Below are positions 1 through 53,394 of a stretch of 53,394 nt of DNA, one piece after another. This stretch comes from Verrucomicrobiota bacterium. GTDB lineage: Bacteria > Verrucomicrobiota > Verrucomicrobiia > Chthoniobacterales > Chthoniobacteraceae. A program made the position numbers and the translations under genes. Numbering within the stretch: position 1 is the first letter of the stretch; every line of letters starts with the position of its first letter. The notes beneath the pieces are model-generated. The model made no database searches. It was given only the letters and a program-made list of their open reading frames with translations, and was not told the DNA's origin. The stretch is taken from contig QQND01000008.1 of assembly GCA_003402745.1 (NCBI GenBank), forward strand, positions 1-53,394, in the 5' to 3' direction.

Positions 1-147
1 ACGATGCCGCTTAATTAAGCAGCAAGAGCTAGATCTTCGTAATCGTTAGCGTTTATTTTGTTTGCCCAGAGATTTTAACGAGGCCAACCAGGCTTCCTCG
101 GCATGCGATCGGTGTCTCCAACTTTCAGTCGAAACCAGTACGCCCCC
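1..147 (-). ncRNA. ssrA: tmRNA (5' part; 3' end lies outside the window)
   Basis: Rescues stalled ribosomes by acting as tRNA and then as a short mRNA. On the minus strand the RNA begins at about 147 with a GGGGGCG start, followed by the conserved element TGGTTTCGAC and then GCATGCCGAGG and TTGGCCTCGT, the usual pseudoknot-1 region. The tag reading frame runs from a GCT resume codon (50-48) to TAA (17-15) and encodes ANDYEDLALAA, the right length and ending (LALAA) for a proteolysis tag. The rest of the RNA, including the pseudoknots after the tag and the 3' tRNA-like acceptor half, runs off the left edge. I see no convincing promoter upstream (148-231). Confidence 0.95.
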
Positions 148-231
148 ATTTTTAGGGCTGCCCTTGCAACCCCAATCACTGAGTTGGTTCAGTCTAGCAC
201 GGGATTCCCCGTTAACAAGGGACGGAAGGGT

Positions 232-1248
232 TTATTTTTGAACTGGAGCCGCTGCTGCGGCCGGCTTGGGCTGCGCGGGGGCCTTTGGATCCAAGTTCGC
301 CAAGAGTTCTTCCTCGCTCACCCTGGAGTTCACACCTGCTGCCGGAACCTCCGCCTTGGCCGTCCAAAGGATTGCGTTGAGCACCAGTTTGCGCTGTTCA
401 TCGTTTCCCCAGCCCCTGTGGAAATGGCCGCCAGTGAAGCCAAAGCCCCGCCCACCGTCCTCGCGATCCACCGCCCAGGCCACATGCTGGGGTTTTTTCT
501 CCTCCAGCACATCACGCTTTTGATCTGGGTTACCTCCATGGGAGCTCTCACCTCGGGTGGTGGTGGATTCTGGGGGTAGGTCCGTGAGAATGGGGGTCAC
601 GCGCTGCATGCCCGGGCGGAAGCGCATATGGTAGTACCATTCGTCGTTGGTGCTGAACGGCATCACTCCATTGCTGATGGGGTGTTTTGGGAGTTCCTTG
701 AAGTTGGCGTCCCAGTGGGGGTTCACCGACCAAAACTGCTCAAAATAGCCGCCCAACCACTGCAGGAATTCCTGGGAGCCTGCGCCGTTGGAACTTCTGG
801 CCGGAGGGGGCGTTTGTTTGAGCGGTTTGCCGTCCGAGCCAATCTCTGGCTCGGGCCAGCCGACTTTGTTGAAGGCGGGTTCCACTGCGTAGTGCAGGCA
901 GACGAAACCGCAGCCACGTTTCATCTGGGCATCCAGTTCCGCAAGGTGGGGTAGAGCGGGGTGGCCGGTGCCCCCGTCAGAATAGATGACGATGCTGTCG
1001 GCCTTGTTGAGGAGGGCTTCTTCAGGCCACTGGCCGTTGAGGCTGAATTGAACGTCGACCTTGTCCGCTGCACCTTCCTTCAGGCACTTGGCCAGCAGTT
1101 GGACGCCAGCATTGTGTTCATGCTGGCCAGGCCCGTGGCTGGGTTTTCCTGCTATGAGAAGGATCTGGCGTTTGGCGTCCGCAGCGTGGGCAAAAGCTCC
1201 GAAAAGAGAGAGCGCTAAGGTAGCGCAGAGGGCTGGGTGAGGGTGCAT
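232..1248 (-). CDS. ThuA-like domain secreted protein
   Basis: ThuA family (trehalose-utilisation type, class I glutamine amidotransferase-like fold). About 338 residues from the chosen ATG. The N-terminus is a signal peptide ending in the AFAHAADA region, so I prefer this start to the in-frame ATG 39 bases upstream, which would put 13 extra residues before it. The sequence shows family landmarks: an ILLIAGKPSHGPGQHEH strand and loop near the mature start, and a central GCGFVCLHYAVEP segment. The C-terminal 30 residues are Ala/Pro/Lys-rich. It is the last gene of a minus-strand set with DUF1080, a TIM-barrel isomerase and a Gfo/Idh oxidoreductase. ThuA proteins are linked to 3-keto-sugar metabolism in rhizobia; the substrate here is unknown. 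Confidence 0.85.
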   Translation of the reverse strand: MHPHPALCATLALSLFGAFAHAADAKRQILLIAGKPSHGPGQHEHNAGVQLLAKCLKEGAADKVDVQFSLNGQWPEEALLNKADSIVIYSDGGTGHPALPHLAELDAQMKRGCGFVCLHYAVEPAFNKVGWPEPEIGSDGKPLKQTPPPARSSNGAGSQEFLQWLGGYFEQFWSVNPHWDANFKELPKHPISNGVMPFSTNDEWYYHMRFRPGMQRVTPILTDLPPESTTTRGESSHGGNPDQKRDVLEEKKPQHVAWAVDREDGGRGFGFTGGHFHRGWGNDEQRKLVLNAILWTAKAEVPAAGVNSRVSEEELLANLDPKAPAQPKPAAAAAPVQK

Positions 1249-1332
1249 CGATGTTATTTTGTGATGGGGGGTAAAAGGGAGGGCCACAAAGGCGGTGCTT
1301 CGTGGCCCTGATGATTTTATAGAAGAGTCGGA

Positions 1333-2055
1333 CTACTTGTCCGAGGTCAGTGTGATGTCCTTGAACTCGACGACCATGGGTGCTCCCGCGTGCATTTGGA
1401 GGGCGATGACACCTTCCTTCGCGCCGCGTGAGTCTTCATCGGTAACGTCAATGGTTTTCTTCCCGTTGATGAAGTGTTGGAGATGGTTGCCCTTGGCGAT
1501 GACAACGTAATCGTTCCAGTCTTCGATGTGGATCGAGTCTTGGATTTCCTGGGAGACACCGACGGAGCCAGTGACTTCCTTTACGATCTTATTGGGATCT
1601 TGGGGGTCGGTTTTTACCACCACCTGCTGGCCGCGTTGGGCTAGAATACCGCGACCCTTTTCTTCGTAAAGAATGCCGCTGTATGTTTTACCCGATTCAA
1701 AATCGGCCTGGTAGCCGGAAATGATTGGTCCGTCCGCGCCAGTGGTCTCGACTTTACTGCGGTACTGGATTCCGGAATTGCCCCATTCAGAGGTGATTCG
1801 GAATTTGGCGTGGAGTTCGAAATCACCGGGGGTTCCGTCCTTCCAAACAAGGAAGGTGTTGTGGCGGAGGGTGCTTTTTTTGGCGTTGCCGGGACTGGGC
1901 TGTGTTTCGCCGCGGATGACCCCGTGCTTGACGGACCAGAGCTCGGTATTTCCTTCCCAGCCGGAGAGGTCGTTGCCGTTGAAAAGTGCTTTTTCGCCGG
2001 CGAAGGCGGAGCCGGTGAGCGCAACGAGGGCAAGGAGTGAGATATGTTTATTCAT
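1333..2055 (-). CDS. DUF1080 / 3-keto-disaccharide hydrolase family protein
   Basis: 240 residues with a signal peptide (MNKHISLLALVALTGSAFAG) followed by the characteristic FNGNDLSGW start of the domain (Pfam 3keto-disac_hyd, PF06439). Further family features are the WKDGTPGDFELHAKFRI and GNSGIQYRS strands and the NDYVVIAKGNHLQHFINGK segment. The fold is a concanavalin-like beta-sandwich. Characterised members cleave 3-keto-glycosides. It lies 21 bases downstream of the isomerase gene and 84 bases upstream of the ThuA gene, consistent with one transcript. Periplasmic location is expected from the signal peptide. Confidence 0.9.
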   Translation of the reverse strand: MNKHISLLALVALTGSAFAGEKALFNGNDLSGWEGNTELWSVKHGVIRGETQPSPGNAKKSTLRHNTFLVWKDGTPGDFELHAKFRITSEWGNSGIQYRSKVETTGADGPIISGYQADFESGKTYSGILYEEKGRGILAQRGQQVVVKTDPQDPNKIVKEVTGSVGVSQEIQDSIHIEDWNDYVVIAKGNHLQHFINGKKTIDVTDEDSRGAKEGVIALQMHAGAPMVVEFKDITLTSDK

Positions 2056-2076
2056 AGGGAGACGTGTGCCTCTGGA

Positions 2077-3051
2077 TTACTTGCGGCGGGCAGTTTTCTT
2101 AGCGGGTTTGGAAGTCCCGAGTGGTTTCACGGATTTGAGGGCTTTTGCTGGCTGGGCCTTTGGATGCGTGGCGGCTTTGGCGGCTGGTTTTGATTTGCGG
2201 GCTGAGGTGCCGAACAGGCGGTGCATGTTGGCGAGTCCCTTCACCGCGATGTCGTCGCGTTTCGGCTCCATTTTGCGCCAGATCGCGGCGGCGGCTGCGA
2301 TGACTTTGACGTCCTGGGTGAAGGATTCGATGACGACGTCCTGGTCATAGCCGATTTCGCGCAGGGCTTTGACGATTGGCGCCCAGTCCAAAGAGTCGTT
2401 GCCTGGAGTGCCTCGATCGGTGCCGCAGGCGTGGAAGTGGCCGAGATGTTTTCCGGCTTTGCGGATAGCGGCGGCTTGGTTTTTTTCCTCAATATTCATG
2501 TGGAACGTATCGAGGTGGAGTTTTACGTTTTTTGCTCCGACAGCCTTGATGAGTTTAAGTCCCTGATCGCAGGTGTTGAGAAAGTCGGTTTCAAAGCGGT
2601 TGAGGGGTTCCACTACCAGTTCGACGCCTTTATCGGCGGCGTGCTTTGCGAGGGCTTTGAGATTTTTGACCACTGCAGCGAACTCCTTTTTTTGATCCAC
2701 GGGGGAGACGGGGCCACGTTTTCCGACAACGGAGTAGAGCGGGCCGATGATGCGGGGGCAGCCCATAGCCGCTGCCTGGTCGATCAACGTACGGATGTAT
2801 TGAAAGCCTGTTTTTTGTTCTGCTGTCGTTCCTCTGAGATCGCGACCGGGGCCCATGCAAGCGCAGACGGAACCGATGGCGATGCCAGCGGCTTCGGCGG
2901 CTGATTTGAGAACGGCGGGGTCGACGTGTTCGGGAGCTTCAACGGGAATTTCAACGGTATCGAAGCCCCATGATTTGAATTTTTTAAAGAGTTTGACGCT
3001 TTCCGTTTTGAAGGGGGAAACGAACAGGAAGGAGTTGATGCCGAAACGCAT
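2077..3051 (-). CDS. Sugar phosphate isomerase/epimerase (xylose isomerase-like TIM barrel) with basic tail
   Basis: About 324 residues from the ATG that opens MRFGINSFLFVSPF, the usual first beta-strand of the D-tagatose 3-epimerase-like family (PF01261). An ATG 105 bases upstream adds a stretch unlike the family. Metal-ligand-type motifs are present: VVEPLNRFETDFLNT, KLHLDTFHMNIEE, LGHFHACGTDRGTPG and VVIESF. No signal peptide, so probably cytoplasmic. After the barrel there is a tail of roughly 45 residues very rich in Lys, Ala and Pro, resembling a histone H1-type or nucleic-acid-binding tail and not part of the enzyme family. A 238-base gap separates it from the Gfo/Idh gene upstream, so it may have its own promoter. 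Substrate unknown; 3-keto sugars are plausible from context. Confidence 0.88.
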   Translation of the reverse strand: MRFGINSFLFVSPFKTESVKLFKKFKSWGFDTVEIPVEAPEHVDPAVLKSAAEAAGIAIGSVCACMGPGRDLRGTTAEQKTGFQYIRTLIDQAAAMGCPRIIGPLYSVVGKRGPVSPVDQKKEFAAVVKNLKALAKHAADKGVELVVEPLNRFETDFLNTCDQGLKLIKAVGAKNVKLHLDTFHMNIEEKNQAAAIRKAGKHLGHFHACGTDRGTPGNDSLDWAPIVKALREIGYDQDVVIESFTQDVKVIAAAAAIWRKMEPKRDDIAVKGLANMHRLFGTSARKSKPAAKAATHPKAQPAKALKSVKPLGTSKPAKKTARRK

Positions 3052-3289
3052 TTTAGGAAGAAGGAAGTAGGGTTTTGATTGGGGGTGAGGGTCGTGATAC
3101 AGACGGAAAGTCTGCTGCGATTGATTTCTTTTGGGTGCAGGGCAACCAAGGGTCAAGCTTGCTGCTATGCAGATTTTTTGAAACCCGGCCAGCGAGAGCG
3201 TGGTGAGTGGGGGCGAGCGCGCGAAAGAGCAAGGTTTGCGCGCTCATTCTGGGGCGGGGAGAACTGGGAGGAAAGAGCGTTAGGGAGCT

Positions 3290-4450
3290 TTAAGCGTTAC
3301 CCACCTTTGTCCACAGGGCGTTGTGTTTGCTCGAGTTGACGACGGCTTCGATGAAGGCCATCCCGCGGACTCCGTCTTCAATTTTTGGGTAGTCTAGAAC
3401 CAGAGGGTCGGGTTGCACCCCGGCGATGGTGGCTCTGATGTGGTTGGCAAAGTTGCGGTAGACGTTGGCGAAGGCTTCCAGATACCCCTCGGGATGGGAG
3501 GCGGGCGTGCGCGAATTGGCGGCAGCGGCGGTGCCGAGGTAGCCGTTTGAGGTGCGCAAGACTTCCGTTGGTTTGTCCTGCCACTTCAGGAGCAGGGTGT
3601 TGGGTTCCTTTTGGTGCCACTCCAGCCCGCCCTTTTCTCCATAGACGCGGATGTTCAGGTTGTTTTCTTCGCCCACGCTGATTTGCGAGCAATGGAGGAC
3701 GCCTTTTGCACCGCCTTCGAATCGCAGGAGAATATTTGCATCGTCGTCGAGCAGGCGTCCTTCCACGAAGGACGTGAGGTCTGCGGCGAGTTCGTGGATT
3801 TTGAGTCCTGTAATGTATTCGGCGAGATTTTCGGCGTGGGTGCCGATATCTCCAACGCAGCCTGCAGCGCCCGAGCGTGCGGGGTCGGTGCGCCAGGCGG
3901 CCTGTTTTTGGCCGCTTTCCTCGAGTTTTGTAGCGAGCCAACCTTGCGGGTACTCGACGACGACTTTGCGGATTTTTCCGAGAGCCCCAGCGTGAACCAG
4001 ATCTCTGGCGTGTTTTACCAGAGGGTAGCCCGTGTAGTTGTGCGTGAGTCCGTAAAGCTGGCCGGTTTTCGTGACGATTTGAGAAAGCTCTTTCGCTTCT
4101 GCGAGGCTGAAAGTAGCGGGTTTGTCGGAGAGCACGTGGAACCCATTTTCAAGAGCGAGCTTCGCGGGTGCGAAGTGCATGTGGTTGGGGGTCACGATGG
4201 AGACAAAGTCCATGCGCTGGTCTGCAGGGAGGTTTTTTTCCTCGCGGATCATTGCCTCAAAAGAGCCATAGCAGCGCGCTGGGTTGAGAAAGAAATCCTC
4301 TCCCGAGGCCTTTGACTTCTGAGGATCCGAGGAGAACGCGCCGCAGACCAGTTCGATCTGTCCATCCATGTTTGCAGCGATTCGGTGGACAGCGCCGATG
4401 AAGGCACCCCGTCCCCCGCCAACCATTCCGTAACGTATTTTGCGGCTCAT
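3290..4450 (-). CDS. Gfo/Idh/MocA family NAD(P)-dependent oxidoreductase
   Basis: 386 residues from the ATG before SRKIRYGMVGGG; the frame stays open for 44 more codons upstream, but that part does not resemble the family. The Rossmann motif GMVGGGRGAFIG is at the N-terminus. The conserved lysine motif appears as DKPATFSLAEA in place of EKP, and the downstream GDIGTHAENLAEYITG segment carries the usual Asp and His of the active-site region. Likely cytoplasmic. In this family such proteins oxidise or reduce the 3-position of sugars and glycosides. First gene of the minus-strand set with isomerase, DUF1080 and ThuA. No clear Shine-Dalgarno sequence precedes it. Confidence 0.92.
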   Translation of the reverse strand: MSRKIRYGMVGGGRGAFIGAVHRIAANMDGQIELVCGAFSSDPQKSKASGEDFFLNPARCYGSFEAMIREEKNLPADQRMDFVSIVTPNHMHFAPAKLALENGFHVLSDKPATFSLAEAKELSQIVTKTGQLYGLTHNYTGYPLVKHARDLVHAGALGKIRKVVVEYPQGWLATKLEESGQKQAAWRTDPARSGAAGCVGDIGTHAENLAEYITGLKIHELAADLTSFVEGRLLDDDANILLRFEGGAKGVLHCSQISVGEENNLNIRVYGEKGGLEWHQKEPNTLLLKWQDKPTEVLRTSNGYLGTAAAANSRTPASHPEGYLEAFANVYRNFANHIRATIAGVQPDPLVLDYPKIEDGVRGMAFIEAVVNSSKHNALWTKVGNA

Positions 4451-4922
4451 AAAGAGATGAGTTTGATGGAATGCGGAGAAATATTGAAGAAATAAACAGC
4501 GACGGGTTTGCTGGGTAATTCGGGCTGCGGTTCCGAACGGGGACGCGATCCGCAGTGTTAGGCTCACGAGGAGCGCGGCCATAGTTGTCGGCGGGGCGAT
4601 GAAAACGGGTTGGAGAGGGGGGGCGGCGCTTCTTTACCGCGGTTATGGGTTGAGTGAGGCGCGGTGGCCGAGTGAGCACAATGCGGCGCCGGCTACGTCC
4701 GCGTGCAAATAATTTGATAATAGCCTGTTCAGCTAGGCAGCGTGGAATGGCTCATCTCTCCTGGGTTTTACAAGGGAAGTAAATTCCGATCTCCAGTTCA
4801 GGTTTGTGTGAAAGACGCAGATTGCCTGCAGCTCTACCCTTTCACGCTATACATCACTTCGTGATGGGCTCGAAAAAATGCGCCGATTTCGGCGCGCCCC
4901 CCCTTTTTCTGAGGCGCCGCGC
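4451..4922. other. Intergenic region, no gene seen
   Basis: Holds the upstream region of the Gfo/Idh gene and, at its left-hand end relative to the next gene, the terminator described separately. A short perfect hairpin CATCAC-TTC-GTGATG sits at 4852-4866. I see no convincing coding sequence or RNA gene in it; the frames open here have no recognisable family signature. Confidence 0.5.
4873..4895 (-). terminator. Rho-independent terminator of the 118-residue hypothetical gene
   Basis: On the minus strand a perfect seven-pair stem GCGCCGA/TCGGCGC with a two-base loop (4880-4895) is followed by A and six T (4873-4878). It begins 28 bases after the stop codon of the gene at 4923-5279. Confidence 0.8.
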
Positions 4923-5279
4923 CTAGAACTCGTCGGCTCCGGTTTGCTCGTCGGCGATGGCTCGGGTGAGCGCCTCTTCGAACATTCGGAACCGCTGGGC
5001 GACAAAAAGGGGATCTTTTTGCTCCTCCAGATCCAGGTAGGTTTCCATAAATTCCTCCAAGGATAACTCTTCGTACTGGTCGATTGGAATATTTACGAGT
5101 TCCTGCCGGAATGCCAGTCGGTGGGTTGCCTCAAAACAACACATGGCCATTTCGAAATCCACGTCATCAAACTCCTCCCCAAAAAGTTCGGCAATCCGGG
5201 TGCTGGAATCGCATTGAACTAGGGAATCACTCAGGTAGTGGATGATGTCGATTAGTGAGGAAATGTAGTAGCTGCTCAT
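4923..5279 (-). CDS. Small acidic hypothetical protein
   Basis: 118 residues, strongly acidic, without signal peptide or membrane segment. The sequence looks mostly helical, with the run EELSLEEFMETYLDLEEQKDPLF interrupted only by short turns. I recognise no family. It has its own terminator immediately downstream, codon use typical of the neighbours, and an isolated position, all favouring a real monocistronic gene. No clear Shine-Dalgarno sequence precedes the ATG. Confidence 0.7.
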   Translation of the reverse strand: MSSYYISSLIDIIHYLSDSLVQCDSSTRIAELFGEEFDDVDFEMAMCCFEATHRLAFRQELVNIPIDQYEELSLEEFMETYLDLEEQKDPLFVAQRFRMFEEALTRAIADEQTGADEF

Positions 5280-5487
5280 GAAGAGGATTCTGCCGGGAAC
5301 CGCCGCAATTGGCGCATTTCAAGGATGAGGCCGGTCTCTGGGGAAAAGGTGTCGAGGACGTTTTTCAAGGGCTGGCGGCGGGGCGGCGTCTCGCCTGAGT
5401 TAGGTGGATGTCGAGAGAGAAGGGGGGAGCAAAAATAGGACGGTTCTGCGGCGTATGCGGTCTTTCAGTCCTCGAGTCGGGAGGTTT

Positions 5488-6024
5488 TTAACGCTTTGCG
5501 GATTCGAGGAATTCGAGGAACTTGGCGTTTGCTGCTTGGACGACGGCTTTCGGGCCCGTCATTTTGACGAAGACGCTTCCGTCCGCATCTTCGACGATGG
5601 CCCCTAGGAGGGCATAATTGTCCATGGCTGCCGTCGGTTGGCCGGGCATGCCGGAGGAGAAGGTGCCTACGGTGGAAACGAGGGTTGTTTTGCGAGCGCC
5701 AATGGTTTTGGTCTCCACTTTCTCCGCGGCCGGATTGCTTTGAAACTGCCGTAACCAGCGCTGTACGTTTGAATCTAAATCTCCTCCGCCGGAGGGACCA
5801 AAGTGAAAGAAGGTGATATCGGCGTTTTTGCCTGCCTCGGTGCCTGGAACCGAGAGTTGTGCCTTTCGCATGGGGGAGGATACTGGCACCCAGGTCCAGT
5901 CCGCCGGGCGTTTGAAGTTGAGGGCCCCCACGGCAAAGGTATCTGGAGCCTGCTGCGCCTGCGAGGGAAGGGCGGAGGCGACTAGGGCGAAGACTGGCAG
6001 TAGGCGGCGAAGGTGCATTTTCAT
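5488..6024 (-). CDS. Exported hypothetical protein
   Basis: 178 residues. The N-terminus MKMHLRRLLPVFALVASALPSQAQ is a clear signal peptide with an AQA-type cleavage site. The mature part begins with a FKRPADWTWVPVSSPMR segment and continues with alternating beta-strand patterns, a glycine-rich stretch (FGPSGGGDLDSNVQRW) and a C-terminal helix ending in FLEFLESAKR. The pattern resembles small periplasmic proteins in which a Trp-Pro motif opens a PsbP/Mog1-like sandwich, but I cannot assign a family with confidence. Monocistronic by position. Confidence 0.75.
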   Translation of the reverse strand: MKMHLRRLLPVFALVASALPSQAQQAPDTFAVGALNFKRPADWTWVPVSSPMRKAQLSVPGTEAGKNADITFFHFGPSGGGDLDSNVQRWLRQFQSNPAAEKVETKTIGARKTTLVSTVGTFSSGMPGQPTAAMDNYALLGAIVEDADGSVFVKMTGPKAVVQAANAKFLEFLESAKR

Positions 6025-6148
6025 AGAAGGAAATCAAATTTTAAACGAGGCTGGAGTCCCTGTTATAAGCGCGGATTTCAGCGGCCGCAAGCCGCGGAAA
6101 GTAATGCCTGCGGCCGCGGCTCCAGGGGTGGCCGCAGGGGTGGCAATA

Positions 6149-6661
6149 TCACGGGCTGAGAAAGTGTTGCACGATGCTTTCGACGGTGGAGCGGGCGAGG
6201 TTTTTGGGCAGGATTTTTTCCAAGCGCTGCCGGCATACCGAGGGTAGTGCGTCTAGGAGGGCGAGGTGGATGTCCGCCGGCGCGGAGAGACTCCAGGACT
6301 CGGGTTTTTCACGGAAGAGGACGGCGGTGGCGGCGTGCGCGAGGTCCTCGACGGCCTGGCGGTCGGCCGCGATTTTCCAGTGCGTTTCTGAAGGGGAGGA
6401 CGGCAGGCGCCGTGGTTGTCCGCCGGCGGAGGCCGCTGCAGAATAGGCGCCGGCCATGTCCGAGAGTTGCTCCACGAGGTGTTGGCGGGGATGGACAAAG
6501 GCGAGGTCTTCCACCCAGCGGATGCTTGGGCGGCGCTGGATGCTTGCGGGGCGTTTAAGGCTTGTGGCGGGAAGCTGCTGGTGGGGGGCAGGTTGGATCC
6601 AGCCGGCGCGCAGGGCACCTCTGTCTGTGACCACAATAAAGTGCGGGGAATGAATGTGCAT
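6149..6661 (-). CDS. Host attachment protein-like (baeRF/PF10116-type) protein
   Basis: 170 residues, no signal peptide. The layout resembles 'protein required for attachment to host cells' (PF10116): an N-terminal strand HFIVVTDRGALRAGWI, a central variable region with a Ser/Asp-rich turn, a helix DRQAVEDLAHAATAVLFRE, then the strand and helix SWSLSAPADIHLALLDALPSVCRQRLEKILPKNLARS. In the family this last part carries a conserved Pro-x-x-LGxLR-type loop and the K-D-L motif, here KNL. The function of the family is not settled despite its name. The assignment is by pattern only. The gene is preceded by three tandem 14-bp repeats and a motif shared with the DUF2267 gene, suggesting dedicated regulation. 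Confidence 0.65.
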   Translation of the reverse strand: MHIHSPHFIVVTDRGALRAGWIQPAPHQQLPATSLKRPASIQRRPSIRWVEDLAFVHPRQHLVEQLSDMAGAYSAAASAGGQPRRLPSSPSETHWKIAADRQAVEDLAHAATAVLFREKPESWSLSAPADIHLALLDALPSVCRQRLEKILPKNLARSTVESIVQHFLSP

Positions 6662-6673
6662 GGCTTTTAAAAA

Positions 6674-6715
6674 AGTCAGATTTAAAGAGTCGAATTTAAA
6701 GAGTCGGATTTAGAG
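6674..6715. repeat. Three tandem 14-bp repeats upstream of the attachment-like gene
   Basis: Units AGTCAGATTTAAAG (6674-6687), AGTCGAATTTAAAG (6688-6701) and AGTCGGATTTAGAG (6702-6715) follow one another without gaps, starting 12 bases upstream of the ATG at 6661. Iteron-like arrays in this position commonly bind a regulator; the binding protein is not evident here. Confidence 0.75.
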
Positions 6716-6767
6716 GAGCTGACAGGGTCGATAGGTCAGGGCTGGGGAGAGGGAGCGCTAGTCAGGA

Positions 6768-6798
6768 TTCGCTACGGAAGCTGGAGGTAGAGAGTTTG
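6768..6798. promoter_or_regulatory. Shared bipartite motif, copy A
   Basis: TTCGCTACGGAAGC (6768-6781), seven bases, then AGAGAGTTTG (6789-6798). The same two blocks with the same spacing occur at 16862-16892. Both lie upstream of minus-strand genes (here 106 bases before the ATG at 6661). Could be a promoter for an alternative sigma factor or an operator. Confidence 0.5.
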
Positions 6799-6976
6799 GA
6801 AAATCTGGCGGGGGGGAGTATTTTACGCACCGGGCGGGGAGCGATTCAGACGGGGGATGGAGAGGAAGCGGAGGGCGCTTTTTTTGGCCTTTTGTGTGGG
6901 AGGAAGATTTCGGCTCGTCGAGGCGGATGGTTTTGCCGCAATCTAAGGGGGTGTTTGGCTCAACTTTTGCCGTTTG

Positions 6977-8326
6977 ATGAATCGTTTTATTTCTAAATTC
7001 GGGGCCGCATACTGGTTGGTGTTGGTTTTCCTTGCAGGTGGACGTTGCCGCTTGGTTGCAGCTCCCGCCCGGCTCGAGCCTGAAATGAGCTGGCTGGAAA
7101 ATGATCGAGTCATTGTGGGCATTGATTTGAAAATGGGGGGCTCGATTACTTCAGTGAGGGGCAAGCCAGACGGGCGAGAACTCGTCAACAACTACGACCA
7201 CGGGCGGCAGGTTCAGATGTCTTTTTACAGCGGGCCTGTTCCCTTTGTTCCCAATGGGTTGCAGCCCCACCCTGCGTGGCGTGCGCTTGGATGGAACCCG
7301 GTGCAATCGGGGGATTGGGCGGGTAATGCGTCGAAGGTTTTGGAGCATCGCAACACGGGCTCTGAGATGTATACTAAGGCGGTTCCCCTGCAGTGGCCCT
7401 TGGAGGGGGTGGAGAGTGAGTGCGAAATGGAGAGCTGGATCAGGTTGGAGGCGCAGTCGATCCAGGTGCGTTGTCGGGTGACGAACCGGCGCGCAGACCG
7501 GATTTTTTATCCAGCGAAACATCAGGAGATTCCTGCAGTCTATACGAACGGCGAGTTCCGGCGCGTGGTGACTTATTCGGGGGACCGGCCGTTCACTGGA
7601 GGGGCTTTAAACGAGTGGCTCGATCCTGGCCCGCCGTGGAAAACGTTTTCTGCGACAGAACGTTGGGCGGCCTTGGTGGACTCCAAAAACTGGGGGTTGG
7701 GAGTCTGGCAGCCGGCGACGACGTATTGGAAGCAGGGCGAGGTTCCTGGCGAGGTGGGTAAACAGGGGCAGCGGGACAACGCGACGGGGTACTTGGCTCC
7801 AGTGGCGTTGGAGCATTTGGATTATAATATCACCTACGAGTATGAATTCCGGTTGGTACCGGGTTCGGTGGAGGAGATTCGGGCGTTGGTGCGGGAGTGG
7901 GAACGCGGGCGTGAGTTGCCTCAATATCGATTTGAAAAGGGCCGGGTGGGTTGGACGCTGCGAGGCGGAATTGATGGGGGGGTGCCGCTTCCGGGCATGT
8001 GGCGGGTGCAGGCGCAGACAGGCACGGTTTTTTTAGAGGGACCGGCGAGTTTTTGGCGGGCGGATGCTGCTGGGACGCTCAAGATCAGCGCTTTGTTGAA
8101 GGCGCAGTCGGGGCGTTTGCGGGTGGCGTGGAAGGGGATCCGGCCGGAGGAGCCGGAGGGGAGTGCGGTTTTTGAAGTTCCTGTGGGAGGTGTTCGGAAG
8201 GAGCACTCTTTTGTGCTGAAGGGACAGCCTGGTTATAAAGGCGGTTTGCAGCGTCTGATGCTTCGTTTTGAGGCGCTTAAGCCTGGGGAAATTCTCGAGG
8301 TGGAATCCATCAGGCTGGAGCCCTGA
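6977..8326 (+). CDS. Secreted protein of unknown function with mutarotase-like N-terminal half
   Basis: 449 residues from the ATG at 6977 (a TTG lies immediately before it in frame). An N-terminal hydrophobic signal (AAYWLVLVFLAGG) precedes the mature protein. The first half, with ENDRVIVGIDLKMGGSITSVR, ELVNNYDHGRQVQMSFYSGP and later HLDYNITYEYEFRLVPGS, reads like the beta-supersandwich seen in galactose-mutarotase-like and sugar-lyase accessory domains; this is inference. The last 120 residues look like a separate beta-sandwich carbohydrate-binding-type domain (SFWRADAAGTLKISALLKAQSG). No catalytic residues can be named. Monocistronic. Confidence 0.8.
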   Translation: MNRFISKFGAAYWLVLVFLAGGRCRLVAAPARLEPEMSWLENDRVIVGIDLKMGGSITSVRGKPDGRELVNNYDHGRQVQMSFYSGPVPFVPNGLQPHPAWRALGWNPVQSGDWAGNASKVLEHRNTGSEMYTKAVPLQWPLEGVESECEMESWIRLEAQSIQVRCRVTNRRADRIFYPAKHQEIPAVYTNGEFRRVVTYSGDRPFTGGALNEWLDPGPPWKTFSATERWAALVDSKNWGLGVWQPATTYWKQGEVPGEVGKQGQRDNATGYLAPVALEHLDYNITYEYEFRLVPGSVEEIRALVREWERGRELPQYRFEKGRVGWTLRGGIDGGVPLPGMWRVQAQTGTVFLEGPASFWRADAAGTLKISALLKAQSGRLRVAWKGIRPEEPEGSAVFEVPVGGVRKEHSFVLKGQPGYKGGLQRLMLRFEALKPGEILEVESIRLEP

Positions 8327-8416
8327 GAAACTCTTGGAGCGTGAGGAGGGGGTTCCACAGCCTCCCTGATTTGGGGGGGATTGGGGAACTTGGTGCTTGG
8401 TCGCCGGCGCTTAGCC

Positions 8417-8923
8417 TTAGGCGCCGGTCAGTTGGAGGGAGGGGTCCTGTTGGATGAGCGCATCCAGAGTCGGCCAGCCTTCGAAGTCGAGGGATTGGAA
8501 GGTGTTGAGGTAGACTGCGAGCAGCAGCGAGTCGTAGCGTGGGCGTAGGGAGTCGATGACACGCACGAGTTCAGGGAGAGAGGGGGCGGCGGGAAGGATT
8601 TCAACGGTGCCGTTGTCATCATGGGCGATACCGAATCCATCTAGGAATTCGCACAGGAGGGTTTTGTGGGCGCCCACCAGCCACAATTGGAGCACGTGGG
8701 CGGCGGTGTCATCGTTGATGCGTTTGCGAAGTTGGTCGACGAGCCAAGCGTGTTGTTCGGCCCTGGGTTTTTTTTCGAGGAAGACAGGCCGTAGTTTTCT
8801 GGATTTGGCAAGGGTGTCGAGCGTGGCCCTGTAGAGAGGCTTCTGGTGTTCGTGAAGAAAAGCGAAGATGCCCTGGGCCATGGAAGAAGGCATTTTCAAG
8901 AAAATTTCGTGGGGAGTGAGCAT
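8417..8923 (-). CDS. Conserved-looking hypothetical protein
   Basis: 168 residues, no signal or membrane segment, mostly helical. The N-terminus MLTPHEIFLKMPSSMAQGIFAFLHEHQKPLYRATLDTL suggests a helical bundle, and the middle LQLWLVGAHKTLLCEFLDGFGIAHDDNGTVE resembles a fold in which a cap helix precedes an Asp-rich turn. I recognise no family. Convergent with the secreted protein gene upstream and divergent from rlmN. Confidence 0.75.
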   Translation of the reverse strand: MLTPHEIFLKMPSSMAQGIFAFLHEHQKPLYRATLDTLAKSRKLRPVFLEKKPRAEQHAWLVDQLRKRINDDTAAHVLQLWLVGAHKTLLCEFLDGFGIAHDDNGTVEILPAAPSLPELVRVIDSLRPRYDSLLLAVYLNTFQSLDFEGWPTLDALIQQDPSLQLTGA

Positions 8924-9042
8924 ACGTTTATGGGAAGCAGATTAAAAGCAGTGGAGAAAAGCGGAAGCGGAATCTGCAGGAGTGCGTGGATTGGAGCATA
9001 AGGTCTTTTGACGCTGAGGGCTCTTTCGTGGAGGATTGCGCT

Positions 9043-10125
9043 ATGAAAGCAGAAGCAGCCAGAGAATCCATTCATGCGTTGACGCTGCCCCGGCTTCGGG
9101 AGCTTTTGGCAGAAGCAGGGCATCCGGCGTACCGAGGGGCGCAGGTGCTGGAGTGGGTGTATGAGAAGCGGGTGGACGATTTTGAGGTAATGACGAACCT
9201 ACCGGCGGGCTTTCGGCTTTGGTTGAACGAACGATTTGTGTTTCACGTTTTGGAGCCGGTTCGAGTGCAGGGCGCAGAGGACACCACAAGAAAGTATTTG
9301 TTCCGGCTTGGAGACGGTGCGTTGGTTGAGTCGGTTTTGATACCGGCTTCGCCAGCCTTGTACGGGGAGGCGTCCGACCGGCGCACGCTCTGTGTTTCCA
9401 CCCAGGTGGGGTGCGCGTATGGGTGCAAGTTTTGCGCCAGCGGTTTGGACGGGTGGAGTCGTAATTTGACTGCTGGGGAGATTGTGGGGCAGATTTTGCG
9501 CATTGAGAAGCTCAGCGGTGAACGGGTCAGTAATCTTGTTTTTATGGGGATGGGAGAGCCTTTGTCTAACTTCAAGAACCTGTTAATTGCGCTTGAGATT
9601 TTGAACGCTCCTTGGGGGGTTGGGATTGGGGCGAGGCGGATTACGATTTCCACGAGCGGGCTGGCGCCACAAATCCGGGAGCTTGCCGAGCAGCCGATGC
9701 AGGTGCGTCTGGCGGTCTCTTTGCACGGAGCCCGGGATGAGGTGCGGCAGACGATTATGCCGGTGAACCGGAAATACCCACTGGCCGAGCTGCTTGCTGC
9801 CTGCGAGTACTATGTGGGAATCAAAAAACAGCGTATTACATTTGAGTATATTTTGATTCGTGATGTGAATGACAGCATTGAAGATGCAGAGGCACTGGTG
9901 CTGGCCGCGCAGCGTGTGGACGCCAAGGTGAACTGCATTCCATACAACGTCGTGGAAGGGCTTGATTGGATCCGCCCTGAGGAGGAGCGGCAGGACGCGT
10001 TTATGGCGGTCCTCAAACGGGCCAAGGTCAATGCAACGATCCGGCGTGAGAAGGGGCACGACATCGCTGCAGCGTGCGGCCAGCTGAGGCGGCAGACGCT
10101 TCCTGAGGTGGCGGCGAGCTCTTAA
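9043..10125 (+). CDS. rlmN: 23S rRNA (adenine2503-C2)-methyltransferase RlmN (dual-specificity tRNA A37)
   Basis: Radical SAM enzyme that methylates C2 of A2503 in 23S rRNA and A37 in tRNAs. 360 residues, normal for the family. The iron-sulfur motif CAYGCKFC (CxxxCxxC) is near residue 124, preceded by CVSTQVG. VFMGMGEPLSNF and RITISTSGLAP are diagnostic. The second catalytic Cys, which forms the methyl-cysteine, is in IAAACGQLRR near the C-terminus. The start at 9043 is chosen because GGAGG at 9030-9034 stands eight bases before it and the family begins near ALTLPRLRELL; an ORF start 57 bases upstream is unlikely. Confidence 0.97.
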   Translation: MKAEAARESIHALTLPRLRELLAEAGHPAYRGAQVLEWVYEKRVDDFEVMTNLPAGFRLWLNERFVFHVLEPVRVQGAEDTTRKYLFRLGDGALVESVLIPASPALYGEASDRRTLCVSTQVGCAYGCKFCASGLDGWSRNLTAGEIVGQILRIEKLSGERVSNLVFMGMGEPLSNFKNLLIALEILNAPWGVGIGARRITISTSGLAPQIRELAEQPMQVRLAVSLHGARDEVRQTIMPVNRKYPLAELLAACEYYVGIKKQRITFEYILIRDVNDSIEDAEALVLAAQRVDAKVNCIPYNVVEGLDWIRPEEERQDAFMAVLKRAKVNATIRREKGHDIAAACGQLRRQTLPEVAASS

Positions 10126-10208
10126 ATCGTCTTATTTTTAAAGGACGGAAGCAAAAACTCAAAAAAAGCGATTTACACGACGCGGTACCTCTGGTGAGAA
10201 AGGAAGAC

Positions 10209-10859
10209 ATGGCGGACGAGCACGAGCAGCCGGAGAAGGTGTGGGACGAGTACGACTGGGAGCGGTTTCTTCGGGAGCAGGATCTGCGCACGGAGCGCTA
10301 TCTGGAGCTTTTGGAGAAATTCGCAGATCATCCAGAACGGGATGCGTTAATTGCTAGGGAGATGGGCTGGGTGGACTTGGATGGCGATGAGGAGGGGCTT
10401 TGGGAGGATTTTGAGGAAGAGGATGTTGATGAGGAATTCAGGCAGGGGGAATGGGAGGGTTTGGAGGAGGCCGCAGACCAGGCTGAGGTTCACCCTCTGT
10501 ACCAGGCGTCTTTTGAGCTAACGATCTGGCTGGAAGAGGCCTTGGAGGCCCGAGGGAGGAATGCAGCGTCGCACCCAGCGGCAATCGAGCTTTCGCATCA
10601 GGCGAGCATTATGGGGGGTAAGTTGGCGGCGGCGTTGAGCGACCCGGGGAGCGCTGAGCTTGGGATGACGATCGCGTATTTGAAGCGGGCCTTGCGCGCA
10701 GTGAACTTGGGATTGAATGCGTACGCTGAATTGCGCCGGGAAAAAGTGTTTGGGCGCACGCGAGACCGCCGGCTAAGAGAGCAGCTGTTCGAGGTGCGTG
10801 ATGCGATCGTCAGCCTTATGGGGGAAGTGCGGGCTGAGTGGCGCAGAAGGCACGTTTGA
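10209..10859 (+). CDS. Acidic hypothetical protein
   Basis: 216 residues from the ATG preceded by AAAGGAAG (a GTG 15 bases upstream is possible but less likely). The first 90 residues are extremely acidic, with runs such as LDGDEEGLWEDFEEEDVDEE, and probably disordered or binding basic partners. The rest is helical (ELTIWLEEALEAR..., IAYLKRALRAVNLGLNAYAELRREKVFGRTRDRR) and basic toward the end. I recognise no family. It follows rlmN by 83 bases on the same strand and may be co-transcribed. Confidence 0.8.
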   Translation: MADEHEQPEKVWDEYDWERFLREQDLRTERYLELLEKFADHPERDALIAREMGWVDLDGDEEGLWEDFEEEDVDEEFRQGEWEGLEEAADQAEVHPLYQASFELTIWLEEALEARGRNAASHPAAIELSHQASIMGGKLAAALSDPGSAELGMTIAYLKRALRAVNLGLNAYAELRREKVFGRTRDRRLREQLFEVRDAIVSLMGEVRAEWRRRHV

Positions 10860-10941
10860 AAAGAGTCCTAATTTGGGGAGGGGCGGTTTTTGCCGGTGCC
10901 TGGGGTTTTTTTCTGGGGGTAGTGATGATAGCAGAAGAGGG

Positions 10942-12480
10942 TTACTGCCAGAGGGTTCTGTCTAGGGTTCTGTAGCTGATGGCTTCTTGGACGTGGATTG
11001 GGGCGATTTGAGCGGAGGCTTCCAGGTCGGCAATCGTGCGGGCGACTTTGAGGATTCTGTCATAGGCGCGGGCACTGAGGTTAAGGTTCTGCATGGCGGA
11101 TTGTAGAAGCGAGGCGCATTCGGAGCTCAGCGTGCAGTGTTCTCGGATTTCGCGCGGGCGCATGCGAGCATTGTTGCGGCTGCCGCCTGCGAGTCGTGTG
11201 GTTTGGAGGGTTCTTGAATTTTGGACGCGGGCGCGGATTTGGGAGGAAGCCTCGCCGGGCTCGCCTCTTGACATTTCTGAGAAGGAAACGGCGGGGACTT
11301 CTAGGTGGAGGTCGATACGGTCGAGGAGGGGGCCTGAGATGCGCTGGCGGTAGCGCTGGACTTGCATGGTTGAGCATCGGCACGCGCGTTTTCTATCGCC
11401 GTAGAAACCGCAGGGACAGGGGTTGAGCGCGGCTACAAGCACGAAGTCGGCGGGGAAGGTGAGGCTGCCGGCGGCGCGGGCGATGGTTACCAGTCCATCT
11501 TCGAGGGGCTGGCGGAGCACTTCGAGGGTGGAGCGGCGGAATTCGGGAAGTTCGTCTAGGAAGAGAACGCCATTGTGGGCGAGGCTGACTTCCCCTGGGC
11601 TGGGGGTGGAGGAGCCTCCCAGGAGGCCGGCGTCGGAGATGGTGTGATGGGGAGAACGGAAGGGGCGGCACGCGACGAAGGCAGGGTTTTTGCCTGTGAG
11701 CAGGCCGCAGGTGCTGTGGATTTTGGTAGTTTCAATGGCCTCGCTCAAAGACATCGGCGGCATGAGGGAGGGTATGCGTTTGGCGAGCATCGACTTTCCG
11801 GAACCCGGGGGGCCGAGCATTAGCAAATTGTGGCCCCCGCTGACGGCGATTTCGATGGCACGTTTTGCATGGTATTGACCTCGGACATCCGCAAAATCTT
11901 CGGCTTCAGAATAGGCGCTGGCTTGGTGCAAGAGTGCGGCGGCAGTATGAGGGGTCGCTTGGATTCGTGTTTCGCCTCGCAGGAACTGGACGGTTTCGCT
12001 GAGGGTTCTGACTCCGAAGACTTCGATGCCGTCGACGAGGGCGGCTTCCGGGGCATTGGCGGCAGGAAGCAGGATGGCAGTTCGATGCTGTTTTCGAGCA
12101 GCCAGAGCGATGGAGAGGGCGCCTTTGATGGGTCTGACCGTGCCGTCGAGGGCGAGTTCTCCGGCGATGCAGTAGGTGGAAAGATCTGGCAGTGGGGTTT
12201 CCTCGCAGGCGCCCACCAAGCCTAGGGCGATGGGCAGGTCGAAGGCCGGTCCCTCCTTGCGCACGTTCGCGGGGGCAAGGTTGATGGTGGTGCGGCCCCG
12301 GGGCCAGTGAAGCATGCTGTTAACGACGGCGGTTGTGACGCGGTCCCGGCTTTCTCGGACTGCGGTGTCTGGCAGTCCGACTATCACAATGGCGGGCACG
12401 CCGCTGGCGGAATTGACCTCGATTTCCACCTCCAAGCCTTCAACGCCCTGTAGCGTTGCGGAGAACACTTTTGCCAGCAT
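10942..12480 (-). CDS. comM: YifB family Mg-chelatase-like AAA ATPase (ComM-like)
   Basis: 512 residues, family-typical. N-terminal ChlI-like domain ([34 protein letters not shown]), then the AAA+ core with Walker A GPPGSGKS near residue 225 and Walker [12 protein letters not shown], then a zinc-like cysteine group ([18 protein letters not shown]), and the C-terminal helical domain ([20 protein letters not shown]). ComM is a hexameric helicase that promotes branch migration during natural transformation in Gammaproteobacteria; the role in this organism is inferred. Monocistronic by position. Confidence 0.95.
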
Positions 12481-12604
12481 GCTCCTGAATCGGGGCGGCA
12501 GGTGGCCATCAGCGTGGGGGAACGGAGGAAGATGTTTTAAACGGGCAAAAACCTAGCTCCGGCTCCCTGGAGGCCGAGTCGTGAGGGGCGCGCGGGTTGG
12601 ACGG

Positions 12605-15235
12605 TTACTTCGCGCGTTTTTTTTGCCCGATAAAGGCTTTTGCTTCGGAAACGCCGACCGGCGCGCCGGTCACTGGATAATCCAAGGTGTCGTTGGTAGG
12701 AGAAAAGCCCTGGCCGTCGACATCAACCCAGATGGGGTTGTGGTAGGCGAAAGGATGGATGGAGGATTGCGAGCTGGAACCATATCCAGTTTCTAGGGTG
12801 TAGTTTTCACCGCAGGCGACGACGATGAGGTGGGCGTCTGCTTTCACTGGAACCTCGATGGTTTGATCGAATTTGATCACGCCGTCTTTGAAGAAAGCTG
12901 GGTGTGTGGCCCGCGTGAAATTCAGGGTCGGGAGGGAGCGTCCGTTGACGAGGATTTGGACGCGGTCGATGTCGATCCAGTCCGTGCATTGGACTTTGAT
13001 GTTCAGGGCGACGGGCTTGCCATTGGATAAGAGGGTGGCTCCCGGGCCTTCACCGTTTGGAGTTGTTACCTGGAGGAAGGGGCCTGTGGTGAGGTAGGAC
13101 CTACCTTCCTTGGCGGCCTTGATGTTTTCTCGCCAGTCTATTTTTGCGGGATCATCCGAGGCGGAGGGGAGGTACATGCGCCAGCCTCCGACGCCGTTTC
13201 CGAAGACGGAATGGGCGTCACAAACTGCGACTGCGGTGGTTCGCCTGCCTTGATTGAGCATTTGGAGCCATAAAAACTCTCGGTTCCAGGTGACTGTTTC
13301 AGCACCGGCGGTGTTGCGGGTGACGCGGAAAGGGGCGTTTTCGAGGAGGAAGGAGCCCTGTCCGTTTTGGGTTTCGTAGCCGTTGATCAACTGGACTAGG
13401 CCGGCGTAGCCGCCCTCGGCGTCGCCTGTGCCGCGGGTGGCAAAGAAGTTTGCCAACAAATCGGGATGGTTGATTTGGACCCAGCGGTCGGGGGAGGGGT
13501 TCTGCCACTCTCTGAGGGTGAGCGCGGTGATCCTTGGGTCTGCATTCCAGATTGGAGCGCCGTTGTCCTGGGTGTAGGGAACGGGTTCGAAGGGGAAGGC
13601 GTTAAAGTGCGCCTTTGTCCCGGTTAATTCGAGGCCAACTACGGTCTTCAGAAAGGGGGTGAGTCCGAGTCTTTCGATTTCGGGGCGCCAGTCGTAGATG
13701 CGGTTGTGCTCTGTGGTGGGGGCAAATTCGATGTGTTCTGCTGCGAGGTTAATGAGACGGTCGGCGGTTCCGCAGACGTTGTCCCCGCTGGGAGTGGAGT
13801 GGTTGTGGTAGTCGGCGCTCACCCAGCCGCGGGTGTCTACCAGGCGTTTGAGGACTCCGGAAAGGAGCGCGTTTTTACCCGGAACGACGGCAATTTCTTG
13901 CTCAATATGGCTGAATTCGATGCCTCGAGTGACGATAACCCGGTAGTTACCTGGGAGGATTTCGACGGAAAAGAGGCCCGTTTCGCTATGGTACTGGTCG
14001 CGGCAGCCGTGGGCGCGCTGTTCGGGGCCAAGGTTGAGCGGTTCGGTGCCTGGACGGGCGAGAAACTGGGCCTTGCAGGGAATGGAGCCGCCTTGTTCGT
14101 CGCGGATATCGAAGGAGATGGAGCCTGCTGCTTTGAGCTGTAGGGTGACGGCGGTAGTTTCTCTGGGTTTACACTCCACCTCATGTTCGCTCTCGGGGCG
14201 GCCTGGTGCGGAGGTTGTGAGCTTGTATTTGCCGGGAGGAAGGGTGAGTTGGACGGCTCCGGAGGGGTTCACGTAAGCGATACCCGCGAGGCGGCCATTG
14301 CTGTCGGGTTGGTTGGAGGCCGGTTTGCCTGTTGGGGCGGCAGGGGGCGTGACGGCGAAGAGCGGACGCAGCCAGATTTCAGCATTGGGGACTGGGTTTC
14401 CAGCTTCGTCTAGGACGAGGCAGGCAATTTTGGCGTCAACGCCCTGGCGCAGGCACACATGGCTGACCGCTTCGGCAGGGGAGCTGCCGACGGCCAGGAA
14501 GCAGGTATAGGTAACGGACTGGCCTGGGGCAAGTTCTGTGGATACAAGGCCCAGTAAACCCGCCGGGTCTTCGAGGGGGCCCACCGCATATCCGCAGCGG
14601 TCCGCTGGGTCGACGGCGTCAGCCCAGCGGATGCCTCCTGGAGCGACGCCTGTTTTGAGAAAGTTTGTCCACCGATCCTGGCAGAGCGTTTTAAGAGGTT
14701 TATCGGTCTCATTACGAAGGGTGGTGGTGATTTGGACACCGGGCCAGCCGTCTTTGATGGTGTAGACATGTTTACGGGAGACCCCGCCCGCGGTTTCTGC
14801 GCTGACAGCAGTTTCTATGGAGGCGGCGTGGGGTTCTTGCGTTGAGCCGTCCGGTGCCGGGGTGGGTTCAGCGATGCGAACCCAGGAGACGGCGCCCTGC
14901 TGTGCGGCCGGGGAGAAGATGGTGATTTGGTCGTTGTTTGAACCGCGCAGGGTGAGGTCGTAAAGGCAGCCCGGAGTGATGCCATCTGCTCCGTAAAAAG
15001 TGGACATATTGGCGCGGCGCAGGGGGAGATTCCCACTGATGACGGCTTCGACAAGGTCGTTGCGAAGCACAAAGTCCCCGATGATTCCGTCCGCTTCTTT
15101 GCCTTTGGGCAGGAGATGGGTTGTTGCTGAGGAGACTTCCAAGGCCTCTGGTCTGGCGCTCAGGGATTGGAGAAAACAGCCCGAGGAAAACACGCAGAGA
15201 ATTTGAAGAACACGGGAGAAAGAGAAGGGGGTCAT
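12605..15235 (-). CDS. CehA/McbA family metallohydrolase (PHP domain), secreted
   Basis: 876 residues from the ATG that opens the signal peptide MTPFSFSRVLQILCVFSSGC; the frame extends 81 codons further upstream without a family-like sequence. The first half is beta-rich and includes a carboxypeptidase-regulatory-like segment (AKIACLVLDEAGNPVPNAEIWLRP) near residue 270. The PHP metal-binding domain starts near residue 470: SADYHNHSTPSGDN carries the HxH motif, with TTEHN and later INHPDL and CDAHS as further ligands. CehA hydrolyses carbaryl and relatives have varied esterase or phosphoesterase roles; substrate here unknown. Large exported CehA-like proteins are common in PVC bacteria. Confidence 0.9.
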   Translation of the reverse strand: MTPFSFSRVLQILCVFSSGCFLQSLSARPEALEVSSATTHLLPKGKEADGIIGDFVLRNDLVEAVISGNLPLRRANMSTFYGADGITPGCLYDLTLRGSNNDQITIFSPAAQQGAVSWVRIAEPTPAPDGSTQEPHAASIETAVSAETAGGVSRKHVYTIKDGWPGVQITTTLRNETDKPLKTLCQDRWTNFLKTGVAPGGIRWADAVDPADRCGYAVGPLEDPAGLLGLVSTELAPGQSVTYTCFLAVGSSPAEAVSHVCLRQGVDAKIACLVLDEAGNPVPNAEIWLRPLFAVTPPAAPTGKPASNQPDSNGRLAGIAYVNPSGAVQLTLPPGKYKLTTSAPGRPESEHEVECKPRETTAVTLQLKAAGSISFDIRDEQGGSIPCKAQFLARPGTEPLNLGPEQRAHGCRDQYHSETGLFSVEILPGNYRVIVTRGIEFSHIEQEIAVVPGKNALLSGVLKRLVDTRGWVSADYHNHSTPSGDNVCGTADRLINLAAEHIEFAPTTEHNRIYDWRPEIERLGLTPFLKTVVGLELTGTKAHFNAFPFEPVPYTQDNGAPIWNADPRITALTLREWQNPSPDRWVQINHPDLLANFFATRGTGDAEGGYAGLVQLINGYETQNGQGSFLLENAPFRVTRNTAGAETVTWNREFLWLQMLNQGRRTTAVAVCDAHSVFGNGVGGWRMYLPSASDDPAKIDWRENIKAAKEGRSYLTTGPFLQVTTPNGEGPGATLLSNGKPVALNIKVQCTDWIDIDRVQILVNGRSLPTLNFTRATHPAFFKDGVIKFDQTIEVPVKADAHLIVVACGENYTLETGYGSSSQSSIHPFAYHNPIWVDVDGQGFSPTNDTLDYPVTGAPVGVSEAKAFIGQKKRAK

Positions 15236-15392
15236 GGGATTTGATAAACGATGGAGCCCGCTCTGGGGGGGGGGGAGGGAGGCAGGTTGCGATTGTTTGT
15301 GACGTTCCAGGGGTGGGTGTTTTGAGCGCGAAGCTCTTTTAAGCGCTTGTTTGGTAGGTAGAAGGGCAGTTTGCCTTGCGTTTGGAGTTGAG

Positions 15393-15974
15393 CTAAATGC
15401 GGCGCAGCAGGCGCACGAGTTCTCGGCCTTCGCGGCCGGGATAGGTGGCACGAGGAAGCCATTGCCTCTCGAGTTCAAAGGTGCCGGAAAAATACCGGTC
15501 CAAATCTCCGGGAGAGACGCCGAAGGGGGGGCCTTGTTCGGGATCCTCCATGTCTGGATTTAGAAAAAAGAGGGCGAGCAATGTTCCCCTAGGGCGAAGG
15601 GCGTCTCGGGCTGCTTGAACGTATTTTGGGCGGTCTGCGGGGGGGATGGCACAGAAGCAGGTATGCTCCCAAATCCAGTCGAAGTGGCCCTTGAAACGCT
15701 CGGGGAGTTTAAAGAAATCCCCTTGTAAAAAGGAGGTGTTTTTGGGTGTGCCGTGAGCCTTTGCTTCGTGCACTGCGCTGGGAGCGAGGTCTATCCCGAG
15801 TACCTCCATGGCTCCAGCGTTGGCAATGGCGCGGACGTCATGGCCGAGGCCGCAGCCTGGGACAAGGACGTTGCCCTGGAGGAGTCCCTCGGCGAGGCTG
15901 CTCGCTAATTCGGGGGCCGGCGCAGCTTTGTCCCAAGGGGTGTTTCCTGATTTGTAGCATTCTTCCCAGTTCAT
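15393..15974 (-). CDS. TPMT-family class I SAM-dependent methyltransferase
   Basis: 193 residues. The N-terminus EECYKSGNTPWDKAAPAPEL and the segment WIWEHTCFCAIPPADRPKY are hallmarks of the thiopurine S-methyltransferase family; the SAM site is VLVPGCGLGHDVRAIA with the acidic strand end GIDLAPSA. In bacteria such proteins methylate thiols, selenium or tellurium compounds, or halides; the substrate cannot be told. It lies 25 bases downstream of the sulfatase remnant on the same strand. Confidence 0.9.
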   Translation of the reverse strand: MNWEECYKSGNTPWDKAAPAPELASSLAEGLLQGNVLVPGCGLGHDVRAIANAGAMEVLGIDLAPSAVHEAKAHGTPKNTSFLQGDFFKLPERFKGHFDWIWEHTCFCAIPPADRPKYVQAARDALRPRGTLLALFFLNPDMEDPEQGPPFGVSPGDLDRYFSGTFELERQWLPRATYPGREGRELVRLLRRI

Positions 15975-15999
15975 CGGTGAATTTTCATGTGGCCGGTTT

Positions 16000-16268
16000 C
16001 TAATACGGCTTTTTAGGGGTTGGTTTGTGGAGCTGGAGGGTTGCCTCGAGAGCCTTTTCCCAGAGGTCGGTGAACTCTTTTACTTTTTTCGCTTGGGTTG
16101 CTGCGAGATCGGTGGATTCGCCCCTGTCTTTTTCAAGAATGTTGGGTTTTGCAGTCCGCGCGCTTGCTTTCGTGGAAGAGGCTGCAGGCGACGATCTAGT
16201 TAGAAAAGCAGAAGGAAGCGGCAGGGCGAGAGCTGTGGATAAAAGAGCGGAGCGCGGGGCTTTTTCAT
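16000..16268 (-). pseudogene. Sulfatase gene remnant with internal deletion
   Basis: Minus-strand frame ending at a TAG at 16002-16000. Its last 45 codons read EKDRGESTDLAATQ...KKVKEFTDLWEKALEA, the C-terminal pattern of secreted sulfatases (a YNLxxDPGExxDLA line followed by a helix). Directly before it comes ASARTAKPNIL, which matches the sulfatase N-terminus after the signal peptide (KPNILFI...). The central catalytic domain, with its CxPSR motif, is absent, so an in-frame deletion of several hundred codons between the two is inferred. The ATG at 16268 is out of frame with the rest; the signal-like stretch before AKPNIL is in frame but lacks a start, so a frameshift is likely too. Confidence 0.6.
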
Positions 16269-16412
16269 TTCAGGAAGGAAGCTGCGCGTGTGGTGCGGGT
16301 ACGTCAGGGCGTCAACCCAGTGTAGGGGTCAAAACGGCGCAGGGAAAGCACGCCGAGAGCAAAAAAGAGGAACCGGCGGCGGCCCCCCGTCGTTGCTCCA
16401 AAGGCATTCGCC

Positions 16413-16853
16413 TCAGATGGCTGGGACGCCGCGTCGGGGGAGGAGATCGCTGAAGTCACTGGGCAGCACTTCCAGGATTTTTTCCAGTTCGCCCTCGCAG
16501 AGGAACCCGTCGATGGTGGTAAATACTTGGCGCGTGAGGGCGAGGGGATCGAGGCTGCGCCCGCTGACGATTTTTTGTCTGATTCTTTCGAGAAACTCTT
16601 CCCTCGAGAGGGTGATAGGGACCTCGGAGGGCCGGTAGCCCTCGTAAAAAATGCCTCGGATCAGGAGGGGGAGCTGAGCGGAAAAGTGGGCGGCTTCCTG
16701 GGCGGGGAGCCGGTCGCGGAGGGTTTGCAGCACGGCTCGGAGCGACTGATAGGCGGTGTGCCGATCGGTGTATGAATCAAGCGCGATGGCGTCTATCCAC
16801 TGGTGGGTTTTTTGGAGGGTATTGTCGAGGACTTCGAGATGTTGAGCGCTCAT
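16413..16853 (-). CDS. DUF2267 domain-containing protein
   Basis: 146 residues, cytoplasmic. Two-lobed helical protein with the family phrases TAYQSLRAVLQTLRDRLPAQEAAHFSAQLPLLIRGIFYEGY and LSREEFLERI (PF10025). Function unknown; homologues are often stress-associated. The start codon is preceded at eight bases by the motif listed at 16862-16892, also found near the attachment-like gene, and leaves space only for a very short leader. Confidence 0.92.
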   Translation of the reverse strand: MSAQHLEVLDNTLQKTHQWIDAIALDSYTDRHTAYQSLRAVLQTLRDRLPAQEAAHFSAQLPLLIRGIFYEGYRPSEVPITLSREEFLERIRQKIVSGRSLDPLALTRQVFTTIDGFLCEGELEKILEVLPSDFSDLLPRRGVPAI

Positions 16854-17187
16854 GGTTACCCTTCGCTACGGAAGCAACACGCAGAGAGTTTGCAAAAAAC
16901 GGTTTTGAGAGCGTTTTTTTTCGTTACAGCGCTTCACACTACGGCGTGTTCCCCACAAACTGCCGGATCAATCCGATGCCCCAACGGGGGGGGGTGATGT
17001 GGGATCGTCCTGATAGGGTTCGGTTTCTTCGATGCAATTTCACCGTGGCGCTACCGATGTCTGGAGAGATCAGCTCTTTTTTCGACGGTGAGAATGAACG
17101 CAGGAACGTGAGGGCGCCTTCGTCTGCTGGTTCTTCAAATCTTGATGCTGCGGCTTTTTTTGAAGGGGGGGTGGTCAGCTGGCATCT
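16854..17187. other. Intergenic region upstream of the DUF2267 gene
   Basis: Contains the bipartite motif at 16862-16892 and a run of G (from 16986) near a possible start of nothing recognisable. No gene is supported here; the only long frame (plus strand) has no family signature and begins inside the DUF2267 gene. Confidence 0.5.
16862..16892. promoter_or_regulatory. Shared bipartite motif, copy B
   Basis: TTCGCTACGGAAGC (16862-16875), seven bases, AGAGAGTTTG (16883-16892), same order and spacing as at 6768-6798. It ends eight bases from the DUF2267 start codon (16853, minus strand). Read on that strand, CAAACTCTCT would lie about where a -35 element belongs and CCGTAGCG about where a -10 element belongs, giving an almost leaderless transcript. 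Confidence 0.55.
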
Positions 17188-18234
17188 TTAGAACAGCAGG
17201 GCTTCCAGAGTGCCTAACGCCTTTAAATAGACCCGGTGGCGTGTTCCGGGCATCATCTCTTCGGTAAGCAGGCTGATGACGTCATTGTGGCCTGCGGGAA
17301 AATTTCTGTGGGTGGTGCCGGCCGGAGATTTGATGGTGGAAAGGAGCAGGCTGGAGCCTGACTCGCGCTGGAGGGAGAAACTGGAGTGCTCGGAATGAAG
17401 GGACATTGCGCTGATCCCCCCGCTGGCGGTTTGGACAAGTTTGCACTGGATTTCGGCGCCGCTTGGAGCGCGGAAGCGAGGCTCGGAGGGGTTGGTGTGG
17501 CTGACCACCCAGGAGAGCTGGGAGGCGAACCAGCTGGCTAGGAGGAGGGCGGTGAGCTTGGATTCGGGTGCGTGGTGGATGTTGAGGTGGTGGATGGAAC
17601 CGACTTCAGCGAGGAGAGAAGGGTCGTCAAAACTCAAGGCAGCGGCCTGTCTGAGGTTGAGGGTGCGTGTCCAGTTGAGATCTGCGAGGGCCATTCTCGA
17701 GCTGAAGTGGGAGCGGATGCTCGAGAGGCGGCGGAGAGCTTCCTGAGGGTTGTTCCAGTCTAGGCTGTCGATGATGAGCCTGTCGACGCGCTGCCAGAGG
17801 GGGGAGTCTGTGTTTTTTGGGAGCTCTCCCTGCCACCAGAGGTTGAGGGGGAGGTCATAGTCTAGGTTCGCCATGAGGACGTTGGCGACGGCGGCTTGGG
17901 AGAGGCCTTCGGCAAGAAGTGTGATTTGCTCGCTGCAAATTTCGTGGGCGCCCGCCTTGTTGATGTGGCAGTGTGCTTGTACCCAGGCGGATGTTTTCTG
18001 AGTGGTTGCTGAGGGGGCGTCCCCTAGGAGGATGGCCCTGCAGGCGTGGTTGCGGACGAATTTAGAAATGAGTTCGGTGTTGGAAGCGAGTTGCTGGGTG
18101 CCCTGGCAGTAGACGACGAGGTTGAGGAGGCAGGCCCGGGTTCTCTGTTCTGGGGTATTCCAGAGAGAATTAAGCGTGCTGGTGATCTGGGATAGCTCGA
18201 CTTGGAGTCCGAGGGAAGAGGGATCGAATGCCAT
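17188..18234 (-). CDS. opcA: Glucose-6-phosphate dehydrogenase assembly protein OpcA
   Basis: 348 residues. OpcA is known from cyanobacteria and actinobacteria as an allosteric partner or assembly factor of G6PDH. The family phrases include ARACLLNLVVYC, SEQITLLAEG, LMANLDYDLPLNLWWQGELP, DSLDWNNPQEAL and ALADLNWTRTLNLRQAAA. The gene lies 12 bases downstream of zwf on the same strand, the usual arrangement, so coupled expression is expected. The C-terminal 100 residues are beta-rich and close with KALGTLEALLF. Confidence 0.93.
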   Translation of the reverse strand: MAFDPSSLGLQVELSQITSTLNSLWNTPEQRTRACLLNLVVYCQGTQQLASNTELISKFVRNHACRAILLGDAPSATTQKTSAWVQAHCHINKAGAHEICSEQITLLAEGLSQAAVANVLMANLDYDLPLNLWWQGELPKNTDSPLWQRVDRLIIDSLDWNNPQEALRRLSSIRSHFSSRMALADLNWTRTLNLRQAAALSFDDPSLLAEVGSIHHLNIHHAPESKLTALLLASWFASQLSWVVSHTNPSEPRFRAPSGAEIQCKLVQTASGGISAMSLHSEHSSFSLQRESGSSLLLSTIKSPAGTTHRNFPAGHNDVISLLTEEMMPGTRHRVYLKALGTLEALLF

Positions 18235-18246
18235 GGAGAGGGCGTG

Positions 18247-19791
18247 TTAAAGTCGGCGCCAGGCGCGTCCGTCGGAGGCGAGGAGGTCGTCGGCCTCCTT
18301 TGGGCCCCAAGATCCGGCGGGATAAGAAGCCATGGCGGGCGGGTTTTGGCTTTTGTGCCAGGCGTCTTCGATGCAGTCGATGAAGGTCCATGCGGCGTCG
18401 ACTTCGTCCCGCCGAGCGAAAAGGGTGGCGTCTCCGGCCATGGCATCGAGGAGGAGGCGCTCGTAGGCCTCGGGGCTGGGTTTGCCGAAGCTGGTTTTGT
18501 AGTGGAAGTCCATTTTGACCGGTTCGATGGCCAACTGGGCGCCTGGACGTTTGGATTGGATTCTCAAAGAGATGCCCTCGTCGGGCTGGATGCGGAGGAC
18601 GAGAACATTCGGGCCGAGGCCGGCTTGTTGGGCGTTGAAGAGGACCCCGGGGGTGTCTTTGAAGTAAATGGCGATTTCGGTCCCGTGTTTGGGCATGCGT
18701 TTGCCCACGCGGACGTAAAAAGGGACGCCGTCCCAGCGCCAGTTGTCTACAAAGGCGCGAAATGCGACGTAGGTTTCGGTTTCGGAATTGGGACTGACCC
18801 TGTCTTCGGACCGGTAGGCTGGAACTTCTTTGCCTGAAACGGCGCCGGCCGCGTACTGAGCGCGGATGACGTTGGCGGCGACCTGTTCCGGGGTGTACTT
18901 GCGCAGGGCGCGGACGACTTTGAGTTTTTCGTCGCGGACGCTGTCGGCGCTGAGGTCCGTGGGGGGTTCCATTGCGATGAGGCAGAGGATCTGGGTCAGG
19001 TGGTTTTGACACATGTCCCTGAGTGCGCCAGAGGATTCGTAATAGGGGCCGCGGGCTTCGACGCCCATGGGTTCGGCTGCTGTTATTTGGATATGATCGA
19101 TGTAGCGGTGGTTCCAAAGGGGCTCGAAGATCGAATTTGCGAAGCGCAAAACCATGATGTTCTGAGCGGTTTCCTTACCGAGATAATGGTCGATACGATA
19201 GGTGTCTTCTTCCGCGAAAACATGGCTGACCTTTTCGTTGAGGTCGTGGGCAGAGGAGCGGTCGTGGCCGAAGGGTTTTTCGACGATGACCCGAGCCCAG
19301 GAGCCATCCCGGGTTTTGTTGAGGCCATATTCAGCGAGTTTTCCTAGTATGCCCTCAAACTCACTGGGGCCGACGCTGAGGTAAAACAGTCGGTTGCCGG
19401 CTGTGCCGCTGGCTGCGTCGAGTTTGTCAAGTTTTTCAGCGAGGAGACGGTAGCCTTCCCCATTGCTGAACTCACTTTGGTGATAATGAACCCGGCTTGA
19501 GAAGTCGTTCCAAATGTCGTCAGCGCGGCCGGAGCGGGAAAACTTTCCGAGGGCTTCGCCAAGTTCGGACCTGAAGGTTTCGTCGGATTTGGGTCTGCGA
19601 GCGAAGCCGGTGATATTGGTGGTGGCGGGCAGGTCTCCGTCGACTTGGAGATTGTAGAGAGCAGGGACAAGTTTTCGGTAGGTCAGGTCACCGGAAGCGC
19701 CAAAAATGACGACATTGCAGGGGCGGGGAAGGGGGCGGTTGGAAAGGCCTTCCTTGAGGGGGTTGATAGTCGGCGAAGATGAGGCGTTCAC
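18247..19791 (-). CDS. zwf: Glucose-6-phosphate 1-dehydrogenase
   Basis: 514 residues, typical length. NADP-dependent first step of the oxidative pentose phosphate pathway. N-terminal Rossmann motif GASGDLTYRKLVPALYNL; active-site segment RIDHYLGKETAQN with the catalytic His of RIDHYLGKE; substrate-binding VIVEKPFGHD and the downstream YFKDTPG segment. Operon with opcA. The neighbourhood also holds RpiB (in the fusion downstream), another pentose phosphate enzyme. Confidence 0.97.
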   Translation of the reverse strand: MNASSSPTINPLKEGLSNRPLPRPCNVVIFGASGDLTYRKLVPALYNLQVDGDLPATTNITGFARRPKSDETFRSELGEALGKFSRSGRADDIWNDFSSRVHYHQSEFSNGEGYRLLAEKLDKLDAASGTAGNRLFYLSVGPSEFEGILGKLAEYGLNKTRDGSWARVIVEKPFGHDRSSAHDLNEKVSHVFAEEDTYRIDHYLGKETAQNIMVLRFANSIFEPLWNHRYIDHIQITAAEPMGVEARGPYYESSGALRDMCQNHLTQILCLIAMEPPTDLSADSVRDEKLKVVRALRKYTPEQVAANVIRAQYAAGAVSGKEVPAYRSEDRVSPNSETETYVAFRAFVDNWRWDGVPFYVRVGKRMPKHGTEIAIYFKDTPGVLFNAQQAGLGPNVLVLRIQPDEGISLRIQSKRPGAQLAIEPVKMDFHYKTSFGKPSPEAYERLLLDAMAGDATLFARRDEVDAAWTFIDCIEDAWHKSQNPPAMASYPAGSWGPKEADDLLASDGRAWRRL

Positions 19792-19960
19792 GTTTTTGGA
19801 GTGGTATCGGAGGTTTGCCAGTGGGGCAACGGGAATCAGAGGATGAGGGGCGGGCGGAATGCTTATGGCGTTGGTAAAATCGCCAAGAGGGTGGTTGTTG
19901 AACGCGCCAAAATGGCGTTGTGGAAGCCCCGGTTGTTTGAAGCGAGTTTGCCGGCTTTGT

Positions 19961-22165
19961 TTAGCTGGGAAGAGGGAATCGGCGTGTGAGTTGGCGGACG
20001 GTGTCCCTAAGGGAATGGAGGGCGGTGGTATTATCCGCCACGGCGAGGGCGCTGTGGATAAGATCGGCGATCTCCATCATTTCTTCCTCCTTCATTCCGC
20101 GAGTGGTGACCGCTGGGGTACCGATCCGGATGCCGCCGCCGAGGGTGATTTTTTCGGTATCGAAGGGAATGCCGTTTTTGTTGACGGTGATTCCTGCATG
20201 GTCAAGGGCTTCCTGGGCCAGTTTGCCATTGAGCTGTTTTGGGCGGAGGTCGACGAGCATGACGTGGTTGTCTGTACCTCCTGAGACGATGCGATAGCCG
20301 TGGTGGGCAAGGCGTGCGGCGAGGGCTTTTGCGTTGCTGACGACCTGGGCGGAGTAGGTTTTAAATTCGGGCCGGAGTGCTTCTAGGAAACAGACGGCCT
20401 TTGCCGCGATGACGTGTTCCAGAGGGCCGCCCTGGCAGCCGGGAAAGACTTGGGAATCGACGGCTTTGGCGTATTTCGACTTGCAAAGAATGAGGCCGCT
20501 TCTGGGGCCGCGGAGGCTTTTGTGAGTGGTGGTGGTGACGAAGTCGGCCATGGGAACCGGAGAGGGGTGGGCGCCGCCGGCGACAAGACCGGCGATATGA
20601 GCCATGTCGACGAAGAGATAAGCGCCGACGGAATCGGCGATGGCGCGCATGCGTTCGAAGTCGATAATCCTGGAGTAGGCGCTGGCGCCTGCCGTGATCA
20701 TTTTGGGTTTCACCTCCAAGGCGGTTTTAGCGAGGGCGTCGTAGTCGATGCGTTCGTTTTCCTGGGAGACGCCATAATGAACGATTTCAAACAAGCGGCC
20801 GGAGAAGTTGGCCTTGTTTCCGTGGGTGAGATGGCCGCCATGGTTGAGGTCCATGGTCAGGAGTCGGTCTCCGGTCTGAAGGACGGAGAAATAAACGGCC
20901 ATGTTGGCCTGAGAGCCAGAGTGCGGCTGAACGTTGGCGTGTTCAGCGCCGAAGAGTTCCTTGGCACGGTCAATAGCGAGTTGTTCGATGACATCCACGT
21001 TTTCGCATCCGCCGTACCAGCGGCGGCCGGGGTAACCTTCTGCGTATTTGTTGGTGAGGCAGGACCCCTGAGCCTCCATTACGGCACGGGAGGTGAAATT
21101 TTCAGAGGCAATCAATTCGATGTTTTCGAACTGCCTAAGGGCTTCCAGTTGGATGGAAGCGAAGATTTGGGGGTCCGTTTCCGAGAGCGCGGCGTTGGAG
21201 GCGGCGCCGGTTCCGAGGTGTTCGAGTTTTTCGACGCGGCGTTCATGGCGGCCTCCTTCGAATGCGGTGGTGAGGAAGGCGTCCAAGATGCGAGCGGCGG
21301 CGGCGGGATCGACGTGGTTTGCGCCCAGGCAGAGAACGTTTGCGTTGTTATGGCGGCGGGAGAGACGGGCGTCGTCGGCGGTGCTCACGAGTGCTGCGCG
21401 CACGTGGGGGAAGCGGTTTGCTGCGATGCTCATGCCGATTCCGCTAGTGCACATGAGGATGCCGAAATCGGCCTCGTGGGCGCTGACGGCGGTGCTGACG
21501 GCCTGTGCAAAGTCAGGATAATCAACGCTATCGGTTCCTGTGGTGCCGAAATCGGTGACGGCGTGGCCCTTGCGGGAGAGGAAGTCGTGGACGGATTTTT
21601 TGAGTTCGAGTGCGCCGTGGTCGGAGCCGAGGGCGATGCGCAGGGTGCGGGTTTGGAGTTCGGAGGCGGAGGGCGCGGGCAGGGTGGAGGAGTCACTCAT
21701 GGGTTTGGAGTCAATGAATTGTAGCAGCGAGGGAATCGCCTGAAGAAGGGTTTCGCGGGTTTGGACGTAAACAGGGAGGCCCTGTCCGAATGGGTCGGGC
21801 ACTTGCAGGGGGAGGGAGGAGTCGAATTCGCAAACTAGATGAGTTTTGCGGGCGGCGGCGGGAAAGTCGTCTTCGAGTGCGTTTCGGTGCCCGGGAGTCA
21901 TGCAGAAGATGTGAGTCGCCCAGCTGACAAGGGAGTCGGACAGTTGCCTGGACCGGTGCTTGGACATTGCAATGCCAAGCTGTTGGCAGGCGGAGACGGA
22001 ATTGGGGCTTGCCGGTTGATTCGGCGCCGCATGGACGCCTGCGGAGGTGACCTCAATGTCGCGCCTGCCGTTGGAGGCGTGCCGAAGTAGCGCCTCAGCC
22101 ATGGGGCTGCGGCACGTATTTCCTGTACAAACAAAGAGGATGCGTTTGGCCGCCTTGAGACTCAT
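19961..22165 (-). CDS. glyA: Fusion: low-molecular-weight phosphatase - ribose-5-phosphate isomerase B - serine hydroxymethyltransferase
   Basis: 734 residues in one uninterrupted frame. Residues 8-152 are an LMW phosphatase: P-loop CTGNTCRS (13-20), general-acid Asp in VPDPFG (124). Thr in CTGNTCR is the residue that marks protein-arginine phosphatases of the YwlE type; tyrosine phosphatases usually have Ile. Residues 175-310 are Rpi[13 protein letters not shown] and the [14 protein letters not shown] loop with catalytic Cys239. Residues 320-734 are serine hydroxymethyltransferase: [29 protein letters not shown] lysine in [14 protein letters not shown] (Lys549). All catalytic residues are present in each part. 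A Met at 156 could start RpiB separately but has no ribosome site. The order phosphatase-RpiB-GlyA equals ywlE-ywlF-(ywlG)-glyA of Bacillus. Cytoplasmic. Confidence 0.93.
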
Positions 22166-22329
22166 GGATAAGTTGAAGAGCTTAGCGTGAGCGGAGCTGG
22201 AAAGTCAACGCGGGCGCGGGACCAGCGGAGTGTGTGGAATTGCCGGGTTCAGGGGGACAAAAGGGTTATCGGAGTCTGGGGCGGCGAGGGGGTATGGGGG
22301 GTGGGTCTCTGAAAGGGGAGGAACAGGGG

Positions 22330-22358
22330 TTGCCGAGGGGAGCGGGGTGATTTATAAT
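22330..22358 (+). promoter_or_regulatory. Sigma70-type promoter for the repeat-bearing lipoprotein
   Basis: TTGCCG (22330-22335), 17-base spacer, TATAAT (22353-22358). Perfect -10 box and optimal spacing. Transcription would begin near 22365, only a few bases before the ATG at 22371, so a nearly leaderless mRNA is predicted. Confidence 0.6.
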
Positions 22359-22370
22359 CCGAACAGCTTT

Positions 22371-22886
22371 ATGCTTATGCGTCTCCTTATGCGTTGCTTT
22401 TTCTTCACTTTTGTCGGGCTGTCTCTGAGCAGCTGTGTTTCTCCGAAGTTTGAGAGGGCTTGGCGGGGCGCGGCGGGTGAGCCGGTGGTTCAAAAATGGG
22501 AGGGAGTCTGGAAAAGCGAGCAGCATGGGGCGGGGGGGCGTTTGCGGGCGCTCACAGGGGTGCCCAAGGGAGGGCACATAGGGGTGCCCAAGGGAGGGCA
22601 CATAGGGGTGCCCAAGGGAGGGCACATAGGGGTGCCCAAGGTAGGGCACTTGGACGTGTTTTTTGAGGCGCGCTGGCACGGATTTACGACGGCTTACCCC
22701 GTGGTTTTGAATGTGGAGAAAAAGCGGGGGCTGTTTTTGATCAGCGGCGAGCATGACTTGAAGTCATGCATTGGCGGAGGCCCTTACTCGTATTCCGGAA
22801 CGATGACGGGGGATCTGTTTTTCGCCCGCTACAGTTCGCGTTACGATTCCGGGACTTTCAGTATGAAGCCAGCCGTTGGAAAGTGA
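22371..22886 (+). CDS. Putative lipoprotein interrupted by a palindromic repeat
   Basis: 171 residues from the ATG at 22371 (ATGs at 22377 and 22389 are alternatives). Signal peptide with lipobox LSSC, lipidated Cys22. The mature part has KWEGVWKSEQHG..GRLRAL and, after the repeats, FFEARWHGFTTAYPVVLNVEK, ISGEHDL and YSGTMTGDLFFARYSSRYDSGTF, a pattern I associate with small planctomycete/verrucomicrobial lipoproteins of unknown role. Between GRLRALT and LDVFFEARW about 30 residues (63-93) consist of four GVPKGGHI-type units that encode a DNA palindrome array. The reading frame stays open through the insertion. No neighbour in the same operon. Confidence 0.7.
   Translation: MLMRLLMRCFFFTFVGLSLSSCVSPKFERAWRGAAGEPVVQKWEGVWKSEQHGAGGRLRALTGVPKGGHIGVPKGGHIGVPKGGHIGVPKVGHLDVFFEARWHGFTTAYPVVLNVEKKRGLFLISGEHDLKSCIGGGPYSYSGTMTGDLFFARYSSRYDSGTFSMKPAVGK
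22557..22650. repeat. Tandem 24-bp palindromic repeats inside a coding region
   Basis: Three full 24-base units start at 22557, 22581 and 22605, plus a partial fourth (22629-22650) with a changed centre. Each unit contains TGCCC-N6-GGGCA, so every unit can form a hairpin. Length 24 keeps the frame (eight codons). The opposite strand is also open across the array. Confidence 0.9.
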
Positions 22887-22989
22887 GTTACGCTAGAACT
22901 GGACTCAGGCATGGGGGAGGGCGGCAGCAACCCGCGGGCTGCTAAAACGTCTGGCTCGCAGTCCGAAGGGGAGTTCCCAGAGAAGTCGC

Positions 22990-23256
22990 TCACGATTCCT
23001 TTTTCTCGTTACTTTCCGGGCTGGCTTTGAAGGAGCGTCTGGCGCCGTCGACAAGGAGGCCGACTCCGGTGCCCACGGCGAGACCGAAAGGGCCAAATAA
23101 TAGGGAAAGGGCTGCGACGCGGATGGCGATGGAGGTAGGGGGGATTTCGACGCCTCGGAGCCGTGGACTTGCGACGGTGAAAACCATGTAGACTTCTGCG
23201 AGGAGCAGTCCTGCGAGGGCGAATTTCTTGACCAAAGAAGGTTGTTTCGTTTCCAC
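22990..23256 (-). CDS. Small membrane protein, hypothetical
   Basis: 88 residues from a GTG start (VETKQPSLVKKF); the frame extends far upstream but that part has no coding character. Two transmembrane segments are visible: FALAGLLLAEVYMVFTVA and the hydrophobic stretch around ALSLLFGPFGLAVGTGVGLLV. Short basic-then-acidic C-terminal tail (SNEKKES). I recognise no family. Start choice is uncertain. Confidence 0.5.
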   Translation of the reverse strand: METKQPSLVKKFALAGLLLAEVYMVFTVASPRLRGVEIPPTSIAIRVAALSLLFGPFGLAVGTGVGLLVDGARRSFKASPESNEKKES

Positions 23257-23640
23257 AAAGGGTTGTTTTCCGAAGCGGGTGGGAGGTATGAGATTTGAAA
23301 AAGGCTTTGGTCCCCCGCCGCAGGGCGGTCCAAGGGATTGATTTCTGGGGGTGTTGGTGAGGGCCTTGTATGCCTCGGTGTGAGAAATCGAGCGAACAAT
23401 CAAGCCTCGAACGAGCCAGACAAGTCTGCCCCCTCCTGAGCTGTTTTGCAACCACTCACGACTTGCGGGCTCGTCCGAGAGGCTGTTGGGCGTGTGCTTC
23501 GTGAAAATGCCGTGGTTGTCCGGGGGAGCGCGCTGTCTGAACGCTGTAGGGCCCTGCAAAGAAGGGGGGTATGACTTGGGTGTGGTCCGTGTTCGGGTAT
23601 TTTCCCATCCAAAAGCAGCATTCACCTCGATTCAGTATGT

Positions 23641-23817
23641 ATGATTGTCTCTCTGTCATTTGCTGATTCCTTAGTGCTTCTTCTGCTGGTGGTGAAGAAA
23701 GTTGTAACCACTAGTTTCTCGGTTCCGCTGCTGGCGTGCTTTTTAGTTTTGGGTTTCGCTCTTCATCATGTTTTGGAGGCCAGGTGTACGGCCGACAGGT
23801 CCGGTCCGTCCAGTTAG
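23641..23817 (+). CDS. Possible small hydrophobic protein
   Basis: 58 codons, ATG at 23641. The sequence reads MIVSLSFADSLVLLLLVVKKVV, then a second hydrophobic stretch (VPLLACFLVLGFALHHVL) and a polar tail. Two membrane segments would fit a small membrane peptide, but there is no ribosome site or conserved neighbour and chance is a real alternative. Confidence 0.2.
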   Translation: MIVSLSFADSLVLLLLVVKKVVTTSFSVPLLACFLVLGFALHHVLEARCTADRSGPSS

Positions 23818-23862
23818 GGCGGAGAAGTTGGTCAGGTTCGGGTGATGCTGCCGTTACTGATG

Positions 23863-23954
23863 TCAAATCTTGAATAAAACTGGTCGTTTTCTCCCAGGTG
23901 CTGAGCTTTTTGAATCATCCACAACCCTAAAAGAGATGGTATTAGTGGTTTGAG
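23863..23954. repeat. Dispersed intergenic repeat, copy A
   Basis: Matches 51232-51388 along most of its length: shared blocks include TCTTGAA-AAAACTGGTC, AGGTGCTGAG, and CCTAAAAGAGA-GGTAT. Copy A is uninterrupted; copy B carries a 74-bp insertion between CTCC and AGGTGCTGAG. Confidence 0.7.
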
Positions 23955-24031
23955 ACTGGGTAGGAGTGAGGCAAAAGGGGAGGGGTTTCAAATGTTTGCC
24001 TGCCGCGAGAATTGGGGCAGACTAAGGGTGC

Positions 24032-25054
24032 ATGGAAACTCGAGAAAACAGGGTGTCGGTCAGTTTTTCGCGCGGGATTTTTTTGACGCGTTTTGGGTCG
24101 CCCTTGGAAGTGGTAGAGGAAAGAGCGGTGATGGTGCCGCAGCCATGTGTTGGGGAGGTTTTGATCGGGGTGGAGTTGGCTCCGATCAATCCGGCGGATC
24201 TGAATGTGCTGGAGGGGAAATATGGGACTTTGCCCGCGCTGCCTTGCGTGCCGGGAATTGAAGGCGTGGGACGCGTGTTAGAGGTTGGCGCAGGGCTTGG
24301 GGTTGCTGGTGAGGAACTCGAGGGTAAACGGGTTCTTCTTCCTCATGGGTTTGGTTCCTGGCGCAGCCACGGAACGGCACTGGCTTCGGAACTTGTGGTG
24401 GTGCCCGAGGCTGTTCCGGTGGAACAGGCTTCAATGCTTCGCATTAATCCTGCCACCGCTCTGGTTTTGTTAGAGCACTTTGTGGAATTGAAGCCGGGGG
24501 AGTGGATTGTGCAGAATGCCGCGAACTCGGGGGTGGGCCGTTCCGTGATTCAGATTGCGCGGGCCTGCGGGTGGCGAACAATTAACGTGGTGCGCCGCGC
24601 TGGGCTTGGGGAAGAACTGCGTGCGATTGGAGCGGATGCGGTACTGGAGTCGAGCGAGGACTTGGGAGCGCGAATCGCTGGGATCACAGGCGGAGTTCCG
24701 CCGCGTTTGGGACTGAATGCGGTGGGGGGTGAAAGTGCCTTGGCGCTGGCCAAAACGTTGGCGGAAAGCGGGGTTCTCGTCACCTACGGTGCCATGGGGC
24801 TCCAGCCCGTCCGGATTCCCAATGGGCTGCTTATTTTCAAGGATTTGGCGATGCGCGGTTTATGGATTAGCCGCTGGTACAAAAACGCAACGCTCAGCCA
24901 GCGGTACAATCTGTTTGAGAGGCTCTTCCATTGGGCGTCCACGGGCGTGCTGCACACGCCGGTGGAGGCGATTTATTCCTTGGAGAATAGCCGTGAAGCA
25001 ATTGCCCACGCCATGCGCGATGGGCGCGGTGGGAAGGTGCTTTTTAAAGGATGA
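24032..25054 (+). CDS. MECR-type 2-enoyl thioester reductase / zinc-independent MDR oxidoreductase
   Basis: 340 residues. Medium-chain dehydrogenase/reductase without the zinc ligands. APINPADLNVLEGKYG and LPALPCVPGIEGVGRV match the N-terminal catalytic domain of the MECR/ETR group, which reduces trans-2-enoyl thioesters with NADPH in fatty acid synthesis. NAANSGVGRSVIQIARACGWRTINVVR is the Rossmann nucleotide-binding segment, and GLNAVGG and GLWISRWYKN are also typical of that group. Substrate is inferred from family resemblance. The C39-like protease gene begins seven bases after the stop codon. Confidence 0.87.
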   Translation: METRENRVSVSFSRGIFLTRFGSPLEVVEERAVMVPQPCVGEVLIGVELAPINPADLNVLEGKYGTLPALPCVPGIEGVGRVLEVGAGLGVAGEELEGKRVLLPHGFGSWRSHGTALASELVVVPEAVPVEQASMLRINPATALVLLEHFVELKPGEWIVQNAANSGVGRSVIQIARACGWRTINVVRRAGLGEELRAIGADAVLESSEDLGARIAGITGGVPPRLGLNAVGGESALALAKTLAESGVLVTYGAMGLQPVRIPNGLLIFKDLAMRGLWISRWYKNATLSQRYNLFERLFHWASTGVLHTPVEAIYSLENSREAIAHAMRDGRGGKVLFKG

Positions 25055-25061
25055 GTGGGGG

Positions 25062-25679
25062 ATGAAATTTTTCTCTTTGAGGCGGGCCATTCTGGCGTTG
25101 GGGTTTGGGGTGCTGTTTTTTTTGGCGTTTGGGGCATGGTGTCGCTGGGGGCTTAAGGGGAGACTCGCGCCCTCTGGTGGGTTGTACTTTCCCGTTTCTG
25201 TGGAAACGGAGGCGCCTTCGTTTGCGCAGGCTGATGCTCGCTGGGGAGCTGACCGACTTGGACCGACGGAACGGACGCTTGCCGCGGAGGGGTGCGCGGT
25301 GAGTTCTGCTGCGATGGCGCTTGGGCATTACGGAATCAAGGTGGACCCTGGGCAGTTGAACCGTTTCCTGAGTGAAAACGGCGGGTTCACGGAGCAGGGC
25401 TGGATTTACTGGGAGGCTGCAGCCGAGTTTAAGCCAGGGAAAATCAGCCACGCTTACGAGGATCTCCCCAGTTACCTGTTGATGGATTCGAATTTGCTGA
25501 GGAGAAACCCTGTGATTGTGAGGATCCGCCGGCCTGAGGGGGGAACGCACTTTGTTTTGTTGGTAGGAAAGGTCGGGTATGAATATGTGGCGCTGGATCC
25601 AGGGGCGGGGGGAAGGCGGGTTTTTCTCAGCGAATTGAAAAGCCCTGTGGAAGCTCTCCGTTTCTACAAACGCTTGTAG
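25062..25679 (+). CDS. C39-like papain-fold peptidase, membrane-anchored or exported
   Basis: 205 residues from the ATG at 25062; the frame is open far upstream but overlaps the reductase in another phase. N-terminal hydrophobic segment AILALGFGVLFFLAFGAWC acts as signal or anchor. The catalytic Cys is in EGCAVSSAAMALGHYGI, His in GTHFVLLVGK and the third residue in LDPG, the arrangement of Peptidase_C39_2. Without an ABC transporter nearby it is probably not a bacteriocin leader peptidase. Seven bases after the reductase gene, so the two may be co-transcribed. Confidence 0.8.
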   Translation: MKFFSLRRAILALGFGVLFFLAFGAWCRWGLKGRLAPSGGLYFPVSVETEAPSFAQADARWGADRLGPTERTLAAEGCAVSSAAMALGHYGIKVDPGQLNRFLSENGGFTEQGWIYWEAAAEFKPGKISHAYEDLPSYLLMDSNLLRRNPVIVRIRRPEGGTHFVLLVGKVGYEYVALDPGAGGRRVFLSELKSPVEALRFYKRL

Positions 25680-25873
25680 GCTGGGGGGAGGTCGTTCTAT
25701 GGGCGGCGGCCAAGGGGAGTCAGGGTTTTTGTAGGGATGCCTTGGGGGGAGGTTTTGTGGCGTGCGCTGCGAGTTTGCGGGTGTCCGGGGTGGGGGCCGG
25801 GTAAGGGAAATGCGATTTTCAGTCTAGGATTTGCGCTGCTTTTAGGTAGTCATGGGTAGAAATCCTCTTCTTT

Positions 25874-27226
25874 ATGTTGACCATCCCCAGTTCACGCAGC
25901 GGTTCTTTTTGCGATGGTGTGACTCGCCGTGATTTTATCCGGATCGGCGGGTTGGCCTTGGGCGGGGCGTCATTGCCGCAAATCACCCGTGCCCAGACGG
26001 CTTCTGGAAACGGGTCGGCGGGAAACGCTGAGAAGGCGGTTATTATGATTTTCTTGCCTGGCGGGCCCTCCCACCAGGACATGTTTGATTTGAAGATGGA
26101 TGCACCCTCAGAGATTCGAGGGGAGTTTCGGCCGATCTCAACCAACGTGCCGGGAATCCAGATTTGTGAACATCTGCCGCTATTGGCGGGGATGATGGAT
26201 CGTTGCACGATCATCCGCTCGATGTCCGATTGTGACAATCGGCATGATGCGTTTCAGTGTATGACGGGGCGTCCGTTTCTTAACCAGCCTCCTGGTGGAT
26301 GGCCATCATTCGGGTCTGTGGTTTCTAAGTTGCAGGGGTGCCGGCATCCTGCGGTGCCCGCGTTTGTGGGGTTGGCGCCCAAGATGGGGGAGATGCGTTG
26401 GGCTAATTCTGGGGATCCGGGCTATGTGGGGGTGGCTCACGCGCCGTTTCAGCCGAACAAGGGGGGCGCGGCTGAGGACATGAGTTTGAATGGAATTACC
26501 CTCGAGCGGTTGCGGGACAGACGCGCCTTGCTGGATAGTTTTGATCAGTTTCGCAGGGACGTGGATTCCAGCGGCGTGATGTCTGGATTGGATACCTTCA
26601 ACCAGCAGGCTTTCAATGTGCTGACTTCTAGTAAGCTGCTGGAGGCACTTGACTTGTCCCGCGAGGATCCGGTGGTTACAGCTCTGTATGGCAAGGGGGA
26701 TCCGAAAAACAGGGATGACGGTGGGCCGAAGATGATGGAGCATTTTTTGGCGGCAAGGCGTTTGGTGGAGGCTGGGGCTCGTTGCGTGACGGTTGCGTTT
26801 AGTCGGTGGGATCATCACGGAAAAAATTTCGACGCGTTACGGGAGGATCTCCCGATGCTGGACCGTGGATTAACGGCTCTCCTCACGGACCTTCGCCAGC
26901 GGGGACTGGAGCAGGATGTATCTGTCATTGTCTGGGGTGAATTTGGCCGCACTCCGACCATCAACGCTGCGGGCGGCCGTGACCATTGGCCGCGGGTATC
27001 GTGCGCGCTTCTGGCCGGGGGCGGGATGCGGCATGGGCAGGTTATCGGATCGACCGACCGGCTTGGAGGCGAGGCCGAGACGCGGCCTGTGAAATTCGGC
27101 GAGGTTTTTGCGACGCTCTACAAGAATCTGGGCATCGATGCTGCGCAGACGGCGATCAATGATTTTTCGGGCAGGCCGCAGTATTTGGTGACGCCGGGTT
27201 GTTCGCCAATGGCAGAACTTGCGTAG
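25874..27226 (+). CDS. DUF1501 family Tat-exported protein
   Basis: 450 residues. Twin-arginine signal [15 protein letters not shown] near residue 18. DUF1501 landmarks follow: [57 protein letters not shown], and near the C-terminus [20 protein letters not shown]. The fold is alkaline phosphatase/sulfatase-like; biochemical role unknown. In PVC genomes DUF1501 usually pairs with a DUF1553/DUF1549 cytochrome gene; none is adjacent here. Confidence 0.93.
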
Positions 27227-27679
27227 GCGAAAGCGGGCTGTGGCTCAGAGGGCATTGGCGTTTAGAATTTTTGGAGAAAGCTCAGTTGTTTGACCTGAGC
27301 GGGTTCCACTCAGCTTGTGCGGCTTTTTTAAGTTGCTGTATTTGCAGTTAAGCCTTGGGGCCCGATCAGCCAGCTCCTGCCGATCACGTCCGACGCCACC
27401 CTCGGCAGCGTTGCGCTGCACAGCCTCCAAGAATTTCTTGCGCGTTGCTGCACGCCGAACCTCAGGCGGTTCTGTCCGATGCTGTCGCCGCCGCTCAAGG
27501 AGAGGCCCGTTGCGGTAGAAGACCCGGGCCGACTTTTTTATGAACAAAAACCTTCTCTTCAGTCTGATCTTTTGTGCTGCAGCGAACACTCATGCGCAAG
27601 ATCTGAGCGCGGCCATCACCGCGGCGCGCGCGGGTGGGCTGTTTCACGGCGCTCGCCTTGCGCAGACGTTTCCACTCCC
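27227..27679. other. Intergenic region with truncated gene start
   Basis: Between the DUF1501 stop and the end of the DUF4838 gene. Contains the 5' fragment of a secreted protein gene (27540 on) listed separately. A minus-strand frame at 27245-27589 has a basic low-complexity product and no family signature. CTGAG/CTCAG arms near 27297-27315 precede a T-run but are not adjacent to it, so I do not call a terminator. Confidence 0.4.
27540..27679 (+). pseudogene. 5' fragment of a secreted-protein gene
   Basis: ATG at 27540 opens MNKNLLFSLIFCAAANTHAQ, a textbook signal peptide with AQ cleavage site, then DLSAAITAARAGGLFHGARLAQ. Beyond this the frame runs into the antisense of the 3' end of the DUF4838 gene (27680 on) and has no further coding character (stop at 27752). 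I infer that the original gene was cut off by insertion or deletion at about 27640-27680. Confidence 0.4.
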
Positions 27680-30112
27680 TCACCGCCGTATGATGAGGTT
27701 GCCCAGCGCCTTCGGGTCTTTGAATTTTGTGCCGCTTGGGAAGAGCATGTAAAATTCGGGTGCGTTTCCGGCCATGCGCTGGCGGCAGATGTTTAGTCCC
27801 CAAGGGTAGGCTTTGCTGGGGACTTCACCTTCGATGGGCTTGGCTTCGATGAGAGCTTCGACGAACCAGCGGTCGGAGGCCTTTTTCACAGCGATGTTTT
27901 TCACGGTGTAAAAGCTGGAGAGGTCCTCGGAGCGCGTGGTGATGCATTCATCGAGCACGGTGCCGTTGGGATTGATGACAATGAAGGGGCGGATGCCCTT
28001 GGCTGTTTCGAGTCGGATCTCGACGGTGTCGTCATTGAAGATGGCGTAGCTATCGCGGTCTTTGCAGTCGGCGCGGAGTTTGTCCATTTTGGGCTCGATA
28101 CATTCGATGGCGACGACGAGAGCGCTATTGTCCGGCAGCCAACGGAATGCAACTTTCGTGGAGAGGTGGTGCGGTACCTCACCGGTGAATAGGTCGGTCA
28201 AGGGCGTGAAGACGCGGCCTTCGTCGGTCCAGAATGGCTTGGTGAAATCGCCATCGATTTTGGGCGGTTGATGCGCCCAGTAGCCGGCGATCCCGCCGTT
28301 ATTGCGTTGGAGGTTCGCAAAGAGTCCTTTCAGGGGCTGCATTTCAGCTTCAAGCAACGCGATGCGCTTCGTGTAAATGCTGTCGCCAGTTTTGGTCTTT
28401 GCAGCGGTGAGAAGTGTGAAGAATTGGTCGATGTCGGCTTGCTTGAGGAAGCCGCCATTGGCGGTGATTTCACGTGCTTCCGGCCGCGACCAAACGGCTT
28501 CGCCGAGTTCATGAAACTGCTTCATCACGGCGTGCGCGGGGCCGAAGAACACGCGGTAGTATTCGTCCAACGTGGCCTGCATATCGAGGTGGCGATCCCA
28601 CATCATGCGCGCGTGTAGGTAGAGCATGAGGTGTGACAAACCGGGGCGACGGAGGTTGTTGGTCGCGTCCGGTTTGGTTTCATTGCTTGGAATCCACGGT
28701 ACTTCAACATCGTAGCCGATGGCGTGGTCATAGGCGGCTTCGAGATTGGCCTGCATGCTTTTGGTGAAGAAGACGGGCATGGGCGGCGCGTGACGGATGT
28801 CGGCATGCTCCAAGTAGTGGTCCATGATGAGCAGTTGCTCGCTACCCTTCTTCATGCGCTTGAGCCACTCTTGGCGCAGCGCGAGATCGCCATTCCAGGG
28901 AGGCAGCATCCAGCCGGTGCTGTGCTGCATGAGGCCGACGAGAACGCTGTCGGGGATTTTTTCAATGGTGGTCGGCGGCATCGTGGTGCCGCTGTAGGCC
29001 ATGACGGAGAACTTGCGTTCAGGGAGCTTGGCACTGATGCGCTTGATGATGTCGAGGTTAAAGTCCCAGGCGTAGTTGCTGAAGTTGCCGTAGATGCCGC
29101 GCTCGGTCTGCTCCCAGCCTGCGGTGACGTCGGCGCTGTCGATGGAGGACCAGCCATCTGGTTGCCCGAGGCAGTCGTATTCTATGCCGGGATAGACTTG
29201 GCGCGTAAAGTCGAGCGAGGTGATGAAATCGGCTCGCAACTTTTCGCTGTTAAGTTTGGGTGAGTTATAGTTGGGCTTGCCATTGATGATCCCGAAGTAA
29301 GCGGGATCAGCTTCTTTGCCAAAGTAGGTGAGGCGGCCCACGGCATGGTAGATCGGGATGACCTTGCTGGTACCAAGGCCCATGGATTTGTACCACATCA
29401 GCTCCTGTCTGTAGGTGCCAGACTGGTTGTTGGCGAAGATGCGCTGCCCGAACTCCGGCTCCTTCTTTCGGGACTGCTCGGCGATGCTGATGCTATCGTG
29501 GTGGGGGCGGATCAGCCCGAGCTCTTCATCCGGCATATACCAGCGCATGCCGAGCTGCTCCAGCAAGCCAAACACGGCATACAGCGTGCCTGTCGCATCA
29601 TACAAATAGAAGCCGCACGCCTTGTTGAAGCCGCCCCCGCCATAGAATGCAGGCATGCGCCACTTATGACCGGTTAACTTTTCCCAAGTAGTTTGCGAGA
29701 GGTCATGCGCGCGGTCAGTGTATGGGGCGAAGTGGTTCTGAGAGTGAAACACATCCCGTCCGAGGAGCACAACGTGGTGGTCCTTCGCGATGATCTTGTA
29801 GCCATCGAGCTTTACGTCTTCGACGTTGATGCCAAGTTTCTGCGTGTGCTCGCTCGCGCCGACATAGATGTGATTGGACGCCTCGCCTGGTTTGTCCACG
29901 ATTTCGAGGGTTGCGCCTGACATCGCAAGCAAATGGCGCTGAAGTTCCTCAGCAGCGGTGCGCGTGGCCTTGATTGAATCAGCAGCAATGACGATATCTG
30001 CGACAGGCTTGCCGTTGGTGACAAGATCGACGGCTGGAGCTGGCAGCGAGACGAGGATGCTGATCGCCGTCATCAGGGAAGTGCGAAGAGAGGGAGGACA
30101 GGAGGCATGCAT
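27680..30112 (-). CDS. DUF4838 domain protein with C-terminal CBM9-like domain (copy b)
   Basis: 810 residues from the ATG preceded by GAGGAA; the frame continues upstream into the TPR gene. Signal peptide (SLMTAISILVSLPAPA). The N-terminal domain VDLVTNGKPVADIVIAADS..AAEELQRHLLAMSGATLEIVD resembles the GH67/GH20 accessory fold. The DUF4838 core follows with CLGQPDGWSSID and YSGTTMPP. The last 170 residues, DGDFTKPFWTDEGRVFTPLTDLFTGE to the C-terminus, are CBM9/DOMON-like. Distantly related in layout to alpha-glucuronidases; catalytic residues cannot be assigned. Probably exported and glycan-directed. Starts 25 bases downstream of the TPR gene. Confidence 0.88.
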   Translation of the reverse strand: MHASCPPSLRTSLMTAISILVSLPAPAVDLVTNGKPVADIVIAADSIKATRTAAEELQRHLLAMSGATLEIVDKPGEASNHIYVGASEHTQKLGINVEDVKLDGYKIIAKDHHVVLLGRDVFHSQNHFAPYTDRAHDLSQTTWEKLTGHKWRMPAFYGGGGFNKACGFYLYDATGTLYAVFGLLEQLGMRWYMPDEELGLIRPHHDSISIAEQSRKKEPEFGQRIFANNQSGTYRQELMWYKSMGLGTSKVIPIYHAVGRLTYFGKEADPAYFGIINGKPNYNSPKLNSEKLRADFITSLDFTRQVYPGIEYDCLGQPDGWSSIDSADVTAGWEQTERGIYGNFSNYAWDFNLDIIKRISAKLPERKFSVMAYSGTTMPPTTIEKIPDSVLVGLMQHSTGWMLPPWNGDLALRQEWLKRMKKGSEQLLIMDHYLEHADIRHAPPMPVFFTKSMQANLEAAYDHAIGYDVEVPWIPSNETKPDATNNLRRPGLSHLMLYLHARMMWDRHLDMQATLDEYYRVFFGPAHAVMKQFHELGEAVWSRPEAREITANGGFLKQADIDQFFTLLTAAKTKTGDSIYTKRIALLEAEMQPLKGLFANLQRNNGGIAGYWAHQPPKIDGDFTKPFWTDEGRVFTPLTDLFTGEVPHHLSTKVAFRWLPDNSALVVAIECIEPKMDKLRADCKDRDSYAIFNDDTVEIRLETAKGIRPFIVINPNGTVLDECITTRSEDLSSFYTVKNIAVKKASDRWFVEALIEAKPIEGEVPSKAYPWGLNICRQRMAGNAPEFYMLFPSGTKFKDPKALGNLIIRR

Positions 30113-30137
30113 AAAGAGGTTCCTCGGTGAGAAAGGC

Positions 30138-30974
30138 TCAGCGTTTCGTTTCCAACTTGGCCTTCGCCGTTGCGAGCAGGTCCGGAGGCGGATTTTTCGA
30201 TGCGACGACAGCCTCATAACATGACTTCGCCTTGTCCGGTTCACCCAGAGTTTCGTGAGTTGCCGCAAGGGCCATTTGAACCATGGTCCAGTGCGGTTGT
30301 TTGGTGAGCTCGTTGATCCGCTCAAACTCCCCGATGGCGAGCTCACCCTTGCCGTTCAGTGCGAGAATACGCGCCCGAGCGGCGATGGCTTGATAACGCA
30401 TCGTGGGACCGGGTTCCTTGAGTTTCATCACCTCCTCGAGGTCGTCCAGCGCCTGCGGTCCTTCGAGCAGCCATGCCAAACGCAGGTGCGCAGTGGCCTT
30501 CTTGTAATCATTGAGAGTGTGACCCAGCGCCGCACGGAAATCCTTCTCTGCCGACACCACGTCACGCGCGCGGCCCGATGCATCGCCACGGACCATCAGC
30601 GCATCGAAGATGAGTGCATCCGGCCAAAGCGACAAATCCTCGTTTTTGACCAGCGCCAAGATTTCCGCATACTTCGACTGCAGCACCAGTATTTTCATGC
30701 GGCAGAGCGTGCCCAGGTGTTTGTCTGTGATACCTGCAGCAAGCGTCGTCGCCTGTTCGGGATGCTTTAATTGCGCCTCACAGTAACTGGCCTGCATTAA
30801 GGCTAAATCCTTCGTCTGTGCGTTGGGAGCCGATGCGATCAGCGCGTTAAACGCCACACTGGCCTCAGGAATCTTGTTGGAGACGTAGAGCTGCAGGGCG
30901 GCTTGATACTCCGTTGGGAAAGTCGCAGCGTAGCCGGTAGCAGCGGAAATAAAAAGGAAGAGGAGGTTTTTCAT
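30138..30974 (-). CDS. Exported TPR-like protein
   Basis: 278 residues with a signal peptide (MKNLLFLFISAATGYA) followed by helical pairs spaced like tetratricopeptide repeats: YQAALQLYVSNKIPEASVAFNAL, ALMQASYCEAQLKHPEQATTLA, IAARARILALNGKGELAIGEFERI, MVQMALAATHETLGEPDKAKSCYE. Likely a periplasmic scaffold or complex partner for the DUF4838 proteins on either side. Spacing: 79 bases from copy a upstream, 25 to copy b downstream. Confidence 0.82.
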   Translation of the reverse strand: MKNLLFLFISAATGYAATFPTEYQAALQLYVSNKIPEASVAFNALIASAPNAQTKDLALMQASYCEAQLKHPEQATTLAAGITDKHLGTLCRMKILVLQSKYAEILALVKNEDLSLWPDALIFDALMVRGDASGRARDVVSAEKDFRAALGHTLNDYKKATAHLRLAWLLEGPQALDDLEEVMKLKEPGPTMRYQAIAARARILALNGKGELAIGEFERINELTKQPHWTMVQMALAATHETLGEPDKAKSCYEAVVASKNPPPDLLATAKAKLETKR

Positions 30975-31053
30975 TTTTGGAACGGGATGCGTGCTAGATA
31001 AATCGCGTTCTACGGTTGGTTTTCATGCTGGTGAGCCTGATCGTGTGGTTCTC

Positions 31054-33501
31054 CTAGCGTTTGTTCGTCGTGATGTTTCCCATCATCTCGAAGTTTTTGT
31101 TGAAAGCCTTGCCTGTCGGTGAGAGTTGGTAGAACTCGGGCTTGTCTCCGGCGAGGCGCTGGTGCGAGATCTGGACGCCCCACGGCGCCGAGACATTGGG
31201 GATAAGCGCCGCGAGGGAAGCGTAATCAATCCGGATCTCTGTGCACCACTTGTCCGGGTGTTTTTTGACGGCATAGTCGCTTACGCTATAGAAGGCCGCC
31301 AAGTTGGCCACGTTCGGGTCAGTCGTGTCCTGGTCGAAGATGGCGCCCGCCGGGTTGATGTTGATGACAGGCATGCGTCCGTTCGGAGTTTCCAGACGGA
31401 TTTCCACAAAATCATCAGCCCATATGCTCGAATCGTCGCGTGTCTTGGTGCGTTCACGAATGCCGTCCATTTTTGGCTCGCGGCACTCGATGGCGAGGTA
31501 AAGGGCGGTCGGTGTGGCGCGGAACGCGACGGTGGTGGAGAGATGGGCCGGTTTGGCTCCGGTAAACATGTCCTTCAGCGCAGTCACTGGCACGCCCTTC
31601 CAGAACGCTTTGGAAAAATCGCCGTCGCACTTAATATTTTCGGCGATGCGTCCGGCTTGGATGGTCGGACCTTTGCGATTGAGGTTGGCGAACAGCTTTT
31701 TGAGAGACTCCATCTCGCTTGCGAGGCAATCGAGCCTCTTCGCGTAGATGCTGCCGGATTCAGCTTTTGCGCGGGCTTTTTCGAGGAGGTCGAAGATTTT
31801 GGTCACGTCATCCTCCTTGAAGTTACCGGAGGATGCCGTTACGCGGCGCGGCGCTTTTCTCATCCATATTTCCTCGCCGAATTTATCCAGTGCCTTCATC
31901 TCCTCGGCAGCGGGCCCGTAGTAGAGCGCGTAGTATTCGGCTAACAGCTTGTCCACATCGACTTTTGGATCCCACATCAGCTTCGAGTAGAGATACATCA
32001 TGAGATGCGTCTGCGCAGGGCCCCCGATGTTGGTGTTGTGGTTTTGGGCTTTTGTAACGTCGCCAAAGGGAGCGTCGTATTCGAGAAGGAAGCCCTGGCA
32101 TTTGGCAGGCGTGAGGTTTTTGAAGAGCTGCTTCAGGTTTTCCGTAAAGATATACGGGGTCGGCGGATAGTTGCGGTGAGGACCGCGGTCGTAGAGATAG
32201 TCGTAATAGATAAACTGTTCCGGCTCTTTGACACACTCGAACCACTCTTTCATGATGCCCGTAAACTGGGGGTTCAGATGGTCATAAGCTGTTGTATTTG
32301 TGAAAACACAGGTCATGTCATCCGGGATGGACTTGCCTCTAAGCTGTGAGGGAACGGCTCCCGTGCCGGAATAAGCGTAGAAGGCTTTGCGTTGCTTGTT
32401 GCCTGGATACTTATTGTTATAGCGCTCGAGCATGTTCGCATTAAAATCCCATGCGTAGTCGCTGTAGCGACCTTCATCGCCGCGCTCTTTCAGTTTGTCC
32501 CAGCCCTTGGCGACATCCTCGTCGTCGATTGTGCTCCAGCCGTCCGGTTGGTTGAAGCTGACATACGGGAGCAACTTTGGGTAAAAGGTGTTGGCGGATT
32601 CGAGATACTGAAGGAAGGTTGAGCGGAATTTTTCGCCCGAGAGCTTCGGTGCGCGGAAATCAGTCTTGCCGTTTATCTTTCCGGCACACTCGGGGTCTTC
32701 GTTGCCGTCGAGGATACGCCCAGCGGCATGATAAAAGAAGATGAACTCGCTCATCCCGCCGCCAAGCGACTTGAACCACATGGACTCATCACGACCGCCG
32801 CGCCAGTGGGCCCAGTTTCGGTAGCGGAAGGCCGGTTCGCTCTTGATATTCTGTTCGGCAAGGGAAACGTCCTTCTTTTCTGGGATCACCTGCCCGATGT
32901 CGGCGAAGGGCATATACCAGCGGAACCCGAGTTGTTCGAGCAGCGCGTAGGCGGCGAATAGGGTGCCGGTGGAATCAATACCATCGTGAAAGCCAAGGGT
33001 GCGCGACGGATCCCTTTCGCGGCACTGGTTGTAGAGGCCTTCCATGAACATCGGCGAGCGCCATTTATGCCCGCCGGTGTGCTTCAGCCATTTGTCTCCG
33101 ACCCTGTAGAGGTTGTCCTCGCTCAGTCCGTAGTATTTATACCATTCGATATCGACTCCTGCTGCGATGACATCGTCGCCTTTTACGAGGATTTTGTAGC
33201 CGTCGTATTTGACTTCTTTAAGGTCCAACCCGATTTTCTTGGTCAGCTCGTTTTCTCCGAACCAGACCTTCGTTTTCACCTTGCCGGTGGGTTCGTTTAC
33301 GATGTCGAGTTTGGCGCCCGACATCTTGGAGATGATATCGTGAAATTCCGTTGCGGCCGCCTTCACAATTGGGTTGGCATCCTTAGGGATGATGATTTCG
33401 GCTGTCGCCTTGCCGTCTTTCACGAGCGGCGCCGCGGAAAGGGGCAAGGAGATGCCGAAGGTGAGTAGGAGGATGTTGAGGAGTGTGGCGATGTCTTTCA
33501 T
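31054..33501 (-). CDS. DUF4838 domain protein with C-terminal CBM9-like domain (copy a)
   Basis: 815 residues from the ATG at 33501 (another in-frame ATG is 30 bases upstream, overlapping the SGNH gene). Signal peptide ending LPLSAAP. Same architecture as copy b: N-terminal domain with KAAATEFHDIISKMSGAKLDIV, DUF4838 core with SFNQPDGWSTID and AYSGTGAVPS, and C-terminal CBM9-like domain from IKCDGDFSKAFWKGVPVT. The two are clear paralogues placed on either side of the TPR gene. Exported; acts probably on a polysaccharide or its fragments; reaction unknown. Confidence 0.9.
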   Translation of the reverse strand: MKDIATLLNILLLTFGISLPLSAAPLVKDGKATAEIIIPKDANPIVKAAATEFHDIISKMSGAKLDIVNEPTGKVKTKVWFGENELTKKIGLDLKEVKYDGYKILVKGDDVIAAGVDIEWYKYYGLSEDNLYRVGDKWLKHTGGHKWRSPMFMEGLYNQCRERDPSRTLGFHDGIDSTGTLFAAYALLEQLGFRWYMPFADIGQVIPEKKDVSLAEQNIKSEPAFRYRNWAHWRGGRDESMWFKSLGGGMSEFIFFYHAAGRILDGNEDPECAGKINGKTDFRAPKLSGEKFRSTFLQYLESANTFYPKLLPYVSFNQPDGWSTIDDEDVAKGWDKLKERGDEGRYSDYAWDFNANMLERYNNKYPGNKQRKAFYAYSGTGAVPSQLRGKSIPDDMTCVFTNTTAYDHLNPQFTGIMKEWFECVKEPEQFIYYDYLYDRGPHRNYPPTPYIFTENLKQLFKNLTPAKCQGFLLEYDAPFGDVTKAQNHNTNIGGPAQTHLMMYLYSKLMWDPKVDVDKLLAEYYALYYGPAAEEMKALDKFGEEIWMRKAPRRVTASSGNFKEDDVTKIFDLLEKARAKAESGSIYAKRLDCLASEMESLKKLFANLNRKGPTIQAGRIAENIKCDGDFSKAFWKGVPVTALKDMFTGAKPAHLSTTVAFRATPTALYLAIECREPKMDGIRERTKTRDDSSIWADDFVEIRLETPNGRMPVININPAGAIFDQDTTDPNVANLAAFYSVSDYAVKKHPDKWCTEIRIDYASLAALIPNVSAPWGVQISHQRLAGDKPEFYQLSPTGKAFNKNFEMMGNITTNKR

Positions 33502-33517
33502 GGGGGTGTCTTCGCGA

Positions 33518-34843
33518 TCAGTGCCGTTCATTCAGTAGTGTCTCAAGTGTGGGCTGCATTGCTTCCAGCCAACGGATATAGCCGGGGCCGGCGACGTGGA
33601 GTTTATCGGGCATCACTGTTGGGCTGATGGTGCCATCGGGCTCGACGAGTTTGTCGCCGACGTCGAGGTAAAAGACGTGCTTTTGGTCGGACAGCGCGGC
33701 GATTTTGGCGTTGGTCTGGCGGATGGATGCGTTGATTTCGTCTTTGGTCGAGACTCCGCGAGGCAGAATGCCAAGGAGCAGGATTTTGCTCTGCGCTGTC
33801 TTTGTCTGGATTGCCTGAATCAGCCCGCCAATATTCGCTGCGATCTCTTCTGGAGTGCACTTGCCAGTGAGGTTGTTGGTGCCGATGAGCATCACAATGA
33901 CCTTCGGTGCGGCCTTGTCGAGGGTGCCGTTTTGCACACGCCAGAGGACGTTTTGAATCCAGTCCCCGCCGATGCCGAGATTGCTGGGACGATGTTTACC
34001 AAACCGCGCCTCGAGAACGTCCTGCGGCCAGCGTGCGGTGATGGAGTCGCCTAGGAAGACTAGCTCCGGGCGGGTCGCGAGGACGGCTTCGCACTGGGCT
34101 TTATGCTTTTCAGCATACGCTACGCCGATGCGCCCATTCAAACCAAACTGCGGCGTGGAGGCGCCTAGTGCTGGGGAGATGATGTTGACAGGCGCCTCTG
34201 GCATTTGCCCGGTTGGGCAGTCTTCGATGACATAGAGGAGTCGGCCACCACCCTTCCGTGCGCCTGTGGTTGGACCGAGCGCGACATGGATGACATCACC
34301 TTTTTTCAAGTGGCCGAGGTTTAATTGAAAGACCTCGGCGAACCGCCGTTCATTTTTGATCAGCCACTGAGCCTTCTGCTCGTCATTCACAAAAATTCTT
34401 AGGTCCGTGCCTTCGTTAAAGGGGGTGCGCAGGTTGCCGTGGTTGATCCAGATATCGCCGCCCGGGGCCTCGAGGAGTTTGTAGGATGCTATGTAATGGC
34501 GCGCCACGCCGCCGGTATCGAGCTTGGTGGAGATATCGAGATAACCGATGCCCTGCGAGATGGCGTGGCTGGGCGCGTCGGAGCGGAGCTTACCCGAGGC
34601 GTCCTTAACACCATAAGCACTATCCTTCGCGTTGTAGTGCAGGGGCTCATAGTTTGCAGCCGTGCCGAGCGCACCGTGAGCATTCCATTGGAAGCTCCAA
34701 CCTGAAGGCGGAACCGGCTCCTTGGCGGCATCCGCAAAAACGGCGACGAGCGTTGATGCGCTGTCAACGCTTGCGTTGACAGGCACGGTTTGGGCCTGCA
34801 CCAGCAACGGCATCAAGAGCAGCGCTAACATGATTTGCATCAT
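33518..34843 (-). CDS. SGNH/GDSL hydrolase with N-terminal beta domain, secreted
   Basis: 441 residues, signal peptide MMQIMLALLLMPLLVQAQ. The first 230 residues are a beta-rich domain (WSFQWNAHGALGT, GGDIWINHGNLRTP), the rest a PAF-acetylhydrolase-like SGNH domain: block I FLGDSIT (nucleophile Ser), block II GIGGD, block III IGTNN, block V DKLHVAGPGY with catalytic Asp and His. Probably a carbohydrate esterase (deacetylase) serving the DUF4838 proteins. First gene of the four-gene operon; its stop lies 16 bases before the next start. Confidence 0.9.
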   Translation of the reverse strand: MMQIMLALLLMPLLVQAQTVPVNASVDSASTLVAVFADAAKEPVPPSGWSFQWNAHGALGTAANYEPLHYNAKDSAYGVKDASGKLRSDAPSHAISQGIGYLDISTKLDTGGVARHYIASYKLLEAPGGDIWINHGNLRTPFNEGTDLRIFVNDEQKAQWLIKNERRFAEVFQLNLGHLKKGDVIHVALGPTTGARKGGGRLLYVIEDCPTGQMPEAPVNIISPALGASTPQFGLNGRIGVAYAEKHKAQCEAVLATRPELVFLGDSITARWPQDVLEARFGKHRPSNLGIGGDWIQNVLWRVQNGTLDKAAPKVIVMLIGTNNLTGKCTPEEIAANIGGLIQAIQTKTAQSKILLLGILPRGVSTKDEINASIRQTNAKIAALSDQKHVFYLDVGDKLVEPDGTISPTVMPDKLHVAGPGYIRWLEAMQPTLETLLNERH

Positions 34844-35137
34844 AGAATTGGGGTTCTAAGTAAGCTCTCAAGACAAGCGCGGTCACGCTCCCTTTGTGCC
34901 CAATTTAGTAATGACGTTTAGCCTCACACTAAACGACACCTTGATAAACGAGCCTGCTTTTGTGCAGCACTTCGAATTTTTAAAATACGTTTGATGATGG
35001 GGATAGACACATCGCTCCGACGCAGGGAAGGGACCTCTCTCTGCTTCCAAACACATGATTTTGCGGGCCGGGACAACAGATTTCCCAGCCCGATGACGGC
35101 ATTACAACCTAGCGCTCAAGACGAGACGGGAAGTCTG
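34844..35137. other. Upstream region of the SGNH-DUF4838 operon
   Basis: Also the 3' flank of the EgtD-like gene. Contains the inverted repeat at 34915-34935. No further gene seen; a plus-strand frame (34991-35215) runs antisense into the EgtD-like gene and has no family signature. Confidence 0.5.
34915..34935. promoter_or_regulatory. Inverted repeat, candidate operator of the DUF4838 operon
   Basis: CGTTTAG (34915-34921), seven-base spacer, CTAAACG (34929-34935), a perfect seven-base inverted repeat 71 bases upstream of the SGNH start codon (34843, minus strand). A further TAAACG follows within 15 bases. No run of T, so not a terminator. Confidence 0.45.
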
Positions 35138-36139
35138 TTACCGGGGCGGCTTTCGGTGCACCCGCCAGACTCCCTCCTGCCGGCAGGGGGTGGTGTGGCC
35201 TGTGCCGAGTTGTAGACCGAAGCGAAGAAGGGTTTCAGCCAGCCTTTTTGGGGTGTAGCGGAGGCTGAAAAAGAGCTGCAGCAAGTCCCCGGCGCGTGCT
35301 GCAAAAGGTTCGTTTTCCCAATCAAAACGGGCGTTGGAAAGCCATGGGCACTGGAGGCAGAATCCGAGGATGTTGTCGAACGACTGGAGGTGGAATCGGG
35401 GTTGTCCCAAATGAGCTTTGATGCCCCAGTCCACCAGAACTTGCCCGAGCCAGAGGAGGGTTTCTGGGTTGTTGTACTGGGGTAAAATGGCGTCGCAGGC
35501 GGCGAGGTAGGCGGCTTCGGTTTCCGCTGAAGCGTCGAGGGGGGCTAGGTTTGCGCTCAGGAGCAGGGCGTCCTCCTCGCGCATGAGACTGGAGAGCCGT
35601 TTGAAAAGGGTGCTGGGAAGGAAGTTGGGGCTTAGACCAAACGCGGTGTAGACGCGGGTTTCGTGGGAGGGATAACGCTCTAGCCATGCGGGCAGTTCTT
35701 CAAGCAGTGCGAGGTCTGCCACGACGGGGAGGATTTCTGTTTCAAGGAGGGATTCGGCGGTTTCGGCAGAAAGAAGGGCCAGTTCCACACTGGCGTCTAC
35801 GGGGGTGTAGCGGGTCCTGCACCCCGCGGCTTTGAGGGCCTGCAGAAGCCAAGCCTCTTTTTCACCGCCGCCTGGCCCCAATGCGACGACGTGGACGTCC
35901 TGGCTGGCGAGTTCCTCAGCGGTCTGGTGGGAAATGCTGCGGAAGATGTCCTCAAAGGAGCGGTCGGTGGAACCGGGGGCGTGGCGGCGGTGGACGTCCA
36001 TCCAGAGTTGCGCCTGTTTTGGGCCTTGGTAGTGGAAGACGTGGTCGATGGCGCCCTGAGAAAGTGACGCTTGCCGGCGCAGGCTTTGGTGCTGTGCGCG
36101 CAGGGAGGAATGGACCCAAACGGGACGTAGGGGAGTCAT
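35138..36139 (-). CDS. EgtD-like (PF10017) SAM-dependent methyltransferase
   Basis: 333 residues. The histidine-specific methyltransferase family, known from EgtD of ergothioneine synthesis: SAM motif HVVALGPGGGEKEAWLLQAL, then RTRYTPVDASVELALLS, and an acidic strand EDALLLSANLAP; NNPETLLWL matches the C-terminal part. Family members N-methylate alpha-amino groups; whether this one acts on histidine is unknown, and no EgtB-like gene is near. Start ATG overlaps the SDR stop codon in ATGA (36136-36139), so translation is coupled. Third and last gene of the pterin-like operon. Confidence 0.8.
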   Translation of the reverse strand: MTPLRPVWVHSSLRAQHQSLRRQASLSQGAIDHVFHYQGPKQAQLWMDVHRRHAPGSTDRSFEDIFRSISHQTAEELASQDVHVVALGPGGGEKEAWLLQALKAAGCRTRYTPVDASVELALLSAETAESLLETEILPVVADLALLEELPAWLERYPSHETRVYTAFGLSPNFLPSTLFKRLSSLMREEDALLLSANLAPLDASAETEAAYLAACDAILPQYNNPETLLWLGQVLVDWGIKAHLGQPRFHLQSFDNILGFCLQCPWLSNARFDWENEPFAARAGDLLQLFFSLRYTPKRLAETLLRFGLQLGTGHTTPCRQEGVWRVHRKPPR

Positions 36140-36882
36140 CGCAGGTTCCAGCCTCCGCTCACGACCAGGTTGGAGCCGCTTAGGTAAACGGGGGCTTCCC
36201 GGGACAGAAAGCGGACGACTTGCAGGACATCCTGGAACGCACCGAGTCGCCCAGCGGGGACTTCCTCTAGGGGAAGATGCCCGACGCTGTTTTCGAGGAA
36301 GCCGGGGGATACCATGTTTACGGCGATGCCATGGGTTGCTTCGCTGACGGCGAAGGAACGGGTGAGGATCCAGACTCCTGTTTTCCCGATGTGATAGCTC
36401 CAGGCCAAGTCGCGTGCGCCCGGGCGCTCCGCGCTGGAGTCCCCGAGGTTGATGATGCGTTTTAATCCGCCTGCGCGCAGGAGGGGAAGCAGGGCGCGTG
36501 TGGTGAAGAAGGTTTGTGAGGCGGTGGAGTTGAGCCCCTCAAACCATTCGGTTTCGGAGAGGGCGAGTCCGTGTCGTTCTTGGTAGGCGCCGGCGTTGTT
36601 GACCAAAACGTCCAGCCGGCCGAAGCGCGTTTCCAGCGCGGCCGCCAAGGAGAGAGCCGCGGCGTCTGAGGTAAGGTCTGCTTGAAAGAGTTCGGCCGAG
36701 CCGCCTTTGGAACGAATTTCGGCCTGGATTTTGAGTGCTGCTTGCTGGTTGGTGCGGTAGTGGAGGGCGAGCGCAAAGCCGTCTTGTGCGAGGCCGAGGG
36801 CTAGAGCCTGGCCCAGTCCTGAGCCGGCGCCCGTGACCAGGGCAACGGGGGGTGTTGCGTGATGGGCTTCTTGAGTTTTCAT
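36136..36882 (-). CDS. SDR oxidoreductase, pteridine reductase (FolM/PTR1)-like
   Basis: 248 residues. Classical SDR: TGAGSGLGQALA (nucleotide site), VLVNNAG, catalytic SYHIGK (Tyr and Lys). In place of the usual Ser in the catalytic strand it reads RIINLGDSSAERPG, an Asp-containing version like that of FolM and PTR1 pteridine reductases, and the cofactor loop LHYRTNQ has the Arg expected for NADPH. Assigning pteridine reduction is inference from these features and from the DHPS-like partner. Overlaps both neighbours by four bases (ATGA). Confidence 0.85.
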   Translation of the reverse strand: MKTQEAHHATPPVALVTGAGSGLGQALALGLAQDGFALALHYRTNQQAALKIQAEIRSKGGSAELFQADLTSDAAALSLAAALETRFGRLDVLVNNAGAYQERHGLALSETEWFEGLNSTASQTFFTTRALLPLLRAGGLKRIINLGDSSAERPGARDLAWSYHIGKTGVWILTRSFAVSEATHGIAVNMVSPGFLENSVGHLPLEEVPAGRLGAFQDVLQVVRFLSREAPVYLSGSNLVVSGGWNLR

Positions 36883-37772
36883 GCAAAGGCGTTCATGGCG
36901 CGGATGACGCCGCGCACCTTAGCGACCTCGTGGGTGCGTAGAAGGTCGGTTTTTCCCAAGAGGGCGAGGACTCCGAAAAAGGGCTCTGCGGAGCGTACTT
37001 CTTCCTCGAAGTATTCGAAGGCGTGTGGCAGGGCCTGGCACACCGGCCAACCCAGAGACCGCAGTCGGAACGTGTTGAGGAAGGTTTCGATCTGGTAACG
37101 CACACGAACGGCGCTGTCGGCTAGGTTCTTGTAGTAAAAGCCAAGGCCCGGATCGATCCAGATCCGGCTGACGCCGCAGCGGACGGCGCGTTCGGTTTCG
37201 CGGGCGAAATACTCGTAGAGGGCGGCTGTGTGGTCAGGGAGGAGGTTGAAGTCGCCGACGGTTCGGACGTTTTTCCCGTTTTGAATGTAACAGATCACGA
37301 CTCCCGCCTGGTGGGCAGCGGCGAGGGTATAGAAGGGCTCGGTGTCTTCGGCGGCCGTCAAATTGACGAGGGCAGCCCCTGCTTCGAGGCTGACCCGGGT
37401 GACTTCCGGGTGGTAGCTTTCCACGGAGACGAGGAGTCCCGCGGAGTTGAGTTCTTGGACGACCGGGAGCAGGTGGGAGGACTGGGTTTTCGCATCCACC
37501 CGCTTGGCGCTCAGGACGGTGGATTCGGCTCCAAGGTCGATGATCCGAGCGCCATCCTCGGCGAGGCGTCTGCCTCTGCGCACTGCGGCATCGACGCTCA
37601 TGGCCACGCTTTCGCGGTACCAGGAGTCCTGGGAGAGGTTCACGACGCCCATCATCGCGACTTCCGGCCAATGTTGGAAGGACTGGCCCCGGAGTTCAAA
37701 CGGGGTCGGGGCGGCGGAGAGATGTTGGGAGTGGGTGCGGGCGAGTTCCGAGAGGTGATTGAGGTCGAGCAT
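36879..37772 (-). CDS. Dihydropteroate synthase-like (pterin-binding) protein
   Basis: 297 residues. Pterin-binding TIM barrel of the FolP type: MGVVNLSQDSW (cf. NxTPDSF), IIDLGAEST (cf. DIGGEST), VSVESYHPEVTR, LVNLTAAED, WIDPGLGFYYKN (cf. DPGFGFGK) and C-terminal LLRTHEVAKVRG (cf. RVHDV). The pyrophosphate and pterin sites therefore look kept. The loop where DHPS has its SRK motif for p-aminobenzoate reads VCQALPHAFEYFEEE, so pABA binding is probably lost. Hence not a normal FolP. First gene of the operon with SDR and EgtD-like genes. Confidence 0.85.
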   Translation of the reverse strand: MLDLNHLSELARTHSQHLSAAPTPFELRGQSFQHWPEVAMMGVVNLSQDSWYRESVAMSVDAAVRRGRRLAEDGARIIDLGAESTVLSAKRVDAKTQSSHLLPVVQELNSAGLLVSVESYHPEVTRVSLEAGAALVNLTAAEDTEPFYTLAAAHQAGVVICYIQNGKNVRTVGDFNLLPDHTAALYEYFARETERAVRCGVSRIWIDPGLGFYYKNLADSAVRVRYQIETFLNTFRLRSLGWPVCQALPHAFEYFEEEVRSAEPFFGVLALLGKTDLLRTHEVAKVRGVIRAMNAFA

Positions 37773-37844
37773 GGGATGGAACGCTTCCAGCGCGGCCGAG
37801 GGGTCTCGAGCAAGCGGCGTCCTTGGCCGCGGCGGAGGCTGAGT

Positions 37845-38720
37845 TCAGGGCTTTTCCTGAGTTTTTTCGGCCAAGGGCGCTTTTAGGGGCAGTTCCTCGA
37901 AGCCTTCGTCGTCTTCGTCGTTTTCCTCAATATCGCGTTTCATTTCGCGGGAGAGGAAGGGGCGCAGGAAACCGTAAAGCAGGTAAGCGAGGAAAAGAAT
38001 GAAGGGCATCCATTCGAAGTTGAGAACAGTGATGACGACCACCAGGAGGATGGCGATGAACTTGGGCAGGGAGCGGGTGGAGCGCCAGGACAGACCTTTG
38101 AAGCTGGGGTATTTGAACTTGCTGAACATCATCCACGCCAGAAACAGCATTAGCGGCGGTAGGACCCACTTGCCGGCCCCCGGCGAGCGCTCGTGTTCGT
38201 CCAGGAAGAGCATGAAAAGAGTGAGTGAGGCGATCAGGCCGGCGGCGGCGGGGATGGGGAAGCCGGTGAATTCCCGGTTGGCGGCGGCGGAGTTCATGGC
38301 GGCCAGGCAGTTGAAGCGAGCCAAGCGCAGGGCGCCGCAGACGAGATAGATGGCTGCAATGATCCAGCCGGTGCGGGGGAATTGGTAGAGGACGATTTTA
38401 TAAACCATCAGGGCGGGGGCGACGCCGAACGAGACGATGTCGGCGAGGGAGTCAAATTCGCGACCGAAGGGGCTTTCGTGTCCGCCGAGGCGTGCGAGGC
38501 GGCCGTCGAGAAGGTCGAAAATGCAGGAGGCTAGGATGAGCCAGATGGCGTAGTGGATCTGCTGGCTGGCGTCGGCGATGGCCATCGCGTTTTCGCCGGC
38601 GGCGGCGTAAATCATCGCGCTTTCGACAATTTTGAGGGACGCAGCGAACCCGCAAAACAGGTTCCCCGCGGTCATCAAATTGGGAAGCAGATAGATCTTA
38701 ACGCCGTCGTCGTTGCCCAT
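37845..38720 (-). CDS. pssA: CDP-diacylglycerol-serine O-phosphatidyltransferase
   Basis: 291 residues, integral membrane enzyme making phosphatidylserine from CDP-diacylglycerol and serine. The CDP-alcohol phosphotransferase motif is complete: D69 and D72-G73, A76-R77, G86, D90, D94 (DLLDGRLARLGG then GREFDSLAD). About eight hydrophobic segments follow. The C-terminal 35 residues are acidic and cytosolic in look (EENDEDDEGFEE). The psd gene stop is five bases upstream of this start on the same strand, so the two form a phosphatidylethanolamine operon. Confidence 0.95.
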   Translation of the reverse strand: MGNDDGVKIYLLPNLMTAGNLFCGFAASLKIVESAMIYAAAGENAMAIADASQQIHYAIWLILASCIFDLLDGRLARLGGHESPFGREFDSLADIVSFGVAPALMVYKIVLYQFPRTGWIIAAIYLVCGALRLARFNCLAAMNSAAANREFTGFPIPAAAGLIASLTLFMLFLDEHERSPGAGKWVLPPLMLFLAWMMFSKFKYPSFKGLSWRSTRSLPKFIAILLVVVITVLNFEWMPFILFLAYLLYGFLRPFLSREMKRDIEENDEDDEGFEELPLKAPLAEKTQEKP

Positions 38721-38725
38721 GGGAG

Positions 38726-39376
38726 TTACAGTTGGGGGAAACGCGCGATGATGGTTTCACCGCCCTTGACGCGTTGGCCGGGCTGGACGGTGATTTCGCA
38801 GTTAAGGGGTACGAAGACCTCGGTGCGCGAGCCGAACCGAATCATGCCGAAGCGTTCGCCCTTGAGGACGGTGTCGCCGACCTTGCGCCACGGCACGATG
38901 CGCCGGGCGATGGCGCCGGTGATCTGGCGGACGACGAGGGTGGCGCGGGAGCCTTCAAAAGCCCAGGTTTGAGCTTCGTTTTTGGAGGAGCATTCCTTGT
39001 TCCGGGCGTCCAAATAGGGGCCCGGGTAGGTGCCCGGAAAGTGGTTTAAGTAGGTTACTTTTCCATCGATGGGCATCCGGTTGGTGTGGACGTCCAGAAC
39101 GGAAAGGAAGACACCAATGCGTTTCATGGGTTTCTTCAGGAACTCGGTCTCCTCCATTTCAACAATTTCTGTGACGATCCCGTCGGCGGAGGAGAGGATG
39201 TCGCGGGGGTCCTTGGAACCGGCCCGGTCTGGGTCACGGAAAAAGTTGAGACAGAATAGGATACCCATAAGGGCGAGGGCCCACATGACCGGCCAGTGGA
39301 GGTAAAAGCCTGCCAAGCCCAAGAGCCCAAGGAGCGCAAAAATATGGCGGCCTTCCCAAAGTGTCTGAAATCGCAT
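38726..39376 (-). CDS. psd: Phosphatidylserine decarboxylase
   Basis: 216 residues, the short archaeal/PSD-II-like form. Two N-terminal membrane segments (LLGLLGLAGFYLHWPVMWALALMG). The family elements ILSSADGIVTEI, GVFLSVLDVHTNRMPIDG and, near the C-terminus, RFGSRTEVFVP, where the Gly-Ser bond is cleaved to create the pyruvoyl cofactor. Converts phosphatidylserine to phosphatidylethanolamine. Leads the two-gene operon with pssA. Divergent from the Tat-exported Gfo/Idh gene. Confidence 0.95.
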   Translation of the reverse strand: MRFQTLWEGRHIFALLGLLGLAGFYLHWPVMWALALMGILFCLNFFRDPDRAGSKDPRDILSSADGIVTEIVEMEETEFLKKPMKRIGVFLSVLDVHTNRMPIDGKVTYLNHFPGTYPGPYLDARNKECSSKNEAQTWAFEGSRATLVVRQITGAIARRIVPWRKVGDTVLKGERFGMIRFGSRTEVFVPLNCEITVQPGQRVKGGETIIARFPQL

Positions 39377-39545
39377 GTGAGCTTATACTCGGTTGTACGG
39401 CAGAGGGGTCAAGCGTTTGCGGTTTTGAAGGCAGCCAAGGCGAGGGCTGTTTGCAAAATCTGGTCCGGCCATGCTCCTCTTCAGGGTGGGCGAAAGTCCG
39501 CGCTTGTGTGAGCTGGGACTGGACTAGAAACTGATTCCACACCTC

Positions 39546-40883
39546 ATGAGCCCAAAAACCCACTCTCCGACTTCCCCCGACCTCGCGTTTTCGCGGCGAT
39601 CCTTCCTGCAACAGGCCTCCGTGGCAGGGGCCGTTTTGGCTGCCCTTCCGGTGGACCGTGTGGCGCATGCGGCAGCCGGGGCCGGGCCCTTGAAACTGGC
39701 GCTTGTGGGAGGCGGGGGCCGGGGTTCTGGCGCGGCCAATCAAGCGCTGCGCACGGAGGTCAACCTGAAGTTGGTGGCGATGGCGGAGATTTTCCCGGAC
39801 ATCGCAAACAAGACCCTTTCCAACCTCAAAGCCCAGCACCCCGATAAAGTAGACGTGCCGCAGGAGCGGCTTTTTATTGGTTTTGAAGGTTATAAACAGG
39901 CGATTGCTGCTTGCGACGTGGTCATTTTGGCGACGCCCTGCACCTTCCGGCCGGCCATGTTTGAAGAAGCGGTACGGCAGGGGAAACACGTGTTCATGGA
40001 AAAACCGGTGGCCGTCGATGCCCCGGGGGTGCGGCGGGTGCTCGCTGCGGCTGAAGAGGCAAAGCGCAAGAATTTGAAAGTCGGCGTAGGTCTTCAGCGC
40101 CGCCACAAACCGGGCTATATTGAGACGGTAAAGCGCATTCAGGACGGGGCCTTGGGCCAGATTATGTACGCGCGGACGTTTTGGAACATGGGGACCGCCC
40201 GCGCCATGCAGCCTCGTGATCCTGCGTGGAACGAGTTGGAGTACCAGCTCCACAACCAGTTTTATTTCGCCTGGCAATGCGGGGACATCCATTTGGACAT
40301 GGGCCTGCATAATATCGATGTCATCAACTGGATCAAAGGCACGTATCCTGTGCGCGCCATGGGTGTGGGCGGGGCCGAAGTGCGGCGTGGCAAGGAAGCT
40401 GGCTGCCTGTACGACCACTTTTCCATCGAATACGAATACGCCGACGGCACCCGGCTTTTTGCACAAAATCGGCAAATTCCAGGCTGCTTTAACTACGTTG
40501 CAGAGGCCGCCCACGGGACATTGGGGTCCGTGGAAATGCTCAACGACCGGAATATTTTCAACATCACCGGGCCAAACGCCTGGAAATACGAGTTGGAAAA
40601 GCCTTTGATCAACCCCTACCAAAAGGAACACGACGATCTTTTCTCCGCGATTGTTCAGGACACGCCCTACAATGAGGCTGAGCGCGGAGCCCTTAGTTCG
40701 ATGACCGCTATTATGGGGCGCATGGCTGGGTACTCGGGAAAAAAAATGGAATGGGACGAAGCTCTCCAGTCCGAGCGACTCTTGCACGCGCCCATCACCT
40801 CACTGCAGGATGCCGCCCCGGTTCAGCCCGACGAAAACGGGGTGTATCCCCTGCCGATCCCCGGCCGGTACGAGGCCATTTAG
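39546..40883 (+). CDS. Tat-exported Gfo/Idh/MocA oxidoreductase
   Basis: 445 residues. Twin-arginine signal SRRSFLQQASVAGAVLAALP; then Rossmann motif KLALVGGGGRGSGAANQAL, EKP motif HVFMEKPVAVDAPG, and GVGLQRRH and GDIHLDMGLHNIDVINWI, which carry the conserved Asp and His of the active-site region. Such exported members are abundant in Verrucomicrobia and Planctomycetes and have their NAD(P) bound before export. Substrate unknown, presumably a sugar derivative. Isolated gene; downstream lies an IS remnant. Confidence 0.94.
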   Translation: MSPKTHSPTSPDLAFSRRSFLQQASVAGAVLAALPVDRVAHAAAGAGPLKLALVGGGGRGSGAANQALRTEVNLKLVAMAEIFPDIANKTLSNLKAQHPDKVDVPQERLFIGFEGYKQAIAACDVVILATPCTFRPAMFEEAVRQGKHVFMEKPVAVDAPGVRRVLAAAEEAKRKNLKVGVGLQRRHKPGYIETVKRIQDGALGQIMYARTFWNMGTARAMQPRDPAWNELEYQLHNQFYFAWQCGDIHLDMGLHNIDVINWIKGTYPVRAMGVGGAEVRRGKEAGCLYDHFSIEYEYADGTRLFAQNRQIPGCFNYVAEAAHGTLGSVEMLNDRNIFNITGPNAWKYELEKPLINPYQKEHDDLFSAIVQDTPYNEAERGALSSMTAIMGRMAGYSGKKMEWDEALQSERLLHAPITSLQDAAPVQPDENGVYPLPIPGRYEAI

Positions 40884-41451
40884 TGTCTGTTCGGCGTGGT
40901 GAAGGTTTTTGAAAAAGGCCTCAAAAAACTGGCAAAATCGATGAAGCACAAAGCGACGCCATCCTCCGCTCAACCCGACTTCTTTTAAATCGAACTATCC
41001 TCCATTATCATCTTGGACCATCCATTGGTGAGGCTCTCGGCTGAATTCGCTTGGGATGCTTTTGAGCAGCAACTTCAACTCACCTACGCTCCCGTGATGG
41101 GGGGGCTGTAAAGATTTGTCTGTAAAAGCCCGTACCAACCAGAGACTCTCAATGCGTTGCTAAGCGCAGCGACGATGAATTTTGGGAAGCTGTTGGGCTG
41201 GGTTGGCCGTTTTTGGCTCCTCTTCCGAGGGCTAGTGGGCACCATTTTTTGCGGCAGTCACGCGATCCCTGTGATGCCTCGGTGAATTTTTTCGGAATCG
41301 ACGAATTGCATCCTTCCCCACCGCCGCCTCGCCGCGCTGGACCGCATTGAGCACCGGTTGGAGCGTTCGCCCATGCACGAGCTTCGTCGAATAAAATGGA
41401 CGTTTCGAACCGTCCCCCAAAGCGCCGCTCACGCTGACGGACGGGGCGGTC
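40884..41451. other. Intergenic region around the IS remnant
   Basis: Besides the transposase remnant I see nothing that holds together as a gene. A minus-strand frame at 41232-41576 partly covers the DUF4838 3' end and is probably a shadow. Confidence 0.4.
40941..41285 (+). pseudogene. Collapsed IS5-type transposase remnant
   Basis: One plus-strand frame, 115 codons, holds both ends of a transposase. N-terminal part: MKHKATPSSAQPDFF, stop (TAA), IELSSIIILDHPLVRLSAEFAWDAFEQQ, matching the IS5/IS1182-type opening in which a conserved HPLV..LS..I.W..F pattern follows. After a second stop the same frame reads LNALLSAATMNFGKLLGWVGRFW, the C-terminal pattern (NALL..A..N...LL.W). The catalytic DDE core, some 300 residues, is missing. 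Terminal inverted repeats could not be identified. Confidence 0.65.
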
Positions 41452-44124
41452 TCATTCAAACAGCAGTTCACCAAACACGCTCCGGTCGTCCATGGAATGG
41501 CTCGAAGCGGAGGATGACCAGATCGAGTCGTCCTGTTTGCCGCGCGCCACCAAGTGGTGGCGGGCAAAGTTGGCAAGCCACCGGGTTCCCGGCGCCGGCC
41601 GCGGAGTCTCGAGGGTCTGGAAGGGAATGCTCAGCAGGGAACGCCAGACGCGAGTGGTTTTTTCGAAGCGCGTTTCTACGCGGTAATCGCCGTTCCAAGA
41701 GGGGTCGTCTTTGCTGTGACGTGGGTCCATCAAATCGGTAATCGCACCGTTGAGTGCGTCGTATTTGGCGTCGGGACCGGGACCGGTCATGAAGCGGTAG
41801 AGGCGGTCCTTGGAAGGGGCAGGCTGAAGATAGAGGTCGAACGACTCCTCTTTCAAAAGGGGCGTGTCCCTTTTGAGCGCCTTGAACGGCTCGGTTGCAG
41901 AGGGTTCCAGCTCGGCCTCCGACAGCACGTACAAATGGGTGCTGTCGTAGAGCAGGCGCAGCTTGGTGGTCCGGGGCAAACCGTTGAGCGGGAGGATGGC
42001 GGTTAGCAACTCCGGTTCGACGGTGTTCCAGAGGGGAGAGTCCGGCGTGAGGCTTTCAGCGGAGCGTTTAACATGGGTGCTTCTCCTCCCTGCCATCGGA
42101 GCGGAGCGCATCACCTTGGTGTCCCAATTCAGGCAGGTGTGGGAGTAGGGTTCCTGATACCCGTCGCGAGCCAAGCGCAGGTGCGCGGCGTTGTGGCCCG
42201 GAAACGGGTAGAGCGTGTGTCCCCAATCGGCGCTGGGGAGTGCGCTGTTTTGTTTGTCGTAGAGCGCTGTAATAAATGCGTTCCGCGCGTCGATGGCGTC
42301 CAGAAGTCGATCCCTTGAAGGGATGTCCGGCTGGGTCTGGAAGGCTTGGTACAGATGCACCACGCGGGCGAGGAGGCGTATATATTCAAATTCGAGTTCA
42401 ACGAGGGCCAGGCGAGTTTTGACCTTTGGGGTGGAGGCGAGTTTCCGGGCTTCTGTGAGGTCGGAGGAGAGGCTGTCCAGAAGGTTCGGCGGGTACAAAA
42501 AGGCGAGAAGGCGGAAGGGGTCCTGTACGGTTTTGAAAGCATTTCCTTCATAGGAGGGGCTGCGCCATACATCGCAGCGCGTGCCGATTTGGTCGGAATA
42601 CAGGGCGATGGAATGGTAGAGCGAGCGATAAAAAGACTTCATCGCGGGCGCGGCTTTTCCGAAGGCCGCATCACAGAACTCCGGCACCAGTTCGGAGGCC
42701 TTCAAGCGCTGGGGGTCGTCCAACATACGCCCCATCACGTAGTAAACGGGCCCTTCGAGGCCGAAGAGCTGGCCGGGGCCGTCCCTGAAGATGCCCTGTA
42801 CCTTGTTGGCCACGAGACGCCTGACTTGTGTTTCTACAAAGCTCGGAGTGCGCATGGGGGTGTAGCGCGAGCCGAGGTTCGGGCACCAGTTGTAGATGTA
42901 GCCGGTAAACCCCCTGGGCACCGTGTGGCCACGCCAAGGCTGGAAGTCCTCCTCGTTTGTGCCCGTGAGCATGACGCAGGTGTTGGCCGGAAAACCCGTG
43001 AATGTTTTCGGCGGCACGGCTGTCAAAATGTAGGACATCATCGTGACCTGCCCCTGTGGATGGGACGCTAGCAATCGCTCGGCAACCTGCCGGTTGAAAA
43101 TCCAGATCTTTTCGCCCCAGTCCTTCCCCGTCCCAAAAAGGTTCGCGCAGTTTTGGCACTGGCACTCCCGAAATCCGTCGGGTTGGCCGAGGTCGACTGA
43201 GGAAAAGCCTTGGTCAAGCGAGGAGGCGAGATCCCGGTAAATGAGTTCCTGCACCTCCGGGTTAGAAAGGCAGTACTGCGCATTGCCATCGTCTGGCTTC
43301 TGGCGGGAACCGCTCAGCAGGGCGAAGTATTCCGGATGGGTGGCGTAGTGTTGCTCCGGAGGAATGGCCCGCTGCCAGGTGTGGCCGCCGAACAGCTCGT
43401 CGACCCTTGGAAAGCGGTTGTGGGCCAGGTCGTAAAAGCTTCCTCCGGCGGGATGGGCGGTGTTGACGCGCAGGGTGGGGACCTTGCGCACGTTGAGCGC
43501 GTCGGGGACAACGATCGTTTTGAGAGGCAGAAATTCGATGGCAGGTGACTTGAGAAAATCGATTTTGGCCGCGCCTGCGACAGGGGTGTAGCCGGGGAGT
43601 TCTGGATACAAAAACCGGACTCCTAAAAACTCACGGGCAAAGTCCGCCATGGCTTTCGCTGTACCGACACGATCCCAGCCCGAAAAACGTTTTTTGTCAG
43701 CCTGGGCTTTTGAGGGGGCGTCGTTGCCGGCGATGATGAGGTCGCGCCCAGCGGCTTGGAAAAGATAGGTCCAGTCGGGGAGGTCGGCGGTGGAAACGCC
43801 GTGTTCCTTGGCAAAAACCGTCGCGCCGAGGTAGAGTGCAGGTTTTCCGGGCTTTTTCGCTGATTCTGTGACGATATCAACGTCCGCTCCGTTTGCGGCA
43901 AAAGCAGCCTGAGCCAGACGGGCAGTCTGTGTGAGGCAATTGGTGAGTTCAGGGCTAGGGAGCTGGTCAGGAAGGACGATCTGGTACTCGGACTTGCCGT
44001 CAGAAAGCAGCACAAGTTCCGCCCTGGCGGCGCTGCCTAGGCAGAGCGCGGCGGCCATTGGACGGAGGCTTCGGCGCCAGAAGCATGTTTTTGTGGGAGG
44101 CGTGGAGAGGGGGGCGGCAGGCAT
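41452..44124 (-). CDS. DUF4838 domain protein with CBM9-like C-terminus (copy c)
   Basis: 890 residues from the ATG at 44124; upstream codons in the frame do not fit. Signal region near residues 10-44 (RRSLRPMAAALCLGSAARAE). Shares DUF4838 features with copies a and b but is divergent: DLGQPDGFRECQCQNC in place of QPDGWS.ID, and MMSYILTAVPP. The C-terminal 200 residues (SPLWNTVEPELLTAILPLNG to SVFGELLFE) form a CBM9-like sandwich. Four Cys near CQCQNC suggest a metal or disulfide site not seen in the others. Divergently transcribed from the M14 peptidase with palindromes in between. Confidence 0.85.
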   Translation of the reverse strand: MPAAPLSTPPTKTCFWRRSLRPMAAALCLGSAARAELVLLSDGKSEYQIVLPDQLPSPELTNCLTQTARLAQAAFAANGADVDIVTESAKKPGKPALYLGATVFAKEHGVSTADLPDWTYLFQAAGRDLIIAGNDAPSKAQADKKRFSGWDRVGTAKAMADFAREFLGVRFLYPELPGYTPVAGAAKIDFLKSPAIEFLPLKTIVVPDALNVRKVPTLRVNTAHPAGGSFYDLAHNRFPRVDELFGGHTWQRAIPPEQHYATHPEYFALLSGSRQKPDDGNAQYCLSNPEVQELIYRDLASSLDQGFSSVDLGQPDGFRECQCQNCANLFGTGKDWGEKIWIFNRQVAERLLASHPQGQVTMMSYILTAVPPKTFTGFPANTCVMLTGTNEEDFQPWRGHTVPRGFTGYIYNWCPNLGSRYTPMRTPSFVETQVRRLVANKVQGIFRDGPGQLFGLEGPVYYVMGRMLDDPQRLKASELVPEFCDAAFGKAAPAMKSFYRSLYHSIALYSDQIGTRCDVWRSPSYEGNAFKTVQDPFRLLAFLYPPNLLDSLSSDLTEARKLASTPKVKTRLALVELEFEYIRLLARVVHLYQAFQTQPDIPSRDRLLDAIDARNAFITALYDKQNSALPSADWGHTLYPFPGHNAAHLRLARDGYQEPYSHTCLNWDTKVMRSAPMAGRRSTHVKRSAESLTPDSPLWNTVEPELLTAILPLNGLPRTTKLRLLYDSTHLYVLSEAELEPSATEPFKALKRDTPLLKEESFDLYLQPAPSKDRLYRFMTGPGPDAKYDALNGAITDLMDPRHSKDDPSWNGDYRVETRFEKTTRVWRSLLSIPFQTLETPRPAPGTRWLANFARHHLVARGKQDDSIWSSSASSHSMDDRSVFGELLFE

Positions 44125-44234
44125 GGTTTTTGAAAACGTTGGGGATGACACAAGGCGAGAGTGCGACGTTGTTTGTGCAGGCTTATGTGTAAAATGTTGC
44201 AGCGCAATTATATTGCAGTGCATACTGCGCCGGT
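44125..44234. promoter_or_regulatory. Divergent regulatory region with palindromes
   Basis: Between DUF4838 copy c and the M14 gene. GCAAT-TAT-ATTGC (44204-44216) is a perfect inverted repeat, and TGCATAC (44219-44225) and GTATGCA (44233-44239) form another with a seven-base spacer that reaches into the M14 start codon. A weak -35/-10 pair for the plus strand is TTGTTT (44169) and TAAAAT (44190), spacing 15. Suggests a regulator binding over both promoters. Confidence 0.45.
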
Positions 44235-45521
44235 ATGCAAGCGTCGTTGTCTATTCTTACGCAAATAATGGTGTTGCTATCTATTTTTTTAGCAGGCACC
44301 TGCAATTGTGCAGCCAAAAGTGCGTTGCGTGTCGCAACTGGATTCGAAGGAGGTTCTGCGGCGGATATCAAGATCGATCAAGAGACTCGAACAATTGAAT
44401 TTGCTCCGGGAGGAGACCCAGTGAGGGGCTGGCCGTGCTGGTGGTATTTTCGGGTCGAGGGCATCGAACCGGGGGAGACACTTCATTTGAAGCTGCGCGG
44501 TTCAACGGCCACGGTGAGTCAACCGGGCGGTGCGTTAATGAAACCGCTCTCTTCTTCCTGGGCGATGCCGGCGCATGCAAGTACGTCTGCTGATGGGACT
44601 GTTTGGACGCAAACGGCAAATGGGGTGCGTGAAGGAGATTGGATGCTCTATTCCATACGCAGCGAGGGAGTTTCCTTTTATGCGGCGTGGGGGCCTCCGT
44701 GCACGCCGCAGGATGCCGTTCGGTGGACGACTGAGTTCGCGCAGAGAAAACCAAGTGTTCAGGCGCTGGAATTGTGTCGCTCTCGTGAGGGGCGTTCAGT
44801 CCCAATGCTGCGGGTTGTTGAGGGCGATAAATCTCAAACGGAACGCTTTGGTGTATGGGTGCAGGCCCGTCAGCACGCGTGGGAAAGTGGCTCAAGCTGG
44901 GTGGCGCGTGGATTCATGGAGTGGGTTTTGGGAGACTCCGAAAAGGCGGAGACATTGCGTCGGTCAGCTGAAATAATGTGGGTGCCGATTATGGATGTGG
45001 ATAACACTGCCACGGGCAATGGAGGTAAAGACGCGCTGCCGTATGATCATAACCGGGACTGGTCGGACCTGCCGCACTGGAATGAAACCAAGGCGGCCCA
45101 AGCCCGGGTGAAGGACCTCATCCAGGCGGGTCGAATGGATGTTTTCCTGGACCTTCACAATCCCGGTCCAGACGATCCGACATTTTTTTTCTTGCTGGAT
45201 CCCGCTGTCTTAAGTCCTGAAATGGCGGAGAGGCAGAGGCATTTTGCGGACCTAGGTTATAGGCTCATCAGTCAGGTCAAACCCCTGATTCCAATGAGCG
45301 TTCATCCAAAAATGATAGGTGCTAACTACTCCCAGCGGTGGCGTGAAATGAGCGCGCACTGGGTGGCGTTGCATGGTAATCCGCGGACCGTTGCGGTGTG
45401 TCTGGAGACAATCTGGAACTCTGCTGCGAGCACTACTGATGGCTATCGAAAAGTGGGTCAGTGTCTGGCCGAAGCGCTTGCCAACTTTTTGGCTGAGCAA
45501 CCACAGCACCAGAAGCCTTAA
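44235..45521 (+). CDS. M14 family zinc carboxypeptidase-like protein, secreted
   Basis: 428 residues. Signal peptide at the N-terminus (ILTQIMVLLSIFLAGT). An N-terminal beta domain of about 140 residues (GFEGGSAADIKIDQET.., WPCWWYFRVEGIEPGETLHLKL) precedes the peptidase domain. Zinc ligands: HAWE (HxxE) and the later His in FLDLHNPGPDD. YDHNRDWSDLP matches substrate-binding N-R, and catalytic Glu is likely in VCLETIWN. The arrangement is that of the M14 group with an N-terminal beta domain seen in Planctomycetes and agarolytic bacteria. Start alternatives exist (ATG at 44268). Confidence 0.88.
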   Translation: MQASLSILTQIMVLLSIFLAGTCNCAAKSALRVATGFEGGSAADIKIDQETRTIEFAPGGDPVRGWPCWWYFRVEGIEPGETLHLKLRGSTATVSQPGGALMKPLSSSWAMPAHASTSADGTVWTQTANGVREGDWMLYSIRSEGVSFYAAWGPPCTPQDAVRWTTEFAQRKPSVQALELCRSREGRSVPMLRVVEGDKSQTERFGVWVQARQHAWESGSSWVARGFMEWVLGDSEKAETLRRSAEIMWVPIMDVDNTATGNGGKDALPYDHNRDWSDLPHWNETKAAQARVKDLIQAGRMDVFLDLHNPGPDDPTFFFLLDPAVLSPEMAERQRHFADLGYRLISQVKPLIPMSVHPKMIGANYSQRWREMSAHWVALHGNPRTVAVCLETIWNSAASTTDGYRKVGQCLAEALANFLAEQPQHQKP

Positions 45522-45803
45522 TTCCGAAAAACGTTTTTTGGCTCGGAGCTCCCGGTTCCCTCGATAAATCGCGTGCAGTTGGTTGATCAGAGTGGAAGGG
45601 ACGCGAAGGGGTTGCGTGAACGCTTGGAGAAATTGCAGGAACTTAGTGAAGACGACTTGCGGAAGTTGCAGCAGAAGATTGGTTTGAGAGTGTATCGCGG
45701 AAACATCATTTGTTTGCTGCAGGGCCGTGGCGCGTTAAACATCGTTTCAGCTGCCAATGAGAGAAGAAGCGCTTCGTGTTGTGGTTCACATGCGCAACCT
45801 CCG
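45522..45803. other. Intergenic region downstream of the M14 gene
   Basis: 282 bases. A plus-strand frame from a GTG at 45573 begins with a polar helical stretch (KGLRERLEKLQELSEDDLRKLQQKIGL) and then runs antisense through the relic at 45804. It could be the end of a lost gene; no family is recognisable. An AT-rich palindrome just after the M14 stop (45523-45541) might act in termination. Confidence 0.3.
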
Positions 45804-46259
45804 CTACTGAACCAGGTGTGTCCGATATTGCGGCATGGGGCCCAGCGGTTTGCCGTCAATCTTTTGGACGAGCCAGTGGACGCCGTCGAGGTTGTCAAGC
45901 AGACGGGCCTCGGTGTCTTCACCGTTATTGTTGAGGATACCAATGGGGCCGCGATAGGCACTTTCGCAAAGGACGTAGAGCACACGCAGGTCTTTGGTGC
46001 CCGCTCCGAGCGGCAGGATCTGTCGTCCCGTGCCCTCGCCGCGGATGTCGGCGGTGTTGAGGTTAAAACAGAGCAAATGTGGCAAGTTTCTGGCCAATAC
46101 CCCCACAAGCGGGGCGATGTGTGCGTTGTCGTGGTGCATGTTGTAAACAATCCCGACCTTGGGGATCCCCCGCGCCTTGAGCGTTTGGACGATGGCCAGA
46201 GCGTTCTCCGGCTCCCCGTACCAGTCCCCTTCCTTGTAGAGGCCTAACGTGCAGCCGAT
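45804..46259 (-). pseudogene. 5'-truncated sugar phosphate isomerase/epimerase (TIM barrel)
   Basis: Minus-strand frame of 151 codons with no start, entered directly after a stop at 46262-46260. It reads IGCTLGLYKEGDWYGEPENALAIV..., KVGIVYNMHHDNAHIAPLV, LLCFNLNTADIRG and ends YRGPIGILNNNGEDTEARLLDNLDGVHWLV, the second half and C-terminal signature of the PF01261 isomerases found in PVC bacteria. The first half of the barrel is gone. The break coincides with a 16-bp palindrome (46289-46304) region. Most likely a non-functional relic. Confidence 0.7.
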
Positions 46260-46288
46260 CTATTTAAGCGGCACTGTGGCTCGCAGTG

Positions 46289-46304
46289 GCGCCTTCGAAG
46301 GCGC
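46289..46304. repeat. 16-bp perfect palindrome
   Basis: GCGCCTTCGAAGGCGC at the break between the TIM-barrel relic and the sigma-factor fragment, followed by AGCGCTGAAAAAATA. REP-like; could mark an old recombination point or act as terminator. Confidence 0.5.
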
Positions 46305-46377
46305 AGCGCTGAAAAAATATTGAAAATAGGGTGGCAAATAATGGGGGATCTCGAGGCTATTAATATGTTACCCCCCG

Positions 46378-46533
46378 ATGATGACGCCCGTGGACCAGCA
46401 CCAGAACGAATCGTTTCTCCGCCTCTATGCCGAGCACGAGGCTTCCTTGTATGCCTTTGTGAGGGCGATGCTGTCCGGGCGCATGCTTCGAATTAAACCT
46501 ATTTTCAAAGAGGACGCCCCCCATCTCGCATGA
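46378..46533 (+). pseudogene. Truncated ECF sigma factor
   Basis: 51 codons from ATG (a second ATG follows at once). The protein MTPVDQHQNESFLRLYAEHEASLYAFVRAMLSGR is the opening of an ECF sigma factor of the type frequent in Rhodopirellula and Verrucomicrobium (FLRLF..HE..L.AFVRSLLP). The next residues (MLRIKPIFKEDAPHLA) are unrelated and end at a TGA. Regions 2.2-4 are missing, so it cannot be a functional sigma factor. Its TGA overlaps the possible upstream start of the DUF1592-type gene. Confidence 0.65.
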
Positions 46534-46580
46534 GAACCCTCCACATCTCTCCTCATCCAGATTGTGCCATCGGCACTTCG

Positions 46581-49436
46581 ATGGAAGGGCAATCAAAGGA
46601 ATCAAAGCCTTTTAACCATCAAGCTGCACTCCTTCCCGTCAGCAAATCCGGGCGGCGGAACTTCCGTTTTACAACGCTCACGATGTTACTCGCGGCTTGC
46701 GTACTGGCGACCGGAGAGAGTGAGGCGGCAACGGACGCGAAGGCAAATTTAGATGCGCGCCATCGCGCACTACTGCAAAAAAACTGCGAAGGCTGTCACG
46801 GAGCAGAAAAACAAAAGGGGAAATTTCGACTCGACGACCTGTCCTTCTCCCTCTCCGACAACTCAACCGCAGATCGCTGGCAAAAAATTCTCAATGTCCT
46901 GAATGCCGGAGAGATGCCTCCCGAAGAAAAAAAGCCGATCCCTGCCGCCCAGAAGACCGAGTTCCTCGACGAACTCTCCAACACGCTGGTCGCCGCCCGT
47001 CGCTCCTTGAGCGACCAGCGAGGCGTCATCACGATGCGCCGACTCAACCGTCGGGAGTATGCAAACACGCTGCGCACCCTCCTTGGCGCAGACATTCACG
47101 TCTCAGAACTCCCAGGCGACACCATGGCTCCCGGACCAGAGGTCGTGTTTGATACCGTTGGAAGCAACCTGTTCATGTCCAGCAACCAGATCGAACAATA
47201 TCTTTCTCTGGCCAAGGACGCGCTCGAGGATGCCTTTGAGCGTCATGCGTCCCGCAGCATCGAAAAGAAACTGCATGTCGAGGCGGAGGAATCTCTGGCT
47301 GGGATTCAGAAGGAAATAGCGTCACAATTTGACGGCTACAAACAGTTCCACCGTTGGTCTAAAGCGGTGGCGGAAGCCGCCGCGAAACCCGAAAACCAGC
47401 CGATTGCGGCCGAATTTGCGAAGAAAAAAGCGGACGATGCTTTCCTGCGTAAAAATTGGGAGAAAATCTCAGGAGCTCCCTCACCTGAAGAGTTTGGGTT
47501 CGAGAGAAAGCGGGAGCTTCTCAACAGTGGCGCCGTGGCTGCCGAGCGGGCGGAGGTTTTCGATAAAAACAGTCGCTTTCACCCCTATTACAACGCCTAT
47601 CTAGCAATGCCCAAGCTGGATACAGGCTCGTATTTCACGGCCCCAGTATTTCTTGGCGCCCCGAACTCGATCATCTTCGCGCTCAAGAGCCGCTATTATA
47701 TCTCCATCCCCCAAAACTGGCCGGCCGGCGACTACGTAGTGCGCTTCCGCGTGGCTGCCACAGAAAACGCCACCCCCGAGGACCGCTTCCTAGAGGTCGG
47801 AATCGGCCGCTCTTTTCAGACTGCCGAGTGGATGGCTACCAGTACGCATCATGTGGACGGAACGATGGAGTCCCCCCAGGTTTTTGAGGTCCCTGTCAGC
47901 ATCCGAAAGACCTCGGACGCCAACGATCGCACCTTTTTTATCCGTCAAAAGGGCGCCTATTATAGGCATGAACCCAGCACGGCAAAGCAGCGCAACCAGG
48001 AAAAATTCGATGCAGCACTCAAAAGAAACGGATTTGGCCTGGAATTTCCCCTCTGGCTGGACTGGATGGAGGTGGAACGCAAAGTTCCTTCGGAGCGGGA
48101 GATTCCCCCGGGCATTAAAGCCCTGAATGACATTTTTTTCGATGAAAAATCCGCCCCGCCAACTGAAGAAATCTTGCGGGATGCCTTGGGGCGATTCGCT
48201 AAAGAAGCATTCCGAGGAACGCCGGTCCGCCCCGCTTATATCGACCGCTTAGTTGGGATGTATCGCGGCTACCGCGCGGAAGGAAAGCTCCATGGCGCAG
48301 CCCTCAAGGAAACCCTCGCGATTGTCCTGTCCTCTCCTCCGTTCCTCTACCTCGCAGAGCCCGTCTCGGATGGCATCCGCCGCCCACTGACCCAACAAGA
48401 ACTCGCGACCCGCCTCTCCTACTTCCTCTGGGGCACGGCGCCAGATGCCAGTTTGCAGAACCTCGCAGAACAAGGAGCGCTATCCAAACCCGAGGTGCTT
48501 TTGGTGGAAACCGACCGACTCCTCAATGACGAGCGTTCTCTAGGGTTCCTTCGCCCCTTCTTCCAGCAATGGCTCGTGCTCGACCGGCTCGATTTTTTTA
48601 AATTCAGCCGTAAACTTTTCCCAGATTTTGACGACGGCACCGAACTTGCCGCCAGGAAAGAAATATTTGAAACGCTCTCTCATCTCTTGCGTACAAACGC
48701 CAGTTTGTCGGACCTCCTCAAGTCCGACTACGTCGTCGTCAACAACGTCCTTGCCGAGTATTACGGCATCCCCGGGGTGAAAGGGGACCACTTCCAGAAG
48801 GTCCCACTCCCCTCGGATTCTCCTCGAGGAGGGCTCATTGGCATGGCCGCTATCCTCGCCATGGGCGGCAACGGCGAGCACACCAGCCCGGTCGAACGTG
48901 GCGCCTGGGTGCTGCGCAAACTCCTCAACGACCCGCCACCTCCGGCCCCACCGAACATTCCACAGCTCAACCGTCTCGCGGAAAAGGTCCTCACCCCACG
49001 CGAACGCGTCCTCGCACACCAGGAAGAGCCCCAATGCGCCAGCTGCCACCGGAAAATCGACCCCGTTGGCTTCGGGTTAGAAAACTTCGATGCGGTCGGT
49101 CAATGGCGCACCGAAGACCACTATCAAGCCATGAGCACGACCGGAAAACCCATCCCGAAAGCATTCAAGACGTGGAGTATCAATCCCGCCGGGGCCCTCC
49201 ACAAAGGGCCCGCCTTTCGCGATTTCTTTGAGCTGCGAGATATCCTCGCCAGCCGGAGCAACTCCTTTGCACGCGGCTTTAGCAGTGCTCTTATCCAGTA
49301 TGCTCTTGGACGCCCCTGCGGGTTCAGCGACGAACCGCTCCTAGATGCAATGGTTGAGCAGGCCAGCGGAAAAACCTTCGCCGTTCGCGAATTTATCTAC
49401 GCGCTGGTGAGCAGCAAAGAGTTTCACAGCAAATAG
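46581..49436 (+). CDS. DUF1592/DUF1588/DUF1585 protein with planctomycete cytochrome c domain
   Basis: 951 residues from the ATG at 46581; the ORF is open from an ATG at 46530 and another Met lies at 46683, so the start is uncertain. Signal sequence FTTLTMLLAACVLATGESEA. Heme-binding CEGCH motif in the PSCyt-type N-terminal domain, then DUF1587 (RRLNRREYANTLRTLLG), DUF1595-like region, DUF1592 (RPLTQQELATRLSYFLWG), DUF1588 (GGLIGMAAILAMGGNGEHTSPVERG and QCASCHRKIDPVGFGLENFD, a second CxxCH) and DUF1585 (FARGFSSALIQYALGR). Probably a periplasmic electron-transfer or oxidation system protein of unknown substrate. Followed by DUF1552. Confidence 0.93.
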   Translation: MEGQSKESKPFNHQAALLPVSKSGRRNFRFTTLTMLLAACVLATGESEAATDAKANLDARHRALLQKNCEGCHGAEKQKGKFRLDDLSFSLSDNSTADRWQKILNVLNAGEMPPEEKKPIPAAQKTEFLDELSNTLVAARRSLSDQRGVITMRRLNRREYANTLRTLLGADIHVSELPGDTMAPGPEVVFDTVGSNLFMSSNQIEQYLSLAKDALEDAFERHASRSIEKKLHVEAEESLAGIQKEIASQFDGYKQFHRWSKAVAEAAAKPENQPIAAEFAKKKADDAFLRKNWEKISGAPSPEEFGFERKRELLNSGAVAAERAEVFDKNSRFHPYYNAYLAMPKLDTGSYFTAPVFLGAPNSIIFALKSRYYISIPQNWPAGDYVVRFRVAATENATPEDRFLEVGIGRSFQTAEWMATSTHHVDGTMESPQVFEVPVSIRKTSDANDRTFFIRQKGAYYRHEPSTAKQRNQEKFDAALKRNGFGLEFPLWLDWMEVERKVPSEREIPPGIKALNDIFFDEKSAPPTEEILRDALGRFAKEAFRGTPVRPAYIDRLVGMYRGYRAEGKLHGAALKETLAIVLSSPPFLYLAEPVSDGIRRPLTQQELATRLSYFLWGTAPDASLQNLAEQGALSKPEVLLVETDRLLNDERSLGFLRPFFQQWLVLDRLDFFKFSRKLFPDFDDGTELAARKEIFETLSHLLRTNASLSDLLKSDYVVVNNVLAEYYGIPGVKGDHFQKVPLPSDSPRGGLIGMAAILAMGGNGEHTSPVERGAWVLRKLLNDPPPPAPPNIPQLNRLAEKVLTPRERVLAHQEEPQCASCHRKIDPVGFGLENFDAVGQWRTEDHYQAMSTTGKPIPKAFKTWSINPAGALHKGPAFRDFFELRDILASRSNSFARGFSSALIQYALGRPCGFSDEPLLDAMVEQASGKTFAVREFIYALVSSKEFHSK

Positions 49437-49461
49437 TCTCCTTTAACGCGAACCCCCACAC

Positions 49462-50757
49462 ATGAACGCCAACTCTCCTCTCAATCGTCGGCATTTCCTG
49501 CGATCCAGCGCCGCTCTGATCGCCTTACCCGCACTCGAATCCTTGGGCTTCCGCCGCTTCGCCGCTGCCGCACAGACAAAGGCTCCTCCAAAACGCTTTA
49601 TTTTTCTCAACTTCGGTTGGGGGGTCACCCAGGAAACTTGGTTCCCGGAGCTCAACCAGCCCGGAGTCGATTACACTCTGCCGTTGGGACTTGCGCCGCT
49701 GGAGCGCCACAAAGCTGACTTCACTGTGATTCAGGGACTCGCCAACAAATTCTCCATGGACGGTCACTCTGGCAGTACGTTCTGGCTTACCGGAGCCAAT
49801 CGGTACGCCGAGCCCGGCCAGAACTTTCACAACAGCATCTCCGCCGATCAAGTCGCAGCAGAGCAGCTGGGAAGAGAGACCCGCTTCACCTCCATTCAAC
49901 TCAACGGAGGCCAGGGCATCGAAGCCGACGGGCACGGTCCCGGTCTCTCTCTAGCCTGGGATCTCCGAGGCAAACCGATCGGCGGCCACAACTCGCCGTT
50001 GGAAACCTTTCACCGCCTGTTTTCGAACGACAAAACCTCGCCCGAGAAACAAAAAGCCTTGCTCGCGCAGAAACGGAGCCTGCTCGACACGGTGATGGAA
50101 AGTTCTGCAGACCTGCACCGCGGGCTCTGCAAAACAGACAAGGCAAAACTGGACGAGTATTTCCAAGGCGTTCGTGAAATTGAAACCCGTCTCAGCAAGG
50201 AGGAACAATGGATCAACGTACCCATGGCAAAAACGCCCCTTGTGGAGCCCAAACCGGAACTCGCGGGCAAGGAAGAAATCCAGCTCATGTACGATCTGAT
50301 GGTGGCTGCCATCCAGACCGACAGCACCCGGGTGTTGTCCTACCGCCTGCCTACCGCTTCCTTTCTCAAGAGCCTCGACATTCCGGTCATTGCTCATGAA
50401 ATGAGTCACTACTCACCGGGCCCCAAGATGGAGGCTTCCCAAACGCGCGACGCTGCCCATTGCAATTTGCTCGCGGGATTGCTAGACCGCCTCAAAGCCA
50501 CCAAAGAAACGGACGGCAGCAGACTCTTTGACCACAGCACGGTGGTATTCGGAAGCAACTTGCGGGTGGCCCATACGCTAGAAAATTGCCCCACATTAAT
50601 CGCTGGCGGCGGCGCCGGAATACGGCTCGGGCACAACCTTGTGCTGCCAAAAGGAACGCCACTCTGCAACGCATGGCTGACAATCCTCCAAGGCTCCGGA
50701 ATCCAAGTCGAGCGCCACGGCGACAGCACCGGGGTGATCAAAAGCCTGCAGGCGTAG
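49462..50757 (+). CDS. DUF1552 family Tat-exported protein
   Basis: 431 residues. Twin-arginine signal NRRHFLRSSAALIALPALESLG. DUF1552 landmarks: KRFIFLNFGWGVTQETWFP, GHSGSTFWLTG, GIEADGHGPGLSLAWD, MEASQTRDAAH. Like DUF1501, an alkaline-phosphatase-fold family of unknown activity, and it regularly occurs right after DUF1592-type genes; the gap here is 25 bases. The pair is likely co-transcribed and ends at the terminator at 50824-50846. Confidence 0.93.
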   Translation: MNANSPLNRRHFLRSSAALIALPALESLGFRRFAAAAQTKAPPKRFIFLNFGWGVTQETWFPELNQPGVDYTLPLGLAPLERHKADFTVIQGLANKFSMDGHSGSTFWLTGANRYAEPGQNFHNSISADQVAAEQLGRETRFTSIQLNGGQGIEADGHGPGLSLAWDLRGKPIGGHNSPLETFHRLFSNDKTSPEKQKALLAQKRSLLDTVMESSADLHRGLCKTDKAKLDEYFQGVREIETRLSKEEQWINVPMAKTPLVEPKPELAGKEEIQLMYDLMVAAIQTDSTRVLSYRLPTASFLKSLDIPVIAHEMSHYSPGPKMEASQTRDAAHCNLLAGLLDRLKATKETDGSRLFDHSTVVFGSNLRVAHTLENCPTLIAGGGAGIRLGHNLVLPKGTPLCNAWLTILQGSGIQVERHGDSTGVIKSLQA

Positions 50758-50823
50758 CCACCCTCGTTCAACAACGCAGTAACCGCTTCTTCTGGAGAGC
50801 ATCGTGTTCCTCTCACTGATCAC

Positions 50824-50846
50824 AAACCCCTCGGGTTGAGGGGTTT
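50824..50846 (+). terminator. Rho-independent terminator after DUF1552
   Basis: Perfect nine-pair stem AAACCCCTC (50824-50832) and GAGGGGTTT (50838-50846) with loop GGGTT and T-rich end. Starts 66 bases after the DUF1552 stop codon. Confidence 0.85.
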
Positions 50847-51231
50847 TGATGCGTGGATTTCAAAGTCCAAAGGCCGAGGGGAGGGAAAGCGCTGTTCGAT
50901 CGTGCAGGAAAGCTCCTTCTCGAGGGCCACCCAAGAGGCAGCAGGTAATGGATTTGGGATGGATGGTATGAGAAGACGGGAAACCGCGCGCTTCGCGGGG
51001 CGGCTGGGACAACTATGGAGGCTTTATCCTAAATGCGGCAATGAAGGTTTGATGGAGCTGATACAACAAACTCTTAAAAAGGGAGATACAGCTAGAACAT
51101 ATCTCGTTTCAGACTCACCCACTGGGTGAGTGCCTTTGCGCTGTGTACAACGTCGGCGAAGACATTGCTGTCGCCCTCATGCATCTACATACCAGAGGCT
51201 AAAGAGCCCCTAAACTCAGAGGGTTCTCATG
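50847..51231. other. Intergenic region, no gene supported
   Basis: A 97-codon plus-strand frame (50836-51129) begins within the terminator stem and has a composition without family signature. A hairpin ACTCACCC/GGGTGAGT is present at 51113-51131, but it lacks a T-run. I see no RNA gene. Confidence 0.4.
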
Positions 51232-51388
51232 CCAAGTCTTGAAGAAAACTGGTCCTTCTCTCCTGGGACCGCGGAGCCCCCGCAAGGACTTCCTGAGTTT
51301 TTGGAGCGTCAAAGCGGAGCTGGGGATCCGCGGTCCTAGGTGCTGAGCGCGTTGAACCATCCATAAACCTAAAAGAGAGGGTATCAGC
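51232..51388. repeat. Dispersed intergenic repeat, copy B (interrupted)
   Basis: Counterpart of 23863-23954. Blocks TCTTGAA, AAAACTGGTC, TCTCC, AGGTGCTGAG, TTGAA-CATCCA-AA and CCTAAAAGAGA are shared. The alignment is broken after CTCC by the element at 51264-51337 and resumes at AGGTGCTGAG. Confidence 0.7.
51264..51337. mobile_element. MITE/REP-like element inserted in repeat copy B
   Basis: 74 bases with terminal inverted repeats: GGACCGCGGAGCCCC (51266-51280) and the complement of GGGGATCCGCGGTCC (51322-51336), 14 of 15 matching. No coding capacity. The uninterrupted sequence at 23863-23954 shows what the site looked like before insertion. Short elements of this kind (GC-rich ends with AAAGCGGAGCT inside) are frequent in Verrucomicrobia as far as I recall. 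Confidence 0.65.
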
Positions 51389-51540
51389 CATTGCCGTTTC
51401 GAGGTTTATCCGCTCGGCTCACCTGATGGTCCAATTTCGGGGTGGAGCGCGTACCAACCCCGGGCTCAGGCTCGTCCGCAGGGCGGGTCTTTGAGCTCGG
51501 GCTCCGCTCCTCCAGCACTTTCTCCTTTCGGGAGCACCGC

Positions 51541-52926
51541 CTAAGCTGCCGGGAGCAGCCGGTCGATCGTGAGCACCGACACCATCCGGCCGTCGAGGGG
51601 CACGACGTGGGAAATCGGCAGCTTTGAGCCGTCCTTGACGGGTTCAAAGCGGTCGGCTGGCACGTCTCGGATGCTCAAGACTTGGTCTACGAGAATTCCC
51701 GCCATGGAACCTTCCAACATCGTGAGGATGCAGGGGGGCTGGCTGGAACGCTCTGCGTCCCCGCCCTGCACCTGTTTGCGCAGGTCAATCACCGGAATGA
51801 CCCCGTCGCCGACGTCCGCCATACCGTCAAAATGTTCAACGGTGGAGGGCAGCGGAGTCAGGCGTACCGAGGCAAGGATGCGGTCGATCCGCTCCAGTGT
51901 GAGGCCGAATAATTCCTCGCCCACCCGCACCGTCAGCAATTGGTGGTGCTGCGCCACGGCGGGCGCCTGGGGCTTTTCCCCGGCCGACCAGGGATCCGCA
52001 GGAATGGCAGCCGTAAGCTGTTCGCGCACCTGTTCGACGAGTTTTTGGGGGCTGATGATTCCCACAATTTTATCCGCCCCGATCACAAAATAACTTCGCA
52101 CGCCGGCCATGGCTTGGGACATGGGGTAGACCAGGTCGGGTGAAAAACGCTCCAGGCCGAGGGCCCGGTCCACAAAAAGGGCGATCTCCATGCCGCCCTC
52201 GAGTTGGGTGACAAGACACACCTCGCGCGCGCTCGTCTGAGGGCGTCCGAGGAGCATCCCGGCCGAGAGGGCGAGGACGGGTTTGCCCCGGAGGTCGATT
52301 AACCCGAGCAGCCACTCCGGCGCGCCTGGCATCTGGCGGATCGGCCCCGAGACGTGCAATTCTTCGACCTCTGCGGATTCGAAAGCGTAAGTTTCCTCGC
52401 CGATTTCGACGAGGAGGTACGGGATGTGGGACTCGACGATGAGCTCCTCCGGCGCGGCCGGTGGGAGAGCTTCTGCGAGCATGACTTCGCCGTCTGGAGC
52501 GAGGACGCGCAGGGAATCGGCGGCGGCCAGGCGGTCGACGTCGAGGAGGTAAAAGGTCTCGCCGTTGTGTTCGAAGTCGGCCATGAACAGGTCGCAGCGC
52601 TCGCGGGCGCGGCCTGTGTTTGCGAGGACCTGTTCTCCTTCAAGGGTCAGCATGGAGGTGACCTGTTGGACGCGCAGAGCGAGGGATCCGCCCTTGTCCA
52701 TGACGACGACCAAGATGCCGCCCTCGGGCTGGGAGATGCCGAGCATTTGTGCGAGGTTGACCCTGGGCATGACCTGTCCGATGGCCTCCACCAGGCCTTC
52801 GAAGGCGTCGCCTGAATACGGCAGCGGCGTGAGCAGCCCGCTTTCGACGACGCCGATTACACGATCCAGCTGCACGGCGAGGGTGAGGTCACCGGTTTTG
52901 CAGCAAAGTAGGTTCATTTGAGCCAT
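51541..52926 (-). CDS. Protein with three tandem CheW-like domains
   Basis: 461 residues made of three CheW domains, about 1-140, 165-305 and 325-461, each with the beta-barrel phrases of the family: GDLTLAVQLDRVIGVVE.. LVEAIGQVMPRVNLAQ, then EETYAFESAEVEELHV.. LLGLIDLRGKPVLALS, then EELFGLTLERIDRILA.. MADVGDGVIPVIDLR. CheW links chemoreceptors to CheA; a triple version may bridge several receptors or bind an array independently. No signal, cytoplasmic. It lies 42 bases downstream of the nucleotide cyclase gene, so a chemosensory/second-messenger operon is plausible. Confidence 0.92.
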   Translation of the reverse strand: MAQMNLLCCKTGDLTLAVQLDRVIGVVESGLLTPLPYSGDAFEGLVEAIGQVMPRVNLAQMLGISQPEGGILVVVMDKGGSLALRVQQVTSMLTLEGEQVLANTGRARERCDLFMADFEHNGETFYLLDVDRLAAADSLRVLAPDGEVMLAEALPPAAPEELIVESHIPYLLVEIGEETYAFESAEVEELHVSGPIRQMPGAPEWLLGLIDLRGKPVLALSAGMLLGRPQTSAREVCLVTQLEGGMEIALFVDRALGLERFSPDLVYPMSQAMAGVRSYFVIGADKIVGIISPQKLVEQVREQLTAAIPADPWSAGEKPQAPAVAQHHQLLTVRVGEELFGLTLERIDRILASVRLTPLPSTVEHFDGMADVGDGVIPVIDLRKQVQGGDAERSSQPPCILTMLEGSMAGILVDQVLSIRDVPADRFEPVKDGSKLPISHVVPLDGRMVSVLTIDRLLPAA

Positions 52927-52968
52927 GAAAAAATGAGGGCTGAAGCGGCGGGCGGATTTGAGGGCGGG

Positions 52969-53394
52969 TTAGCCTGATTTCGACTCCATGGACCAGACTC
53001 CGTCCCAATCGGGCTGGGGGCGTTCGAGAAGGATGGCGCAGCGGGAGAGGAGGATTTTGGAGGCCTTGTCGAGGGGGTTAAAAACGAGGGACTTTTCAAA
53101 AAAAGCGATAGCGCCCTTGAAATTCCCCGTCTCGTAGGCGCCCAGTCCGGAGGCGTAGGCGCCCAGCCATTCCTCTTCTTTTTCGGGAGAATGTGCGTAG
53201 AGAATTTCGTACAGTGAGGCTGGCGTGCTCTGGCCTTTGACCCGGATTTTGTCGATCAAGCGGGAGCGGTAGGACGTCTTGAGGGCGCGGTAGGTTTCGC
53301 TGCACACGAGTAATTGGGCGCCGTAATGGCTGGTGAGGCTCTCGATGCGGGCGGAGAGGTTCACGGAGTTGCCCATGACGGTGTAGTTCATGCG
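52969..53394 (-). CDS. Class III nucleotide cyclase, C-terminal part (5' end outside window)
   Basis: The frame enters from the window edge and is open throughout; 141 codons are seen. NYTVMGNSVNLSARIE is the conserved end of the class III cyclase domain, with the transition-state Asn and Arg of VNLSAR present. Thr in NYTVMG replaces the Asp that typifies class IIIa enzymes, as in bicarbonate-sensitive class IIIb adenylyl cyclases. The domain is followed by KIRVKGQSTPASLYEIL, then TPR-like helices (AYASGLGAYETGNFKGAIAFFEKSLVFNP). The catalytic metal-binding Asp residues and any sensor domain lie beyond the edge. Confidence 0.88.
   Translation of the reverse strand, partial: RMNYTVMGNSVNLSARIESLTSHYGAQLLVCSETYRALKTSYRSRLIDKIRVKGQSTPASLYEILYAHSPEKEEEWLGAYASGLGAYETGNFKGAIAFFEKSLVFNPLDKASKILLSRCAILLERPQPDWDGVWSMESKSG

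Follow-up and report, generated by a model that had tools for sequence, protein, structure and literature searches.

A dihydropteroate synthase (DHPS)-like protein (DHPSL) and an EgtD-like methyltransferase (EGTDL), encoded in one operon of a Verrucomicrobiota contig, probably build a small molecule that is so far undescribed. Together, with an SDR oxidoreductase as an optional third member, they may form the core of an undescribed pathway in which a non-histidine amino-acid betaine is joined to a pterin-like group through a DHPS-type condensation, a reading held at somewhat less than even confidence. In tetrahydromethanopterin synthesis, DHPS-like condensing enzymes run a DHPS-type reaction on a different arylamine, which serves as a precedent. 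A second protein of the DHPS type occurs in 127 of the 374 sampled genomes of the class, beside canonical FolP wherever this was tested, which implies a metabolite that the annotation "dihydropteroate synthase" would conceal. Should a pterin-betaine conjugate prove to be the product, this would add a new class to the known cofactors or protectants and reveal how a drug target such as DHPS can switch its acceptor. Should it not, there are still two enzyme subfamilies whose clear residue signatures open them to testing. Titles and abstracts of open-licence PMC papers yielded no description of the set of DHPSL, SDR and EGTDL.

Organization of the Operon

Within the window (the whole stretch of 53,394 nucleotides that was analyzed), three open reading frames lie on the minus strand and overlap by 4 bases at both junctions (36879-36882 and 36136-36139), in agreement with the preliminary description of this DNA (Table 1). 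The motifs quoted there, VCQALPHAFEYF and INLGDSS, are present in the translations. The nearest annotated genes are pssA-like and psd-like upstream and a GDSL hydrolase downstream, and a profile search of the window found no second PF00809 protein, DHPSL being the sole match; the remark that no folate gene accompanies the trio holds for these neighbors. The same trio in the same order is found on 3 other MAG contigs (L035, L036 and L037), with identities of 73-87 % for DHPSL, 69-79 % for the SDR and 55-73 % for EGTDL, which makes the operon more than a chance arrangement.

Table 1. Genes of the operon and codons of diagnostic residues, in window positions.
Feature	Position	Strand	Basis
DHPS-like protein (DHPSL), 297 aa, gene 1	36879..37772	-	ORF; Pfam Pterin_bind 107.7 bits
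SDR oxidoreductase, TmpR/pteridine-reductase-like, 248 aa, gene 2, accessory	36136..36882	-	NF012208 220.7 bits, cut-off 325
EgtD-like methyltransferase (EGTDL), 333 aa, gene 3	35138..36139	-	ORF; Methyltransf_33 34.8 bits, cut-off 23
DHPSL Glu118 codon	37419..37421	-	Aligned with invariant FolP Asp
DHPSL Ala247-Leu-Pro-His250 codons	37023..37034	-	Region of FolP SRK motif
SDR Asp148 codon (of Asp148-Tyr163-Lys167)	36439..36441	-	Alignment of 15 SDR orthologues
EGTDL Phe290 codon	35270..35272	-	Aligned with EgtD Glu282

The DHPS-Like Protein

DHPSL scores 119.7 bits against the DHPS profile TIGR01496, below the cut-off of 162.6, and exists alongside canonical FolP, not instead of it. In 12/12 DHPSL genomes tested, the window genome included, a separate FolP of the canonical kind matched the whole profile at 246-289 bits. 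The case set out beforehand, a genome without another folP in which DHPSL would be the only DHPS, therefore fails.

The likeness to FolP (TIGR01496, PF00809) lies in the barrel fold and in six residues, N45, D79, N137, D207, R279 and H281, which the alignment shows to be kept in 90/90 DHPSL and common to 14/14 FolP; N45, R279 and H281 are the diphosphate-site residues. The structure model of DHPSL (pLDDT 81.3) has DHPS as its best folds (TM 0.75/0.81 to 6day_D), with the lowest confidence in the altered loops. SRK, the loop-2 Arg-Pro and the TPDSF loop of FolP are replaced. The SRK motif and the loop-2 Arg, which belong to the pABA site of FolP, are present in 14/14 FolP, whereas positions 249-251 of DHPSL read Pro-His-Ala (His in 89/90, Cys in 1/90) and Leu, Val or Ile stands for the Arg in 90/90. 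The missing SRK-type motif, already pointed out for the window protein, is a property of all the sequences aligned. Two pterin-site positions are also altered by alignment, Asp to Glu and Lys to Ala, the former at Glu118 (Glu in 90/90 DHPSL, Asp in 14/14 canonical FolP, Asp96 in E. coli numbering). DHPSL is a subfamily distinct from FolP.

The two pterin-site changes mean that the donor of DHPSL may not be a pterin. DHPSL and EGTDL could then serve a single pathway in which some other activated hydroxymethyl heterocycle supplies the head of a betaine conjugate, as the Asp to Glu exchange and the loss of the SRK Lys in 90/90 DHPSL, the optional nature of the SDR and the lack of a folate gene among the nearest window neighbors would suggest. 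The retention of N137, D207 and the barrel argues for a pterin-like donor, as does a linked SDR closest to the pteridine/dihydrofolate reductase family, and a non-pterin head is considered rather unlikely.

The SDR

TmpR (NF012208) is the best NCBIfam family of the window SDR and of five orthologues, the six scoring 180-231 bits, all below the cut-off of 325. D148, Y163 and K167 are present in 15/15 orthologues aligned and match the Asp-Tyr-Lys triad, the catalytic set of the FolM/PTR1 pteridine reductases. The SDR differs from these in carrying TGxxxGxG, with Gly in 15/15 at the Arg position of the TGX3RXG motif reported for FolM/PTR1 in PMC1971073. The protein had been called FolM-like from its Asp-type catalytic strand; the strand is there, but the FolM identity is not supported in that form.

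The SDR occurs in 8/387 genomes of the phylum and is absent from G295 and from 10/11 DHPSL genomes chosen for having no SDR beside DHPSL. It is an accessory, optional third partner, and not the fixed pathway member that it was supposed to be.

A second reading assigns DHPSL and the SDR to folate metabolism, where they would be accessory, alternative forms of DHPS and dihydrofolate reductase, respectively, with EGTDL as a passenger. TmpR as the best family of the SDR would be in keeping with this, as would the failure to find FolA (PF00186) in six f10 genomes, all with the SDR, and the report of M. infernorum without FolA (PMC2474590). However, four DHPSL genomes (G295, G322, G387 and G388) do have FolA, three of them together with the SDR, and the idea that the SDR simply replaces a DHFR missing throughout the group was rejected on that account. 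Full canonical FolP in every DHPSL genome tested, the pABA-site Arg and SRK gone from 90/90 DHPSL, and an EGTDL that tracks DHPSL widely further render a folate role improbable.

The EgtD-Like Methyltransferase

Assignment of the third gene to the histidine N-methyltransferase family, as made in the preliminary description, stands at the level of Methyltransf_33 (Table 1) and falls for EgtD proper, since EGTDL scores 27.2 bits against TIGR03438, where the cut-off is 290.9. The structure model (pLDDT 90.2) retrieves EgtD for all of its best 15 folds, with TM 0.70-0.75 by query length. Likeness extends to the residues Asn166, Tyr206 and Ser284, which in EgtD bind histidine by its amine and carboxylate (PMC8593015); in the 29 EGTDL sequences aligned they correspond to N172 (29/29), Y222 (29/29) and S292 (28/29). 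An alignment with M. smegmatis EgtD pairs Tyr206 with Y211 instead, a position that is Tyr in just 20/29. At the position of EgtD Tyr56 the 29 sequences vary (Y 14, H 9, F 2, C 2 and L 2). A difference lies at Glu282, which is Glu in both true EgtD aligned and Phe290 in 29/29 EGTDL, a pairing that recurs in the separate alignment with M. smegmatis EgtD. This Glu is on the side of the histidine side chain (compare the title of 4pip). EGTDL was accordingly rejected as an EgtD and, by score and residues, is a subfamily distinct from the true enzyme. No match to EGTDL was found in plasmid records at E<=1e-5.

The kept residues point rather to conversion of an amino acid to its betaine than to the methylated pterin that had been inferred at the outset. 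Methylation of a pterin amine or another ring nitrogen would suit the association of EGTDL with DHPSL and a pteridine-reductase-like SDR, and the replacement of Glu282, but is made very unlikely by the amine/carboxylate residues, kept in 28-29 of the 29 sequences, and by the betaine-type site of neighboring importers.

Distribution and Linkage

DHPSL and EGTDL are found in exactly the same 9/387 genomes of the phylum, at thresholds of >350 bits for DHPSL (next best 102.6) and E<=1.1e-20 for EGTDL. Among the 374 class genomes, 91 have both, 36 DHPSL only, 5 EGTDL only and 242 neither, and 30/32 families with EGTDL also have DHPSL; these genome samples lie in one phylum. Of the three homologues whose co-occurrence had been suggested as a check, these two are co-inherited. 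Counting against the pairing are the 36/127 DHPSL genomes without EGTDL, one of which (G555) is a single contig, and the five with EGTDL alone, one of which (G621) is 98 % complete. A search for Methyltransf_33 at E<=0.01 gave no match in 25 of the 36 and weak matches in the other 11, none EGTDL by profile; inspection by eye of the genes around 25 loci without EGTDL revealed no common substitute near DHPSL.

Across genomes the two genes are either unlinked or near neighbors; in 21 genomes from 8 families they sit no more than 300 bp apart, and they co-occur also when 10-34 kb apart. The SDR adjoins EGTDL in six f10 genomes and comes after DHPSL in L074 as well as in eight loci spread over four additional families; every pair among the three is thus linked somewhere. 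Unlinked genes together with an EgtD-like protein beside egtB had been named as evidence against a common pathway. The genes are indeed often unlinked, but the egtB neighbors seen belong to true-EgtD loci, L030 and L031 (at the latter, EgtB 573 bits and EgtD 386.7 bits). A noncatalytic DHPSL, binding a pterin or C1 unit or acting as a regulator, and tied to EGTDL by gene order or a shared regulator with no pathway involved, would account for the genomes with DHPSL alone and for the gene order conserved around both genes with recurring SCO1/DUF420 and UVR-motif neighbors, but this has little probability given the invariant N45, R279 and H281 and pairs that persist in several arrangements, across many families and even at a distance.

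Proposed Pathway

A pathway joining DHPSL and EGTDL is proposed from their co-occurrence and pairwise linkage, their residues and folds, the betaine-type importers and the FolB and RibE context. Gene identity, linkage, co-occurrence, residue changes and, in a few loci, importer adjacency are observed. The earlier interpretation, with an acceptor other than pABA, is partly supported by the separate FolP, the loss of the pABA site and co-inheritance, shorn of the SDR as a fixed member and of the inferred methylated pterin.

With SAM as methyl donor, EGTDL would turn a non-histidine amino acid, probably an aromatic or bulky one, into its betaine by methylation at the alpha-amine. DHPSL would form a DHPS-type bond between this amino acid, either already methylated or still to be methylated, and a heterocycle activated as its methyl-pyrophosphate, for which 6-hydroxymethyl-dihydropterin pyrophosphate of the folate pathway would be the simplest donor. 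The SDR, where present, may reduce the dihydropterin part, and in some lineages the betaine-type ABC importer may take up the product or an amino-acid-betaine precursor. We infer every substrate, the order of the steps and the product from these observations.

A possible, though doubtful, product is a new cofactor or antioxidant in which the methylene carbon of a tetrahydropterin carries an amino-acid betaine; an aromatic amino acid with a trimethylated alpha-nitrogen could, for instance, be attached by its amine or hydroxyl. Many Verrucomicrobiota would make such a tetrahydropterin-betaine, and some would take it up by betaine-type importers; it would act as a redox or one-carbon carrier in the manner of folate, or as a protectant in the manner of ergothioneine. 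The idea that MfnF of methanofuran synthesis is DHPS-like was dropped; PMC8141765 gives it as the ligating enzyme, its excerpted text being silent on DHPS.

Neighboring Importers and Other Genes

In 4/86 loci the gene set directly upstream of DHPSL encodes a betaine-type ABC importer, and in a fifth locus such an importer follows the trio; a search of the window's genome, which is incomplete, gave no match. The importers resemble ProX/EgtU in combining an OpuAC binding domain with a permease, fused in three loci and split in L245 (in L207 the permease lies beyond the contig end). ProX positions Y63, Y111, Y214, E145 and R149 are kept in 5/5, but Tyr190 is Phe in all five.

A UVR-motif protein, SCO1/DUF420 and an epimerase also recur as neighbors (Pfam names from 1-2 members each); they look like conserved gene order and give no functional lead. 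As pterin-like context, a FolB gene lies ~4 kb from EGTDL in L022 and riboflavin synthase (RibE) adjoins the SDR in L023; few of the loci have FolB, RibE or importer neighbors.

Operon Organisation and Recurrence of the Trio

The genes for the DHPS-like protein (DHPSL), the SDR and the EgtD-like methyltransferase (EGTDL) all lie on the minus strand, and the ATGA-type junctions initially described are present as 4-base overlaps at both boundaries. Their same-strand neighbours are pssA-like and psd-like genes upstream and a GDSL hydrolase downstream. Gene order is identical in the fetched loci L035 and L036 (Chthoniobacteraceae MAGs) and L037 (Verrucomicrobia MAG), with psd and pssA ahead of the trio in L035 and L036 also.

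Genes of the trio in the window
Feature	Position	Strand	Basis
DHPSL gene	37772-36879	minus	ORF call
SDR gene	36882-36136	minus	ORF call
EGTDL gene	36139-35138	minus	ORF call

Co-occurrence and Linkage of DHPSL and EGTDL

A search with the window's EGTDL matches 12 of 387 genomes sampled across the phylum at E<=0.001. Nine of these matches are EGTDL (E<=1.1e-20), two (G166 and G013) are true EgtD loci, since L031 was identified as such by profile scan and L030 clusters with it, and the twelfth is G303. A DHPSL profile matches 353 of the 387 genomes, just nine of them above 350 bits, the next score of 102.6 bits being in the ordinary range of canonical DHPS (FolP). These nine are the same genomes that carry EGTDL and are spread over four families; the chance of such a pattern (4 of 81 families) is ca. 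1 in 1.7 million, a rough guide only as independence is assumed.

Across 374 genomes of the class, at thresholds of E<=1e-60 for DHPSL and E<=1e-12 for EGTDL, the two occur in 127 and 96 genomes, respectively, with 91 carrying both, 36 DHPSL only, 5 EGTDL only and 242 neither (Fisher p 3e-50, shared descent being ignored). Profile rows came from 11 of the 91, namely the nine phylum-sample genomes, G507 (source of L036) and G521 (source of L035), both assigned by agreement in contig number and coordinates, and on their removal 80 genomes have both, 36 DHPSL only and 5 EGTDL only. Counted per family, DHPSL is found in 41, EGTDL in 32 and both in 30. The window's genus is patchy, G507 and G521 carrying both genes and G634 (89 % complete) neither. 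A weak Methyltransf_33 match occurs in 11 of the 36 DHPSL-only genomes, in three of them above its cut-off, and none of the 11 is EGTDL by a profile test; in G555, a single contig, DHPSL is present and neither EGTDL nor SDR was found. G621, one of the five EGTDL-only genomes, is 98 % complete.

Same-contig pairs, 27 in all and a subset of the 91 genomes, were chosen by eye from match listings. DHPSL and EGTDL are at most 300 bp apart in 21 of them, from 8 families and many convergent, and in three further pairs the SDR alone lies between; in family f10 the distance is ca. 10–34 kb. At 16 loci in 10 families (L249, L251, L253, L267, L268, L275 and ten others), a gene cluster encoding SCO1 and DUF420 proteins lies a few genes from DHPSL or EGTDL, the Pfam names being taken from L249 only.

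DHPSL Versus Canonical FolP

DHPSL is not the sole DHPS of its genomes. The separate folP on which its initial reading depended is encoded elsewhere in the window's genome (68.8 % complete; 265 bits, full profile). Canonical FolP is present in 14 of 14 genomes searched (246–296 bits), and in the 12 of these that are DHPSL genomes DHPSL is always a second, distinct match (96–125 bits). In a profile scan DHPSL scores under the DHPS family cut-off. Third, weak Pterin_bind proteins occur at G000:C28:34190-34858 (L034 9191-9859) and G387:C18:4447-5133, with scores of 37 and 53.5 bits that resemble neither FolP nor DHPSL.

When 90 distinct DHPSL sequences, all from fetched loci, are aligned with 14 canonical FolP, N45, D79, N137, D207, R279 and H281 are invariant (90/90). 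The absence of an SRK motif noted in the preliminary description holds throughout, with Pro-His/Cys-Ala in its place (His in 89, Cys in 1 of 90). Glu118 replaces a FolP Asp and Leu, Val or Ile the loop-2 Arg, each in all 90, and the loop-1 TPDSF becomes SxxSW; the roles that these aligned residues hold in DHPS are presumed here. For the DHPSL structure model (pLDDT 81.3), all 50 listed fold matches are DHPS or Sul enzymes (TM 0.69–0.75, query length). The pocket is unreadable from this model because the altered loops 1 and 2 fall within its least certain segments (49-56, 84-90 and 256-259).

EGTDL Versus EgtD

The EGTDL alignment comprised 29 distinct sequences, from fetched loci scoring at least 120 bits and at least 280 residues long plus three rows of profile A3, together with two true EgtD. 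N172 (29/29), Y222 (29/29) and S292 (28/29) stand opposite the EgtD Asn, Tyr and Ser, and F290 (29/29) faces a Glu of EgtD. In Mycobacterium tuberculosis EgtD, Tyr206, Ser284 and Tyr56 bind the carboxylate and Asn166 the alpha-amine (PMC8593015). Of these pairings, that of the Tyr is the least certain, since a separate profile alignment puts Tyr206 opposite Y211 instead of Y222. We take EgtD Glu282 to be on the histidine side-chain side. The title of entry 4pip describes a tryptophan complex of an EgtD double variant (Met252 to Val, Glu282 to Ala), which is compatible with a non-histidine substrate once Glu282 is lost. The EGTDL model has a pLDDT of 90.2, and its best 15 fold matches are all EgtD (TM 0.70–0.75, query length).

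Proposed Pathway

A two-enzyme core is suggested, in which EGTDL would be an amino-acid N-methyltransferase yielding a betaine and DHPSL a DHPS-type enzyme bonding a pyrophosphate-activated methyl-heterocycle to that betaine; a reductase (SDR) and an importer may join it in some lineages. A pterin would be the simplest choice of donor, as DHPSL retains the barrel, N137 and D207, and pteridine reductases are the nearest relatives of the linked SDR. Against this, two positions of the pterin site, judged by alignment, are altered in every DHPSL sequence compared. Each of DHPSL, SDR and EGTDL represents a new subfamily within a family already known. To our knowledge the pathway formed by these enzymes matches none known, and searches of an open-licence paper library brought up no description of the gene set.

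The SDR and Its Folate Context

The SDR is accessory to DHPSL and EGTDL. Orthologues above 277 bits occur in 8 of the 387 phylum genomes (next match 173 bits), and G295 has DHPSL and EGTDL without one. An orthologue follows DHPSL in 8 of 78 fetched class-sample DHPSL loci (L205, L210, L213, L254, L256, L259, L261 and L280), and in L074 besides; at L210 (2530-3271) it is split over two reading frames, a broken gene or assembly error. Eleven DHPSL genomes were chosen for a wider search since no SDR adjoined DHPSL: one (G436, 297 bits) has it elsewhere, and in the other 10 the best scores of 127–143 bits are at the general SDR level, with no orthologue found. The SDR adjoins EGTDL in six f10 genomes. 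D148, Y163 and K167 are kept in 15 orthologues, in agreement with the Asp-type catalytic strand first ascribed to the SDR, whereas Gly stands where the FolM/PTR1 motif (PMC1971073) has Arg.

FolA was found in G295, G322, G387 and G388 and not found in the other 10 of 14 genomes searched, including all 6 of f10 (G008, G042, G054, G072, G152, G265; PF00186; 99 % completeness). For the M. infernorum genome, PMC2474590 reports FolA missing and suggests FolP as stand-in. The f10 TmpR-like SDR is another candidate, beside FolP, for the dihydrofolate reductase role, although it could fill the role in M. infernorum only if f10 is, as it may be, that organism's family. It adjoins riboflavin synthase in L023 and, by clustering, also in L024, L025 and L028.

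Betaine-Type Importer Neighbours

No importer match was found in the window's genome, incomplete at 68.8 %. At 4 of 86 DHPSL loci (L074, L207, L208, L245), the gene immediately upstream of DHPSL, in the same orientation, encodes an OpuAC-type binding protein or a fusion of permease and binding protein, and in L037 the importer comes after the trio; the five belong to f19, f105 (two loci of a single genus, L207 and L208), f88 and a genome without stated family. The five binding domains share Y63, Y111, Y214, E145 and R149 (ProX numbering) with A. fulgidus ProX and with the protein from the true-EgtD locus L031, whereas ProX Y190 is Phe in all five neighbours. In EgtU, the trimethylammonium group sits in a cage of three Tyr and one Phe, and the carboxylate is bound by Arg379 (PMC9732360). 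These residues probably correspond to the listed ProX positions.

Other Features of the Window

A tmRNA match at 1-147 (minus strand) is cut by the window start, and ARAGORN lists none. Three DUF4838 proteins, possibly paralogues, are encoded at 27680-30346, 31054-33531 and 41452-44223, with one ORF between two of them.
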